This document shows positions 1-64,000 of a stretch of DNA of 64,000 nucleotides, piece after piece. The stretch comes from Cloeon dipterum (Eukaryota; Arthropoda; Insecta; Ephemeroptera; Baetidae): contig NC_088787.1 in the NCBI RefSeq assembly GCF_949628265.1, forward strand, positions 18,218,501 to 18,282,500, written 5' to 3'. How positions within the stretch are numbered: the first letter of the stretch is position 1; every line of letters begins with the position of its first letter. The notes under the pieces were generated by a model that saw only the letters and a list, made by a program, of their open reading frames with translations, had not been told where the DNA came from and did not search any database. A program made the translations under genes and the position numbers.

Positions 1-1764
1 GTCGCTGCACAAGCGATCCTTTAATTTAACAATTGCCAAAGGCACCGTGGCTTAATAAAATAAACAAACAGATGTTCATTGAATGAGAGCACTTAATCAC
101 CACTCTCCACCTAATTAAAGCAACAAAGCGACGTGGCGTAATTAAGTTAGCTAATTGCACGCAGTTATATTAATCAAGCGGGAAACTCGACACTGAGCGT
201 TGAAATTAACTCGACTTTATTCGCGCTAACTTGAGTGGGAAAGATCGGTGGCGCGAGCAAATATGTTGTGAGCGCTTGGCACGTAATGCGGTTCCGCATA
301 GCACGGAATGCTCACCGGCTGCATAACTACGAAATTGAAATCAATTTAGTCGGATATGCACGTAAACGTGGTAAAGTTTTCCGTTCTTTCGAGAGCAGGC
401 TTTTCATGTGCAATGAGTGCTTCGTTTACAAACTGTAAAAAGTAAATATTGTACGCTAATATTTTCAGTGGAAACAAAAGGGGCAAAAATCGATCTGGAA
501 AGAATTCTTCCCTAACCATTTAACGTTCATACGTTTTATTCAATTCGTGAGACTGGGAGAAATAATCATCAGAAATAAAAAGTTCGCTAACTTCCCCGGT
601 GTGTGGGAATGCTGACAACAAACGAGTGGCTGCAGAACGTTCCGGTTATGCAGCACGCGTAGCGTTCGTGTCGTGACGGTTGCGGCACCGCTCGCTTCAA
701 GTTGATAAATCTCTTTCGCTAATGCGCGAAAATTTAATTTCTCCCTGTGCAATTTGCAACACGACTCTGTCGAGCTTCCTTTAAATTAATTATCGGTGCA
801 CTTTGTTCCACGGTGGATGTAAAAAATTTGAATAAAACTCGAGAAAAGTGTGCGTGTTTCCAGTTCGATTAGAGACGGACTGACTTGACGTTACGCGGAT
901 GTCACGCGGGCCAGGCCTGATAAATTATGGGAAAATGCCCTGTTTATTTGTCGCACGAGATTTCTTCCGGTGCCTGCCCGTGCCGTTGAAACAAAAAATA
1001 CACGCGGATATATTTATGCCAAACTGAGACTCACTCGCATAATCTGAATTCCTGGGAATCAATATGCAATGTGCACGTACGTGACCTGCCATTGACACAT
1101 TGTCATGGAAACTCTGCTTTTCCGTTTGACTTTTATTTTTATTTCTGCCATAATAAAAAGTTACTGCCGTTATATTTTAGTTGATCTACTTTTTACAGTC
1201 GTGGGGGATCCGAGTGTCTTTTTATTTGTCGATAATAGTGTCCCGTGAGTCTTATTGCATTACAAATTCTGTATTTTAAATTTAACTTAGTGCAATTTAA
1301 GTTTTTATATGAAATTCAATAATTACAAACATACTAGTTATCAATGACGAAGGTAATGTCAATGTAAAAATTTTAAATTCAACTTTGTCTCTTGTCGCCA
1401 ACGAAAAAGGAGTGAACATCGATCTCACTGATATATTTTCGTCATCCGCTTTACGCATTTTGTGTCTATTAAAATACTTCATTCATAAATTTTCGTGCAT
1501 AGGGAAAAGAAGGAAAAATGAATAATAAAAAATTCTTTAAAATTATTCAAAAATTTATTTTAACGAGAAAAATTTGAACCTTGAGAAAAGAAAATCATTT
1601 AAGTACAAAGCTAATAAACTATAATTAGTGGTTGAATTTTTTAAATGAACACTACTCCGCAGGAAAAAGTTGCTGCGATTTTAGGGGGTGCGTCGGCAAG
1701 GGCGGTCGTTTTACACGAGGCAGCAGGGCAATAAAAGGAACGTGAGAAAAAGCGGGCGACTCAC
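1..1764. other. Noncoding stretch, no gene recognised
   Basis: This AT-rich stretch has only short open frames on both strands, and none resembles a known family. It may be intronic to the minus-strand transcript whose probable first exon lies at 1765-1811, with its coding exons to the left of the window. That link is inference from the promoter alone. Confidence 0.5.
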
Positions 1765-1845
1765 CTGGGCACGGAGAACGAAGTTGGCCGTGCACGGCGG
1801 CCTGAGCGACTGATTGCGCGCCCATTCGTGTATTGCCTATATATA
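1765..1845 (-). promoter_or_regulatory. Core promoter and first (noncoding) exon of a minus-strand gene
   Basis: On the minus strand a TATA box (TATATATA, 1845-1838) is followed about 33 bases later by an arthropod-type initiator ATCAGT (1814-1809), predicting a start near 1811. The resulting 47-base exon ends at 1765 with CCCAG joined to a strong GTGAGT donor. TATA, initiator and donor are correctly ordered and spaced. No downstream exon is recognisable between 1 and 1764, so the coding part probably lies off the left edge. Two overlapping open frames here (1652-2124) look like GC-rich chance frames. Confidence 0.5.
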
Positions 1846-2382
1846 ATGGGATGTTGAGAGCAAAAGAGGGCAATAATAATATCAAAACATATATTCCATA
1901 ACAGAGAGCACGAGAGGCAGCGCCTGGTACACAGATAATCCGTCCGCCACCGCCGCCGTTTCGCTTTCCAGTCGGATTAATATTCGACGGCCTCGACCAA
2001 TGGGGTGCCTCTCCCTCTCTGTGCATAGTACCCCGCACCGAGCTGGTGGAGATGCAAATAATACAAAGTACACCCACGTGTTTATATAATATGTAACGTT
2101 GTGCGACGGCCGTGCGAAAAACAATTAATAAAGCCGATCGCGCACGATTGACATTTCATCTAACTTTGAAGGGTAGAGCTTAATTAGCGTGTGATTGCAG
2201 CTCCGCCATAAATAGATTTTGCATGGACAATTCGCTGAACTTTTGTAAAGCGCACTAGGTACTTTTAAATTACAGTTGAAAACATATAATTAACATTTAA
2301 TCGATTATTATCAATATGCGGCCAATTTTTATCTGCCATTTTAATAGAACGTGCATGACGTGAATTTAAAATTTTATTTCAC

Positions 2383-2406
2383 CTCTCTCTCTCTCTCTCT
2401 CTCTCT
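2383..2406. repeat. (CT)12 microsatellite
   Basis: An uninterrupted CT dinucleotide run of about 24 bases in noncoding DNA. GAGA-type factors can bind such tracts in insects, but nothing else here suggests a regulatory role. Confidence 0.9.
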
Positions 2407-2901
2407 TCATTCGAAACTGAATTCAAAATTTAAAACTTCAAATTACAAGAAATGTCATAAGTTTTTTGCGTACCCTGACAGTAAGATAAATTTAAAACAG
2501 CTAATGGAAGTTTTTTGACAAATAATAAGAATAAAATGTCCAAAACACAGGCAGACGAAAGCATTAACTCTTGCACGAACGTACGTGCTGTGAGAATAAA
2601 TGAATTTTTCTCGTGTGCAAATTTAATATTTGTAACCGTCTCGGCAAATATTTTTAGGCTCAAGCTACAAAAATGACAGACAATCAAAATCGAGCTTTTA
2701 AGGTTTCTGACCATAAAATTCCACTTTGATTTTTGTTTTGGATTTTATTAAATATGTTTACACGTGAAACATTATTATTATCGTTGTCATCTTATAGTAT
2801 TTTGCATTCCTATCATAGCAGCTTAAAAAAGAAAATATACGGCGAGCTGCGCATTCTCTTTTTTGTTTCTTGTTATCGAATGCAAGTCAACTGATCTTTG
2901 T

Positions 2902-2922
2902 TGTAGTAGTAGTAGTAGTAGG
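2902..2922. repeat. (TAG)7 microsatellite
   Basis: A run of seven TAG trinucleotides in noncoding DNA upstream of the Mlc1 3' UTR. Confidence 0.9.
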
Positions 2923-3670
2923 TGTAAATTTGGCCGTTGATGTAAAAGTGTTGTTGCGTTTGTGGCTGTTGGGCCATCTTGGAAATGAAAAATGAAATTG
3001 CTCAAGAGAGGATTTTGTTTATTCGGCTGGCTGCGTTCCCTTGGAGCACATGTTCTGGAGGAAAGCTGAAAACATCGGACAGTGAATTAGAACCTTTTCG
3101 AATTATCGGGCACACAAAAAAGAAGCAAGATAAACGGACAAAAGCGAGAAAGAATATCTGTTGAACGGAAAATTAGAAATCACATCATGGTTTGGTCCGC
3201 TGGATCACTGTATTGTTTTTTATTTATTTATGTATTTTAACACGGAAACCTCAAACGTCCTGCAAATAGTAGATTTGCAGTGGAATGTTTATTATTTAGT
3301 TTTAAATGCTCACCAAACCGTGATCTTTGTAAAAAGCCTGTGAAATAAATAGTGTTAAAAAGACTTGTCCCGCAGTCTCTGCTGGGAATACGTTTGTACA
3401 CCAACGTTTCACGAAATCGTTAACAAAAAGTGAAAATGCGAAGAAGATATGAAACGAAAAAACAATAATCGAAAAAAATTAGTGGTTAAGAGAAAAAATG
3501 GACAGTTGGACGAAAAAAGCTAGTGTGTGTAAACGTGGTGCCTCAAAGCCAGACTTTCGCTGGTTTATCGAGGCCTGTTGCTTAGTTTGCATCAGAGAAA
3601 TCAAAATTAGACAAAGAAAACTTCTTTAGTCTCTCTCAGCGCGAAAACCAGCGTTGGTTCTTACTATAGT

Positions 3671-5417
3671 TCACTTCTTGGTGTCAGGGGGACCAGCAAC
3701 AAGGCTCTTCAGGAAGGCTGTAATTTTGTGCGAGAGGGTTTAACATCTAGATTCTACTGGTATTTGCTCTATGTTTGTTCACTTAAAGGGGTAATGCAGG
3801 TTTTTTCCAATTTTAAGGGAGGGTCTCAGGTAGAATACGAATGAATAATAAAATTTGATTGTTGATCAGATACTTACGCACGTAGTCAATGAAGCCATCA
3901 TCATCCTCAGGTCCACAGCAATCGGTAATGATGGTGTCAACATCTCCACCTTCCATGCGCTCGCCTAAAAATAGAATTGTTTTCTTGATTAGCCATCTCA
4001 AATTAGCGTGTTTTTAATTCTCAAGTCTACGCATAAGCTAACTTGGAAAGAGAAACTAGGTGAATAGTCACGGCATTAAAATCAAGAATATTCCGTTGCT
4101 AATATGTTCAGCTTATCAGCTTGATTTCAATTTTTGTAGATAAAAAAGCCCTCAATTATTGTTTAAATTATATTATCAGATTATCCGTGATCAATTATAA
4201 AATCCAATTGGCTGTGCATGTTTATATATGGCTCTGGGTGTGTTTATCAACTGTTGAAATTTATTTGGGAAGCAAATTTTGAGGAAAAAAAGTGAAATCG
4301 AAGCCTCACCTAGCGACATGAGGGTGTGTGTAAGCTCAGCCAGAAGCATCTTTCCATTCTCCTCCTTGTCGTACAGCTTCAAGCACTCGTTGAAGTCCTC
4401 GAAGCAGCCCTGGTCCTTGTCCTTTTTGCACTGGGAGAAAATGGGGAGGAACTCGTCGAACTTGATCTTCTTCTCGTCTGCAAATTTGCACAGATAATTA
4501 GCAAGCATCTCAGGTGTCAGTGGCGGCTCAATTGAGAGACTCACTCTTCTTCTTGGTGCCGCCCAATTTCTCAATGGTGGCGTTGGTGGGGTTCAGGTTG
4601 AGGGCGCGCAGGAGGTTGCCCAGGTCGACGGCGTCGATGCCGTTGCCCTCATTGTCGTAGATGGAGAAAGCGAACTCCGCGCCTGCAACATTTCAGTTTC
4701 GATTTCAAATTTGTTCGGCTGCAGGCCGCGAGCTCAGTGAGTCGGACGCATCGGCTTGGGTGCCGGCCGCGCGCCGCACCGATCGAGTTGGGTGCCTGCC
4801 AAGCATCTCGATGGCCCAAGCCGAGGCTAAACTTAGCTCAGCTCCTTTTATGATGAGGCAGCCCACCGTCGGGCTATTTACAGAACAACCGCGGGCTCTC
4901 GGAGCGCCGCTGGCCCGCTCGCACACGCGCACGCAAAAATGCAATTTTCGGTCCCCACGAGTTGCATGTTGCATGTTTTTACTTTCAACCGGAAATGAAA
5001 CTAGTAAAATTGAAATTGACTAAGGGAATGTACGGGCTTGAGGTTGGACTCGTTGAAATTTGACGTCTGCAGTTTGCAATTTGATTTTTTAGGTGGAAAA
5101 AACTTACGTTCAACTTCGTGCTTTGCAAGGTCAGCCTGGAACAAGAAGAAAATAGAAGGAAAAGTTAAACAAATTTCTATTGCATTCAAATTCTGTTTTA
5201 ACAAATGATTTGTATTTTACTAATTTTAATCAAAGACTTTTAAATAAAATTCAAAATACAGCGCAAAGTTTGAAAATTCAAATTTTAACTATTAACTCAT
5301 CTGAAATATTTCCAAACGAAATAAAATTGTTAGCTTGATTGTGGATCCATCACAAAGGGTTAATTGTCCTGATGATCAAAGGTATCGGAGTTGTGTGTTG
5401 CGGTGCGTACTCACCAT
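3671..5417 (-). CDS. Mlc1: Myosin alkali (essential) light chain
   Basis: Essential light chain of muscle myosin II; it wraps the heavy-chain lever arm. Coding exons on the minus strand are 5417-5415, 5135-5108, 4682-4545, 4477-4310, 3964-3878 and 3717-3671. They join in phase to 156 residues, matching the family's usual size. Exon 1 carries only the ATG, followed by GTGAGT. The protein starts [16 protein letters not shown], contains [17 protein letters not shown] and [18 protein letters not shown], then a second EF-hand-like region ([11 protein letters not shown]) and [10 protein letters not shown], and ends [10 protein letters not shown]. This order matches Drosophila Mlc1 closely. The last exon starts after ACAG at 3718 and its phase decides the GTAAGT donor at 3877. 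Drosophila Mlc1 uses alternative last exons; I did not find a convincing second one here. The 3' UTR probably ends near the AATAAA at 3224-3219. Confidence 0.93.
4840..4885 (-). promoter_or_regulatory. Possible internal muscle promoter in Mlc1 intron 2
   Basis: Inside the intron between Mlc1 exons 2 and 3, the minus strand reads CATAAAAGG (TATA-like, near 4850) about 20-30 bases downstream of TGTAAATAG (near 4880-4872), which resembles a MEF2 site. The flanking 200 bases are GC- and CpG-rich, unlike other introns in this gene. A transcript starting here would enter exon 3. This is a motif-level suggestion only. Confidence 0.22.
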
Positions 5418-7522
5418 TTGTGCAGCCGCTGGTGTGCCCCTGTTGACTGAAAGACTTCTTGGCGAGAAGTGAGAGCGAGCAGCCTGGTCAGGCAGCCCCT
5501 TCTAGTCTATTTGCATGGACGAGCTGCGCGCTTGCGTCCAAGCACTCCGTCCGACCGATCACACTCCCACAAGACCGCTGTTTCACGAATTCAGGTCAAG
5601 AAGATTCTTTCTGTCCCGTCGTCTCAGGCAATCTCGCGCATTTTTTCATCGGACACCGATCTGTCTGGAATTTCGCGACGGACGAGCGTCTCATGCAACA
5701 AGTGCAGCGGCTCGGTCCGCGGGGGCGATTCTCCCTTTTTGGCGCCGCCGTCCGACTCGTATATCAGGCCCGGCGATAATATTGCATTACTTGTATTGGG
5801 TTTCGCTATTTCGGGATCATTGTGAATCTAAATTTAGCTGTCATTGAATACGGAAATAACGAAGTAGAATTGGTCGGCAATTAGGGTGGCTAAGGCGGTT
5901 TTTGGGGCACAAATTCAAGAGGATTTTTGCAAACGGCGTATTTTGCAACGGGACCGCTAGCTTTCGCAACGTGTGATTTGTGACCTTCTTATGTGCCAAC
6001 ATTCACATGTAACAATTGCAATCAGATGTTCAAGCAGGTTTGGCGGTCTGAATCGATCTTATTTTGGCCCAGCCTTGCTTTCCAATTATCGATTATACTA
6101 GAACTCGATGTCAACTCGTCTTTTACCTGTTGTAAACTTGAAATAATGAAATTACGACCAAAGAAGCTTAGGCGTTCTAGCTTTTTTGGTTTTATTTTTC
6201 TCATGTTGCTATTTTTTTAAATTAAAGGAAAAATGAGACCTTTCTATTAAAAATGTTCTAAATATAGGGGGTAAGGAATAAACTAACAACAAGCAAATCA
6301 CAGATCGCCAGCTGCCAGTAAATCACCTTGATCAGTTCAGCACCGTTGGTTTTTCAGATTCCTCCGATATATGTTCAAAATAGATCCAACTCTCGAGCCA
6401 AACGGTTGACGCAACTTGATATCGGTTTTAAATTTATCATCCATGATTTGTTCATTAAAAATATAATTAAAAATCTGGAATATAATTTGTAACTCTTTAA
6501 AATTTTACTAATCGATCTTCATTTCTTTTCTTTCTCTGTTATTTTTGTTAAAGGACTTTTACGGATGTCGATCTAAAAAGATCTGGTCGGGAGACATAAT
6601 CGAAGAGGTTCGCTCCTCTCCTCTCGGGTGTTGCCTCTCTCACTGAGATATTTCAAGGAGAAAAGCCGCAGAGATGCGAATAGTAAAATAGGAGGTGAGC
6701 CGACGAGATGCGCCCGCTGGCTGACTAACTAACTAGACATTCTGTGACGTCGCCCGGCGTACAATAAAACTTGAGACTAACATGAGTCTGAATTAGTGTA
6801 GGCTCCAATCTCGATTCACACAGTGCAATGCCAAGCCTTTCAATTTCTTCTCGCACCAGCCGAATACCCAACAAAATAATTATTCAAACGCTTTTCCTAT
6901 CCTCACTGAAATAACTCTGCATGTGTGTATTTATAAAATTCGACTGATTGACACCCGGCGCGTATATTCTCAGCGAGCAGCTAGTGGCCCTGTAAAAGGC
7001 GAGTTAGGCAACCGGCACGACGGCCCAGCCGAGCGTGGTAACTAGCTCTCTCTTTCATAGTCAGGGATCCAATTTAACCACGTATCAACATTTTTCTATC
7101 ATATTAAAGGTCATCAATAGTTGGCAACTGCTACAAATGAAGCCACCTCCAAACACTGCGATCTCGTTAAGGGTCATTAAGAGCTGTTTATTCGGTGATT
7201 AATTTAGATGGCAAATTAAAAAGCATCTGATAAGCTGCACATTGGAGCTTTATTTGCAAAATGTATGAATAATGTATGTTAAACGTCTAAAAACATTGAT
7301 AATACATATTTTCTTATTTTTATGTTTTTCAGTTCAAAGGCCAATCTTAAATTTGGCTTGATCCTGCAGCGATAACCAATTTTAGATAATCCAACAGAAA
7401 ATTAAAAATCACATCAATTCCAGATACCTGATTGCTAGGGTTTTGATCTAGCCACTCATTTTAAAATTTGTGACATTTTTACGTTCTTATTCTTACTATA
7501 AAATCATGTGATTATTTACTAA
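5418..7522. other. Mlc1 upstream region and spn-F-like 3' flank
   Basis: No coding exon was recognised. Just upstream of the Mlc1 ATG the minus strand has TCAGTC at 5450-5445, usable as an initiator or as part of a splice acceptor (CTTTCAG), and an octamer ATTTGCAT near 5510-5517. Several overlapping open frames at 5459-5847 lie in GC-rich DNA and look like chance. A second GC-rich island at 6.6-7.1 kb contains TGACGTC (CRE-like, about 6744) and a plus-strand TATAAAA near 6929. The right end holds the 3' UTR of the next minus-strand gene, with a candidate AATAAA at 7254-7249. Confidence 0.4.
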
Positions 7523-8609
7523 TCAGTTCTCATTCTTAAAGTGGCTACTAACATGCATAATAAAGTCATCACTTGTCATCACATTTTTGGAAAAAGTCAT
7601 GAAACACATTGGACATGTGTGGATAGATTCGTCAAGAAGTGTTGAACCATTGCCATTCATGTATGCAGACACTACCTCCAATCCACTCTTCAATGCCTGC
7701 TGCTGCTGCCTCAGGGCGTCGCGGATCTGAAAAGTTGAATATATGTTTTTATCTGTTCATATGAGCCATTTTATATTTTACTTTGACAAGCTGATCGTAG
7801 TGGACAGCAAGAGTCTCAGGTTCATCAGCAAAATCCAGTGGAGGCTGCGGATCAGGTGACAAGCTGTCTTTCAACTCAGACATCTTAAGAGAATTAAAAA
7901 TTAAACAAATATATTCGCTAGATAGAAGATGTACCTGTGACTGCTGCTGTTCCAAAGCAAGCTTTTCCAGCGCAATTGTTTGCGACAGTTTGAGTGAGAT
8001 CTCCTCGAGACAATTACTTTCTATAAAAATTTAAGTATTTTGTTAGCTAATAATTGAGATCATCAAGAAAAAGTTTTACCATCATTTCCAATCAGGGAGG
8101 GCAATTCGGAATGCTGTTTGAGCGTGTCAGACACTTGGGATAAGGAAACCTCCAAAGTCTGTCTGGCTTGATTCAGCTTCGCCAGCCTCCTCCACAACTG
8201 CTTGTTTTCTGATACGACTAATTGAAGTCTCTGTGACATCTGATTCCTCTGGTGAGTCAGAACGGCAATCTTAAAATAAATCAAGGCCTTTAGAACACTT
8301 TTTATTTGTTGATAACGCAGTTAAAACCTGCTCTTGTGAGTTTGAGCCATCGCCAGTAACCATTGATTTGTCGCCACCTAATCTTGATAGCTGTTTTCTG
8401 AGGGAAATGTTCTCATCTTCAAGCAAAACTTGCGCTCGCTGCAGTTGTTCGCATCTTTTCTTGAGTGTTTGAAGAGCAACCTGTACAAGAGCAGAGCGTT
8501 ACTATCAAGAGCAAAGAGAAATTGGTTTTCGATATACTTGAAGGGCATGATGCGCGCCTTTTGAGACCTGGGAACTCTCTGGTTGAGTAACCGTTTTGGT
8601 CCGATCCAT
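7523..8609 (-). CDS. spn-F: Coiled-coil protein with C-terminal C2H2 zinc finger (Spindle-F-like)
   Basis: Coding exons are 8609-8538, 8480-8328, 8269-8080, 8020-7935, 7883-7782 and 7726-7523; all join in phase to 268 residues. The N-terminal part (HHALQVALQTLKKRCEQLQ, then LLEDENISLRKQ) and residues about 76-167 form long heptad-rich coiled coils. The C-terminus has a zinc finger with C239, C242, H259 and H263 (CPMCFMTFSK, then FIMHVSSHF), like the ubiquitin-binding fingers of TAX1BP1-type TBK1 adaptors. Drosophila Spindle-F is a coiled-coil partner of the IKK-epsilon kinase Ik2 acting at microtubule minus ends. The assignment rests on remembered similarity of the ALQVAL segment and overall plan. 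The acceptor lies directly before the ATG at 8609, so an upstream exon must exist and could add N-terminal residues. Coding nature is secure; the name is tentative. Confidence 0.7.
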
Positions 8610-8746
8610 CTGAAATCAATACATAATTTTAATTAGACTAATTGGATCTGGTCGTTTCCTTTGTAGCCCATCAGTTACCGAATCATTGTTTAATATTATT
8701 AAAATAAAACATGACATATTAGGCAGACAAATTAGAGGATTTATAA

Positions 8747-9782
8747 TTAAATGATACACATAGTTGAGCAATTGAAAATAAAATCTTTAAAGTGATTTAT
8801 TTCTATGTAAGGAGAGTGTTCAATGCACAAACATGTACGAGAAAATATCGTACTACTTAATTTGGAAATTTTGTGTGGTCGAAAGTCATAGACAAAGACG
8901 AAGCAGTCGCCGATCTCAACTGTTAAAACCCAAAAATTGGTCACCTCGTTTTTATTATAAGAGTGAATAATGATAGTTCGAAATTTGTGGTTACATTATT
9001 AAATCATTGTGATATTCTGGTAAATCCCTTTTTTCTTGCCAAGTGGTGAATCAATAATAGTCAATAGCGTGCTTTCTAAAAATGTTAATCTTAAATTTTG
9101 GTTAGTGTTCTAATTTTAAAAATAAAACAATTGGGGAAATTTACTCACTTTCAAATTGGGACAAATGAAGGTAGATGACGGTCGATTTGTCAGAAGACGT
9201 GAAATGTAGCCTCAACCATTGAAGGACTATTAATTCAATAACGTAGAGCACAGCGTATGTGATGTCCAACAAAATTCCATTATTTATATCATAGCTAATT
9301 GTTAGGCAAAGCTGCGTCAGCTGCTTCCAGAGTGGTGTTTCGAAAGGAGAAAAGTGATAGTATCATACTTAATAATACAATATAATCAAGGGCTAGAAAG
9401 CCTTATATATTTTGTAAAAAAAATCCATTTTATATAAATTTTAGAGTAAAGTGATAGTTAAATTGCAAATAATAGTTATTTATATTCATTAAGGCCTACG
9501 TTTAATCAATAATTTTAATCTCCTTATTAAAACCCCGTCATGGTTGGGTGCACCATATGACCTCCTTGGAGCACGAAATACATTACATTTACGTCGGGCA
9601 TCAACACCGACTGGAGCCGAGAGCCGAAGCATTCTTCGCGCAAAGCACAAAATAATTACAATTGCGAAAAGAAAGGTCTGAGAAATGGCTGCATAGGTGA
9701 GTTTCTGGTGTCCAGCCGTGTCTTGTTGGCTACCAATGTGGTTGCGATTCGTCCGAAAATATCCGGAATCCTGAACGGACAT
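8747..9782 (-). CDS. Candidate unrecognised membrane protein gene
   Basis: Three open segments on the minus strand suggest a gene. Segment a starts at an ATG (9782) and encodes about 63 residues with a hydrophobic stretch (TFLFAIVIILCF) up to a GTAAAT donor after 9593. Segment b (9320-9149, 57 codons without stop) follows a pyrimidine tract and a tandem AAGCAG acceptor, has a second hydrophobic stretch (ILLDITYAVLYVIELIVL), and ends at a strong GTGAGT. Segment c (8919-8747) follows TTTTAACAG, joins b in the correct phase, and runs to a stop after about 57 more codons. The b-c join is well supported. The a-b join is not in phase with the donor I chose, so another donor or a small exon is missing. 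I do not recognise the family. It is head-to-head with kuz, with 96 bases between the two ATGs. Confidence 0.38.
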
Positions 9783-9878
9783 CTACAAAGCCGAGTTTCC
9801 TTGTTCTCAGCTCGTCTCGGAGGAGGACAACAACCGCCGACGGACAGATCGTGTTCGTGTCCTTGCTACAGATCGAGC
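9783..9878. promoter_or_regulatory. Shared upstream region of kuz and the divergent candidate gene
   Basis: Only 96 bases separate the kuz ATG (9879, +) from the ATG of the candidate minus-strand gene (9782). If both starts are right, this interval is overlapping 5' UTR and the promoter is bidirectional. No TATA box is visible. Confidence 0.3.
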
Positions 9879-12800
9879 ATGAAAATGAAGTGTCCGACTG
9901 TCTGTCCGTTGGTCTGCTTTCTGTGGCTGACACTGCTGCTGACCGAAACGAACGCAGGTTTGTGCTTTAATTCGTCCTTTCACCTCCTTGCCCCCGTTCC
10001 CCTCGGAGAGGGTTGCTAGGCGGAGAATCGTTTGTGTTCATTCTAGTCAGGAAAATATGAAACGAAAAAAGAAACTGCTCTAATGTGCTTATTGCAGTTA
10101 TGTCTTTCTGGTTTTTCCAAAGAATGTAGAGTTTGAATTTGTGATACGGAGCCCACATGTGCATTATGAGGTTTCAACATCGAATCGTGGGAAAGTTGCA
10201 TTGAATTGCGTATGATGTTTGTCTTCCTTGACAGGGGCATTCAACTTTGTTAACCACATTGCGCGGGGGTGAATGCTGTAAAGTTTCGCAATTTGTGTTA
10301 AAATTTATTGATGTTCTAGCACAAGCACTCGGCTAAAGAAGGTCTAGTCTTATTCTTGTATGTCAATCAAACTTAGATAAATGTTTCTATGCAGAGAAAC
10401 AAAATTCAAGGAAAATGATCATTAAATTATTAGTAGAAAGTGAACTGATTATTTCTTACTCATGATAAAGTTTCAGTAATCTTAATCGCAGCAAAAGGCA
10501 TTATCAATTTGTGGTGTGTGCGGTTGTTTAGAGTTGAACGAGTTTTAATTTCACACCTGGGTGTCATGCTTACAGACTCGACTTTCATTAAGCGGTCGGG
10601 GATAGGCAGACTCTGACGTAAACGGATATTTTTAAGTCCGCTATGTGTGATAAGAATGTCGGAAATTTTGATTAAAACTGAATTTTGCCTTTGTCACTGA
10701 GGCTGCCAAGTTTATCAACATCAAACTATTCCGGATTTGGTCGCTGCCTTGCAGGACTGGGAATCTCCCGGGAAACTTGCAGTGCAGAGGTTTTTTGTGG
10801 TTTTTACCAGTTTCGTGTGGTTTATTGCATTTAATACAAAGAACTCGATATTGATAAGTTTCACCATTAAAACATAACATTAAACGGAAACTGATAATTT
10901 AAAGTTTATATCCAGCTTTAAGGATTTTTAACGATTTGCTCATAAAATTATTAAAAAATAAATTTTACGCTCAAAAGTTAGCAAAAGAGCTAAAAATTCA
11001 AAAATCAATTGCTGGAAAATTTGTTTGCAAAAAACCTGGAGAAACTGGCCGCTAAATCCTGCAAATAAAGGGATCTGCAAAAAATGATTTATCCCCATGC
11101 CCAGCCCTGCTGCATTGTGAATCATATTTCTATTTTTATTGGTCGCACACGCATTATACACATTTCGTCCTCTTATCGAAATTTCCATATTGATAAAATA
11201 TCAGAAAAAGGCTGCCCAAAATTTTGAAGACCTAAATAATCGTTTAATAATTAATATAATTTTTACCCATATCTAGTTAATTTTTAAACGCATAATTCAG
11301 ACAGTTCTTTTTTTATTTGAACAATGATTATTTATTATCTTTTGACTAAGAACTAAACAGTTTAATGCACGAACACATGCAGGCGCAGAACGCCTGCTGC
11401 TGCTGCACACAACATCCCTTGGTGGGCTACTGTATTGTGACAAAAGGCAAAGCTCGCCCTTGTCATAAATCTACATTTTGTTATTATTCTATAAGCACAC
11501 ACATGTGCATGTCGAATTTGCTTATCCTGTTCGTACACAATAATAGTTTCCTTAGAAAAACACATCTGGACATCATACAGAGAGGGACCACGTCTCATGG
11601 TGGTCCTTTTTATATTTCAAGATAAATGAATTTCTTTTAGCTGTCAAAGCTGGTGTCTTTATATCCCTGGTCACCCAAGGAGAATTTATCATGTTGCACA
11701 AGTATTGAGTTCATTTATTATTGGTTTTCCTTCGATTTAATTACCTATTTTATTGCAGTATTTATAGCGAAATTTATACTTGCTAATATAGCATAGGTAT
11801 ATTACAACAGATTGGTTTCATGCCAAATAATTGATTTGATGCGGCTAGTCAAACTGTATGAGCGGTCGCCCTGTTTCGTTAATTGAACTTAAAGGTTTTC
11901 TTTCATATTCTTTTCGATTATTTTACTTGTTTCCATTCGCTGGTTAAGTTGTTTTAATTAAGCTTACAAAGCAGATCACTGCTCTACGCCGCAGAAAGGA
12001 GGTGATCCTTTAACATTATCACTGCACGTTTGAGTAACTCACCCAAAAATATGTCGCTACGTCATATCACCTCAATAATAAGCTTTGTAATTTTTCAGAC
12101 ATACAAATTTTAAGATTTCTAAATTTCTTGAGACAAATTCTGGCTTCTCTGAAAGCCATGAGTTGCGTCAATGAAGTTATCATAAGTAAAAAAGCTTTGT
12201 GCTATAAAAAATTACGTTTCTTTAAAAGTTACAAATTTAAAGGTCACAATAAAAAACTACATTATACGTTACGTTCGACTTGCTTGACAACCAATCCCCC
12301 TTCTCTATTATGTGTTTAATTTTTCGCTTTTGGCTAAAATACTGATGTCCTGAACTTTATTTTAGGGTCAAAGCGCCTGAGCGAATGGGTTTCCCACTAC
12401 GAGCCGCTCACCTATGACTCGGACAGCTTGCACCGATCTCATCAGCGAGCCAAGCGCTCAGTCACCGAAGATGCTGCTGTTCACCTGCATTTTCGAGCCC
12501 ACAGCCGTGCATTTAGTCTACGACTCAAACGAGACTTGGATACATTCTCAGACGGACTTGAGGTCGTCAGCCATGACGGGGAAACCCTGGATGTAGATAC
12601 TTCACACATTTACCATGGACATATATTAGGTAGTAGAAAATAAGTTGTGAATTTGTTTTTAGTTAACATCAAAAGCTAATTTTGTGTTTAAATTTTGTAA
12701 GTATGATTTCTGCTTTGAAGTAATTTTTTAAGAATGGCTAGTAGAATTGGTCTAGCTGCCAATTTTTCTCTTCAAAATTAAGACTTCAATTAAGAAAATT

Positions 12801-15800
12801 GACAGCATCTCTGAGCTACTTTTCATCCTTGACCATCGTTTTAGGTGAGCCAGAAAGCTATGTCTTTGGCTCCATCATAGATGGGGTATTTGAAGGCAAA
12901 ATCCACTCTCCACACAATGGAGGCTACTTTGTTGAAAAGTCGACCAAATACTTTCCAAACCAAACATTCCACTCGGTGATCTACCACGAAAATGACGTCA
13001 GTGATCCCCATGCCTCCAAAAGAGATGGTAAGTTAGCATCTCTCTCTGATAAACGAAGCAAGCTTAGTTATGATAAATAGGCTATTTGGGTGGCTGTGGA
13101 CACACTGATGAAATCAGCCAGTGGATGGAGCGGGTGCAGAATTCTGCTGTTGACGAAGAGGATTTGCCTCCATTTGTCCCCAATCCTAAAAAAGAAGACT
13201 CAAAGCCTGGGAAACAGGCCTCCAAGTCTGGAAAGGTACTAAAATTTATCTGAATAAATGGTCTTGAGTTAAATTAAATAAAAATTTCAAATCCAGGTGC
13301 ATATGCGAGACGAAGATCCTCGCAGGAAGTACACAAGGGAAGCCAACGAGGGGAGTCACCGCGCTAAGAGGGCTGCCCGTCTTCGAGAAGAAAATCGAAA
13401 CACTTGTTCTCTTTTCATACAGACTGATCCTCTCATTTGGAAGCACATTGCTATGCAAGTAAGTTCTCTTGATATTTTGTACGTACTTTTATATCTAACC
13501 TTTCTCTATATTTTGCCGTAGCAAATGAGTCAAGATCCTGATAAGATCCGTGAGGAGATTCTTTCTCTTATCGCTCAACATGTGCATGCTGTCAACTTCA
13601 TTTATCGCGATACAAAGTTTGATGGAAGGATTGAACATAGAAATATTAAATTTGAGGTGCAACGGATCAAGGTAATTTGCGTCCTGCATCCCTGTTGCCG
13701 TAAGGTAATAGCTGTATTTGTTAAGATTGACAACGACTCGTCATGCCAACATGGCTCCCATTTGAACTCATTCTGCATGGAAAACATTGATGTCAGCAAT
13801 TTCTTGAACCTGCATTCGCTTGGTAACCATGAAGACTTCTGCTTGGCTTATGTCTTCACCTACAGAGACTTCACTGGCGGAACCTTAGGCTTGGCTTGGG
13901 TTGCTTCAGCATCAGGTTTGTTTCATTGGTTTTAATCAACATTTATTTAAACTGATGCATCTACGCTTGCATAGTTTGAGCCATAGCTTACCTTTTTTCA
14001 ATTAAAAATTTCCAATTCAGTAGAAAATGTTAGAAGATTGCATACATCGATTATTTTAATGCTTCCAAATTAGTAAAATATGCCCTGAACTTGAAAAGCA
14101 TTTAAACTAATAAGAGGCAAAATTAAATTTACGTGAAAACTACTAAACTGGTCATATTACTTTGCAGGAGCATCTGGAGGAATTTGCGAAAAGTACAAGA
14201 CCTATACTGAGACTGTGGCAGGAATTTACCAGTCAACAAAGAGAAGTTTGAACACTGGCATCATCACTTTTGTCAACTACAACAGCAGAGTTCCACCTAA
14301 AGTGTCGCAGTTAACGCTTGCCCACGAGATTGGCCATAATTTCGGCTCACCTGTAATTTAATCTCATTTTATATATTTGATATTAGCTCTAATCCTTTTC
14401 TTAACAGCATGACTATCCGTCTGAATGTCGGCCTGGAGGTGACAAAGGTAACTTCATAATGTTTGCGTCGGCGACGAGTGGAGACCGGCCAAACAATAGC
14501 AAGTTTTCGCCGTGCAGCGTCGGCAATATTAGCAACGTGTTAGACGCGATTGGCGATAGCAAGAAACGCAACTGCTTCTCCAGTAAGTTATGCGAGTTGC
14601 AAGTTAAGTGGAGCTGAAATTAAACTTGAACTGTTTGCAGCGTCTGCTGGTGCTTTCTGCGGCAACAAAATCGTTGAGGCAGACGAAGAGTGCGATTGTG
14701 GCTTTAATGATGACGAGTGCAAGGACAAGTGCTGCTACCCTAGGGTTGTTTCTGACGAGGACAAGATGAAAAATAACTCTGCGCTTGGCTGCCGTAGGAG
14801 AACTAGAACTCAGTGCTCGCCTAGTCAAGGCAAGTTTTTAGGGAAATTTAAAAACATTTTGGGGGCTTTATGGGCCAGACGGCGCCGATTCGGACACCAA
14901 CTGATGCCCCTCGATGGGGCGCGTCCGCCTGGTTCCGGTTTTCTAAAATCGGACCATTTTTCGAATTTTACCAACAAAAAATCTTGCTAATTTACAGTTA
15001 AAATTTAAAAACAAAATTTACTGAAACAGATTTTTCCGGCTATGCCGCCTAGCCATCTGAGCTAGGCATTAGATGGAGAAAGTTGTGTGAAAAACTTTCA
15101 AAATCTGAATCAGTTAAAAATAAAATATAAAATACAGTTGAAATTTTCGGTTTGTGCAACAAGTTATGGCGATTGAGGAAAAATTCGACACCCCACACGT
15201 TTAAATGACTTGAAATTTATCTGGGTACATTTTTAGACCATATACAAGCCGATCCAATCAAAATCCTAGGTTTAGATAGATTTTGAAGTTTGAATGAAGT
15301 GATTTTTTTACTTTCTTCATGAAGATATGATGGGAAATAAAAAAATCGCCATTTTTTTCTAAACGGATGAAATTTAAAACCCACTCAATCGCATGCGTAG
15401 GTCCAACGCCAGTCTGAAAACAGATTTTTCTCGCCAATAAATAATGAAAATTATTTTTTTCGGCTTTGCGGCGCGTAATGCCTACAAAAATGGTTTTCTC
15501 TTTGTCAAAATTCGGCCGCTCGTCTGATCGTCAATCACGCCCCATCATCAGACAGATCTTTTATTTGACTTTTACCTGGGATACTCAAACGACCTTTCAG
15601 GGTACCCCGTGACCTGAGATCCTATCCCAGGCCGGTTTTAAATGAACGTTTGGCCACACTTGGTGTCGATTTTTCCTTGCCTTTCCCCAACCTTCCTAAG
15701 GTCGTGCGACATTAGATCCAGCCCCGGACTCTTTTGCGGTTTTGCTGGCGCTGACGCATTTGAGCTTCTTTGGACGCATTTCACCTGTTTGGAATAGCTT

Positions 15801-18690
15801 AATGCTAATCTGATGAAATAAATTTTGATGCTCTACAGGGCCATGCTGCGACGGAAGCAAGTGCACTTTTGTGCATGCCAGGGAGAACTTGATGTGCCGA
15901 GCTGCCAGCGACTGTTCATTCAACTCGACATGCGACGGCCGATCGCCTGAGTGTCCAAATCCAAGAGCCAAGGATGACAAGACGCGGTGCAACGAGGGCA
16001 CGCAGCTGTGTATTAAAGGCGAGTGCACCGGCTCCATCTGCCTCGAGTGGAACATGCAAGAGTGCTTCCTCACGTCCGGCCAGTCGTCTGTGGTGGACAA
16101 AAGGCGGTTGTGCGAGCTCGCCTGTAAGAACGGCACGGAGGAGTCGTGCAGGTCAACCAGCGAGTTCGCCTCTTACGTTGGCCTGCCTAAGGGTGGCATC
16201 AGTCTGAGGCCTGGTTCGCCTTGCGACAACTATCAGGGCTACTGCGATGTGTTCCTCAAGTGCAGAGCTGTGGACGCTGAAGGGCCCTTGGCTCGGCTCA
16301 AGAATATGCTGTTCAACAGGGTGAGTACAAGCTTGATAAATTCTGCATTTTGTCTTCTTTGTCAATATGGTTTTAAAATTCCCTATTTTTTGAAATAAAA
16401 AAATCTTTCCCAACGTTTCTACGGCGAATGGCTGAACCGATTTTGGTTATCATCACGTGAAAAAAGCAAACTAATTAAAGAATGCAAAATAGCTAGATTG
16501 AGTCTGAAATCGCAGCGGAAATGCCTTAAAACCGCTTAAAACAATTTTTTTGAAAGAAAATCTGTGGTTGCGCCATCTGTTGGCGGCTTTAAACACTAAG
16601 GGTTTGTGCAACTGGTCAATTTACCCGCAAAGGAACATCTAATGAAGAAGCCTGAGATCGACCGAAATTGATATGAAACCAATGCTTGGTCCGTTTTTTT
16701 ATTAGTCTGTCTTACTTTCATTTATTTTTCAATATTCTGGCTGAACAATCTTGGAAAAATCACATTCCATCTAGAGATTTCATTTTCTTATTTAATATTT
16801 ATTAGACTAAATATTATAATACTTTTCCGCAAACAATCCATAATTCTAGAATTGAAACAAAAATCAAAACACTTAACATGAGATGAGGTATTCTAAAATG
16901 CTCTCTAGAAGTTTTAGGCAAATTTAACTCTCCTAATTGCGACAATATTGAAAAAAATCCCCTTCACCATTCCTTGTCAAATTGATCAAAATTATGATAA
17001 ATTAGCCTGTATTCAAATTTTTCTTGGATTTTGGCAAAATGAAGGTTTTGTTAAATAATCATTGACATAAAATTAATTACCTTTATCTATTTAATGCCAT
17101 TAGTTGAGTGAAAATGACATAAGGTCAAAAGATTTGCAAGCAAATAGGAGAATCTATTTTTAATATTAACTATTTTAAAAATGAATCCGCTGTAGTTCTT
17201 GCGTTTATGAAAGAAAATCGTTAATTCCATGATGGCTCGTCTAATTAATGACAACTTTCGGTTCCTCTATTTTACATGCTTCTCTTTTGTTTCATCCCCG
17301 GCCATTTTTAATTAGCAGCTTTAAAAGGTTGAATTGTATTTCACTTACTGACATCATTCCCTCCAAAGGATATACATCATTGCATCAGTATTTTCTCTAA
17401 TTAACAGGCTCTGTTAGAATTTAAATCGTTGTGATAGCATTGCCATCAAGAAAATGTTTTAAGTTTTTCCGTCTTGTAATACCCGTTGCGTTGAAATATG
17501 TAGTGAACATTTTTTTAAATACAGAGAGATGCTTAAAAGGAAGCTTAGTTGAAGGTTGATTTCAAAAAAAAAAAAAAAAAAAAAAATAGAAAATGATTTG
17601 ATATTTGCTATCAACACGACACTATTGAAAATTGTATTGAGTGTAAAAGCTGGAAGAAATAAGACAATTTTTTAAGTGTTTAAAATTGATGAAACGGTAT
17701 ACTTTAGCAACAACTCTTTTAAGTACGTTAGCTGGCTTCTTATGTACGCCTGAAAATGAAACATCCCATTTTTCTTGGAATTTTGCTATATTTATAAAAT
17801 GATTTATGCTGTTCTAGTTTTTGTTGATAAGGACACTCTTTTTTCATTTCCTTTCACATAAGAGTGGAACAGATGCCTTTTTTATTCTTTTTAAAAGCAA
17901 TAATTGTTTAATAAGGGTGGTTATATTTGGTGATTATTCCCTATACTGTCTTTTTGTTAATTTCCCGCTTTTTCCAGACCCAAAACCAATACAAACAAAC
18001 TAGTGAATTCACTGTGATAGGAATGACTCTGGATTCCCTGAATCTTTTTTCGGAAGCAACTATTCCCGGAAATTCCAACAATTATAAACTTAATTTTAAC
18101 CACGCTTATAATTTTCAACATTGCCGAAATGCAGCAGAATATCATACCGCGCAGGGGTCTAGCTTCAATGTAAAAGTTAATTCATTGCGGCTCCCATATA
18201 AGAAATATTGTCCCAAAAACAAATAGGAAATAATAAATTTCCTTGTTTGCTTTTTCCGCAGGAGACTCTGCAGTCCGTGGCTCAGTGGGTGACCGAGTAC
18301 TGGTGGGCCGTCCTGCTGATGGGCATCGCGTTCGTCGTCGTGATGGGCTGCTTCATCAAGTGCTGCGCTGTGCACACGCCATCGTCCAACCCGAAGAAGC
18401 AACCGGCCCGGCGGCTCAGCGAGACCTTGCGGCACCCGATGCACACGCTGCGTCGCATGCGGGGTCCCGGCGGCGCCTCGCGGGCTCCTCCCCGCGGTAG
18501 CGGCAGTGGCCAGCGGGGCCCGGCCCGCGGTTACGGCGAGGGCCGAGGCCAGTACTACGTGCCCAAGGGCTCAGCCGGTACCCGTTCGTCGGGCAGCCAC
18601 GAGCCGTACGCTGGCGCCTACGGTGGCCGATCGTCTTCAAATAGCCAAATGGGAAGAAACTCGTTCGAGATGCACAACCACAAAGTGTGA
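9879..18690 (+). CDS. kuz: ADAM10/Kuzbanian transmembrane metalloprotease
   Basis: Membrane sheddase that cleaves Notch, Delta and other surface proteins. Coding exons: 9879-9957, 12366-12629, 12845-13027, 13081-13235, 13297-13458, 13522-13671, 13726-13915, 14168-14352, 14408-14582, 14641-14829, 15839-16320 and 18262-18690, all in phase, 880 residues. Features in order: signal peptide (1 to about 26), prodomain with cysteine switch GGCGH near 180, furin site RAKR (249-252), mature N-terminus resembling ADAM10 ([10 protein letters not shown]), zinc site [11 protein letters not shown] (447-457), disintegrin/Cys-rich region ([25 protein letters not shown]), a transmembrane helix (about 752-772) and a short basic, Gly/Arg-rich tail ending MHNHKV. 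Introns are mostly short but introns 1 and 11 are about 2 kb. Intron 10 starts with GC (AAG|GCAAGT). The 54-base intron 13672-13725 is stop-free and a multiple of three. The insect paralogue Kul is the alternative name. Confidence 0.95.
14950..15800. mobile_element. Repeat-like block in kuz intron 10 (unclassified)
   Basis: This part of the intron differs from its AT-rich neighbours: CpG-containing segments, a short stem (GCCTAGC/GCTAGGC near 15048-15066) and phrases of the kind common in dispersed insect repeats (CGGCTTTGCGGCGCG near 15460). There is no open frame, no terminal repeat I could pair and no second copy in the window, so it may be an old nonautonomous insertion. Class and borders are guesses. 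Confidence 0.25.
16405..16735. mobile_element. Repeat-like block in kuz intron 11 (unclassified)
   Basis: The segment beginning near TACGGCGAATGGCTGAACCG has the look of dispersed insect repeats and includes GCGCCATCTGTTGG near 16573. No coding frame or terminal repeats were found, and no second copy in this window. A genome-wide copy count is needed to decide whether it is repetitive. Confidence 0.25.
17564..17586 (+). repeat. Poly(A) run of 23 bases
   Basis: Homopolymer in kuz intron 11. It could be the tail of an old retroposed fragment, but the sequence to its left is not recognisable, so simple slippage is equally likely. Confidence 0.85.
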
Positions 18691-20120
18691 GATGAATGGA
18701 CCACTGATCTCGATGGATTTTTTTTAAGAAAATGTAACAAACTTGAACCGTACACCCCCGAAACCAAAAATCAAGGAGTATTTCCATAATATAATTATTT
18801 TAATAATGACGAGATACTCACTCATTAGTACCTAATACGCATCACTACGTCTTTTCTTGCAAGATGGAGCTGATGATGGTCTGATTTGGTTTGAGAGGAA
18901 TTCAACGGCATTTAGCATTCTCATCTTGGAGGTCATTCTAAACAAATTTTTGCTGCAAACCTATTTTTCGAGGAAGAACAAATATGCATTTTCAAAGTGA
19001 CAATAATGTGCAAAATTTCCCGCCTAAATGGAATCGTCGGTATTCATTTTCTTAAATCGCAACAGACTTCGTCAGCTCCAAGAATCAGCAACAGTCTCTT
19101 GTTAAATATTCAGAACTGGCTGTTTTTCAAGTTTGAGTTTTTGTTACGTGATTCCAAGTGAAATTGTGGAGTGAATGTGACCCGTTTATTATGTCGGGGT
19201 TGAAAACCTCAACTAAGGTGCAAATATTTTCACTCGAATTGGCCAATGGACAAACTTCTTAGCGTTGGCACTGATCAATCGCATCTCTCATTGGTTGGGA
19301 CCAATGCTTCCCATGACCGCCGACCCAACTGCAGTCGTCGCTCAAGTGATCGTCGCATTAACTATTATTAGTGTACATTGATTATTGCATTTTACCACTA
19401 AACTTACTCTTGCAAAAAATCATTTCGGGTCTGAACATGATGGAACTTGATATTGGAAATAGATTTACTCTTAAGTGTTGTGTACATTCACAAATATTTG
19501 GTGCCAAAACGTACTGAATATATCTTATTTTACACTTAGTTTGTGTAAGTTTCACTCAAGAGCGACAATATCTTGTTAGAATATTAATATAAATTGATAT
19601 TAATTATTGATTTATTAGTCTCTTGTTCAGGCCCTTTCAAAGAGTTGTCCGCACATCGCTGTTCTTTTTGACTGATGCTGCGCTACGTGTACGAAAATGT
19701 TCAATTGCAAAACCAATCCACGGGGATAGATGGCGAGAAGTGTAAATTTATACGAATTCGGGCGAGTAATCATATATTATTATCATGGATGTATGTGTGT
19801 TGATTCCAAAATAAAAACTTTTCCATGTCGCAAAATATGACGTTGCGTTTATTTCCACTGATGAGTGTTGGCACTCATCATGATAACTGATGCATGAAAA
19901 CCCGATTGAACTCTGCAAACCAGTCAGCTGGAAAAATACCAATCAATTTTTGCGCCCCCAATAAAAATTGCTCGGCGGTTAGCAAGCGCGGATTTGGAAT
20001 AAAATCAAGCACGTCTGCAGAGATGTGTGTGAATTTGAATCGTGGAAACAGCGAGTTCGCTACGAAGGGTTGGTTTTCCGCATTTTTGGTCGACGCGCAT
20101 GTCAACCTTGGAAACGGTTG
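18691..20120. other. kuz 3' UTR and upstream flank of sNPF
   Basis: No coding exon was recognised. The left part is the kuz 3' UTR; a plausible AATAAA lies near 19809. The right part is the sNPF promoter flank. A minus-strand frame at 19878-20105 overlaps the sNPF promoter and is not accepted as a gene. Confidence 0.45.
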
Positions 20121-20198
20121 TATAAAAGGCGGCTAGGGAAGAGCTCACCCCTTCACTGATAAACGCCGTCTCAACCTGGTGGTCCACATCGCCTGCAG
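20121..20198 (+). promoter_or_regulatory. sNPF promoter and noncoding first exon
   Basis: A TATA box (TATAAAAGG from 20121) sits about 30 bases before CTTCACTG, the probable initiation site near 20152-20156. The exon ends at 20198 (CCTGCAG) with a strong GTGAGT donor. The next acceptor on this strand that leads into coding sequence is TTAATTTCAG at 22253, eight bases before the sNPF ATG, so intron 1 is about 2.05 kb and this exon is untranslated. Confidence 0.6.
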
Positions 20199-22261
20199 GT
20201 GAGTCTTTGCATTTTTTTCTTAACGTGATTATCGTTCAAATTTGTGGTCCACTGTCCACTTGAGGATGAAAGCCAGTTAATTAAAACACATTTCTGATTT
20301 TTCCACGCGAATTTGTAAGCGTACACATTTCCATTTACGGATTGTGCAAAATTATCTCAATTAAGCACGCAGACTTAGCAGCGTGTATACGTGACCGTCC
20401 TAAATTTAAGGCTAAAAGTTCCAAGAAGCGTCTTAATATCTCCTCAAATTTGTCGACTACTTGAGATTATTAAAAAAGAGTGGCGCCCGATCTCCGCGCG
20501 CGGAGTGGCCAGGGGTGCACGAGGGCCAAGATAAGTGGAACTTAATTAATACGGTAATTAACGGCGAGATAAGCAGCGCGGGGATTTACTACGTTCATTA
20601 TTAATTCACTTCCCACGCGTGTAATCGGTCGGCCAGCCGCCTTTGTGCACGACAGACGCACAATCAAAGAAGCAAATAATCCGAGCAAACACGCTCGCTT
20701 GATTTTGATTTGCACACAAGCGCGTGCTTAATTAAATTGTTAAGCGACGGGGACAAATCGAGCGAAGAGGGATTTGCCTGGTCGGAATGGGAAATAAGTG
20801 CTCAAGGGGTGGACGCCGCTGATGGGCTGTGCACCGGTGCAAAAGCGTATTTATTTGTTCAGCACCGGCACTAATGGCAATTTGATACTCGCTGCCGTGC
20901 GCCGCATATACTCACCAGGGGAGTTTCTCGAAATGTGCACGCGGATAAATAAATTGGAGCAAATGATAAATTTAATATAATATACCTATGATGTCCCCGC
21001 TATTAGCATTGTGTATAATACAACGCGTGCAGTAAATTGAAGCAGCATATAAATTGATGATTACCGTGTGTTCATATTTCGCACTGCGAATGATCCAGTT
21101 TTTTTATGAATCCTTTTTTTAAGACTCAGTCCACAGTAAACTAGGCAAATATCAAATAAACTAAATCAATATGCAATCCCCAGGAATTAAGTTAAAATTA
21201 TAGATGTTTATTCTCATTTATAAACAAATACATCAATAAGACAAGTCAGAAGTCAATATAAGTCAATATAATATAAAGAAACATTTCAACAATGTCTCAA
21301 ATTAAAAAAAAAACTTTTTCGCAAGCAGGAAATTTTTAAAGAATATCAATATCAGCTAAAATGTCGTGGGTTTTAATTACACGTTTATTTAGCTCTGCTT
21401 GTTTACATTTTGAAGTTTCTAACCACAAGGGTTTATTTTTACTGCGGGGATTGTAATTAAATTTCATTTCCAGCTATAAGAGGAAAAAATAATGCAACGG
21501 GGACAGCTGTGCCGCGATGCTTTGCTAAACAGCAGCAGCACCGTTTGTGCCGAGTGCGTGTTCTCATAATTGAAAACAATTGCTCAATTCATTAGAGAGA
21601 AGAAGCTGAGAGCAGCTAAAGCATACGCTATTATTTAATAAAATATTAAAACTCCTACTATAGTGTTCATACACGATTTGAAATGAAAAGGTGCAGACAC
21701 AATTAAAAATGAGCATTAACACATTTCATTTTTCAGCTTGCAATTATTTGTGATTGCAACTCTATATAACCACAAAATCCAAATCTATTTTAATTTTTCG
21801 TCTTTAAATTTAACAAATTTTATGCATCCAAGACATAAGTTTTGTTTTTAAAAAGCATATAACAGTGTGCAGGTTGCCTATCAGCTCAACATTTTAAAAT
21901 TCATCGACCACTGCCAAGAGATTTAATCACAATTAAAAAATTCTGAGCATCTCATTGTAATTAATTAACACTCGTGGTATTTAGGTAATGTCCGCAGTTT
22001 TGCGTAAAAAATAATTTTTATTATTACGTTAGAATTCCCTTAATGAGTTGCGCAGTTAAAATTCCTCGAAGATGCCTCTGCAGCTGTGTCACTTGTATAA
22101 TATAATAATTATGTCCTCTGCCGAGATAAATTTAACTCTGCGCATTGCTTTCCTTATTTTAGAACTTTCCGATTTAATGATATTGCGCAAATCCGATGAA
22201 TTTTATTTCAGATTACCCGGAGATTAATCCAACCTTTTGTTAATTAATTTCAGGTCAAATT

Positions 22262-25200
22262 ATGTCGGAATTCGCGTGGCCCATCTCGAAGCAAGTCGTG
22301 CTGCTGGCGTGCCTTTTGGTGGCCGCGATCAGCGGCGCCGCGCAAGCCAAGGCCGTCATCGCCGCCAACAACTCGCCGACGCTCATCGACTACGACAGTG
22401 AGTGCACTCGTTCTTTCCGCGCCTCCTTCGTCAGCTTAAAGTGGCTGCAAAACCAGTGAATACGTGCTCTTAACCCGGTGCGTTTGAGCGCCTAAAGAAA
22501 AACGCGATCACGCGGGTTCCCAGCTGACCCCAACTTTTATTGAGACGCAAAACGCAAAAAGGGCTGAAGTTTGTTTTCACGCTTAATAAGAATAAGATCA
22601 TTTTAAGCGAAAGTCCCATGAGAAAAAAACTTGCGTTGAGCTTATTTGTATTAAAGAAAAATAGGTTGAATAGTGTTAATTATAATATTGAAAAAATACA
22701 GAAACATTCTAAGCTGGGGAGATTGCGCATGACGCAATTAGAGGGTGATTTATTTATTACTGAAATCAGGAATAAGTTTTTATGTGTGAATATCTTCGAT
22801 TGCTATGTCCTTTTCATGTGTTTTAAAAAGGCATATATATGGCTTCAAGAGAATTGTGTCATTTTATATTATTTAATTCAATTTTGCATCACCCTTTTAG
22901 CTCACTGGCACAGAGAAAAAAATATGTTCTTGCAGGATTGAAAAAAATAAAAACTTTTCAACATAACACAACTAACGCAACTCAAAAAAGTAAAAGTAGT
23001 TCAAAATTGTGTTCGAGATGTCAGCAGCAAGTTGGGCAATAAGAAGGGTTTGGAACGAGCTAGGTAATTAAGTAACTGTTCAAACATTTTACTCAACTTG
23101 GGGACAGCTAAATGAACTGGAAGATGAACACTTGAGAAGTTGCGTTATGAAATTTAGCAGGCACCAATACCTGCCGTCTGAGACGACCTACACCTTACAT
23201 GATATAACCAGTCATTGAATGTATGTATGCTGGATGAATGAAATATCAAAAAAGGATGAAACATAAGCTTATATAAAAACTGTAATTAGATTTTTTCCTT
23301 TGTCCCAACTTGAGATAAATTATCCTGAAGCAACGAGAAAAGCGGGAAACTGGGGGAAATGATTTTTTTTTCAGTCAATTCACTCGAAATGGAACTGCAG
23401 GCTGATATAATCCATCCTTGTAACACGCCATTCATTGCTCCCGAAATTGCGTCTGCTGGGCCGATGGGGGAAAATACACTGCGAGAAGCCTTTTAAGTGC
23501 CTTGTGTGCTCAATCATGTTTCTTCGCGGCTCTGCATTCGCTCTCGCTTCTCTCGAAATTAAATAACGCCACTTTTCTACTCTTTTGAACACTCCTTGAT
23601 TTTCGTCATTCGCGTGGGTCGCGGATTTATACATTCACACGCGCGAGTGTGTGTGTGTGAGTGAGTGATATTTGTGCGCGTGGCAACCGTCACACTGGCA
23701 TACATGAAAGGGAGCCAGCGAATCATAATAACAACGCCACTGACAAATTCGCATTATTAAATTTGTGCGGGAAAATGTGACGCTTTTGCGGCAGGACAAA
23801 GGATCGGCAGCCGCAATAAGACTCTCTTGCGTCTTTTTCTTCTTCGTTGACGCATTTTATTAAATTGAACCAGCCTGCTTTTTGTGCACACGCAACGCAC
23901 ACTCGTAAACTCATACATACGCGCGTGCAGACGTTAATGACACACAAAAAAGGGTGCACAAGCGGCCTGTTTTACGGCAAAAATGAATGGAGCAATATTG
24001 TGCGTTTCTCCGTGCAGCGAGCCAGAGAGGATGATGGTAAATAAGCAGGCACTTTTCAGCGGGCATGCCTATGCGAGAGACGTTTCAATTTCGCGGCGCA
24101 GATTGCATTTTTTATGCGGGAAAGCGTGTGCCGAGATTTTCTCAAGCAGATCCATGCTGAATTGAGTCCGTTCCTGTTACAGAGCATTCAAAGAGACTCA
24201 ATTACGATGATCAAGATTAATAATTTTGCTTGGCAAATACATGCTGTTATTACTGACAATGAGAAAAAAAGAGGAAATTTTTCAGTCCTTATATTAAAGG
24301 CAGTCTATTTAATTGACATATATAAAAGTATCCCTTTTTATGCCAGCACAACTAATCGCAGTATTTAAAAAAAACGTAAAAAAAACTATTCGTTTTTAAT
24401 TTGCACACTCCGCACATTTATTGAGAAGAAAAATGCATTATAAATCATACAAAAAATTAATAATCAAATACCAACCAGGGAAAATTCCCTTAACATCATA
24501 TATGATGAAATCGAACGGAGAAATATGATATTATTGTGTCAGAGTTGCTTGTTTTTTTCGTTTTTTTTGTCAGGCGCTTTTTCCATTTCATTTGATTTTT
24601 AATTTCATTGAAGTGCTTGAGGAAGAGAACCCATGAGTTACAAAATGAATTTAGTAGTTTATGTTGAGCCTAGCTATTGTATTCTAGGATCTTCGATAGC
24701 ATGAATTCTCTAAACGATTTGGTTAAATCAAGCTTCTTCTATTCACTTGATTTCTTTATGATCGATTACAATTTTGGCACTAGATTATGCTTAAAAATAT
24801 AAAAAATGTCACAGCTCTGGAATGAATACGTTTGTGGTGTCACAGAAATGTCAATGTGTGTAGGATAATATCCTACACACATTATGCATAGCATAACAAA
24901 CCTGCAAAAATAACCAAGAAATTGAAATACTTCAATAAAAATTTTTGAAATAGATAATAATCTGTGCTATTTTAAAATACGGATGGACGGCAATGTAACA
25001 CAATACTGTTCGTCTAGCTGTTTCGGCACAGCACACAGCATGCCTCATCATTACGTGCAAAATAAAATTCAGCGCTGCAGTATTTTGAAGACATGTTGAG
25101 AAAACAATTAAATATTTAAATTTTAGTATTAAAAATTTATGTTCCAAAGTATTTGATTAATTTTATTATTGGTTTAAATAACTAAAAAAACTCTTTTAAA

Positions 25201-25560
25201 TGTATTTTCTGATTTATTTCACGCAGCTATCCTAAAGTTGCAAAAGTTTCTGATCGAGCCCTTGAGCGTTGAGGAGGAGCAGTCGAAGGACAGGGCGACG
25301 CTGCTCAACTCGGAGGTGCTGATCAACCACGAACTGGTGCGGAAATCGGCGCCGAACCGCACGCCGTCGCTCCGCCTGCGCTTCGGCCGCCGCTCTGAGT
25401 CGCCGATGGTGAGCCTTGCAACGCCTTTTTCGGCGAAGCATTCGCCTGAATGCACGGCACGTTCGCAGTAATGTGTGTGTACATTTGCATTGTCTCCGTC
25501 TGCTCGCAGGGAGTGACCATCAACGAGCAGCTTGAAATGCCAGTGGGTCACTTCAACTGA
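22262..25560 (+). CDS. sNPF: Short neuropeptide F precursor
   Basis: Secreted precursor of an amidated neuropeptide acting through the sNPF receptor, a GPCR linked to feeding and circadian or growth control in insects. Coding exons are 22262-22397, 25227-25408 and 25510-25560, in phase, 122 residues. A signal peptide covers about residues 1-29 (VVLLACLLVAAISGAAQA). After RK at 84-85 comes SAPNRTPSLRLRF (86-98), then the amidation glycine 99 and the dibasic site RR (100-101), followed by the conserved SESPM. The RLRF-amide core and flanks are diagnostic. Only one active peptide is encoded, as in most insects and unlike the several RLRF/RLRW forms of Drosophila. The 2.8-kb intron 3 is AT-rich and contains a perfect 31-base palindrome. 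The gene converges on SRF. Confidence 0.95.
24853..24883. repeat. Perfect 31-base palindrome
   Basis: The sequence reads AATGTGTGTAGGATA, a central A, then its exact reverse complement TATCCTACACACATT. It can form a 15-bp stem. It lies in the long sNPF intron and is not part of any coding or splice signal. Confidence 0.9.
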
Positions 25561-25633
25561 CCAGCAACACCGCCTGCCCGAGTGGAGACCAACGCGAACG
25601 CAGCCCTTTGACCTAGAGACGATAGGAACTCTC

Positions 25634-25639
25634 AATAAA
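25634..25639 (+). terminator. sNPF polyadenylation signal
   Basis: AATAAA lies 74 bases after the sNPF stop codon. It faces the SRF gene, whose own signal on the opposite strand lies about 410 bases further right. Confidence 0.65.
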
Positions 25640-26191
25640 AATATTTCACGCCACAATTAACCAGCATTTTTCTGTTATGCTCCCGAAAGGTCATTTGACA
25701 AAAATTCTTCTGCACAGGTAAATCCCCCAGGGATAATTTACGACGGATCTAATTTAGCGCGGGAAGGATGATGAGTCTCAAGAATTTTTATTCGGCCCGA
25801 TTATCTTAAGACGAGCGGCAAAAATTTTTAGCAGGAAATTGCTGGACTGAGGTTGTCTCTGCTTAGTTAGAACCGTGAACGGAGAACTTTTCTTCTCTGG
25901 TATAGAAGTAACGACGGAATTAGATCAAGTTAATATAGTTACCTCCCACCAATTTATATGCTTCTAAACTAGCTCTCACATTTTGTGGACGTTTGAATTA
26001 AGCAATATTGGCTATTAAGTTATCAAAACAAATTTAATTCGCAGTTAATTGGTTTATTAATAACAAAAAGGCGCAATAAATTATCAACATGCAAATGGTT
26101 TGATTACAAAAATGAGAACAGCCTAAATTAGTTAAAGCACTAATCGTAAGAGCAATCGATTGACAAGAAGTGAGAAACTTTTCATTCGCTG
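25640..26191. other. Convergent 3' flanks of sNPF and SRF
   Basis: No coding exon was seen on either strand. The right part is the probable 3' UTR of the long SRF transcript. Confidence 0.5.
26053..26058 (-). terminator. SRF polyadenylation signal (long form)
   Basis: Minus-strand AATAAA about 135 bases beyond the stop codon of the long SRF isoform (26194-26192). Its position supports the proposed last exon. Confidence 0.5.
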
Positions 26192-29100
26192 TTATTTCTT
26201 GGAGAGATCTGCGGGGGAGCACTGCGTCTCTCCTCCTTTCGCAAGGTGCAGGGGAATGGCAAGATGCGGCTTGTTCCCCGAACTTGGACCTGCGAGCCGA
26301 AAATCAAGTCATAATCGGTCCAAATGGCTTTTGGCGAACGGGCAGCAAAATAAAAAGACGAAAATGGACATGGTGACTCACCTTCAGCTTTGACTGCGAA
26401 CAGCATTCCGCTGGGCAACCCTGCGTGAGGCGCCGTGTACATCATCGAAGACGTCGGCGACTGGTAGACTAAGTTTCCATTGTGAAATGCTACTAAAATC
26501 AAATTGAAAAAAATTAATTATTATTTAAATTGGTAACGTGGGTTAAAAAAAAATGAAATTTACAAATGAAATTATTAAATTGAGGTCGGACGCACCCATA
26601 GGACCAACAGAACACAAGTTTTCAGGCACGTCTTGCTTGATAAGCTTGCCGGCTTCAGACTTGGAAAATTTCTCGTCGGCCATGCGGTTGTCGAAAGACT
26701 CGGAGTCGCTGTCGATAGACGAGTCGGAGCCACTGCCGCATGATTTTGGCGAGCCTTCGATCTGGAAAGAAACGAGCAAAAAGTGAGACGCGCGCGTTGT
26801 CCGAAATGGTCAGAGCACGTGCTGCATAAATTACGGCGGCAGTCGCCGACTGCCGAGAAAAGCAGTTTTGCCCAAACAAGATTTTAGGGCCGAGTTTGGC
26901 GAGCAAACGGCCGTGCGCGCCTAAAAAGGCCACCTTCTTAATGCAAGTGGTCTTTCGGGCCCCCTCTCTGACTTGGACTCGTATTCTCGCCTTAAAAGGA
27001 AGGCGACCAAGTCCACTGGAAGGGAAGTGGCTGGCCGAGAGAGCGCGGCAGTCGCGATGTGGGCACCGTTGGCGCGACTTCGCACTCGGACTCTCAGGTG
27101 AGCCATCTGACACGCAATTCGCCTATTTTCCGCGCCGATTTCGCAAATTTCGTCTGAAAAGTTGACATTTCGATGGGACACGGGTTAAATTGCACGATTG
27201 TATACTTTCAGACGGGATTGCTATTAATTTCGGCAAATTAACAACAAATCCTAGTTTTTCTCGACCGTGTGACGAAACGCTTGCAACATTCACATTTTCG
27301 CAAACATATTTTTTGGTTTAAATACATAATGCAAAATCAAATTTACTGTTCATTTACATTTTGGATTTTCGCTCTGACCTAATTTCAGCAAATTTAAAAT
27401 TTGCAATCAATATGAAAATTAATTTAACTGTTAAGATAGTTTCTACGCCTTGGCATATGAAAAACTCGTTTTAAACAACAAGTTCCGCGGCCAATGCGGA
27501 AATTTTCGGAAAAATCGCACCAGTTGGTAGAAATTCGGCTGGAAATTCTAACGGTCGCGCGTTTCAGTAACAAAGAAAGTTTCCAAGAGCGATTTGGAAC
27601 AAAAAACATAATAACATGTGTGCTCGCCGGCCGAGCGCAGATGGTCAGAGTTGAGCGCCGGTTGGGCACCCCCGCTAGGGGTTGGCGGGCTGATTTTCCG
27701 GCCGCGGCTCATTTTCGGCGCGACTCGGCCCGGTGCGGGTGGAAAATGGAAAAATTTGGCCAATTGCGCGTGCAGAAAAACTAAAAGTGTAGCATTTGTT
27801 GCAACAGGTGGTCAATAGCCCTGGAGGAGATCTCGGGAGGAGCGGAGGAGGGGGAGGGGAAGAGGATCCCAATGTGACTCACGGCGCGAGAGAGCAGAGC
27901 CGGACGGACGACGACGCGCGGCGAGCACACAACACATCGTTTCTTCCGTCGCACCGCGCCGACAGAGACGGGCGCATCGCGGCAGGTAATAACCCAACAA
28001 AATTTGGCAATATCTAACTTAATCTGACACTTTTTTTGTTTCAGGGGGCGAGGGAGGAAGTGCGAGCGAGAGAAGATTGAGAGGTGAAGCAATCCTGCCC
28101 GAAACTGACCGGAGAACAAGACTGATTGTATCACTATGTGTACTTTGTAGCGAGAAATCTGTTCAGAAAATTGCTGTGTCGTTATTTTCGATGAAACCCA
28201 AAATTTAAAGAAAAAAATAATAATAAATGGAGAGAATCGAACATATCATATTGCAAGACGGTATCTATAAAAGAGAAGTGATACATAAAATAAAAGTTTC
28301 TATTTTCAATCCTCCTCTATTCGTGTCCAATGACAACCGACAAGGGTTCAACTTTTATTCGACATCACGCGCAGAAGAAAAATAGACAGCGAGAGAGAGT
28401 GAGAGTTTCCATTGATTTATTCTTTCCGCAATGGGACCGGAGTTGTCCCTTTAATTATTATTAATATATGTATCGCGCAGGAAAAAGGAAGTTCCTGAGC
28501 GCGTGCCTCGAATGCCCGATTTTCGCAGGACATTAGTGCCTGCTGCTTTGCATTTCCTATGCATTGGCTATCATTTTCGTGTCACAACACGTACGACCGG
28601 TCGGTAGGGTAGGATGGCCGGCCAGTCTGCGCGGATGTCAATCAAATTTGGACATCAGCACAAACGCCAGGGGTCCTTGACACTGACATTATGATTATAG
28701 TTCCTTCCGACTGGGCGTACGGTCGTTGTCACGTAATACACGTACACTCATGTGTTGCGACAATCAAAATTCGAGGACTTAACGAAAGTTTTTTTTTAAT
28801 TTTATTTGTCTCTTTTTCAACAATGGCGATCACATGAGCCATTCTCACTACTTGTACGATTTTAGTTGATGTCGTAATTGTCATAAATCTTTCTATCTCT
28901 CTCTGCGTTTCTCTTCCTTTCGGTATTATTGGATTGTTGTTAATTTCAAGAGTGATTACATATTCGGGTTTGGTCTCTTTGGAAGTAATTTTATTTACAT
29001 GTGATAATCCTAATAAAATAACTCAAAAATTATGCATTAAAACAAAAATATAATCTGCCTGGCCAGTTCTCTCGCTTAAAAGTACCTCTCTGTCAGTATT

Positions 29101-31154
29101 GAGCACTTCAATTATGTCATTCGGGAGCAAAATTACTATGATTTTTTAAATGTAATGTTTTATATTACACAACACAGCGAAGTAGCACATCATTTAACTA
29201 TGAACACATTGGTTGAGATTGTGGCAATGGAAGTTGTAAATTGTAGGAGGAAAACAATTCGATGCTGAGCGTGTTTTTTTTTCGAGTTACGTATTTGGAA
29301 ATTAGCAGCTGGGCCAATAATTCGATATAGGGGAGTAATTTTAGGGGTGTCACTTTTAAAAATAAGAGCGTGCGAATAAATAATAAAAATAAATAACAAA
29401 AACAATGGCCAGATCATAGCCGTCGATCACGATTATTACAAGAATTTTTCCAGCGGGTTATGTCCCCGCGCGGAGCACATGATAATAATAATTATTATTG
29501 CACATGATTTCAAGAACGGGCGGCCGTTCGTACGAAGGAATGTACGTCGAGTTAAAATTAAGTATAAAAGAGCTAAAGTTAAGAGAGCAGACCTCGCAAG
29601 ACTACTGACTGGACGTGCGCGCGCCCAAACTCAATTCCAAGAAGGCCCTATTTACAATCAAACGAGCTACTGCCCGTTGACGAGAGAGGAGCCTCGCAGC
29701 TTCACGCAAAGGAGCCACTTGTACCTCAACTAGCGCGACCATTACGGCTCCCGCGAGCACAAACGCGAGACGAGAAATACGGGACCCACATAGCTCAGCA
29801 TGCAAATTTTGGACGTTTCTGCAGAGAATTTCTCGGAATTGCGGAGAAATCGCGGATTTTTTTCATTTCAAGAAAAGCTGGGAGACGCTTAGTTAACGCG
29901 TCTACAAAAACGATTCAATCGTTGCAAACACTAATATATGACTCCATTACACTTCGTGAACAGCAATAATTATAATTGTTTTCAGGCGACTGGAAAAAGG
30001 TAAATTCAACACGTTACAAATCCATTATTTCCCACGCAAGGCGTCAGAATCTTTCTCCGGTCCGACAAATTCTCTGCGTACTACTAACTTCCAACATGCA
30101 AGAGCCAAAGAGGGCCTCGGATTCCGCGTCCAGCACCTTGGGAGCCCCGAACGGCCCACCGACAGCGAGCACGCTCTACTGGGGCCCTCCAAGGCTGTAC
30201 TGGTGGTGACCCGGGTGGCCCTGCTGTGGACTTTGGTGTGACATGTGATGGTGGTACTGACTCGCTCCACTCTGCATGCTCTGCAGCTGCAGTTGCGAGT
30301 CGAGCAGCAGCTGTTGCGCGTGCTGCGAGTGGCTCTGGTACTGCGACTCGTGCAACTGGTAATTGCTAAGTAACTGCTGCTGCCTTACTTTTTCCCCGTC
30401 CTCGATGTGGTAGCTGAGCTCCGTCTCCTCGAAGCCGGTGGCCGACATGCGTTGGTCGCCGCTAGCGGCCGACGCTTGAGGAACTGGCTGCGATGCGTCC
30501 GGCGAGTTGAGGCACGTTTGGATCAGCGCCTTGCCAGCCTCCGACGTGATCATCGGCTGCAGCTTGCGGGTGGCAAAAGTGTAAACGTGACCCGTCTCGC
30601 TGGCCACCAGCAGCATCACCTGTGTGCCCGTCAGTGTCGACAGCTCGTAGGCCTGAAACGGATAATTCAAAAAAATTTAGTCCCGTGCTTTGGAAGTTTC
30701 CCAGAATAGTGATTGTAAAAGACAGTCTAGGATGAAACCTACCTTTTTCATGATGCCGGTTTTTCTTTTGGAAAAGGTAGTGTACCGCCTGAGCTTATTG
30801 TCGATGTATTCCATCTTGATTTTGACCCGGCCCTTCGTCTTCTTGCCATTGGGGGGCGGTACGGAGCTGCCGGTCATCGAACGGGGCGTCGAGGTGGACG
30901 GCTGCGTGTACGCGGTCGGCTCATCCAGCGAGTCCGACTCGGAGGCCTCGAAACCTTCGTATTGAGAACCTGCCATCAGATTTTACTAAATTCTGCTCAG
31001 AGAGAGGCGCACACTCACCTTCCAAGTGGCGCTTCCTGCTGCCGCACGGCTGCGTATCATGGTAAATGTCTGGCGTACCACTGGGCAACATGTTGCACTG
31101 GTTGTAATTGAGAAAACTGCGAGGACTAGTGCTGCTACTTTCAGAATGATTCAT
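26192..31154 (-). CDS. bs: Serum response factor (blistered), MADS-box transcription factor
   Basis: Binds CArG boxes as a dimer; in insects it controls tracheal terminal cells, wing intervein cells and muscle genes. Common exons are 31154-31019 and 30969-30743, then exon 3 starting at 30652. The MADS box runs from about residue 92 (GRVKIKMEYIDNKLRRYTTF) across the exon 2/3 junction (GIMKK|AYELSTLTGTQV) to the SAM-type extension (ALIQTCLNSPD). Exon 3 can be read two ways. Unspliced, it runs to a stop at 30178-30176 with a Gln/His-rich tail (279 residues). Alternatively a GTAAGG donor after 30389 (EDGEK) joins in phase to 26761-26596, 26492-26382 and 26289-26192, giving 333 residues. Those exons include YQSPTSSMMYTAPHAGLPSG, which I align with the vertebrate SRF segment MMYPSP...VMYAPTSGLADGS. 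Start and MADS domain are secure; the long form is inferred from phase and that similarity. Confidence 0.9.
26762..30175. other. Long SRF intron or downstream flank, with a CpG-rich island
   Basis: In the long SRF form this is intron; in the short form its right end is 3' UTR. A GC- and CpG-rich island at 26.8-28.1 kb holds many chance open frames on both strands and the candidate plus-strand spliced transcript listed separately. From 28.2 to 30.1 kb I see AT-rich noncoding DNA. Confidence 0.5.
27800..28245 (+). ncRNA. Candidate spliced plus-strand transcript antisense to SRF
   Basis: A good plus-strand donor (GCAG|GTAATA, exon end 27985), a 59-base intron with a strong pyrimidine tract (TTTTTTTGTTTCAG, next exon from 28045) and an AATAAA at 28222-28227 form a compact transcript-like unit in a CpG-rich island. 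The spliced sequence has a long frame ending at 28208, but it contains no ATG near its 5' end, so I treat it as noncoding. The 5' border is unknown. Confidence 0.25.
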
Positions 31155-34100
31155 GGTCTAATCTAATCGAGTGCGAATCACCAGTCTTGCTCATGTTGCT
31201 TGCGTGCTATCCTGGAAAAAAGAATATCCAATTTTCAATGCAACGTCCACGCAAATTGGCCGAAAATCACTAAAACATGCGCTTGAAAACAGCTATCATT
31301 ACGGCGAGAAAATCGTGAGGCCGAAACCAAAAGAGAAATGGCCTATTAGAGAGTGGGCTCTATTATTATCTAATCACCACACGCAAGGTTACACCCCCTG
31401 GTCGGCCTCAAACAATCGCCGATTTCGGCAGGATTCGGCCCGACAAACGGCCCGTCCACTAGCCGATCGCCTGTTTCGGCCACGGATTGCGCGCTGGAAT
31501 CGAAACCCGGACGAAAAAACTTCGTCGGGCCGCGGGGGGCAACTTGGAAAATCCACGTGTAGGCGACGAACTCGCGGTGTGAGTAGCACTCTCGTTGCAG
31601 GCAGGAGAAAATGCACTTACTGGAGATTTGGATGCAGGTCGCAGGCGGGCAGTCTTGTCGAAAATTCAGCCGAACGAGTCACTACAAGAGATTGATTGAG
31701 TCCCTCGTGGCTGCGGGCATACTTGACGATCAAACTGGTCGCTTGTCAACACCGTACCACATTGGGCACGGCGATTCTGACTAATTTGCTTAGGCTAATG
31801 GTGAGCCGCACCAGAGGTAAGGTAAGCGATCGCCTCTGCGCCAATCCTTCCACACTCTTCCGCCAGAGCAAGTAGTGCCTCTCGGCGCGCACTGATTCTG
31901 ACTGAAAGTGCCGGCGGCGAATTTTTCCGGGAAACTTTTCCACGCTGCTTTCCGCACGGGGGATACCCGATTCTCGGTCCGCGGAGCGATAGATGGGTTT
32001 TAAAGGGGCCGATCTTTACTATTTTTAATGCGCGTAGTAATTGTAAAAGAGATCGACGTGTCCATATTTAGCTCTCCCTCCCTAAAAGGTATCCATAGCT
32101 TTATAAGGGCATGCAAGGAAGACCCCTCTCCAGAAATATATTTTATATTATGTATACACACACGCATTGTTCAAATTTGAGTCGAGGCGGTCCTTTGATT
32201 CGCACTTTATCTGGACAAAATACCATAAATACTTGTTTGTCTTTTTGCTGCTGAAAACACAAACAAACGAGAAGCCTTTCTTTCGTCTGCTACTCCACTT
32301 TTTACCCTGCTGCTGCCCGCGCAGCGCAACACGTTCGCTCGCGCGCCCGCCGCTACTCCATATAAATTGTATTCAAATTCAATTAAACCCTGCCGCGCGC
32401 GCTCTGCTTGCACAAAAATCGTGTTATTTTTATTCCGGCTAGCTTGGCAATTTGGTTAATTACATCAGCATTTGCATGAGTTCATCTTGTTCAATTTGCA
32501 TTTACAGCGCGTGCAAATTCTTTGCGAAATCGCAGGCAGCGCCGGGCGATTGTGAAGGCAGGCATTTTTCCAAAATTTCTGCGATTCTTGTTTAATGAGG
32601 GGAGGCAGCGATTGTGTCTCTCGATTTTTGTTCTCGGCCGGTGTAATGAAGCATTAAGAGATTTTAAGATGCCGGTCTTGTCAGTTATTTCTAAATAAAC
32701 CACACATAGCACGGTGCATTTTTCATAAAATCCAGCAGCAAAGCGCTTCATGAATTTTTATGACTTCTGTAAAGTTCAAGTAGCTGTTGAAAGAGGCGAA
32801 TTAAAGTTAATGGCCAAACGAAAAATCCGACGGATTAATTACACCCCGCTTGCATATTATTCACTAAGAAGAAGTTTAATTTAATGCGGCTATTTCGTAC
32901 ATATAATGCGCGCCGAAAAAGGCAAAAGTCAGAGAAGGAATAATTAATTTGTATTCCGTAAAGTCGAAAGTTGTCACTCAATGTAACAGTGCCCAAATTA
33001 AGTATGGTCATTGCGTCAAAAAAGCAAGTATACAAACAGTACGTGCAAGAATTCCTCGGGTCAGTTTAGCTCTAGTGTGTGGCTGCGCGCGGTGGTCACT
33101 TTCTAGTTAGCCACGGTGCACGCAGCACTCCACGCAAACTTAATCTCCGGCGCATGATTTGTTTTCTTAATCCAGAAGATCTGTTCTAGTTAGCCTCCAC
33201 GGCACTAACTAATTAATTCAAATTAAGCAAAAAAATCTGACCTGCGCGCACGTTTTAGAAAACCGACCGCGCCGCGCGCGAACACAAAGAGAGAAAAGTC
33301 GCTCTAACGCTCTTGATCCATAATGCTCACCTCCAGCTTGTGTCCAGCACAAAGGATTTTTACTCCATTAAAATGCATGTGCGATATTACAACAAAAGGA
33401 CGCCGCCGCCGCCGCCGCAGCAGCAGCAGCAGCAGCAACAAAAGCAGCAGCCGCATGCGGCGATTAATTGCTTTTCGATTAGCCTAGCTCTCGCGACGAG
33501 AGTCCACACCTGGCCCCGAGAGTATTTAGATTTTTCAGGCACTCGGTCTTGCGGCTGCCGGCCGGCCGCGGCCGCGCTTTATTCATTCATAACTACATTT
33601 CGCGCATTTCCATGTATGAAAGCGGCGGAGGTTCCGAAGTCCCAATATGGTCCTTCTGAATGCATGCCTGAGCAAGAAGTACCTGCTCGGCGCGGCCGGC
33701 CGCTCGGCGAATATAAAGATTGGCACAAATAAAACAACTTGTTCCGACCTTATTGTGCACCTGAGACACACCGGCATAAATGAGCCGCGCGATTTGCAAA
33801 TTGATTGCGGCTCCTTTGCCCGTGAGCAATGCTTCCGTTTTCCACTTTTTGTTGACAAAATTAGCATTTAAACGTTTCTCGACCTCATTTTTTAACCAAT
33901 TCGACACCCACGCACTTGCAAAAACTTATACGATGTCTCTAATCAGTTCTTGTTGCCAATTAATTGTTTTAAAGATATCTTTGATATTTTTAAAACTTTT
34001 GTATATTCTTCCCATTCCTCCTTTTGAAACATTTCCGTTTTTCTACCAAACATAATTAAATTTAATGATACGACCATATCTATATGTTTTTAAGGGATAA

Positions 34101-36528
34101 AAACACAAGGACAATGAATATTAAAAACTTTTCACAGAGAAGACGGAGACAACCCCTAATATTCATAGCAATATAGCTAAGCTTTATGTCATAAAAATAT
34201 TTTTCTGCAACCACGATACTGATTCCACAGAAATACCAGAGACGGAAAGATCAAAATTTTTGACTGGCTCGTCTGAATATCTTATGAGCCAAACAATTCG
34301 CTTCACATCGTGACTTTTAACTAGGACCACAATGAGTCATCAAACATTTTTAAAAGAAATGCTATAAAATCGATCCGAAAAAAACAAGAAGCATTACCTG
34401 TTTTACTAGCCAGTATCTTATGATTACAAAATTAAGATTTTCACATCAGATTAATTTCTAACGTTCCGACCAATTGAAAAAAAACAATTGGGGTATGATA
34501 ATTGATTCTTAAAATTGAATTGTAGCCATTGTTAAATCATTTTTTTGAGATTCATGAATAAAAGTTCTATTTTCTAAAAATTTTATTGTGACATTAATAA
34601 TTAAAAACGTGTCTAACTGCCTAATTTGACACAACAAATTCACAGAAAAAATTTGTAACTGGAAATATGTTTGCATGAAAGACCAGGAATTCTACTATAG
34701 CGAAGATTTAAAAAAAAATCGTTTTTTAAAAGTCTTACAAAATAATCCAGCAGTTCAATTTTTTCTTAATTTATATTTTAATGTCATACTTGGTTGCTGG
34801 TTCCTTGAGTTTGAAGGGGTAAACTTTATTTGAATTGAACACATATTATAGAAAAAAATAAGTTCAGTTGGAAAATTTATTTTGCAGAACTTAATTTCTC
34901 AACTAATCAGTAACCATGACATACTTATTTTGTATATCTCAAAAGTACCGTAGGTAAATTCAAAATTGCAGCTTATTGAAGCTGGATTAAATGAGAGTTT
35001 GAGACCTTCATTTGATATTAAAATTAGAATCGCGCGATGAATGTATTGAATAATCCAGCATGCTAGTACAGGTGCCAAGTCAGTTGTAGTGTTACGTGTA
35101 GACAGCAGACAACAGAGCAACCACCTTCCGGTTTCCTTTTGAACTGTACGGTAATCTTTCGATAGAATCCATAAGTCTATGACCTGTTAAACTCGGAACT
35201 CCCTGTGGAAATTGTCGGAATAAATTTTGACGTAAGCATGCTACGTGATTTGCAATGATTAAAGGAACGTGTGTGTTTTCTTTAAATTGAGGGTTATGCT
35301 ATTTTATTCAGTTTACCTTAAAAAAAGTTACAATTTTTTATGATCAGCTTGTCATCAATAGTATTTAAAAATAGCTCATTCAAGCCTTTTTAATTGTACC
35401 ACTAACATAAACAAATGCGAAATGAATATCGCTCCCACATTCTATTCATCGGAGCTTCACTCTCTTGTGTAATATTTTTTTTAAAAAGAAAACCTTGTAC
35501 AATGAAGATGCACTTGCAACCGAGTGAACTGATGAATAACTTTTCAAAATACAACACAAGGCCTTACACTTCACTGTCCGCTCACGATAACGAGCTGCAT
35601 TCTCTAATTGTATTTTTGTGTGAATATAGTTCATTTTCGGGGACGAATGACGAATTTTAATTCAAGGGAAATTAAATATCTTTAAGCAGGGGGGTGCGGG
35701 GCGAGAACTTTATTATAAACTCATGATTGTTAGTTGACTTCGTAATATTTAACAGTGTTTGCCAAAAAAGGTGCAAGGATGAAGGGCCTTCCTGCATGAA
35801 AATCTCATTTTAGCATCAGCCCGAGTCTCGTTTTTAATTATTCCCTTTAAAGTTTACAAACACAACGAATAATAACAGGGGATTGGTACGACCTTATCTG
35901 TACAAAATTCAACTTGATGCACAATTTTACAAGTAACCCTTTGATCTACGGTCGATAGTTTCGATTTTGAGTGGGCTTGGTTTTGCTACAGCAAGGTTAT
36001 AATTAGAGAACCTCATTTTCAGAGCTATCCAACAAAAAGTAATTCAGTTTCAAGACAACGTAAGTGACAAATCTACAAAATCTGACAAAAATCTGCTGCC
36101 TTTCCTCACAAAGGTCTTCTTCGATCAATTCTCTTCCGCGAAACCAATTTGAAAATGCGCCGTTCTTAGACATTTAAGGCACATTGCGCTCATAGGTGGG
36201 AATTTTGGAAAATATTATATTTAGCAACCAGTCCGTGGCCCCAGAAATTTCAGACAAACAACCACGCTAACTGACGGCATCGAAAGGAAACTCAACTGGT
36301 GCGGCAGCAGCAGCAGCGCCGTTAAAACTGCTGGCTGACTGATAGCAATACAATAAGCGTTGGTGATGGCTGACAATGTGGACCTTGCAAAATCTGTGTG
36401 CATCTGCTTGTGAAATTTCAAATTAACTTTTGTACCAAGTTGTGTTCAACAGAGCCAACTTTATGTCTATTCATGGGAATGAAGTTGTACTTAAATATAA
36501 TTCTAAAGTTGATGCAAAACGATTCGAT
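31155..36528. other. SRF upstream region and noncoding stretch
   Basis: No coding exon was recognised. Nearest to SRF the DNA is GC-rich, and a minus-strand donor (CTCCA|GTAAGT near 31620) could end an SRF 5' UTR exon. Between 31.8 and 33.8 kb GC-rich patches alternate with AT-rich DNA, fitting promoter or enhancer sequence. From 33.9 to 36.5 kb it is AT-rich with short frames only. Confidence 0.4.
33401..33451. repeat. CCG and CAG trinucleotide runs
   Basis: A (CCG)n run passes directly into a (CAG)n run. An open frame through it would encode poly-Pro then poly-Gln, but no family match or splice sites support a gene here. Confidence 0.85.
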
Positions 36529-39808
<3,280 letters not shown>

Positions 39809-40625
39809 ATGGCGAGCGAAACTGCCAAATTGATTAATCTCAAAAACACAAAGAGAAGGTAAGTTGACGATCCCAGATTAACAAATAATGAAGTCACTTA
39901 GGCAAATTGCCTCTGAATGGTTTTCGATTGTAGAACTGCCATGTACAAGGACGTCAAGTACTTGGCATTAGAGGACGATGGCGACAGCGACGAGCAAGAA
40001 ATTGTAATGACCTCCCGCAAACAGCCACAGGAGGAAAATGTTTTTATACGGACGATTCAACCTAACGACACGCTTCAATCCATAGCTCTTCAGTATTATG
40101 TCCCAGTAAGTAGTAGTATTTAATTAAAATAACCAATTCTAGTTAAAATTTATCCTATCCTATTTTTTGTAGGTGGCTGAACTCAAAAGATTAAATAACA
40201 TATTAAGGGAAAATGAAATTCACGCGAGAACCACCTTGAAAATTCCTCGACGGCCCATCACAAGCCTCGTGGATCTGACAGAGAGCCCAACAAAGCCACC
40301 TGAACCCGAATCTGAACTGGTCAAGCTGCGCATTGGCTCTGGATGCAATCCAACCGAGTTTCTGGCCGCGATGGACCGAGACCTGGCCAAAATCCGATCG
40401 TCCGTACCGCAAGTTGAGTCCTCCAACTCTCCAGCGGAGATTATGTTCAACGCGCCGCTGACCGCGAGCAGTTCAAACCTGATGGGCTCATGCAGCGGAT
40501 CTGACTGGGGACTTCGGTGGCAGCCTATTTTGATTCTGTCATTGGTGTTCACCTTCTTGCTGCCTCTGTTCATCTGGTACCACCAGTATCACCTATCGAC
40601 TGATGAGACGATTGGCTCGTCTTGA
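39809..40625 (+). CDS. LysM domain single-pass membrane protein (LYSMD3/4 type)
   Basis: Coding exons are 39809-39858, 39934-40105 and 40173-40625, in phase, 224 residues. The N-terminal part is cytosolic-looking and acidic (LALEDDGDSDEQE). A LysM domain covers about residues 52-97, seen as FIRTIQPNDTLQSIALQYYV followed by VAELKRLNN and TTLKIPRRP. A strongly hydrophobic helix follows at about 190-210 (ILILSLVFTFLLPLFIWY), then a short tail. This plan is that of animal LYSMD3/LYSMD4, Golgi or plasma-membrane proteins of poorly known function; whether the domain binds N-acetylglucosamine polymers is not known for this copy. It is head-to-head with ANP32 and tail-to-tail with hnRNP K. Confidence 0.9.
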
Positions 40626-40979
40626 CAGTGCCTTACGCAATGCTGTGCCCAATTCTCAATTCAACAAATGTGATAAACTTCTTTAACTCAGTATCAATTC
40701 TAGACCGGTGATCTTGGACGTCACTAGATTAAAAATTTTCACTATATCTTGTATTTGTAATAAATATTGAATGAAAAATTTGGTAGTTTGATTTTGAAAT
40801 AAGTGTCTGCAATTACACAGCAAATATCTTTATTTCACAAAAAGCGACCATGATCTACGCTTTAACATCAAAATAAGTATTGATTAAAAATGCGCTCAAA
40901 GCAGAGTAGCGATAAAGTACAGTTTCAAATGTTTAGGAAGAGGTTACATCTGTCAATTGTTTGCTGCTGATGGCCACGG
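40626..40979. terminator. Convergent 3' ends of the LysM gene and hnRNP K
   Basis: A plus-strand AATAAA at 40759-40764 serves the LysM gene, and a minus-strand AATAAA at 40834-40829 could serve hnRNP K. The predicted cleavage sites are close, so the two transcripts may abut or overlap slightly. There is no other content. Confidence 0.55.
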
Positions 40980-43900
40980 TTAGAACTTGCGATCGGAGTT
41001 TTCCCGAACACTGAAAATTGCAAAGAGCGTGCGTGAGTAATAATCGGCCTAGAATGGAAGAGTGCAAAATATTGTTAATGTGAAATTTTATAGCAAGAAC
41101 AAGTAGAAATATCAGACAGGCGTCTTCAAGGTGTTGGTCTGTCGCCAACATGCCGCAAGCCGAGAAGCGAGCGAGTCTTGCAGTGGGAAGAATAATGATT
41201 TTTTGTTTCTTTCAATTCAGAACAACAAAATCACTAGTCTTCCACACCGAAAAAACTCTGGTTAGTTAGTCAGTCGGATGAGCGAGCGAGCGGCATACCC
41301 ACTGGGCCCGAAGCAGCACTTGACATGCCAAGAGAAAGTGAGAAGTGGTCGTCCATTGTGAGTTGTAGGAAGGATTAATTAATTTATGCACAAGCATTCA
41401 CAAGTAGTTGTCCCAGTTTCCCAGCACAGGTTAATAAGCACGACACGGTTCTGTGACACTTTAAAACGATCTTATGTGTACATAATTTTGATTTGCAAAA
41501 CATCAACATTTGTTACATGTCGGTTTTCTGGTTAGTCGCATGAGAGTTTATCTTTAGTACATGAGGGTTAATTCACATTTTGTTAACATTTATGCGTGTT
41601 AATAAAACAAGACACACTATGGTTAAAACCCAGGCATTTTCAAATAAGTGAGAAAACGTTCAACACACCTTTGCTGGAGCAAGTATTGTGCCATCTGGAT
41701 CTGGGCATCCGTGCCCGTGATGGTGATAACGCGATCATTTGAGTTGGGAAGAGGCTCGTCGATTGTGATGCCGGCACCTGACTCAGACCTGATCTTACGA
41801 ATGCGTGCACCGCCTTTGCCGATGATGGCTCCAGCCAACTTTAAAGGAATAAAACATTATCCACAATTCCCTTTGGCTGGGCGGACTCATCTACTCACAT
41901 CTTTAGGAATGGTGACTTGGGTTTGGGTCTTGGGACCCTGCTGCGGACCGCCGGAGTTCATTGTGTCCTCGGTCCAGTCATTCTGAACGTTACCGCCGCC
42001 GCCACCACCACCACCACCGCCTCCTCCTCCACCGCCTCCGCCACCAAAGTTACGTGCGCCTCCGCCATAGCCGCCGCGATTGGGAGGCATGTTGCGCCCA
42101 GGTGGCCCTCCGTAGCCAAAGCCGTCAGGGCTGTGCGGGACCTGGCGTTAAAAAAATAGCATGATGAGATTCGCTCAGACACTCACGGCGCTGCACCAAG
42201 GCCAATTGTTGGACCTACCATATTAGGTCCAAAGCGGGCGCCTCCGCGCCCCATTGGTGGGGGGCCGGCCATGCCCCCGCGCATGTTGGGTGCGCCTCGC
42301 ATTCCGGGCTTGGCCGACGGGTCACCGAAGCCGCCATACTCGCCAGCGTAGAACTCATCGAAATTGTGCGGGTCGTACGGGTTGTTCAGCCCCTTCACTG
42401 GAGACTGCAGATAAGGGAATTTAGTGCGCTGAAAGAAAAAGTGCAAACAGACAACTCACAGTGCGCACAAGGGCAATGATTTCCTTCAAACACTCGAGAC
42501 ACACTTGTGGTCGGCCTTGGATTTGAACAATGCGATCTGTGCTCTGCGGGCAGCAGTCACTGTAAATGCGAATTTTGGCACCAGATTTCTGTAAAGTTCA
42601 GTGTTTAGTTTCAACAGCTCTTGGGTTATACGCTTGCTTTAATTACTTCTCGTAGTTCTTTGATTTTAAAGCCGGACTTGCCAATGATGCATCCAGCCTG
42701 GCTCTGGTGCACCAAAATACGTATGTCGACATCCTCGGAACGGGTGCTTCCCTGGCTGCGAGGTTGCTGAAATATTCACAATGAGGGATCAACTCCAAAA
42801 CAATGATTGGACCAACTGTCTGGAATTGAAACGCGAAATCGTTCAGAAATAACATTATATAAGTTTCATCAGGTTTTGCAGAGTGAGCTAGGTAAAAGGT
42901 TCATCACGACAAATGATAAAATCCAACTACTGAAAACATTCAGCAGGATATAGCAAACTTACTTCTTCAAGACATGGAATAACTTCCTTAATTATTTCAA
43001 GGGCAGTGTCTGGGTTAGCGACAACGGTCAGTATCCTGTTGAAACAAAGATCAAAATTAGTGGCTGGCCGACTAACAGTGTTTGAAATCAGGAGAGTAGG
43101 CCTCAAACAGACAATTTACTGTGGATAAACCTTTCACAAAAGTTGGCGAGGACTTTTAGTTAATGATTGTTAGCGTCGAGATAGGCAATGAGGGCGTTTT
43201 TGTAAAAGGTCTATGTCAGAAGTCGGATTTCTAACAGTGCTTATCAATCCAATTAAGGGCATTTGGGCCGTAAAATTGGGAAGTAATATGTTGATGATGA
43301 TAAAAGGGTGGATAGGACAACTGAACCAAATTATCAGCAATAGCAATTTTTCAAATGCCACGGTCTATTGCAGGGAGGTGGATAAACAATAAACAAAAAA
43401 TGGCGAAGTAGTAGTAATTATGTATAATATAAAAAGCTCGGAGATCATTAGGTGTAATTACACTGGCAAACGTGTTGTGCTCCAACGGAATTTTCAAACC
43501 ATATCACAAAGGCTGATCAAAAACCCAGCGCAAACAGTGAGTTTGTGTGGCAGCTGTTGCTTCGGCAGCGAAAAGAAGTCAGGTGTTCCCCCCATCCCAC
43601 CCCCCGAACCGACTGCGAGCAAGAAATAATGGGGTCTGCGGTAACCACCCCAGGTATGAAAAAAGGGGGGCAACAGCTGTCGCTGCCGTTTGATTGCACA
43701 TCAGCACTTTTGGCTCGCATGGCAGCCAGCCGCTATTGTTCCCTGACTGAGTCGGGCGCTCCAGCCGGGGTGGGCGGGGCACTCGCTCGCGCCGGGAGGG
43801 TGCGATCCGCTCCGAGAAACACACCACTCGCAAGGTCTGTGAGGGAGGACAGTCAACAGAAAGAGAGGAAAACAACAGCATAAATAGCGTGTGTCCAGAC

Positions 43901-44710
43901 ACAAATCGAAACGAAAAGTAAGGAGAGTATCATCAACACATATAGTATGATAGAGAGGTATCGATTGACTTGTACGACAAATATTATAATAATTATATAT
44001 ATGAAAACCATTCAATCAAAAAATCTAATTAGAATGTTTCCTTTGATGATTTACCGTTCTGGGCCGGGACAATCTGGGACTGTAACCGAGGCTTTGTACT
44101 GTTGGAGGTCGTCATGGGCCAGCACAGGTGGGCACGGGGCGTTTCGAGGCCGATCAGGTCACATACAGGGGTGGTCAGGAGGGTCAGCACCATTCGTTGT
44201 TGAGGCGGGGCACAGGCAAATGTAAAGGGGGGCAAAAACATGTTAACACAAAAACCCATCGCATTTTGTTCTGCCTTACTAGAGTGACACGTGATAGAGA
44301 TTGCGTTCTGTTTCAAAGTTGACTCTGAATGTCATGTTAAAATTACTCAACTCGAGAATGTGATCTTCCCGGTGGCGGGCAGTCAAATTTTAGAACAATT
44401 GGAGGAGTTGTTTTGGGCTTGCACCCCCGATAGAGCGAGAGAGCGTATTTACAGAAACGAGTGCGAACTCATGGTCTTACCTCAGTGCGCAGCTTAGTTA
44501 TGTTATGACCACCTTTGCCGATCACAGAGCCTGCAGCCTGCGAAACGAGAACGGAGCGTTGTTAGCCACCGGCCGCGGCCACCGACCGAACCAAAAAGAT
44601 AAAAAAAACAGCCTCACCTTGCTGGGGATGAGAAGACGGACGTCAATGTCATCTCCGGAGCGGGTCCTTTTCGTCGACGGGCCCATCTCTGCATCCGCCT
44701 CGCGCTTCAT
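40980..44710 (-). CDS. bl: hnRNP K, triple KH-domain RNA/DNA-binding protein (bancal)
   Basis: Nuclear poly(C)-binding protein with roles in splicing, translation and transcription. Coding exons: 44710-44618, 44537-44481, 44098-44055, 43035-42963, 42766-42647, 42588-42460, 42428-42219, 42141-41899, 41838-41669 and 41010-40980, all in phase, 389 residues. KH1 covers about 21-89 with GKGG at 38-41 and the family motif [17 protein letters not shown]2 covers about 100-172 with GKSG at 118-121. A Gly/Arg/Pro-rich linker contains 18 consecutive glycines. KH3 covers about 317-380 with GKGG at 330-333 ([18 protein letters not shown]). The end is [13 protein letters not shown] bipartite-like signal ([16 protein letters not shown]) is at the N-terminus. 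An acceptor two bases before the ATG shows an upstream noncoding exon. An alternative GTGAGT donor 32 bases past exon 7 would shift the frame. Confidence 0.95.
41992..42045 (-). repeat. GGN repeat coding for 18 glycines
   Basis: In the linker between KH2 and KH3 of hnRNP K. The codons are mixed GGT, GGC, GGA and GGG, so the tract is not a simple recent slippage product. Confidence 0.9.
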
Positions 44711-47700
44711 GCCTGCGAACAGTCAGAGTCAAAGTGTGAGCGACTCGCTGGGAAACTCGGATCGGGCCCAATTACTCAAAACTCAGTTAACTCGACGACC
44801 GACCGCCCGCCTGCTGCGACTGACTAGAGGAAGGGCTGCGAGCGGAACGCCATGTTCTGTCAAAGGGGCGCGGGGCGTGTGCGCTGGCGCCAAAAATATT
44901 GATCCGAAGGGAGGACGGAGGAGCGGGCGGGCGGGCGGGCGGACAGGCGGCCGACCGAGTGAGTGCCACCTCCCTGCCTTCGGCCGTAATAGCATCTTGA
45001 TTGTGCCACTGACACGACTTAACTGACTGACTGACTGGCAAACTTTCGTCCCGCTCCCCCCGGACAAAGGGAATTTCGCTGCCTGCCAACCACCAACCCC
45101 CCTATCCCCCCGCCACGATTCTCAGGCAACCGGCAGCTGAAAGAATAAATTTCCTTGCCTGGCAATTATGCAACCGCGGAGAAGGGATACAAGTTTTTCC
45201 TCCGTTCGAGTGGCAGTGGCCGGCCAGCCGGCCGGCGCTGACTGGTGGCCGCTTGGCGAACGCCGGATTTTTCTCTAGGGCCCTCTTCTGACTTATTGAG
45301 CCAAATATAAATGTCTAGTTGACTGCGCGGTCAACTGCTAAGCAGTAAGCAGCCGTGCCCAACAGGCCGTTCTAGCAGCGGAAGACGTTTGTAATAATTA
45401 ATTATCTGTGGAAGCGAAAACAGAGTGGCGCGCGGCCCCCACTTCAAACGACGCCGTATTTTGTTACAGAGCACGCATCTCGGACAGTCTTACATAAATA
45501 TGGGCATTAATGACCATGTCGAGCAAGACGGGGCACAGTTCAAAAAAGTTTATCTTACTACAGCAATATTTTGACGCTATTTTAAAATTTAGCAAGTTCT
45601 AATAGTGTCTAGTGCGGCGGCAGCGTCTATTTTAAAGAATTAAATTCCTAATTCAAGCTCTTGAAAAACAATCGCTTTGAACATGGGATCAGAATTGAAA
45701 GAGCAGAATTTAAGAGCGATCGGAATTAATTCGAAATTCGTGCTACGGAAGAGACTAGGAAAGTCCCCAAATTCACTATTCCGTCATAAAGCAGCTGAAA
45801 TGCGAGCAGTAAAAGCTTGGCGGCAAAAGAAACAATAAAGTCCAGCGGAACGGCGAAGCATCAGAGAAAGGAAGCGGAAATTAAATAAGAGCAGAGTGGC
45901 GGAGTGACAGACCTGAGCGTGCCTGCTGCGGTGACGACCTGGCTGCGAGAGAGACGTTCGCCTCGCGGCTCTACCCTCGTCTCACGAATGTTTACACCGG
46001 CGTTGCCTGGCAGCGGGGTCTGCACGACAACCCCGTCCGAGTGGGGTGCTGGGTTGCACAAGTCACGAAACCAACCGCCCTCGCCGACCCACCGGCCATA
46101 CCCTTCGCGTTCCTAGCCCGCTCGCTCGCTGCCACCCCACGCGCCCTTTTATGGCACTGCCGCCGCCGAGCGCTCGCGTTCAAGGAAACTTACAGCGCAG
46201 CACTTGGGAAATAAAAAAATAAAAATGTGTATTAAAAAGTAATGCTTGTTGGAGCCGCTCGTTCGTTCGCTCGCTCGTCCGCTCGCATAGTCGGAATAAA
46301 CAAGTGGGGGTGCGTGGGGAGGGCAAAGAACACTGGCACCGATAATTAAATATTGCCACCCGCTCGCTAGCTCTCTTTATCCGCCTCGCTTCGTGCATAA
46401 TTGACGTGTGTGAGCAGCGGCTGAAATGCGTTCGACACGAGCCGACCGAGGGCTTTTCGCAAAGGGATTGAACTTTTCCACGAATTCGTTGTTACACAAT
46501 AAATTTACGTTTATATAGACGCGAGATTGCGTTGCAGTCAATTGTATTGGCTCTTATTTCTTTATTTCAATCAATACGTCTACAGTTATAGTTGTAACTT
46601 GTAAAAAACTATTGATATACGGCCGTTGTGAAATCTTAACTTTCATATATTTGGAGAATTACAACAACGGCGCATATATTGTTTGTTGCTCTTATCGAGA
46701 TGAGTTTAGTTTCAAAATTAAGTTTATTATGGGCTGACAGTTGAGTTTACATGGCGATAAAATAGACAAATATATTTTTTTCCACCTGGCGTTGATTGCT
46801 CAGGGTTTATTTCAGCGGCCAACGACCCACTATAGATGTTTTGTTGTTAAATTGTTGTTAAAGGTAAAATAACTTTTGGAGAAATTCATGTCAAAGCTCT
46901 GATGAAAAACATTTTACAATAACAGTTACAATAACTTGTAAAACCGACCGAGAGCAGTGGAAAATTTTTAAGAGGAAAACCACGCAAATATCCAAAGGGA
47001 GGCACGCAGTTTACGCAGCACCACATTGGACAGCTAAAATGAATATAGTCGACCGCCAACCGCACAGATCACCGAGATAATAATTATTCTCTCTACTGGT
47101 CGGGGAAATTGACAGCCGGGCAATTTTTTTACGTCCGCAGTCGTTTGAACGAACATTCATTCAACGATCACAATATTTAAAATTCACCCCCTAGTTATCA
47201 GGCAGAAATCGCTTAAGCAAATGAGGAAACAGAAGGGGTTCACAAAAGGAAAGAGAGGGAACAAGTCACGAACGCTGAATTACGATGAGCCGATTTAGGG
47301 AGAAAGAGGTCGAGATTATTTTTCAAGCAAAATGTCTGTATAGAACCTTATCAAAATTTGATCCACCGGCCTTTTGACATTTGCTATCAATTTAGCCGCG
47401 AAACATCAGCTGGCAATTTCCACAGCCCGCCACCCAGACTGCGAATTGCGACGTTACTTGTGGGCGTTTCATTCCACGTGGCAAGCAAAACGGCAGCCGT
47501 CTTCCGCATCCGTTGCCTGGTTTTATCGCAGAGTGAATCATTGTCATGCGTTACAGACAATTTATAAATAACAAAATAGCCCGAGACACTTGAGATGATC
47601 AAATGAGAGCCAACGATAAAGCAGACTCTAGATTTGACGTGCATATAGAGGGGCGAATCGATAAGAAATTAGAGCATGAACAAGTATCGCCGAGGCTACC

Positions 47701-50700
47701 AAACGGTTTTACTTTTCAACTTAATGCTGGGAAATGGCGTTCTTCTACAGCATCAGGAAACCGGAGGATTATAGACGAATTAATTTTGTCTGTTTGAGCT
47801 TTAGTAATAAATTCTTGAAAATTCCACTATACTTCATTCCATATTTAATACACTTGAAAATCTGGGAAAACCCACACTGGGAGTAATCTAAATTATAGTT
47901 TCAGACCTCGAGATAAAAGGGAAACTGAAATATGTGTAATTAGTTCTTCTGTTTAAAGTTAAACTTCCTGCGTTGCTAGGACTAGGGATTATAACTAGAG
48001 TCCCGTCTTGATTTGCAAATAAATATTATTAGCAAAATTTTAATTAATTTAACTCCAGATAAAAATAGCTAAGTAGTTTTGTCTACTTTGGTATCATTCA
48101 CTTTAATTTTTTTTTTCAAAGTTACTCAATTCTCAATTTTTTCAACTTTTAAATTACTATTTACAGCAACTAAAAGCCTAATTGCGTAATTTATTTGTCG
48201 CTTCTGGATTTCTTCTATCCTTACGAAACTAAAAATGGGAAATTTCCGATATTTCAAAATGTCAGCTTGTTGAATCAACCCAACAACATTAAAGTAACGA
48301 AATAATGACGCAAGAAATGGTTTCATGGACCACATTAAAAATATGGACACGTATTTCTCGGCTAAGTCGCAATCCGTGTTTAGCCAAAAGCGAGTTTTAT
48401 CGGGAATAAATGCAAATTTTTCAATTCCCAGCCAGGACTTCGCATTGTGTTTATTGTTGAAGCGAATTTCTCTGTTGCATGCGTGTTGCCTAGATTAATT
48501 CCGCGTCTGGGAAAAGAGCATGCTGGCGCCGGGAAAGTGGAAAGCCGGCTCCGGCGTGTCTCGCGTTGGCTCGTTCGTTTGTTGGTTCGTTTCGTACGTT
48601 CGTTCGGTTCAACGGGGGCTTCTCGGAAGTTGTTTTCGGGCGCGCAAGGTGCGCCGGCCGGCCTAGAGTGGCGACGACTATTTCGCTTTGTGATTGGAAA
48701 CCGTCTCCTAGGCAACACATGTCATGCATAGCTGAAATTACACGATTGCACCAAGCAAAACGTGGCTAAAATCAATCGACATTAAGAATATAGTGTATAT
48801 TCGTGTCGCTGGCCGCTGATAAAAAGCGGCAGCTGCGATCAATTTCCATTTTTCCTCCTCCGCCTCGGAATATTTAATGCGTTTTCGGATCGTGTGCTTT
48901 TTTCCTCGTCAGCCGGCACGCGCGTTGATGACTCGAATAAAATTTAATGTCCGCTCTCGCTCGACTCGAGATAAAATTAGCGGCGAGTGCGTATATATGC
49001 TCGTCTTATCATTGCGAAGAGGCATTTTTTGAGCAAATATTGATTTTTTTCAGCGTGCCACGTGCTGCGACCCTGGAGCCGTATTCTCCACGGAAAAGTG
49101 TCAGTCGGACGGGCACGAACGCGAAATCAGGCGTGAAGAGTTGCGTGACTTCAATTTAAAATTATCTCGGGCAAAACTGCTCAAAGGCAAAGTTGCTTTT
49201 GTAGGTTACATCTTATCGACGCCCTTTTTATTACACGCGCGTTTTTACAATTCCGATGCAGAGTTTTCTGTGAAATTGACTTGAAAATAAAGTATACTGT
49301 TTCGAGGATAAAATCAGAATGGTGTTTACTGCGTGACTTAATTGATAAATAAGTTCTCAGAAAAAATTAATTTTAATAAGCTGAAGCTTTAGGCATGAAA
49401 TGAGCTAAAATGAATGGTTTTTTTATTGCATTGAAAATTAAGTCAAAATTTGTAACTCGAATGCATAGCAATGAAGTGACTTCAAGAGTTCGTTGCTTAC
49501 ATAGTTTGATAATTATTCTTATTTTGTAATTACCTCAGTTTCTAAGAATGTAAGTTGAACATGAGTTTTAAATTGAAAACAACTTAAGACTTAAGCAATA
49601 ATTATTGTGTATCTCTTGAATGTTCATATTTTACGGTTCCATCGAACAAATTGAACTATATCAATGATGTAAAATGTTAAAATCACTCGGCAAAAAAACT
49701 TTTGTTGGCCTTACAGTTATGATTATGGAAGTTCCGAAAGCACTAAAAAATAGCACAACGTACACTACGTATTTAGTTTAATATTTTAATTGGTTGAACA
49801 AACAATCTAACTCATTAAAATTAAAATCTTTACAGTTGAAAAAACAAGTTAAAGATTATAATTTTGACTTAAGCTATCTTAATAATTCGCATTTCGATTT
49901 TTTATGAGACTCTGTAGGTTTAGTGTTGTTAGCAGTAAAAATGTTATGTTAATTCCAGCGAAAGGGAGCGCATAAATATTTTTCAAGCATTATCGAAGAA
50001 CAAAATGATGTGGTTAGAATTAGAATGAATGAGAGACCACGATTGAAAAAGCAATTACCATTATTATTACATTAACAAATAAAAATGATATTACTTTACG
50101 TTGAACTTTGTTGGCGCTACTCATTATTATTCGTTTCTAGGCCGATGGACGAATTCTCGGAAATTATTAAATGAAAAGAGAGCAGGGTATCACGCGTTGT
50201 TTGACGATCGAGCGATGGTCGATCGACCGACCGGACGATATAGCAGAGGAAGCGAAAAATGAAAAATGGAAGCGGCCGGCTCGAAACAAAAATGCCGGTG
50301 CGAGCCAAGCCGCCCCGTTTCGCTTTCGTGTATACGTTAATAATCCACCGTAACTCGACCAAATTCGAGCGAAACGCAAACGACGCGGCGGCGCCGGCGG
50401 CTATTTAAAAAGTTTTAAGGAAAACGCGTGTTGCCGACGCTTAAAAGACTCAATTTTATCGATTCGCCAGACCGCACAGAGTTTGGCAGAGCACGTGAAG
50501 CCCACTGGCGGTCGCTCCGCAGCCCCCAATCCACCCTTCGACGGCCAATTCGGACGCAATGCTCACCTCTACACCTGGCAGGAAGAAGGTTGACGCTGTG
50601 TCACCCGACGTTGAAATTCAGGGTGCGACGTTGGTGTAAAATAGGCGGTTGTTGGGGCGCGGCGCGTTATGCCGACTCGTATTTTTGTAATGGCGAAGCG

Positions 50701-51466
50701 TGTCAAAGCGAAGCGAGCGAAAAACGAGAAGCGTCAGGCCAATCACATCGTGTTGACGCTCCCGCCCCTCAAGGAGGTTTGCCGCTGAGTCCGTCGTGGC
50801 GGCAACTATTCCGGTGCACCGTCAACTCTTAATATTTATCAAATTTTTAATTTCATATATTATTATAATAGTGCTAACCGATCGAGGGGTATTAATTTCC
50901 CCATCAAAATATTTTTTCTTGAATTATGTTCAGTCATTCGACAGTTCGACACTTCGACACCAAATGAGAAACATATCTTTAACATTTTCGGGAAATCTTT
51001 CAAGGATAAGTCTTGCAGCCTTAATTTTTATTCTAGCCCAGGAAGGGAATAGAACACTGAAGTTTTGGATATTTGCTATTTATTCGATATATTCCAGAGA
51101 AATATAAATAGTCAAGTCTCTTTTCGTCTATCAATGCTTTGGTTTCAGTTGTTTTATACACTCTGAGCCTTACCCCCTTTCCTTTTCTTATATTTTTGAA
51201 GATTATAGCTTATAGCTATCAAAGTAAATATCAAAGTCTTCGCCCCTTGCTCTTCCCCTTTTTTATTTATCTTGTTTACTTCAAGTTTAAGTGTCGTTTA
51301 TAGTTCCATAAATTCCCTGGAATAAAAAATGCAGGAATTTTTAGAGCTGATAACATTTTTTATCTTTATCTTAATGCACATTAATTACAGTAAATTAACA
51401 ACATTACTTTTATCAGACTTAAGAAAGTATAAAAATCAATAAAAATTAAATGCAAGGTTCTTGGTC
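44711..51466. other. Upstream region of hnRNP K and large noncoding gap
   Basis: No coding exon was recognised in 6.7 kb. The left 1.6 kb is GC-rich and probably holds hnRNP K 5' UTR exons; minus-strand donors near 45913-45942 are candidates. Short CGTTCG-rich tracts occur at 46.25-46.30 kb and 48.56-48.62 kb. Several frames of 60-134 codons (for example 50428-50832) lie in GC-rich DNA and have neither family resemblance nor convincing splice sites. Confidence 0.45.
46145..46154 (-). promoter_or_regulatory. CArG box / TATA-like element upstream of hnRNP K
   Basis: CCATAAAAGG on the minus strand fits CC(A/T)6GG, the SRF binding consensus, and also contains ATAAAAGG, usable as a TATA box about 1.4 kb upstream of the hnRNP K start codon. 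The GC-rich sequence just downstream would suit a first exon. Which role, if any, cannot be told from sequence. Confidence 0.3.
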
Positions 51467-54153
51467 TCAAACAACATCTTTTGCAAACCATCCATGCAAA
51501 CATTTCGGGACTGGTCCTTCAGTTTGAAATGTGCACCTCGCCACTTCCTTCATGGTTTTCGCGTCCAAAACCAGCAACGCTGCTTGATTTTCTCGGCCTT
51601 GTCCGCCCCATACAATTGCTGACACAATAACTCCATCGTCTTCGCTCTGCGGAAACATTTATTTATTTCAACATGCATGCAAATAAGAAAATGTATTACT
51701 TGTGGATCTGGTGCAGGGACAAATATAGGCTCGCTTGGGTAAACTAGGTCTTCGCACCAAGTTTTCGATTCTCTTGATTCGATGTCCACTTTAATTATCT
51801 ATGAAAGTTTACAATTTTAAGAGTCAATAAAGTAAATTAAAACTTTAATTCGGTCATCTTACAGTCCCAGGATTATCGAGGTCCACGTCGGCGGAAATTG
51901 CGTAAAAATAGCGATACGATTTTCCCAAATACCGCTCCAAGTGCACCCTCGGAGTTTCACAGCCAAAGTTACTAAGGAGCTCAGGGTTGATATTCATCCT
52001 TTCGCTTTTGTTGACCGAATCGAGAGGCAATTTGAATCGCATTGGTTTCCCACGGAACAGCGCCGCGTAGTCGGGGTTGGTTTGCGCTCCCTAAAATAAC
52101 GACGTTTGTTTATTTGCACGTCGATTTAATTTTCTCCTCATACCATCATGGAGTCGACGTACATGCAATCGATCATGGCTGGGTCTTGATAGCAGCAAAT
52201 GTCGACGACGCACGTTCCGTTTTCTTCAAATGTGTTTATTGTGTGGAGGTAGAAAAAGGCTTTTGAGGCGAACGTGTGTTTTAGCTGGCCCGTCCTCCGC
52301 GACACCAGATAAAAGAACGTCTACAGAATTTATTGTTAATTGTCGAAAGTTACGTCACTTTGATAAATTACCTGCTCATTAGGGTACCATCTCATGTTGG
52401 CCATCATCGGCTCTCCCAATATTGTGTTTTTAATCATCGCCGGCACAGAAATGGTCAGTGGTTGCTCGATGATAACGAAATAATTTTCCGTAATGCCGAA
52501 AGTATGCATATACGACGGGTTTAAGCCCCACCGAGCAGCCACGCTGCCCACATAAGAGGCTTCCTCAAACATTTTTCCGACGCCTTGTAGAAAAAATATT
52601 TTTTTAAATGTTAAAGGCTTGAACTAAAAATAATATCTCACCTTTTTTATCGGTGGGGTTGAATTGGACAACTTGATATCGCGGCCCAGATGCGGTTACC
52701 CGCAGGCCAATGTTATAGACGGTCTGATCCTGCATCACCAACGGATGCGACGTGTGGTTGACTATGCTCACAAAATCCGACACATTAATTCTTTCCTTGG
52801 TTTCTAGTGTGCATGGATTGATGCGGTGCACAATGGGAGATTCGGTGAAGGCGTAATACTCGTCGCCAAAGGGGTATATTGAAATCATCGCGTTGTCAGA
52901 CAGAGACTCTCCCGGCTGGAAAATCGCAGCCACCCTGAGGGATAAATAATTGTTTTCAGTAATCATATACATGGCTGAAAAATGATATAATTTTCAAAAT
53001 ACGCATTGCTAACAATAAGTTTATTTTTGCTGCTCTGGTTACTTTTTGATTGGGTTTAGTGAATTTTTATTTGATAGTATATTTATTAATATAATTTTTT
53101 ACCTTTTCCAAAATGGGCGACCCCTTGATATTGAGCAACCCGCAAAAAACTCTGCGTCCCAATAACATCGCGAACTAATAACACGGGCCTCACTGGAGGA
53201 AGCCCAGTCCAGAAAAGGACCACCTCTCGTGTAACTGCTCCCGCACCGTTTTATTATTATTATTATTATTATTATTGAAACGCTACATATTCGTCCCGTT
53301 ATATTAATTCATGCTTGCTGGAAATGTGCAAACCAGCAAGTAGCAAATCGGAAAGCTTTCGCAATCCTTCCAAATCCGAATGGACCGCAATCAACCCCCA
53401 AAAATTGCTCGCACTATTTCACGCAATTAATAATATTTTAAAGAAACAATTTATGTAATTTTATTTAATTTTGCTTTGCGACTTACGTCTGGAATATTGA
53501 TTGGCAAGGGTCAGGGGCAGCTTTGGTTCCAAATTCCGTCACCACGATTCGCTGAGCGGCGTGGTTTCTTTGGAACGCTTTGGTTCGCAGCAGCCTGCGT
53601 TGGTAGGTAACCCTGCCGCTGTCGATGCAGAATCTATGCGACAAAAAATGAGCGATTCAGAGTGAATGTAGGCAACACGCTAGACACGCATATCCTGCCG
53701 GTTGCCTAGCTCCGTTTTCTGCAGGCGTCCGACTCTTAAAATGTTTGTCTTCGATTTAATTCGCTAATTACGTAACAACTGCTGTACCTGTGGATCAATG
53801 CTGAGGAGTCGAAGAGATGCTTGAAACGTTCATCTCCTCCCGCTTTAAAGCTGCCAGGGCCGTTGCGCAGCAAACAACCCCTCAGCCAGACCGGCAAATT
53901 TCCTGCAACGGGGATGATTTAATTGATTTTCTAAAGACTCGCAGGCAGGGGCTGCTCAATTAAAAATTCCAAGCGGATGTTTCCCTTGAGCATACAATCG
54001 ACAATGTCAATATTTACCCGTTAAAATTCCTTCGATAGGCTCCGGCACTTCATTTTCGCACGAACGCAGCCAGACGCTAACGTCGCAGTTGGGATAAAAG
54101 CTGACACTTCTTCCGTCGACAGCTTCAGGAGTTTGCTCCGTGGAGGTCGGCAT
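51467..54153 (-). CDS. ninaB: Carotenoid isomerooxygenase, RPE65/BCO family
   Basis: Non-haem iron enzyme that cleaves carotenoids to retinal and isomerises the product, giving the visual chromophore. Coding exons: 54153-54018, 53902-53788, 53633-53487, 52934-52642, 52583-52372, 52320-52144, 52090-51863, 51798-51700 and 51646-51467, in phase, 528 residues. Family signatures include PVWLRGCLLRNGPG, FKHLFDSSALIHRF, ISIYPFGDEYYAFTESP and EPIFVPAPDP. The four iron-binding histidines are seen as NHTSH (H196), MHTFG (H257), FYLHTIN (H327) and CLHGWF (H520). It is shorter than Drosophila NinaB mainly because the insert before the GCETPR segment is missing. Alignment is nearly continuous, so the exon set should be complete. 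The ATG chosen is the one in frame with the exon; an overlapping upstream ATG is out of frame. Confidence 0.95.
53250..53276. repeat. (TTA)9 microsatellite
   Basis: Run of TTA units in ninaB intron 3. Confidence 0.9.
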
Positions 54154-55997
54154 GTTGACATGAGCTGGATGCGGGGCGCTGAGACCAACTGCTCCGGTCC
54201 GCCTGGAGGTGAGCCTATTTGAAACTTGTGTCTACGTGCTTTATTTCATTCAGGCATGGTGGCGCACTCGCACACCCTGCTCTCGAGATAAACTCGTGGG
54301 AGAAGACAGGACGGGGGTGAAGCTTTACAAGTCTCTCGTGACTGAGCACGTGTCTGTTGACAATAATGTGGGTTTTCCTGCCATTCAGACCCCGACTGAT
54401 GTAAAAGAGTGTTGACGTTGCTCAAGGGAAAAGCGATTTAAGGGGACGCGCGTACACACACTTTTAACAAAATTGTTTCCTATTTTTTACTGCCTAATAT
54501 TTCAACCATTCATTTTTCTATAAAGGATTTAATAACATATCCTACTCATTTTTTATGACAAATTGCAATTTTGTTAATTGGGATCAAAAACGTTGTGGAT
54601 CCCAGGATAAGTAATTTTAAGGAAAAATCAATAGTCGCGTGACGGGATGTTTCAATTGTTACGTTAGGGTCGCATGCACAGAAGAAACTTTTCGTGACGG
54701 CAATAATATTTTATTTGTTGCTATAAAAACATTATGCGTATGTTTTCAAAGGTTCCTTTCTTGATGGTGAGCATCGCAGCAGAGTCCAAACCTGCGTCCT
54801 CTCTAAATCTCTATCTTCTTAAAATGGGATAAATTTTTATTTAAAAATTCTGAATTATCTCTTCTTATTCGTTTTGCACGTGTAACAAAAGAAACAAAAT
54901 GCGAAGAGAGTTAGGAGAATGTTTTCGTTACGTAGATACTCTCCTTGTGGACTTAATCTATACTTTCTAGAAAGAGGCATATATATATATGAGTGTCAGC
55001 GTGTTGAAGGTTATTTGGAGCTGATGAAATATCCGGTGGACTAGCATCAGGTGTAAATCAATTTACTGTCGGGCTTCCTGCACTCTTTGGTGCCTTTTGT
55101 TTCAATAACATTTCTGTTTTTTTAATGCATCAATTATATTGCTCACGGAAAAAAATTAAAAAATACAATCTGAAAAATATCTGATGTGTCATAACGAAAA
55201 AGAAAAATGAATTCATTTAAAACTATTTAAGATTATTTTCAGATTATTTCAGTGCCACCCCTTTCGGTTGTTTGAGTATATGAGGGCTTATCACTTCTTC
55301 AATCTAGTAAATGCTTATCAATTTAAAATGTGTATTTCATGCAACACTTAATTAATTATGAGAATTTTGCGGCTTTTAACTGGCAATGAAACTAGTAACT
55401 CTTGTATACGGTTCAACTTTATTTCTTTGATCCAATCTATTTTGAATGAATTTTGTACACATATAAATTGGTCCTAACACAGTACAGGAAAATTGGCTAT
55501 GCAAATTGCGCTGATACATGTATATATACATCTGGCCATTATACTCATTATACCCTAGGAACTGCGCTCTTTGCAAAAGTTATCTTAACTTTGGGTTGTA
55601 AACGAACAATAACAACAACGCGACCGAAATATTCTTATTTTGGTAATAAAAAGCGCTACCACGAAAAACACTTCTTTGGCTTCTCTCTACCGTCACAGCT
55701 AATGGTATCGTGCACAAAAAACGTGTCCTCAAAAAGCGGAAATAAAAGTTAAGTACAAAACAAACGTGCGCGCGGCTTAGTCGAATATATCATATATCAA
55801 TTTATCACAAAATTCTTTCTATTGACTTGATCCCACTCAACGTGTAAATATACTATTGAATTGTATAAGTACCGCCTTCCTGCAACTATATTTTACAGCA
55901 CCCTCATTTTCGAGGCACAAAAATCTCAATTATATACGCGGCTCCGTAAATATGCGTTTACGTTTCAAATAATGTACTTTAATATGGATAAAAAAAT
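54154..55997. other. ninaB upstream region and 3' flank of the DHHC gene
   Basis: No coding exon was recognised. The stretch is AT-rich with a short (AT)n run near 54980 and only short chance frames. Confidence 0.5.
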
Positions 55998-56840
55998 TTA
56001 AACACTTTTGCTGTAGCTCTGCAGCTTATTGCTGTTGACCCTCTTGTTGGCGACCGCTGAGAAAGGCACGACGAAGTTGAGGAAGCCGAGCGGCCCGTCG
56101 AACAGCTCCACAAGGTTGCGCCACGAGCCGCGTTCCACGTCCTCCTGGTTGCAGTAGGGCAGGCGGCCGACGGCCGCCATGAAGAGGTGGTGCACCGTGA
56201 AGCCGACGATGAGGAGACCGCTGCTGAGCTCCAGGTTGATGACGAACGAGTAGACGAGCTTGGAGAAGCTGATGACGCCCGAGAGGTAGTAGCCGAGCGC
56301 CACTGGCGCCAGGTAGACGACGGCCCGCGGCATCTTGCAGTCGGAGAGGAAGGTGAGGCCGCTGAAGAAGCAGGCGGCGGCGCCGTACACGCAGATGACC
56401 ATGAAGTGCTTCATCGAGTACCTGGTGATGCAGGTGCCGAGCAGGAAGCAGTGGTGGCCGCGCTGCGCCACGCACGCCTCGCACAGCGGACAGTGCCGGC
56501 ACTCGTAGCTCGTGTCCACGCGGCATCGCGGACAGAAGTAGGTGCGCTGCAGCAGCGTGCCGTTGCGCACCACCGCCGACCTGCCGGTGGCCTCGCGCAC
56601 ATCGAAGCGGTCGCGGGACACCCGCACCGCCGCCCAGTTCAGGTAGACCTGCACCACCACCGGCAGGTAGTAGACGAACAGCCAAGTGGCGCCGGTCGCC
56701 CACAGCACCTGCACTGTCCACACCACGGTGGCCAGCGTTGACAGCAACATCACAAAGGGCACGGAACGCAGCAGGACGAGCACCCAGCGGCGGCCACGGA
56801 TCACGCCGCCGCTCCGCGGAGCGGCCGGCACGGGCAGCAT
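55998..56840 (-). CDS. DHHC-family palmitoyltransferase-like protein with GHHC core
   Basis: A single uninterrupted frame of 280 residues, GC-rich and without introns, in contrast to every other gene here. Hydrophobic segments at about 26-48, 51-70, 145-165, 172-195 and 205-225 fit a multi-pass DHHC protein. The cysteine-rich domain is intact in spacing: CPRC (103-106), ECRHC, PLCEAC and a later C137. The catalytic tetrapeptide, however, is GHHC (128-131, within AQRGHHCFLL), so the usual Asp is Gly. DHHC enzymes transfer palmitate to cysteine; the Asp activates the neighbouring His, and its loss is expected to weaken or abolish transfer, though the nucleophilic Cys remains. The layout resembles ZDHHC24-type and divergent insect members. 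Lack of introns suggests retroposition, which is inference. Confidence 0.85.
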   Translation of the reverse strand: MLPVPAAPRSGGVIRGRRWVLVLLRSVPFVMLLSTLATVVWTVQVLWATGATWLFVYYLPVVVQVYLNWAAVRVSRDRFDVREATGRSAVVRNGTLLQRTYFCPRCRVDTSYECRHCPLCEACVAQRGHHCFLLGTCITRYSMKHFMVICVYGAAACFFSGLTFLSDCKMPRAVVYLAPVALGYYLSGVISFSKLVYSFVINLELSSGLLIVGFTVHHLFMAAVGRLPYCNQEDVERGSWRNLVELFDGPLGFLNFVVPFSAVANKRVNSNKLQSYSKSV

Positions 56841-58081
56841 TTTTTCTCTCTCTTCTCAGTCGGAATAAATTTCAATCGGGGCTGTCCCTATAGGTTAAGC
56901 AATCGCTTTTCCGTGTGTACGTGTTGATCTGGCGGTGCAAAGAAGCGGTTTTAGTTGCTCCCAGGGGCATCGATCGTAGCGTAATTTTATGGCCAGAATG
57001 TGAGCTGCTTTCATTTTGCGAGAGCAACGGAGACACGTACGGCGGCCGCAAATCCGACAAAATCACACCGGCAGATGCGCACCAGCTTCCTGATTATTTT
57101 CAACGTCACTTCCATGGCTCGGTGGCAAGCGTGTGCTCTCGAGGGCCGTGTCGAGTGTGAAACTTTTAGCTGCGAAACATCTCGGTATCAGTAAAAAGGG
57201 TCAGCACGCAATGCTGTTGCTTTTCGAGTTTTTTGATACCGCTCAGAAACAACACCCCTTTGTCAGGCGATTAGTCTATTTTCTTCCAGCCAAAGAAGTC
57301 CACCATTTGGTGTGCCACCTCTCGGTCGCGAATCGAATCAATGCGAAACTCATTTTCTACTGCACATTTATGTGCGCCTATCTATCGTAGTTCCTAATAA
57401 TTTGTGTTCAATGACTTGTTCTTAATAATTAAAAATAAATTATTGTTTTTAATGTTAGAAGTCAATCAAAATTCTTAATATTGAGTATTTATGCTTTTTA
57501 TTCATCGCATCCACCTTCTACCTGCCTTAAAATGAAGGTTACTTAACAGAGTAAATAATTGTAGTCAGTGCAGGAATGGAAAGAAAAGAAAAAATTGTTC
57601 TTCGATTTTTTAATAATGGAACTTAAAAAATCAAATTTTTCGATTAATGAATCAAAATGCAATTGGCTTTTGCAAGCCTCTCTTCAGGGTGGCCGACATG
57701 ACAGGATACAACACAAACTGTTTAAGTCAGGTATACATTAAAATAGAAGTATAAGCTGTTTGGCCAGCCTTTCCTCCGAAATTCTTTGCGATGGCAACAG
57801 TGTTTAAGGAGCCATTTGGACAGGAAAAGCAGGAGCAGCAGGGTGAGGGCAAGGATCGAAGAAAGAGGGAGAGGAGGCTGGCTGCATCTGAAGCGGACCC
57901 TGCTAGTAGGGCGGGGTGCCCTGAAGAGAGGTTGCGGTACCGTTGTTGCAAATGTACCCAGGCCCGGAAGAAAAGGTGGTGGCTTCCCCGCTATGCCAGA
58001 TTTGATGGATGTTTCTGATGTTGAAAGTTTTGTTTGTCGCTGCTGCTTTAACGACAGGACCGTGCCTGGCTTCTCAGCTAG
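56841..58081. other. DHHC gene upstream region and eEF1A 3' UTR
   Basis: No coding exon was recognised. The right 350-600 bases are probably eEF1A 3' UTR (minus strand), with a candidate AATAAA at 57502-57497. Frames at 57727-58018 on both strands fall inside this UTR and are not called. Confidence 0.5.

Positions 58082-64000
<5,919 letters not shown>

Follow-up and report, generated by a model that had tools for sequence, protein, structure and literature searches.

Two predicted C-termini for one insect SRF gene, one by read-through of exon 3 and one beyond a 3.6-kb intron

Can a single SRF gene equip the same DNA-binding domain with either of two tails? The question is raised by a gene on the minus strand of the 64-kb stretch of DNA analysed here (the window), which belongs to a genome of 190 Mb in 10 contigs. 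Its third exon appears able either to run on to a stop of its own or to be cut at an internal donor and joined to exons lying further downstream.

On its sequence, the gene is an SRF gene, of the blistered type and from an insect. Human SRF (chain 1k6o_B) matches residues 87-175 of the protein with an E value of 2.2e-50 and a nearly identical core, far more strongly than the MEF2 match (only about 1e-8, residues 92-155). The Pfam domain SRF-TF (PF00319), split across two exons, is found with an E value of 4.9e-21. Contig C3 carries another MADS gene, presumably MEF2, whose match to the SRF protein is far weaker (E 1.6e-4, 40% identity). The family search also returned five matches to the odorant-receptor family 7tm_6 in the same genome; we take this family to be insect-typical, and its presence to fit an insect. 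Among the matches listed in the search of this genome there was one SRF locus and no retrocopy, and a search with the tail alone likewise listed no retrocopy. None of the pattern matches to SRF relatives in a collection of virus contigs (11) or of prokaryote contigs (127) was confirmed, as expected from what such collections contain, and an Rfam scan of 24000-34000 returned nothing at the gathering score. Six matches to RPEL, the actin-binding motif of MRTF-type SRF cofactors, occur in the same genome, on contigs C1 and C5 (L013-L016).

Layout of the two tails

In the order in which they would be transcribed, the features of the gene and of its two predicted ends are:

31019..31154, minus strand: SRF exon 1, coding part, with the ATG at 31154-31152; in phase; donor GAAG/gtgagt, score 8.0
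30743..30969, minus strand: SRF exon 2, holding the first half of the MADS box up to IMKK, where an intron interrupts the box
30389..30652, minus strand: part of SRF exon 3 common to both isoforms, from the second half of the MADS box to HIEDGEK
30383..30388, minus strand: GTAAGG, the alternative 5' splice site, in phase 0; score 3.4 (rank 7 of 400 GT)
30176..30388, minus strand: predicted short-form tail, 70 aa, Gln/His-rich, then TAG; in-frame read-through of exon 3
28990..28995, minus strand: putative poly(A) signal, the first AATAAA past the short-form stop in a search for AATAAA and ATTAAA
26596..26761, minus strand: predicted long-form exon 4, 166 b, Ser/Asp/Glu-rich; acceptor rank 2 of 413
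26382..26492, minus strand: predicted long-form exon 5, 111 b, holding GNLVYQSPTSSMMYTAPHAGLPSG; acceptor rank 41 of 413
26192..26289, minus strand: predicted long-form exon 6, 98 b including the TAA stop; chain in phase
26053..26058, minus strand: AATAAA past the long-form stop, from a motif search

From 30652, exon 3 is open in frame to a TAG at 30178-30176, which gives a product of 279 aa. Cutting at 30388 would instead join it, over an intron of 3.6 kb, to exons 4-6, each of which is preceded by AG, with GT after exons 4 and 5 and the phase kept to the stop. The spliced long form is 333 aa and has 209 residues in common with the short one, and the full MADS/DNA-binding core is present in both predicted forms. 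The preliminary description had placed the end of exon 3, the GTAAGG donor, the three downstream exons with their phase and stop, and the AATAAA that follows; all of these were recovered at the same positions, and its figure of 125 residues for the long tail is corrected to 124 residues plus the stop. Two alternative last exons are predicted by this layout, and one DNA-binding domain would carry either tail.

Splice sites were scored throughout with assumed weights, and the ranks refer to minus-strand sites in 25800-33500. Scores are 8.0, 6.1, 2.0 and 8.0 for the donors of exons 1, 2, 4 and 5, respectively, and the acceptors of exons 2 to 6 score -0.3, 2.4, 6.1, 0.5 and 3.1, the mediocre sites of the long chain being the exon 4 donor (2.0) and the exon 5 acceptor (0.5). 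The donor at 30388, which carries an A at -1, falls below those of exons 1, 2 and 5 and above that of exon 4. A fairly weak donor lying inside an open frame would fit the needs of a composite terminal exon.

Other details of these sites can be added. A tandem TAGTAG at the exon 5 acceptor (26495-26490, minus strand) would keep or drop one Val. A further minus-strand acceptor at 29989 (tttttccag/TCGCC, 9.2 bits with its branch site) could yield either a third C-terminus, of 24 residues, from the 30388 donor or an intron in the short-form 3'UTR. At the alternative donor, AAGTAA faces TTACTT across an 11-base loop (30390-30368, minus strand); an RNA hairpin at this donor is not special (z -0.80, with 44 of 200 shuffles folding equally well).

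Coding properties of the tails

Exon chains were sought by dynamic programming started at 30388, using a codon model trained on 556 codons from the shared SRF exons and from two neighbouring genes recognised by eye. The best chain consists of exactly the three exons proposed, at 58.5 bits, a score reached by 0 of 200 and 0 of 2000 block dinucleotide shuffles (maximum 48.7). This control flatters the chain, because real DNA outscores shuffles: when other real 4.5-kb segments of the window were taken from both strands, leaving out minus-strand segments that overlap 26150-31200, 17 of the 73 scored at least 58.5, with a median of 37.9 for the set; the three highest overlap genes on which the codon model was trained. 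On its opposite strand, the SRF stretch has a chain score of 52.1.

The second-best chain, at 56.8 bits, holds the same three exons together with an extra upstream exon at 28104-27955. If that exon were real, and if the pair of CArG boxes found just upstream of exon 4 (described below) were a promoter-like element, as is possible, then only the short form might be SRF, and exons 4-6 might come from another gene or from a transcript started within the intron. We hold this to be very improbable, since exon 4 joins exon 3 in phase 0, exon 5 resembles the SRF C-terminus assumed here, the chain without the extra exon outscores the chain with it (58.5 vs 56.8 bits), and long and short forms have a precedent in the fly.

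Synonymous codon choice is coding-like in both tails. Judged by regional composition, the count is 0/2000 for the long tail and 0/2000 for the short; judged by each tail's own composition, it is 23/2000 for the long and 2/2000 for the short. The short tail has a coding score of 22.1, and of the 395 minus-strand GT positions in 25900-33500 only 5, when read in frame, score at least 22.1. All five are in the SRF frame, 30388 being the last of them, and the other four start in the shared exon 3, which belongs to the training set. Read-through beyond the other four SRF donors gives -5.3, -17.3, -8.6 and 1.4 bits.

These figures bear on a second single-form reading, in which the long form is the sole true protein and the Gln/His stretch is open sequence of intron 3, seen at most as intron retention. 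It would draw on the fair rank of the 30388 donor (7 of 400), on the 1.2 kb from the short-form stop to 28995 in which the sense strand has neither AATAAA nor ATTAAA, and on the lack of a Pfam match above the cut-off for the Gln/His tail. It sits poorly with a tail whose codon use is coding-like even by its own composition (2/2000), with a coding score of 22.1 past 30388, where the other four donors give -17.3 to 1.4, and with the fly short isoform, a shorter transcript of two exons that lacks the long intron, in which we see an equivalent arrangement. We consider it unlikely.

The proposal of two C-termini is borne out by the in-phase layout, the best exon chain and the coding-like codons in both tails. 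The gene is very probably an SRF gene with a composite terminal exon that yields a short form of 279 aa and a long form of 333 aa by alternative ends, and we infer that both mRNAs exist. When splicing passes over the weak donor at 30388, the reading of exon 3 would run to its own stop and the transcript would end at the upstream poly(A) site, giving the short form. When the donor is used and transcription runs on to the downstream poly(A) site, about 4.3 kb further, splicing would add exons 4-6 and give the long form. Most likely, the choice of isoform would be set by a race between early 3'-end formation, with exon 3 left unspliced, and elongation as far as exons 4-6.

Exon 5 and the intron between the tails

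The human SRF letters used for the tail alignments are assumed to be correct; a literature search for these human peptides found no paper that contains them. The alignments took in exon 5 by itself, the whole long tail and the short tail. A segment of exon 5 of about 30 residues, GNLVYQSPTSSMMYTAPHAGLPSG, aligns to the assumed human SRF, and 3 of 1000 exon 5 shuffles score as high. For the whole long tail 7 of 1000 shuffles do so, the best alignment starting in exon 5 and reaching just into exon 6; the short tail is equalled by 139 of 1000 shuffles. When the shared end was aligned together with the first 40 tail residues, the alignment stopped short of exon 4. A conserved activation region had been claimed for the long tail; what stands is narrower, a single segment of exon 5 that aligns (3/1000) to the assumed human letters, and its resemblance to the vertebrate activation region is to be taken only as a lead. 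The text of PMC7793246 describes no known motifs in the 111-aa region specific to the fly long form. If the gene is transcribed as predicted, it would suggest an ancestral SRF C-terminus in the long tail and a later addition in the Gln/His tail.

The intron that separates the tails contains a further set of predicted elements:

27986..28044, plus strand: candidate antisense intron, 59 b, with a CTAAC branch-site-like sequence, 17.6 bits
27098..27103, plus strand: putative antisense donor CAG/GTGAGC, score 7.0, the sole plus-strand donor above 5.5 in 26000-30500
27751..28500, plus strand: cluster of nine GAGAG sites around the antisense candidate
26920-26929 and 26990-26999, no strand assigned: two perfect CArG boxes, 60 b apart, between exon 4 and the antisense donor

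With its 17.6 bits, a value reached by 4 of 500 shuffles, the candidate antisense intron outscores every sense intron of 50-120 b (best 15.3). Its donor is modest (3.2), and its acceptor scores 7.5, with no other plus-strand acceptor in 26000-30500 above 6. The donor at 27098 possibly belongs to another first exon of the antisense transcript, both first exons then sharing the acceptor at 28045. None of 1000 shuffles reaches nine GAGAG sites, and 4 of 253 750-b steps along the window do, the cluster's own included; the densest GAGAG/CTCTC cluster of the window is at 1751-2500, with 15 sites in 750 b. As a coding gene the antisense candidate was rejected, the spliced frame from an ATG at 27057 being only 27 aa, and nothing was recognisable by eye in the antisense frames through the other exon. 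These elements make it a candidate counterpart of the fly antisense unit bsAS, and antisense transcription in the intron may act as a brake on the long form, as proposed for bsAS.

The CArG box is, we assume, SRF's own binding site. The pair lies about 100-180 b upstream of the antisense donor at 27098, and in a post hoc test 2 of 2000 shuffles of the intron, and 9 of 200 of the whole window, gave a pair within 150 b. The six perfect CArG boxes of the window are at the level expected by chance (mean 5.8). Three CArG-like sites with one mismatch (32062, 32080 and 32099, within 32062-32108) are found upstream of exon 1, close to the likely sense promoter; they are weak (3/1000 regional shuffles, 13/60 whole-window shuffles). 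SRF might control its own tail choice, CArG-bound SRF driving the antisense transcript and blocking exons 4-6, with the exon 5 motif kept since the split from vertebrates. We think this improbable; were it true, SRF on the CArG boxes would favour production of the short form and so act as a feedback switch on the isoform ratio. The words CArG and feedback are absent from the main text of PMC7793246, and no insect case of SRF autoregulation is evident from the titles returned by a literature search.

Relation to known SRF isoforms

Drosophila blistered (DSRF) is described as having long and short C-termini (PMC7793246, PMC6467476). Bs-PA (449 aa) and Bs-PB (355 aa) have the MADS box in common and differ at their ends; the short form comes from a shorter transcript that has two exons and lacks the long intron (PMC7793246). 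According to these texts the fly tails show tissue-specific use and have different roles, and a changed cofactor response is offered by the authors as a possibility (PMC7793246, PMC6467476). Transcription of bsAS is reported to repress the long form in wing interveins (PMC7793246; restated in PMC9114055). GAF sites mark the bsAS TSS, and both the long-short structure and bsAS are traced to the root of Pancrustacea (PMC7793246).

Like fly blistered, the gene described here joins a common MADS domain, its MADS box interrupted by an intron, to divergent C-termini. A long intron following the MADS box has to be spliced out for its predicted long form, as in the fly, and is no part of its short form; by our own reading, the fly short form would be an exon read-through like the one predicted here. 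An antisense unit is present in the long intron of fly blistered, and that of the present gene contains a candidate, predicted from sequence, which would share with bsAS (CR44811) the intron, the strand and the nearby GAGA elements. The dimensions are unlike those of the fly: the short tail is 70 aa here and 17 aa in the fly (355 minus 449-111, from the printed lengths), the long tail has 124 aa, spread over three exons, as against 111 aa, and the intron is 3.6 kb as against 26 kb.

In vertebrates, SRF isoforms are reported to differ in the activation region, and those without exon 5 are called dominant negative (PMC9185982). The present pair would be like SRF-delta-5 in keeping the same DNA-binding domain with an altered activation region, and one could suppose that the tails differ here, too, by internal exon skipping rather than by alternative last exons. 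Vertebrate SRF-delta-5 arises by exon skipping, whereas the short form predicted here is a read-through of exon 3 with its own tail and its own stop, an alternative terminal exon for which no skipped exon is required; a vertebrate-like origin of the two tails is, in our estimate, barely conceivable.

The sequence contains a shared MADS region followed by either tail, as in the pancrustacean structure, and the arrangement falls in a described class and is not new as a kind. What is new, and open to test, is how compact the layout is: the switch intron itself carries an antisense candidate and a CArG pair. If it is transcribed as predicted, the locus would be a compact version, of about 5 kb, of the blistered long-short switch, and one reporter construct would hold the antisense candidate, the GAGA elements, the CArG boxes and both putative poly(A) signals.
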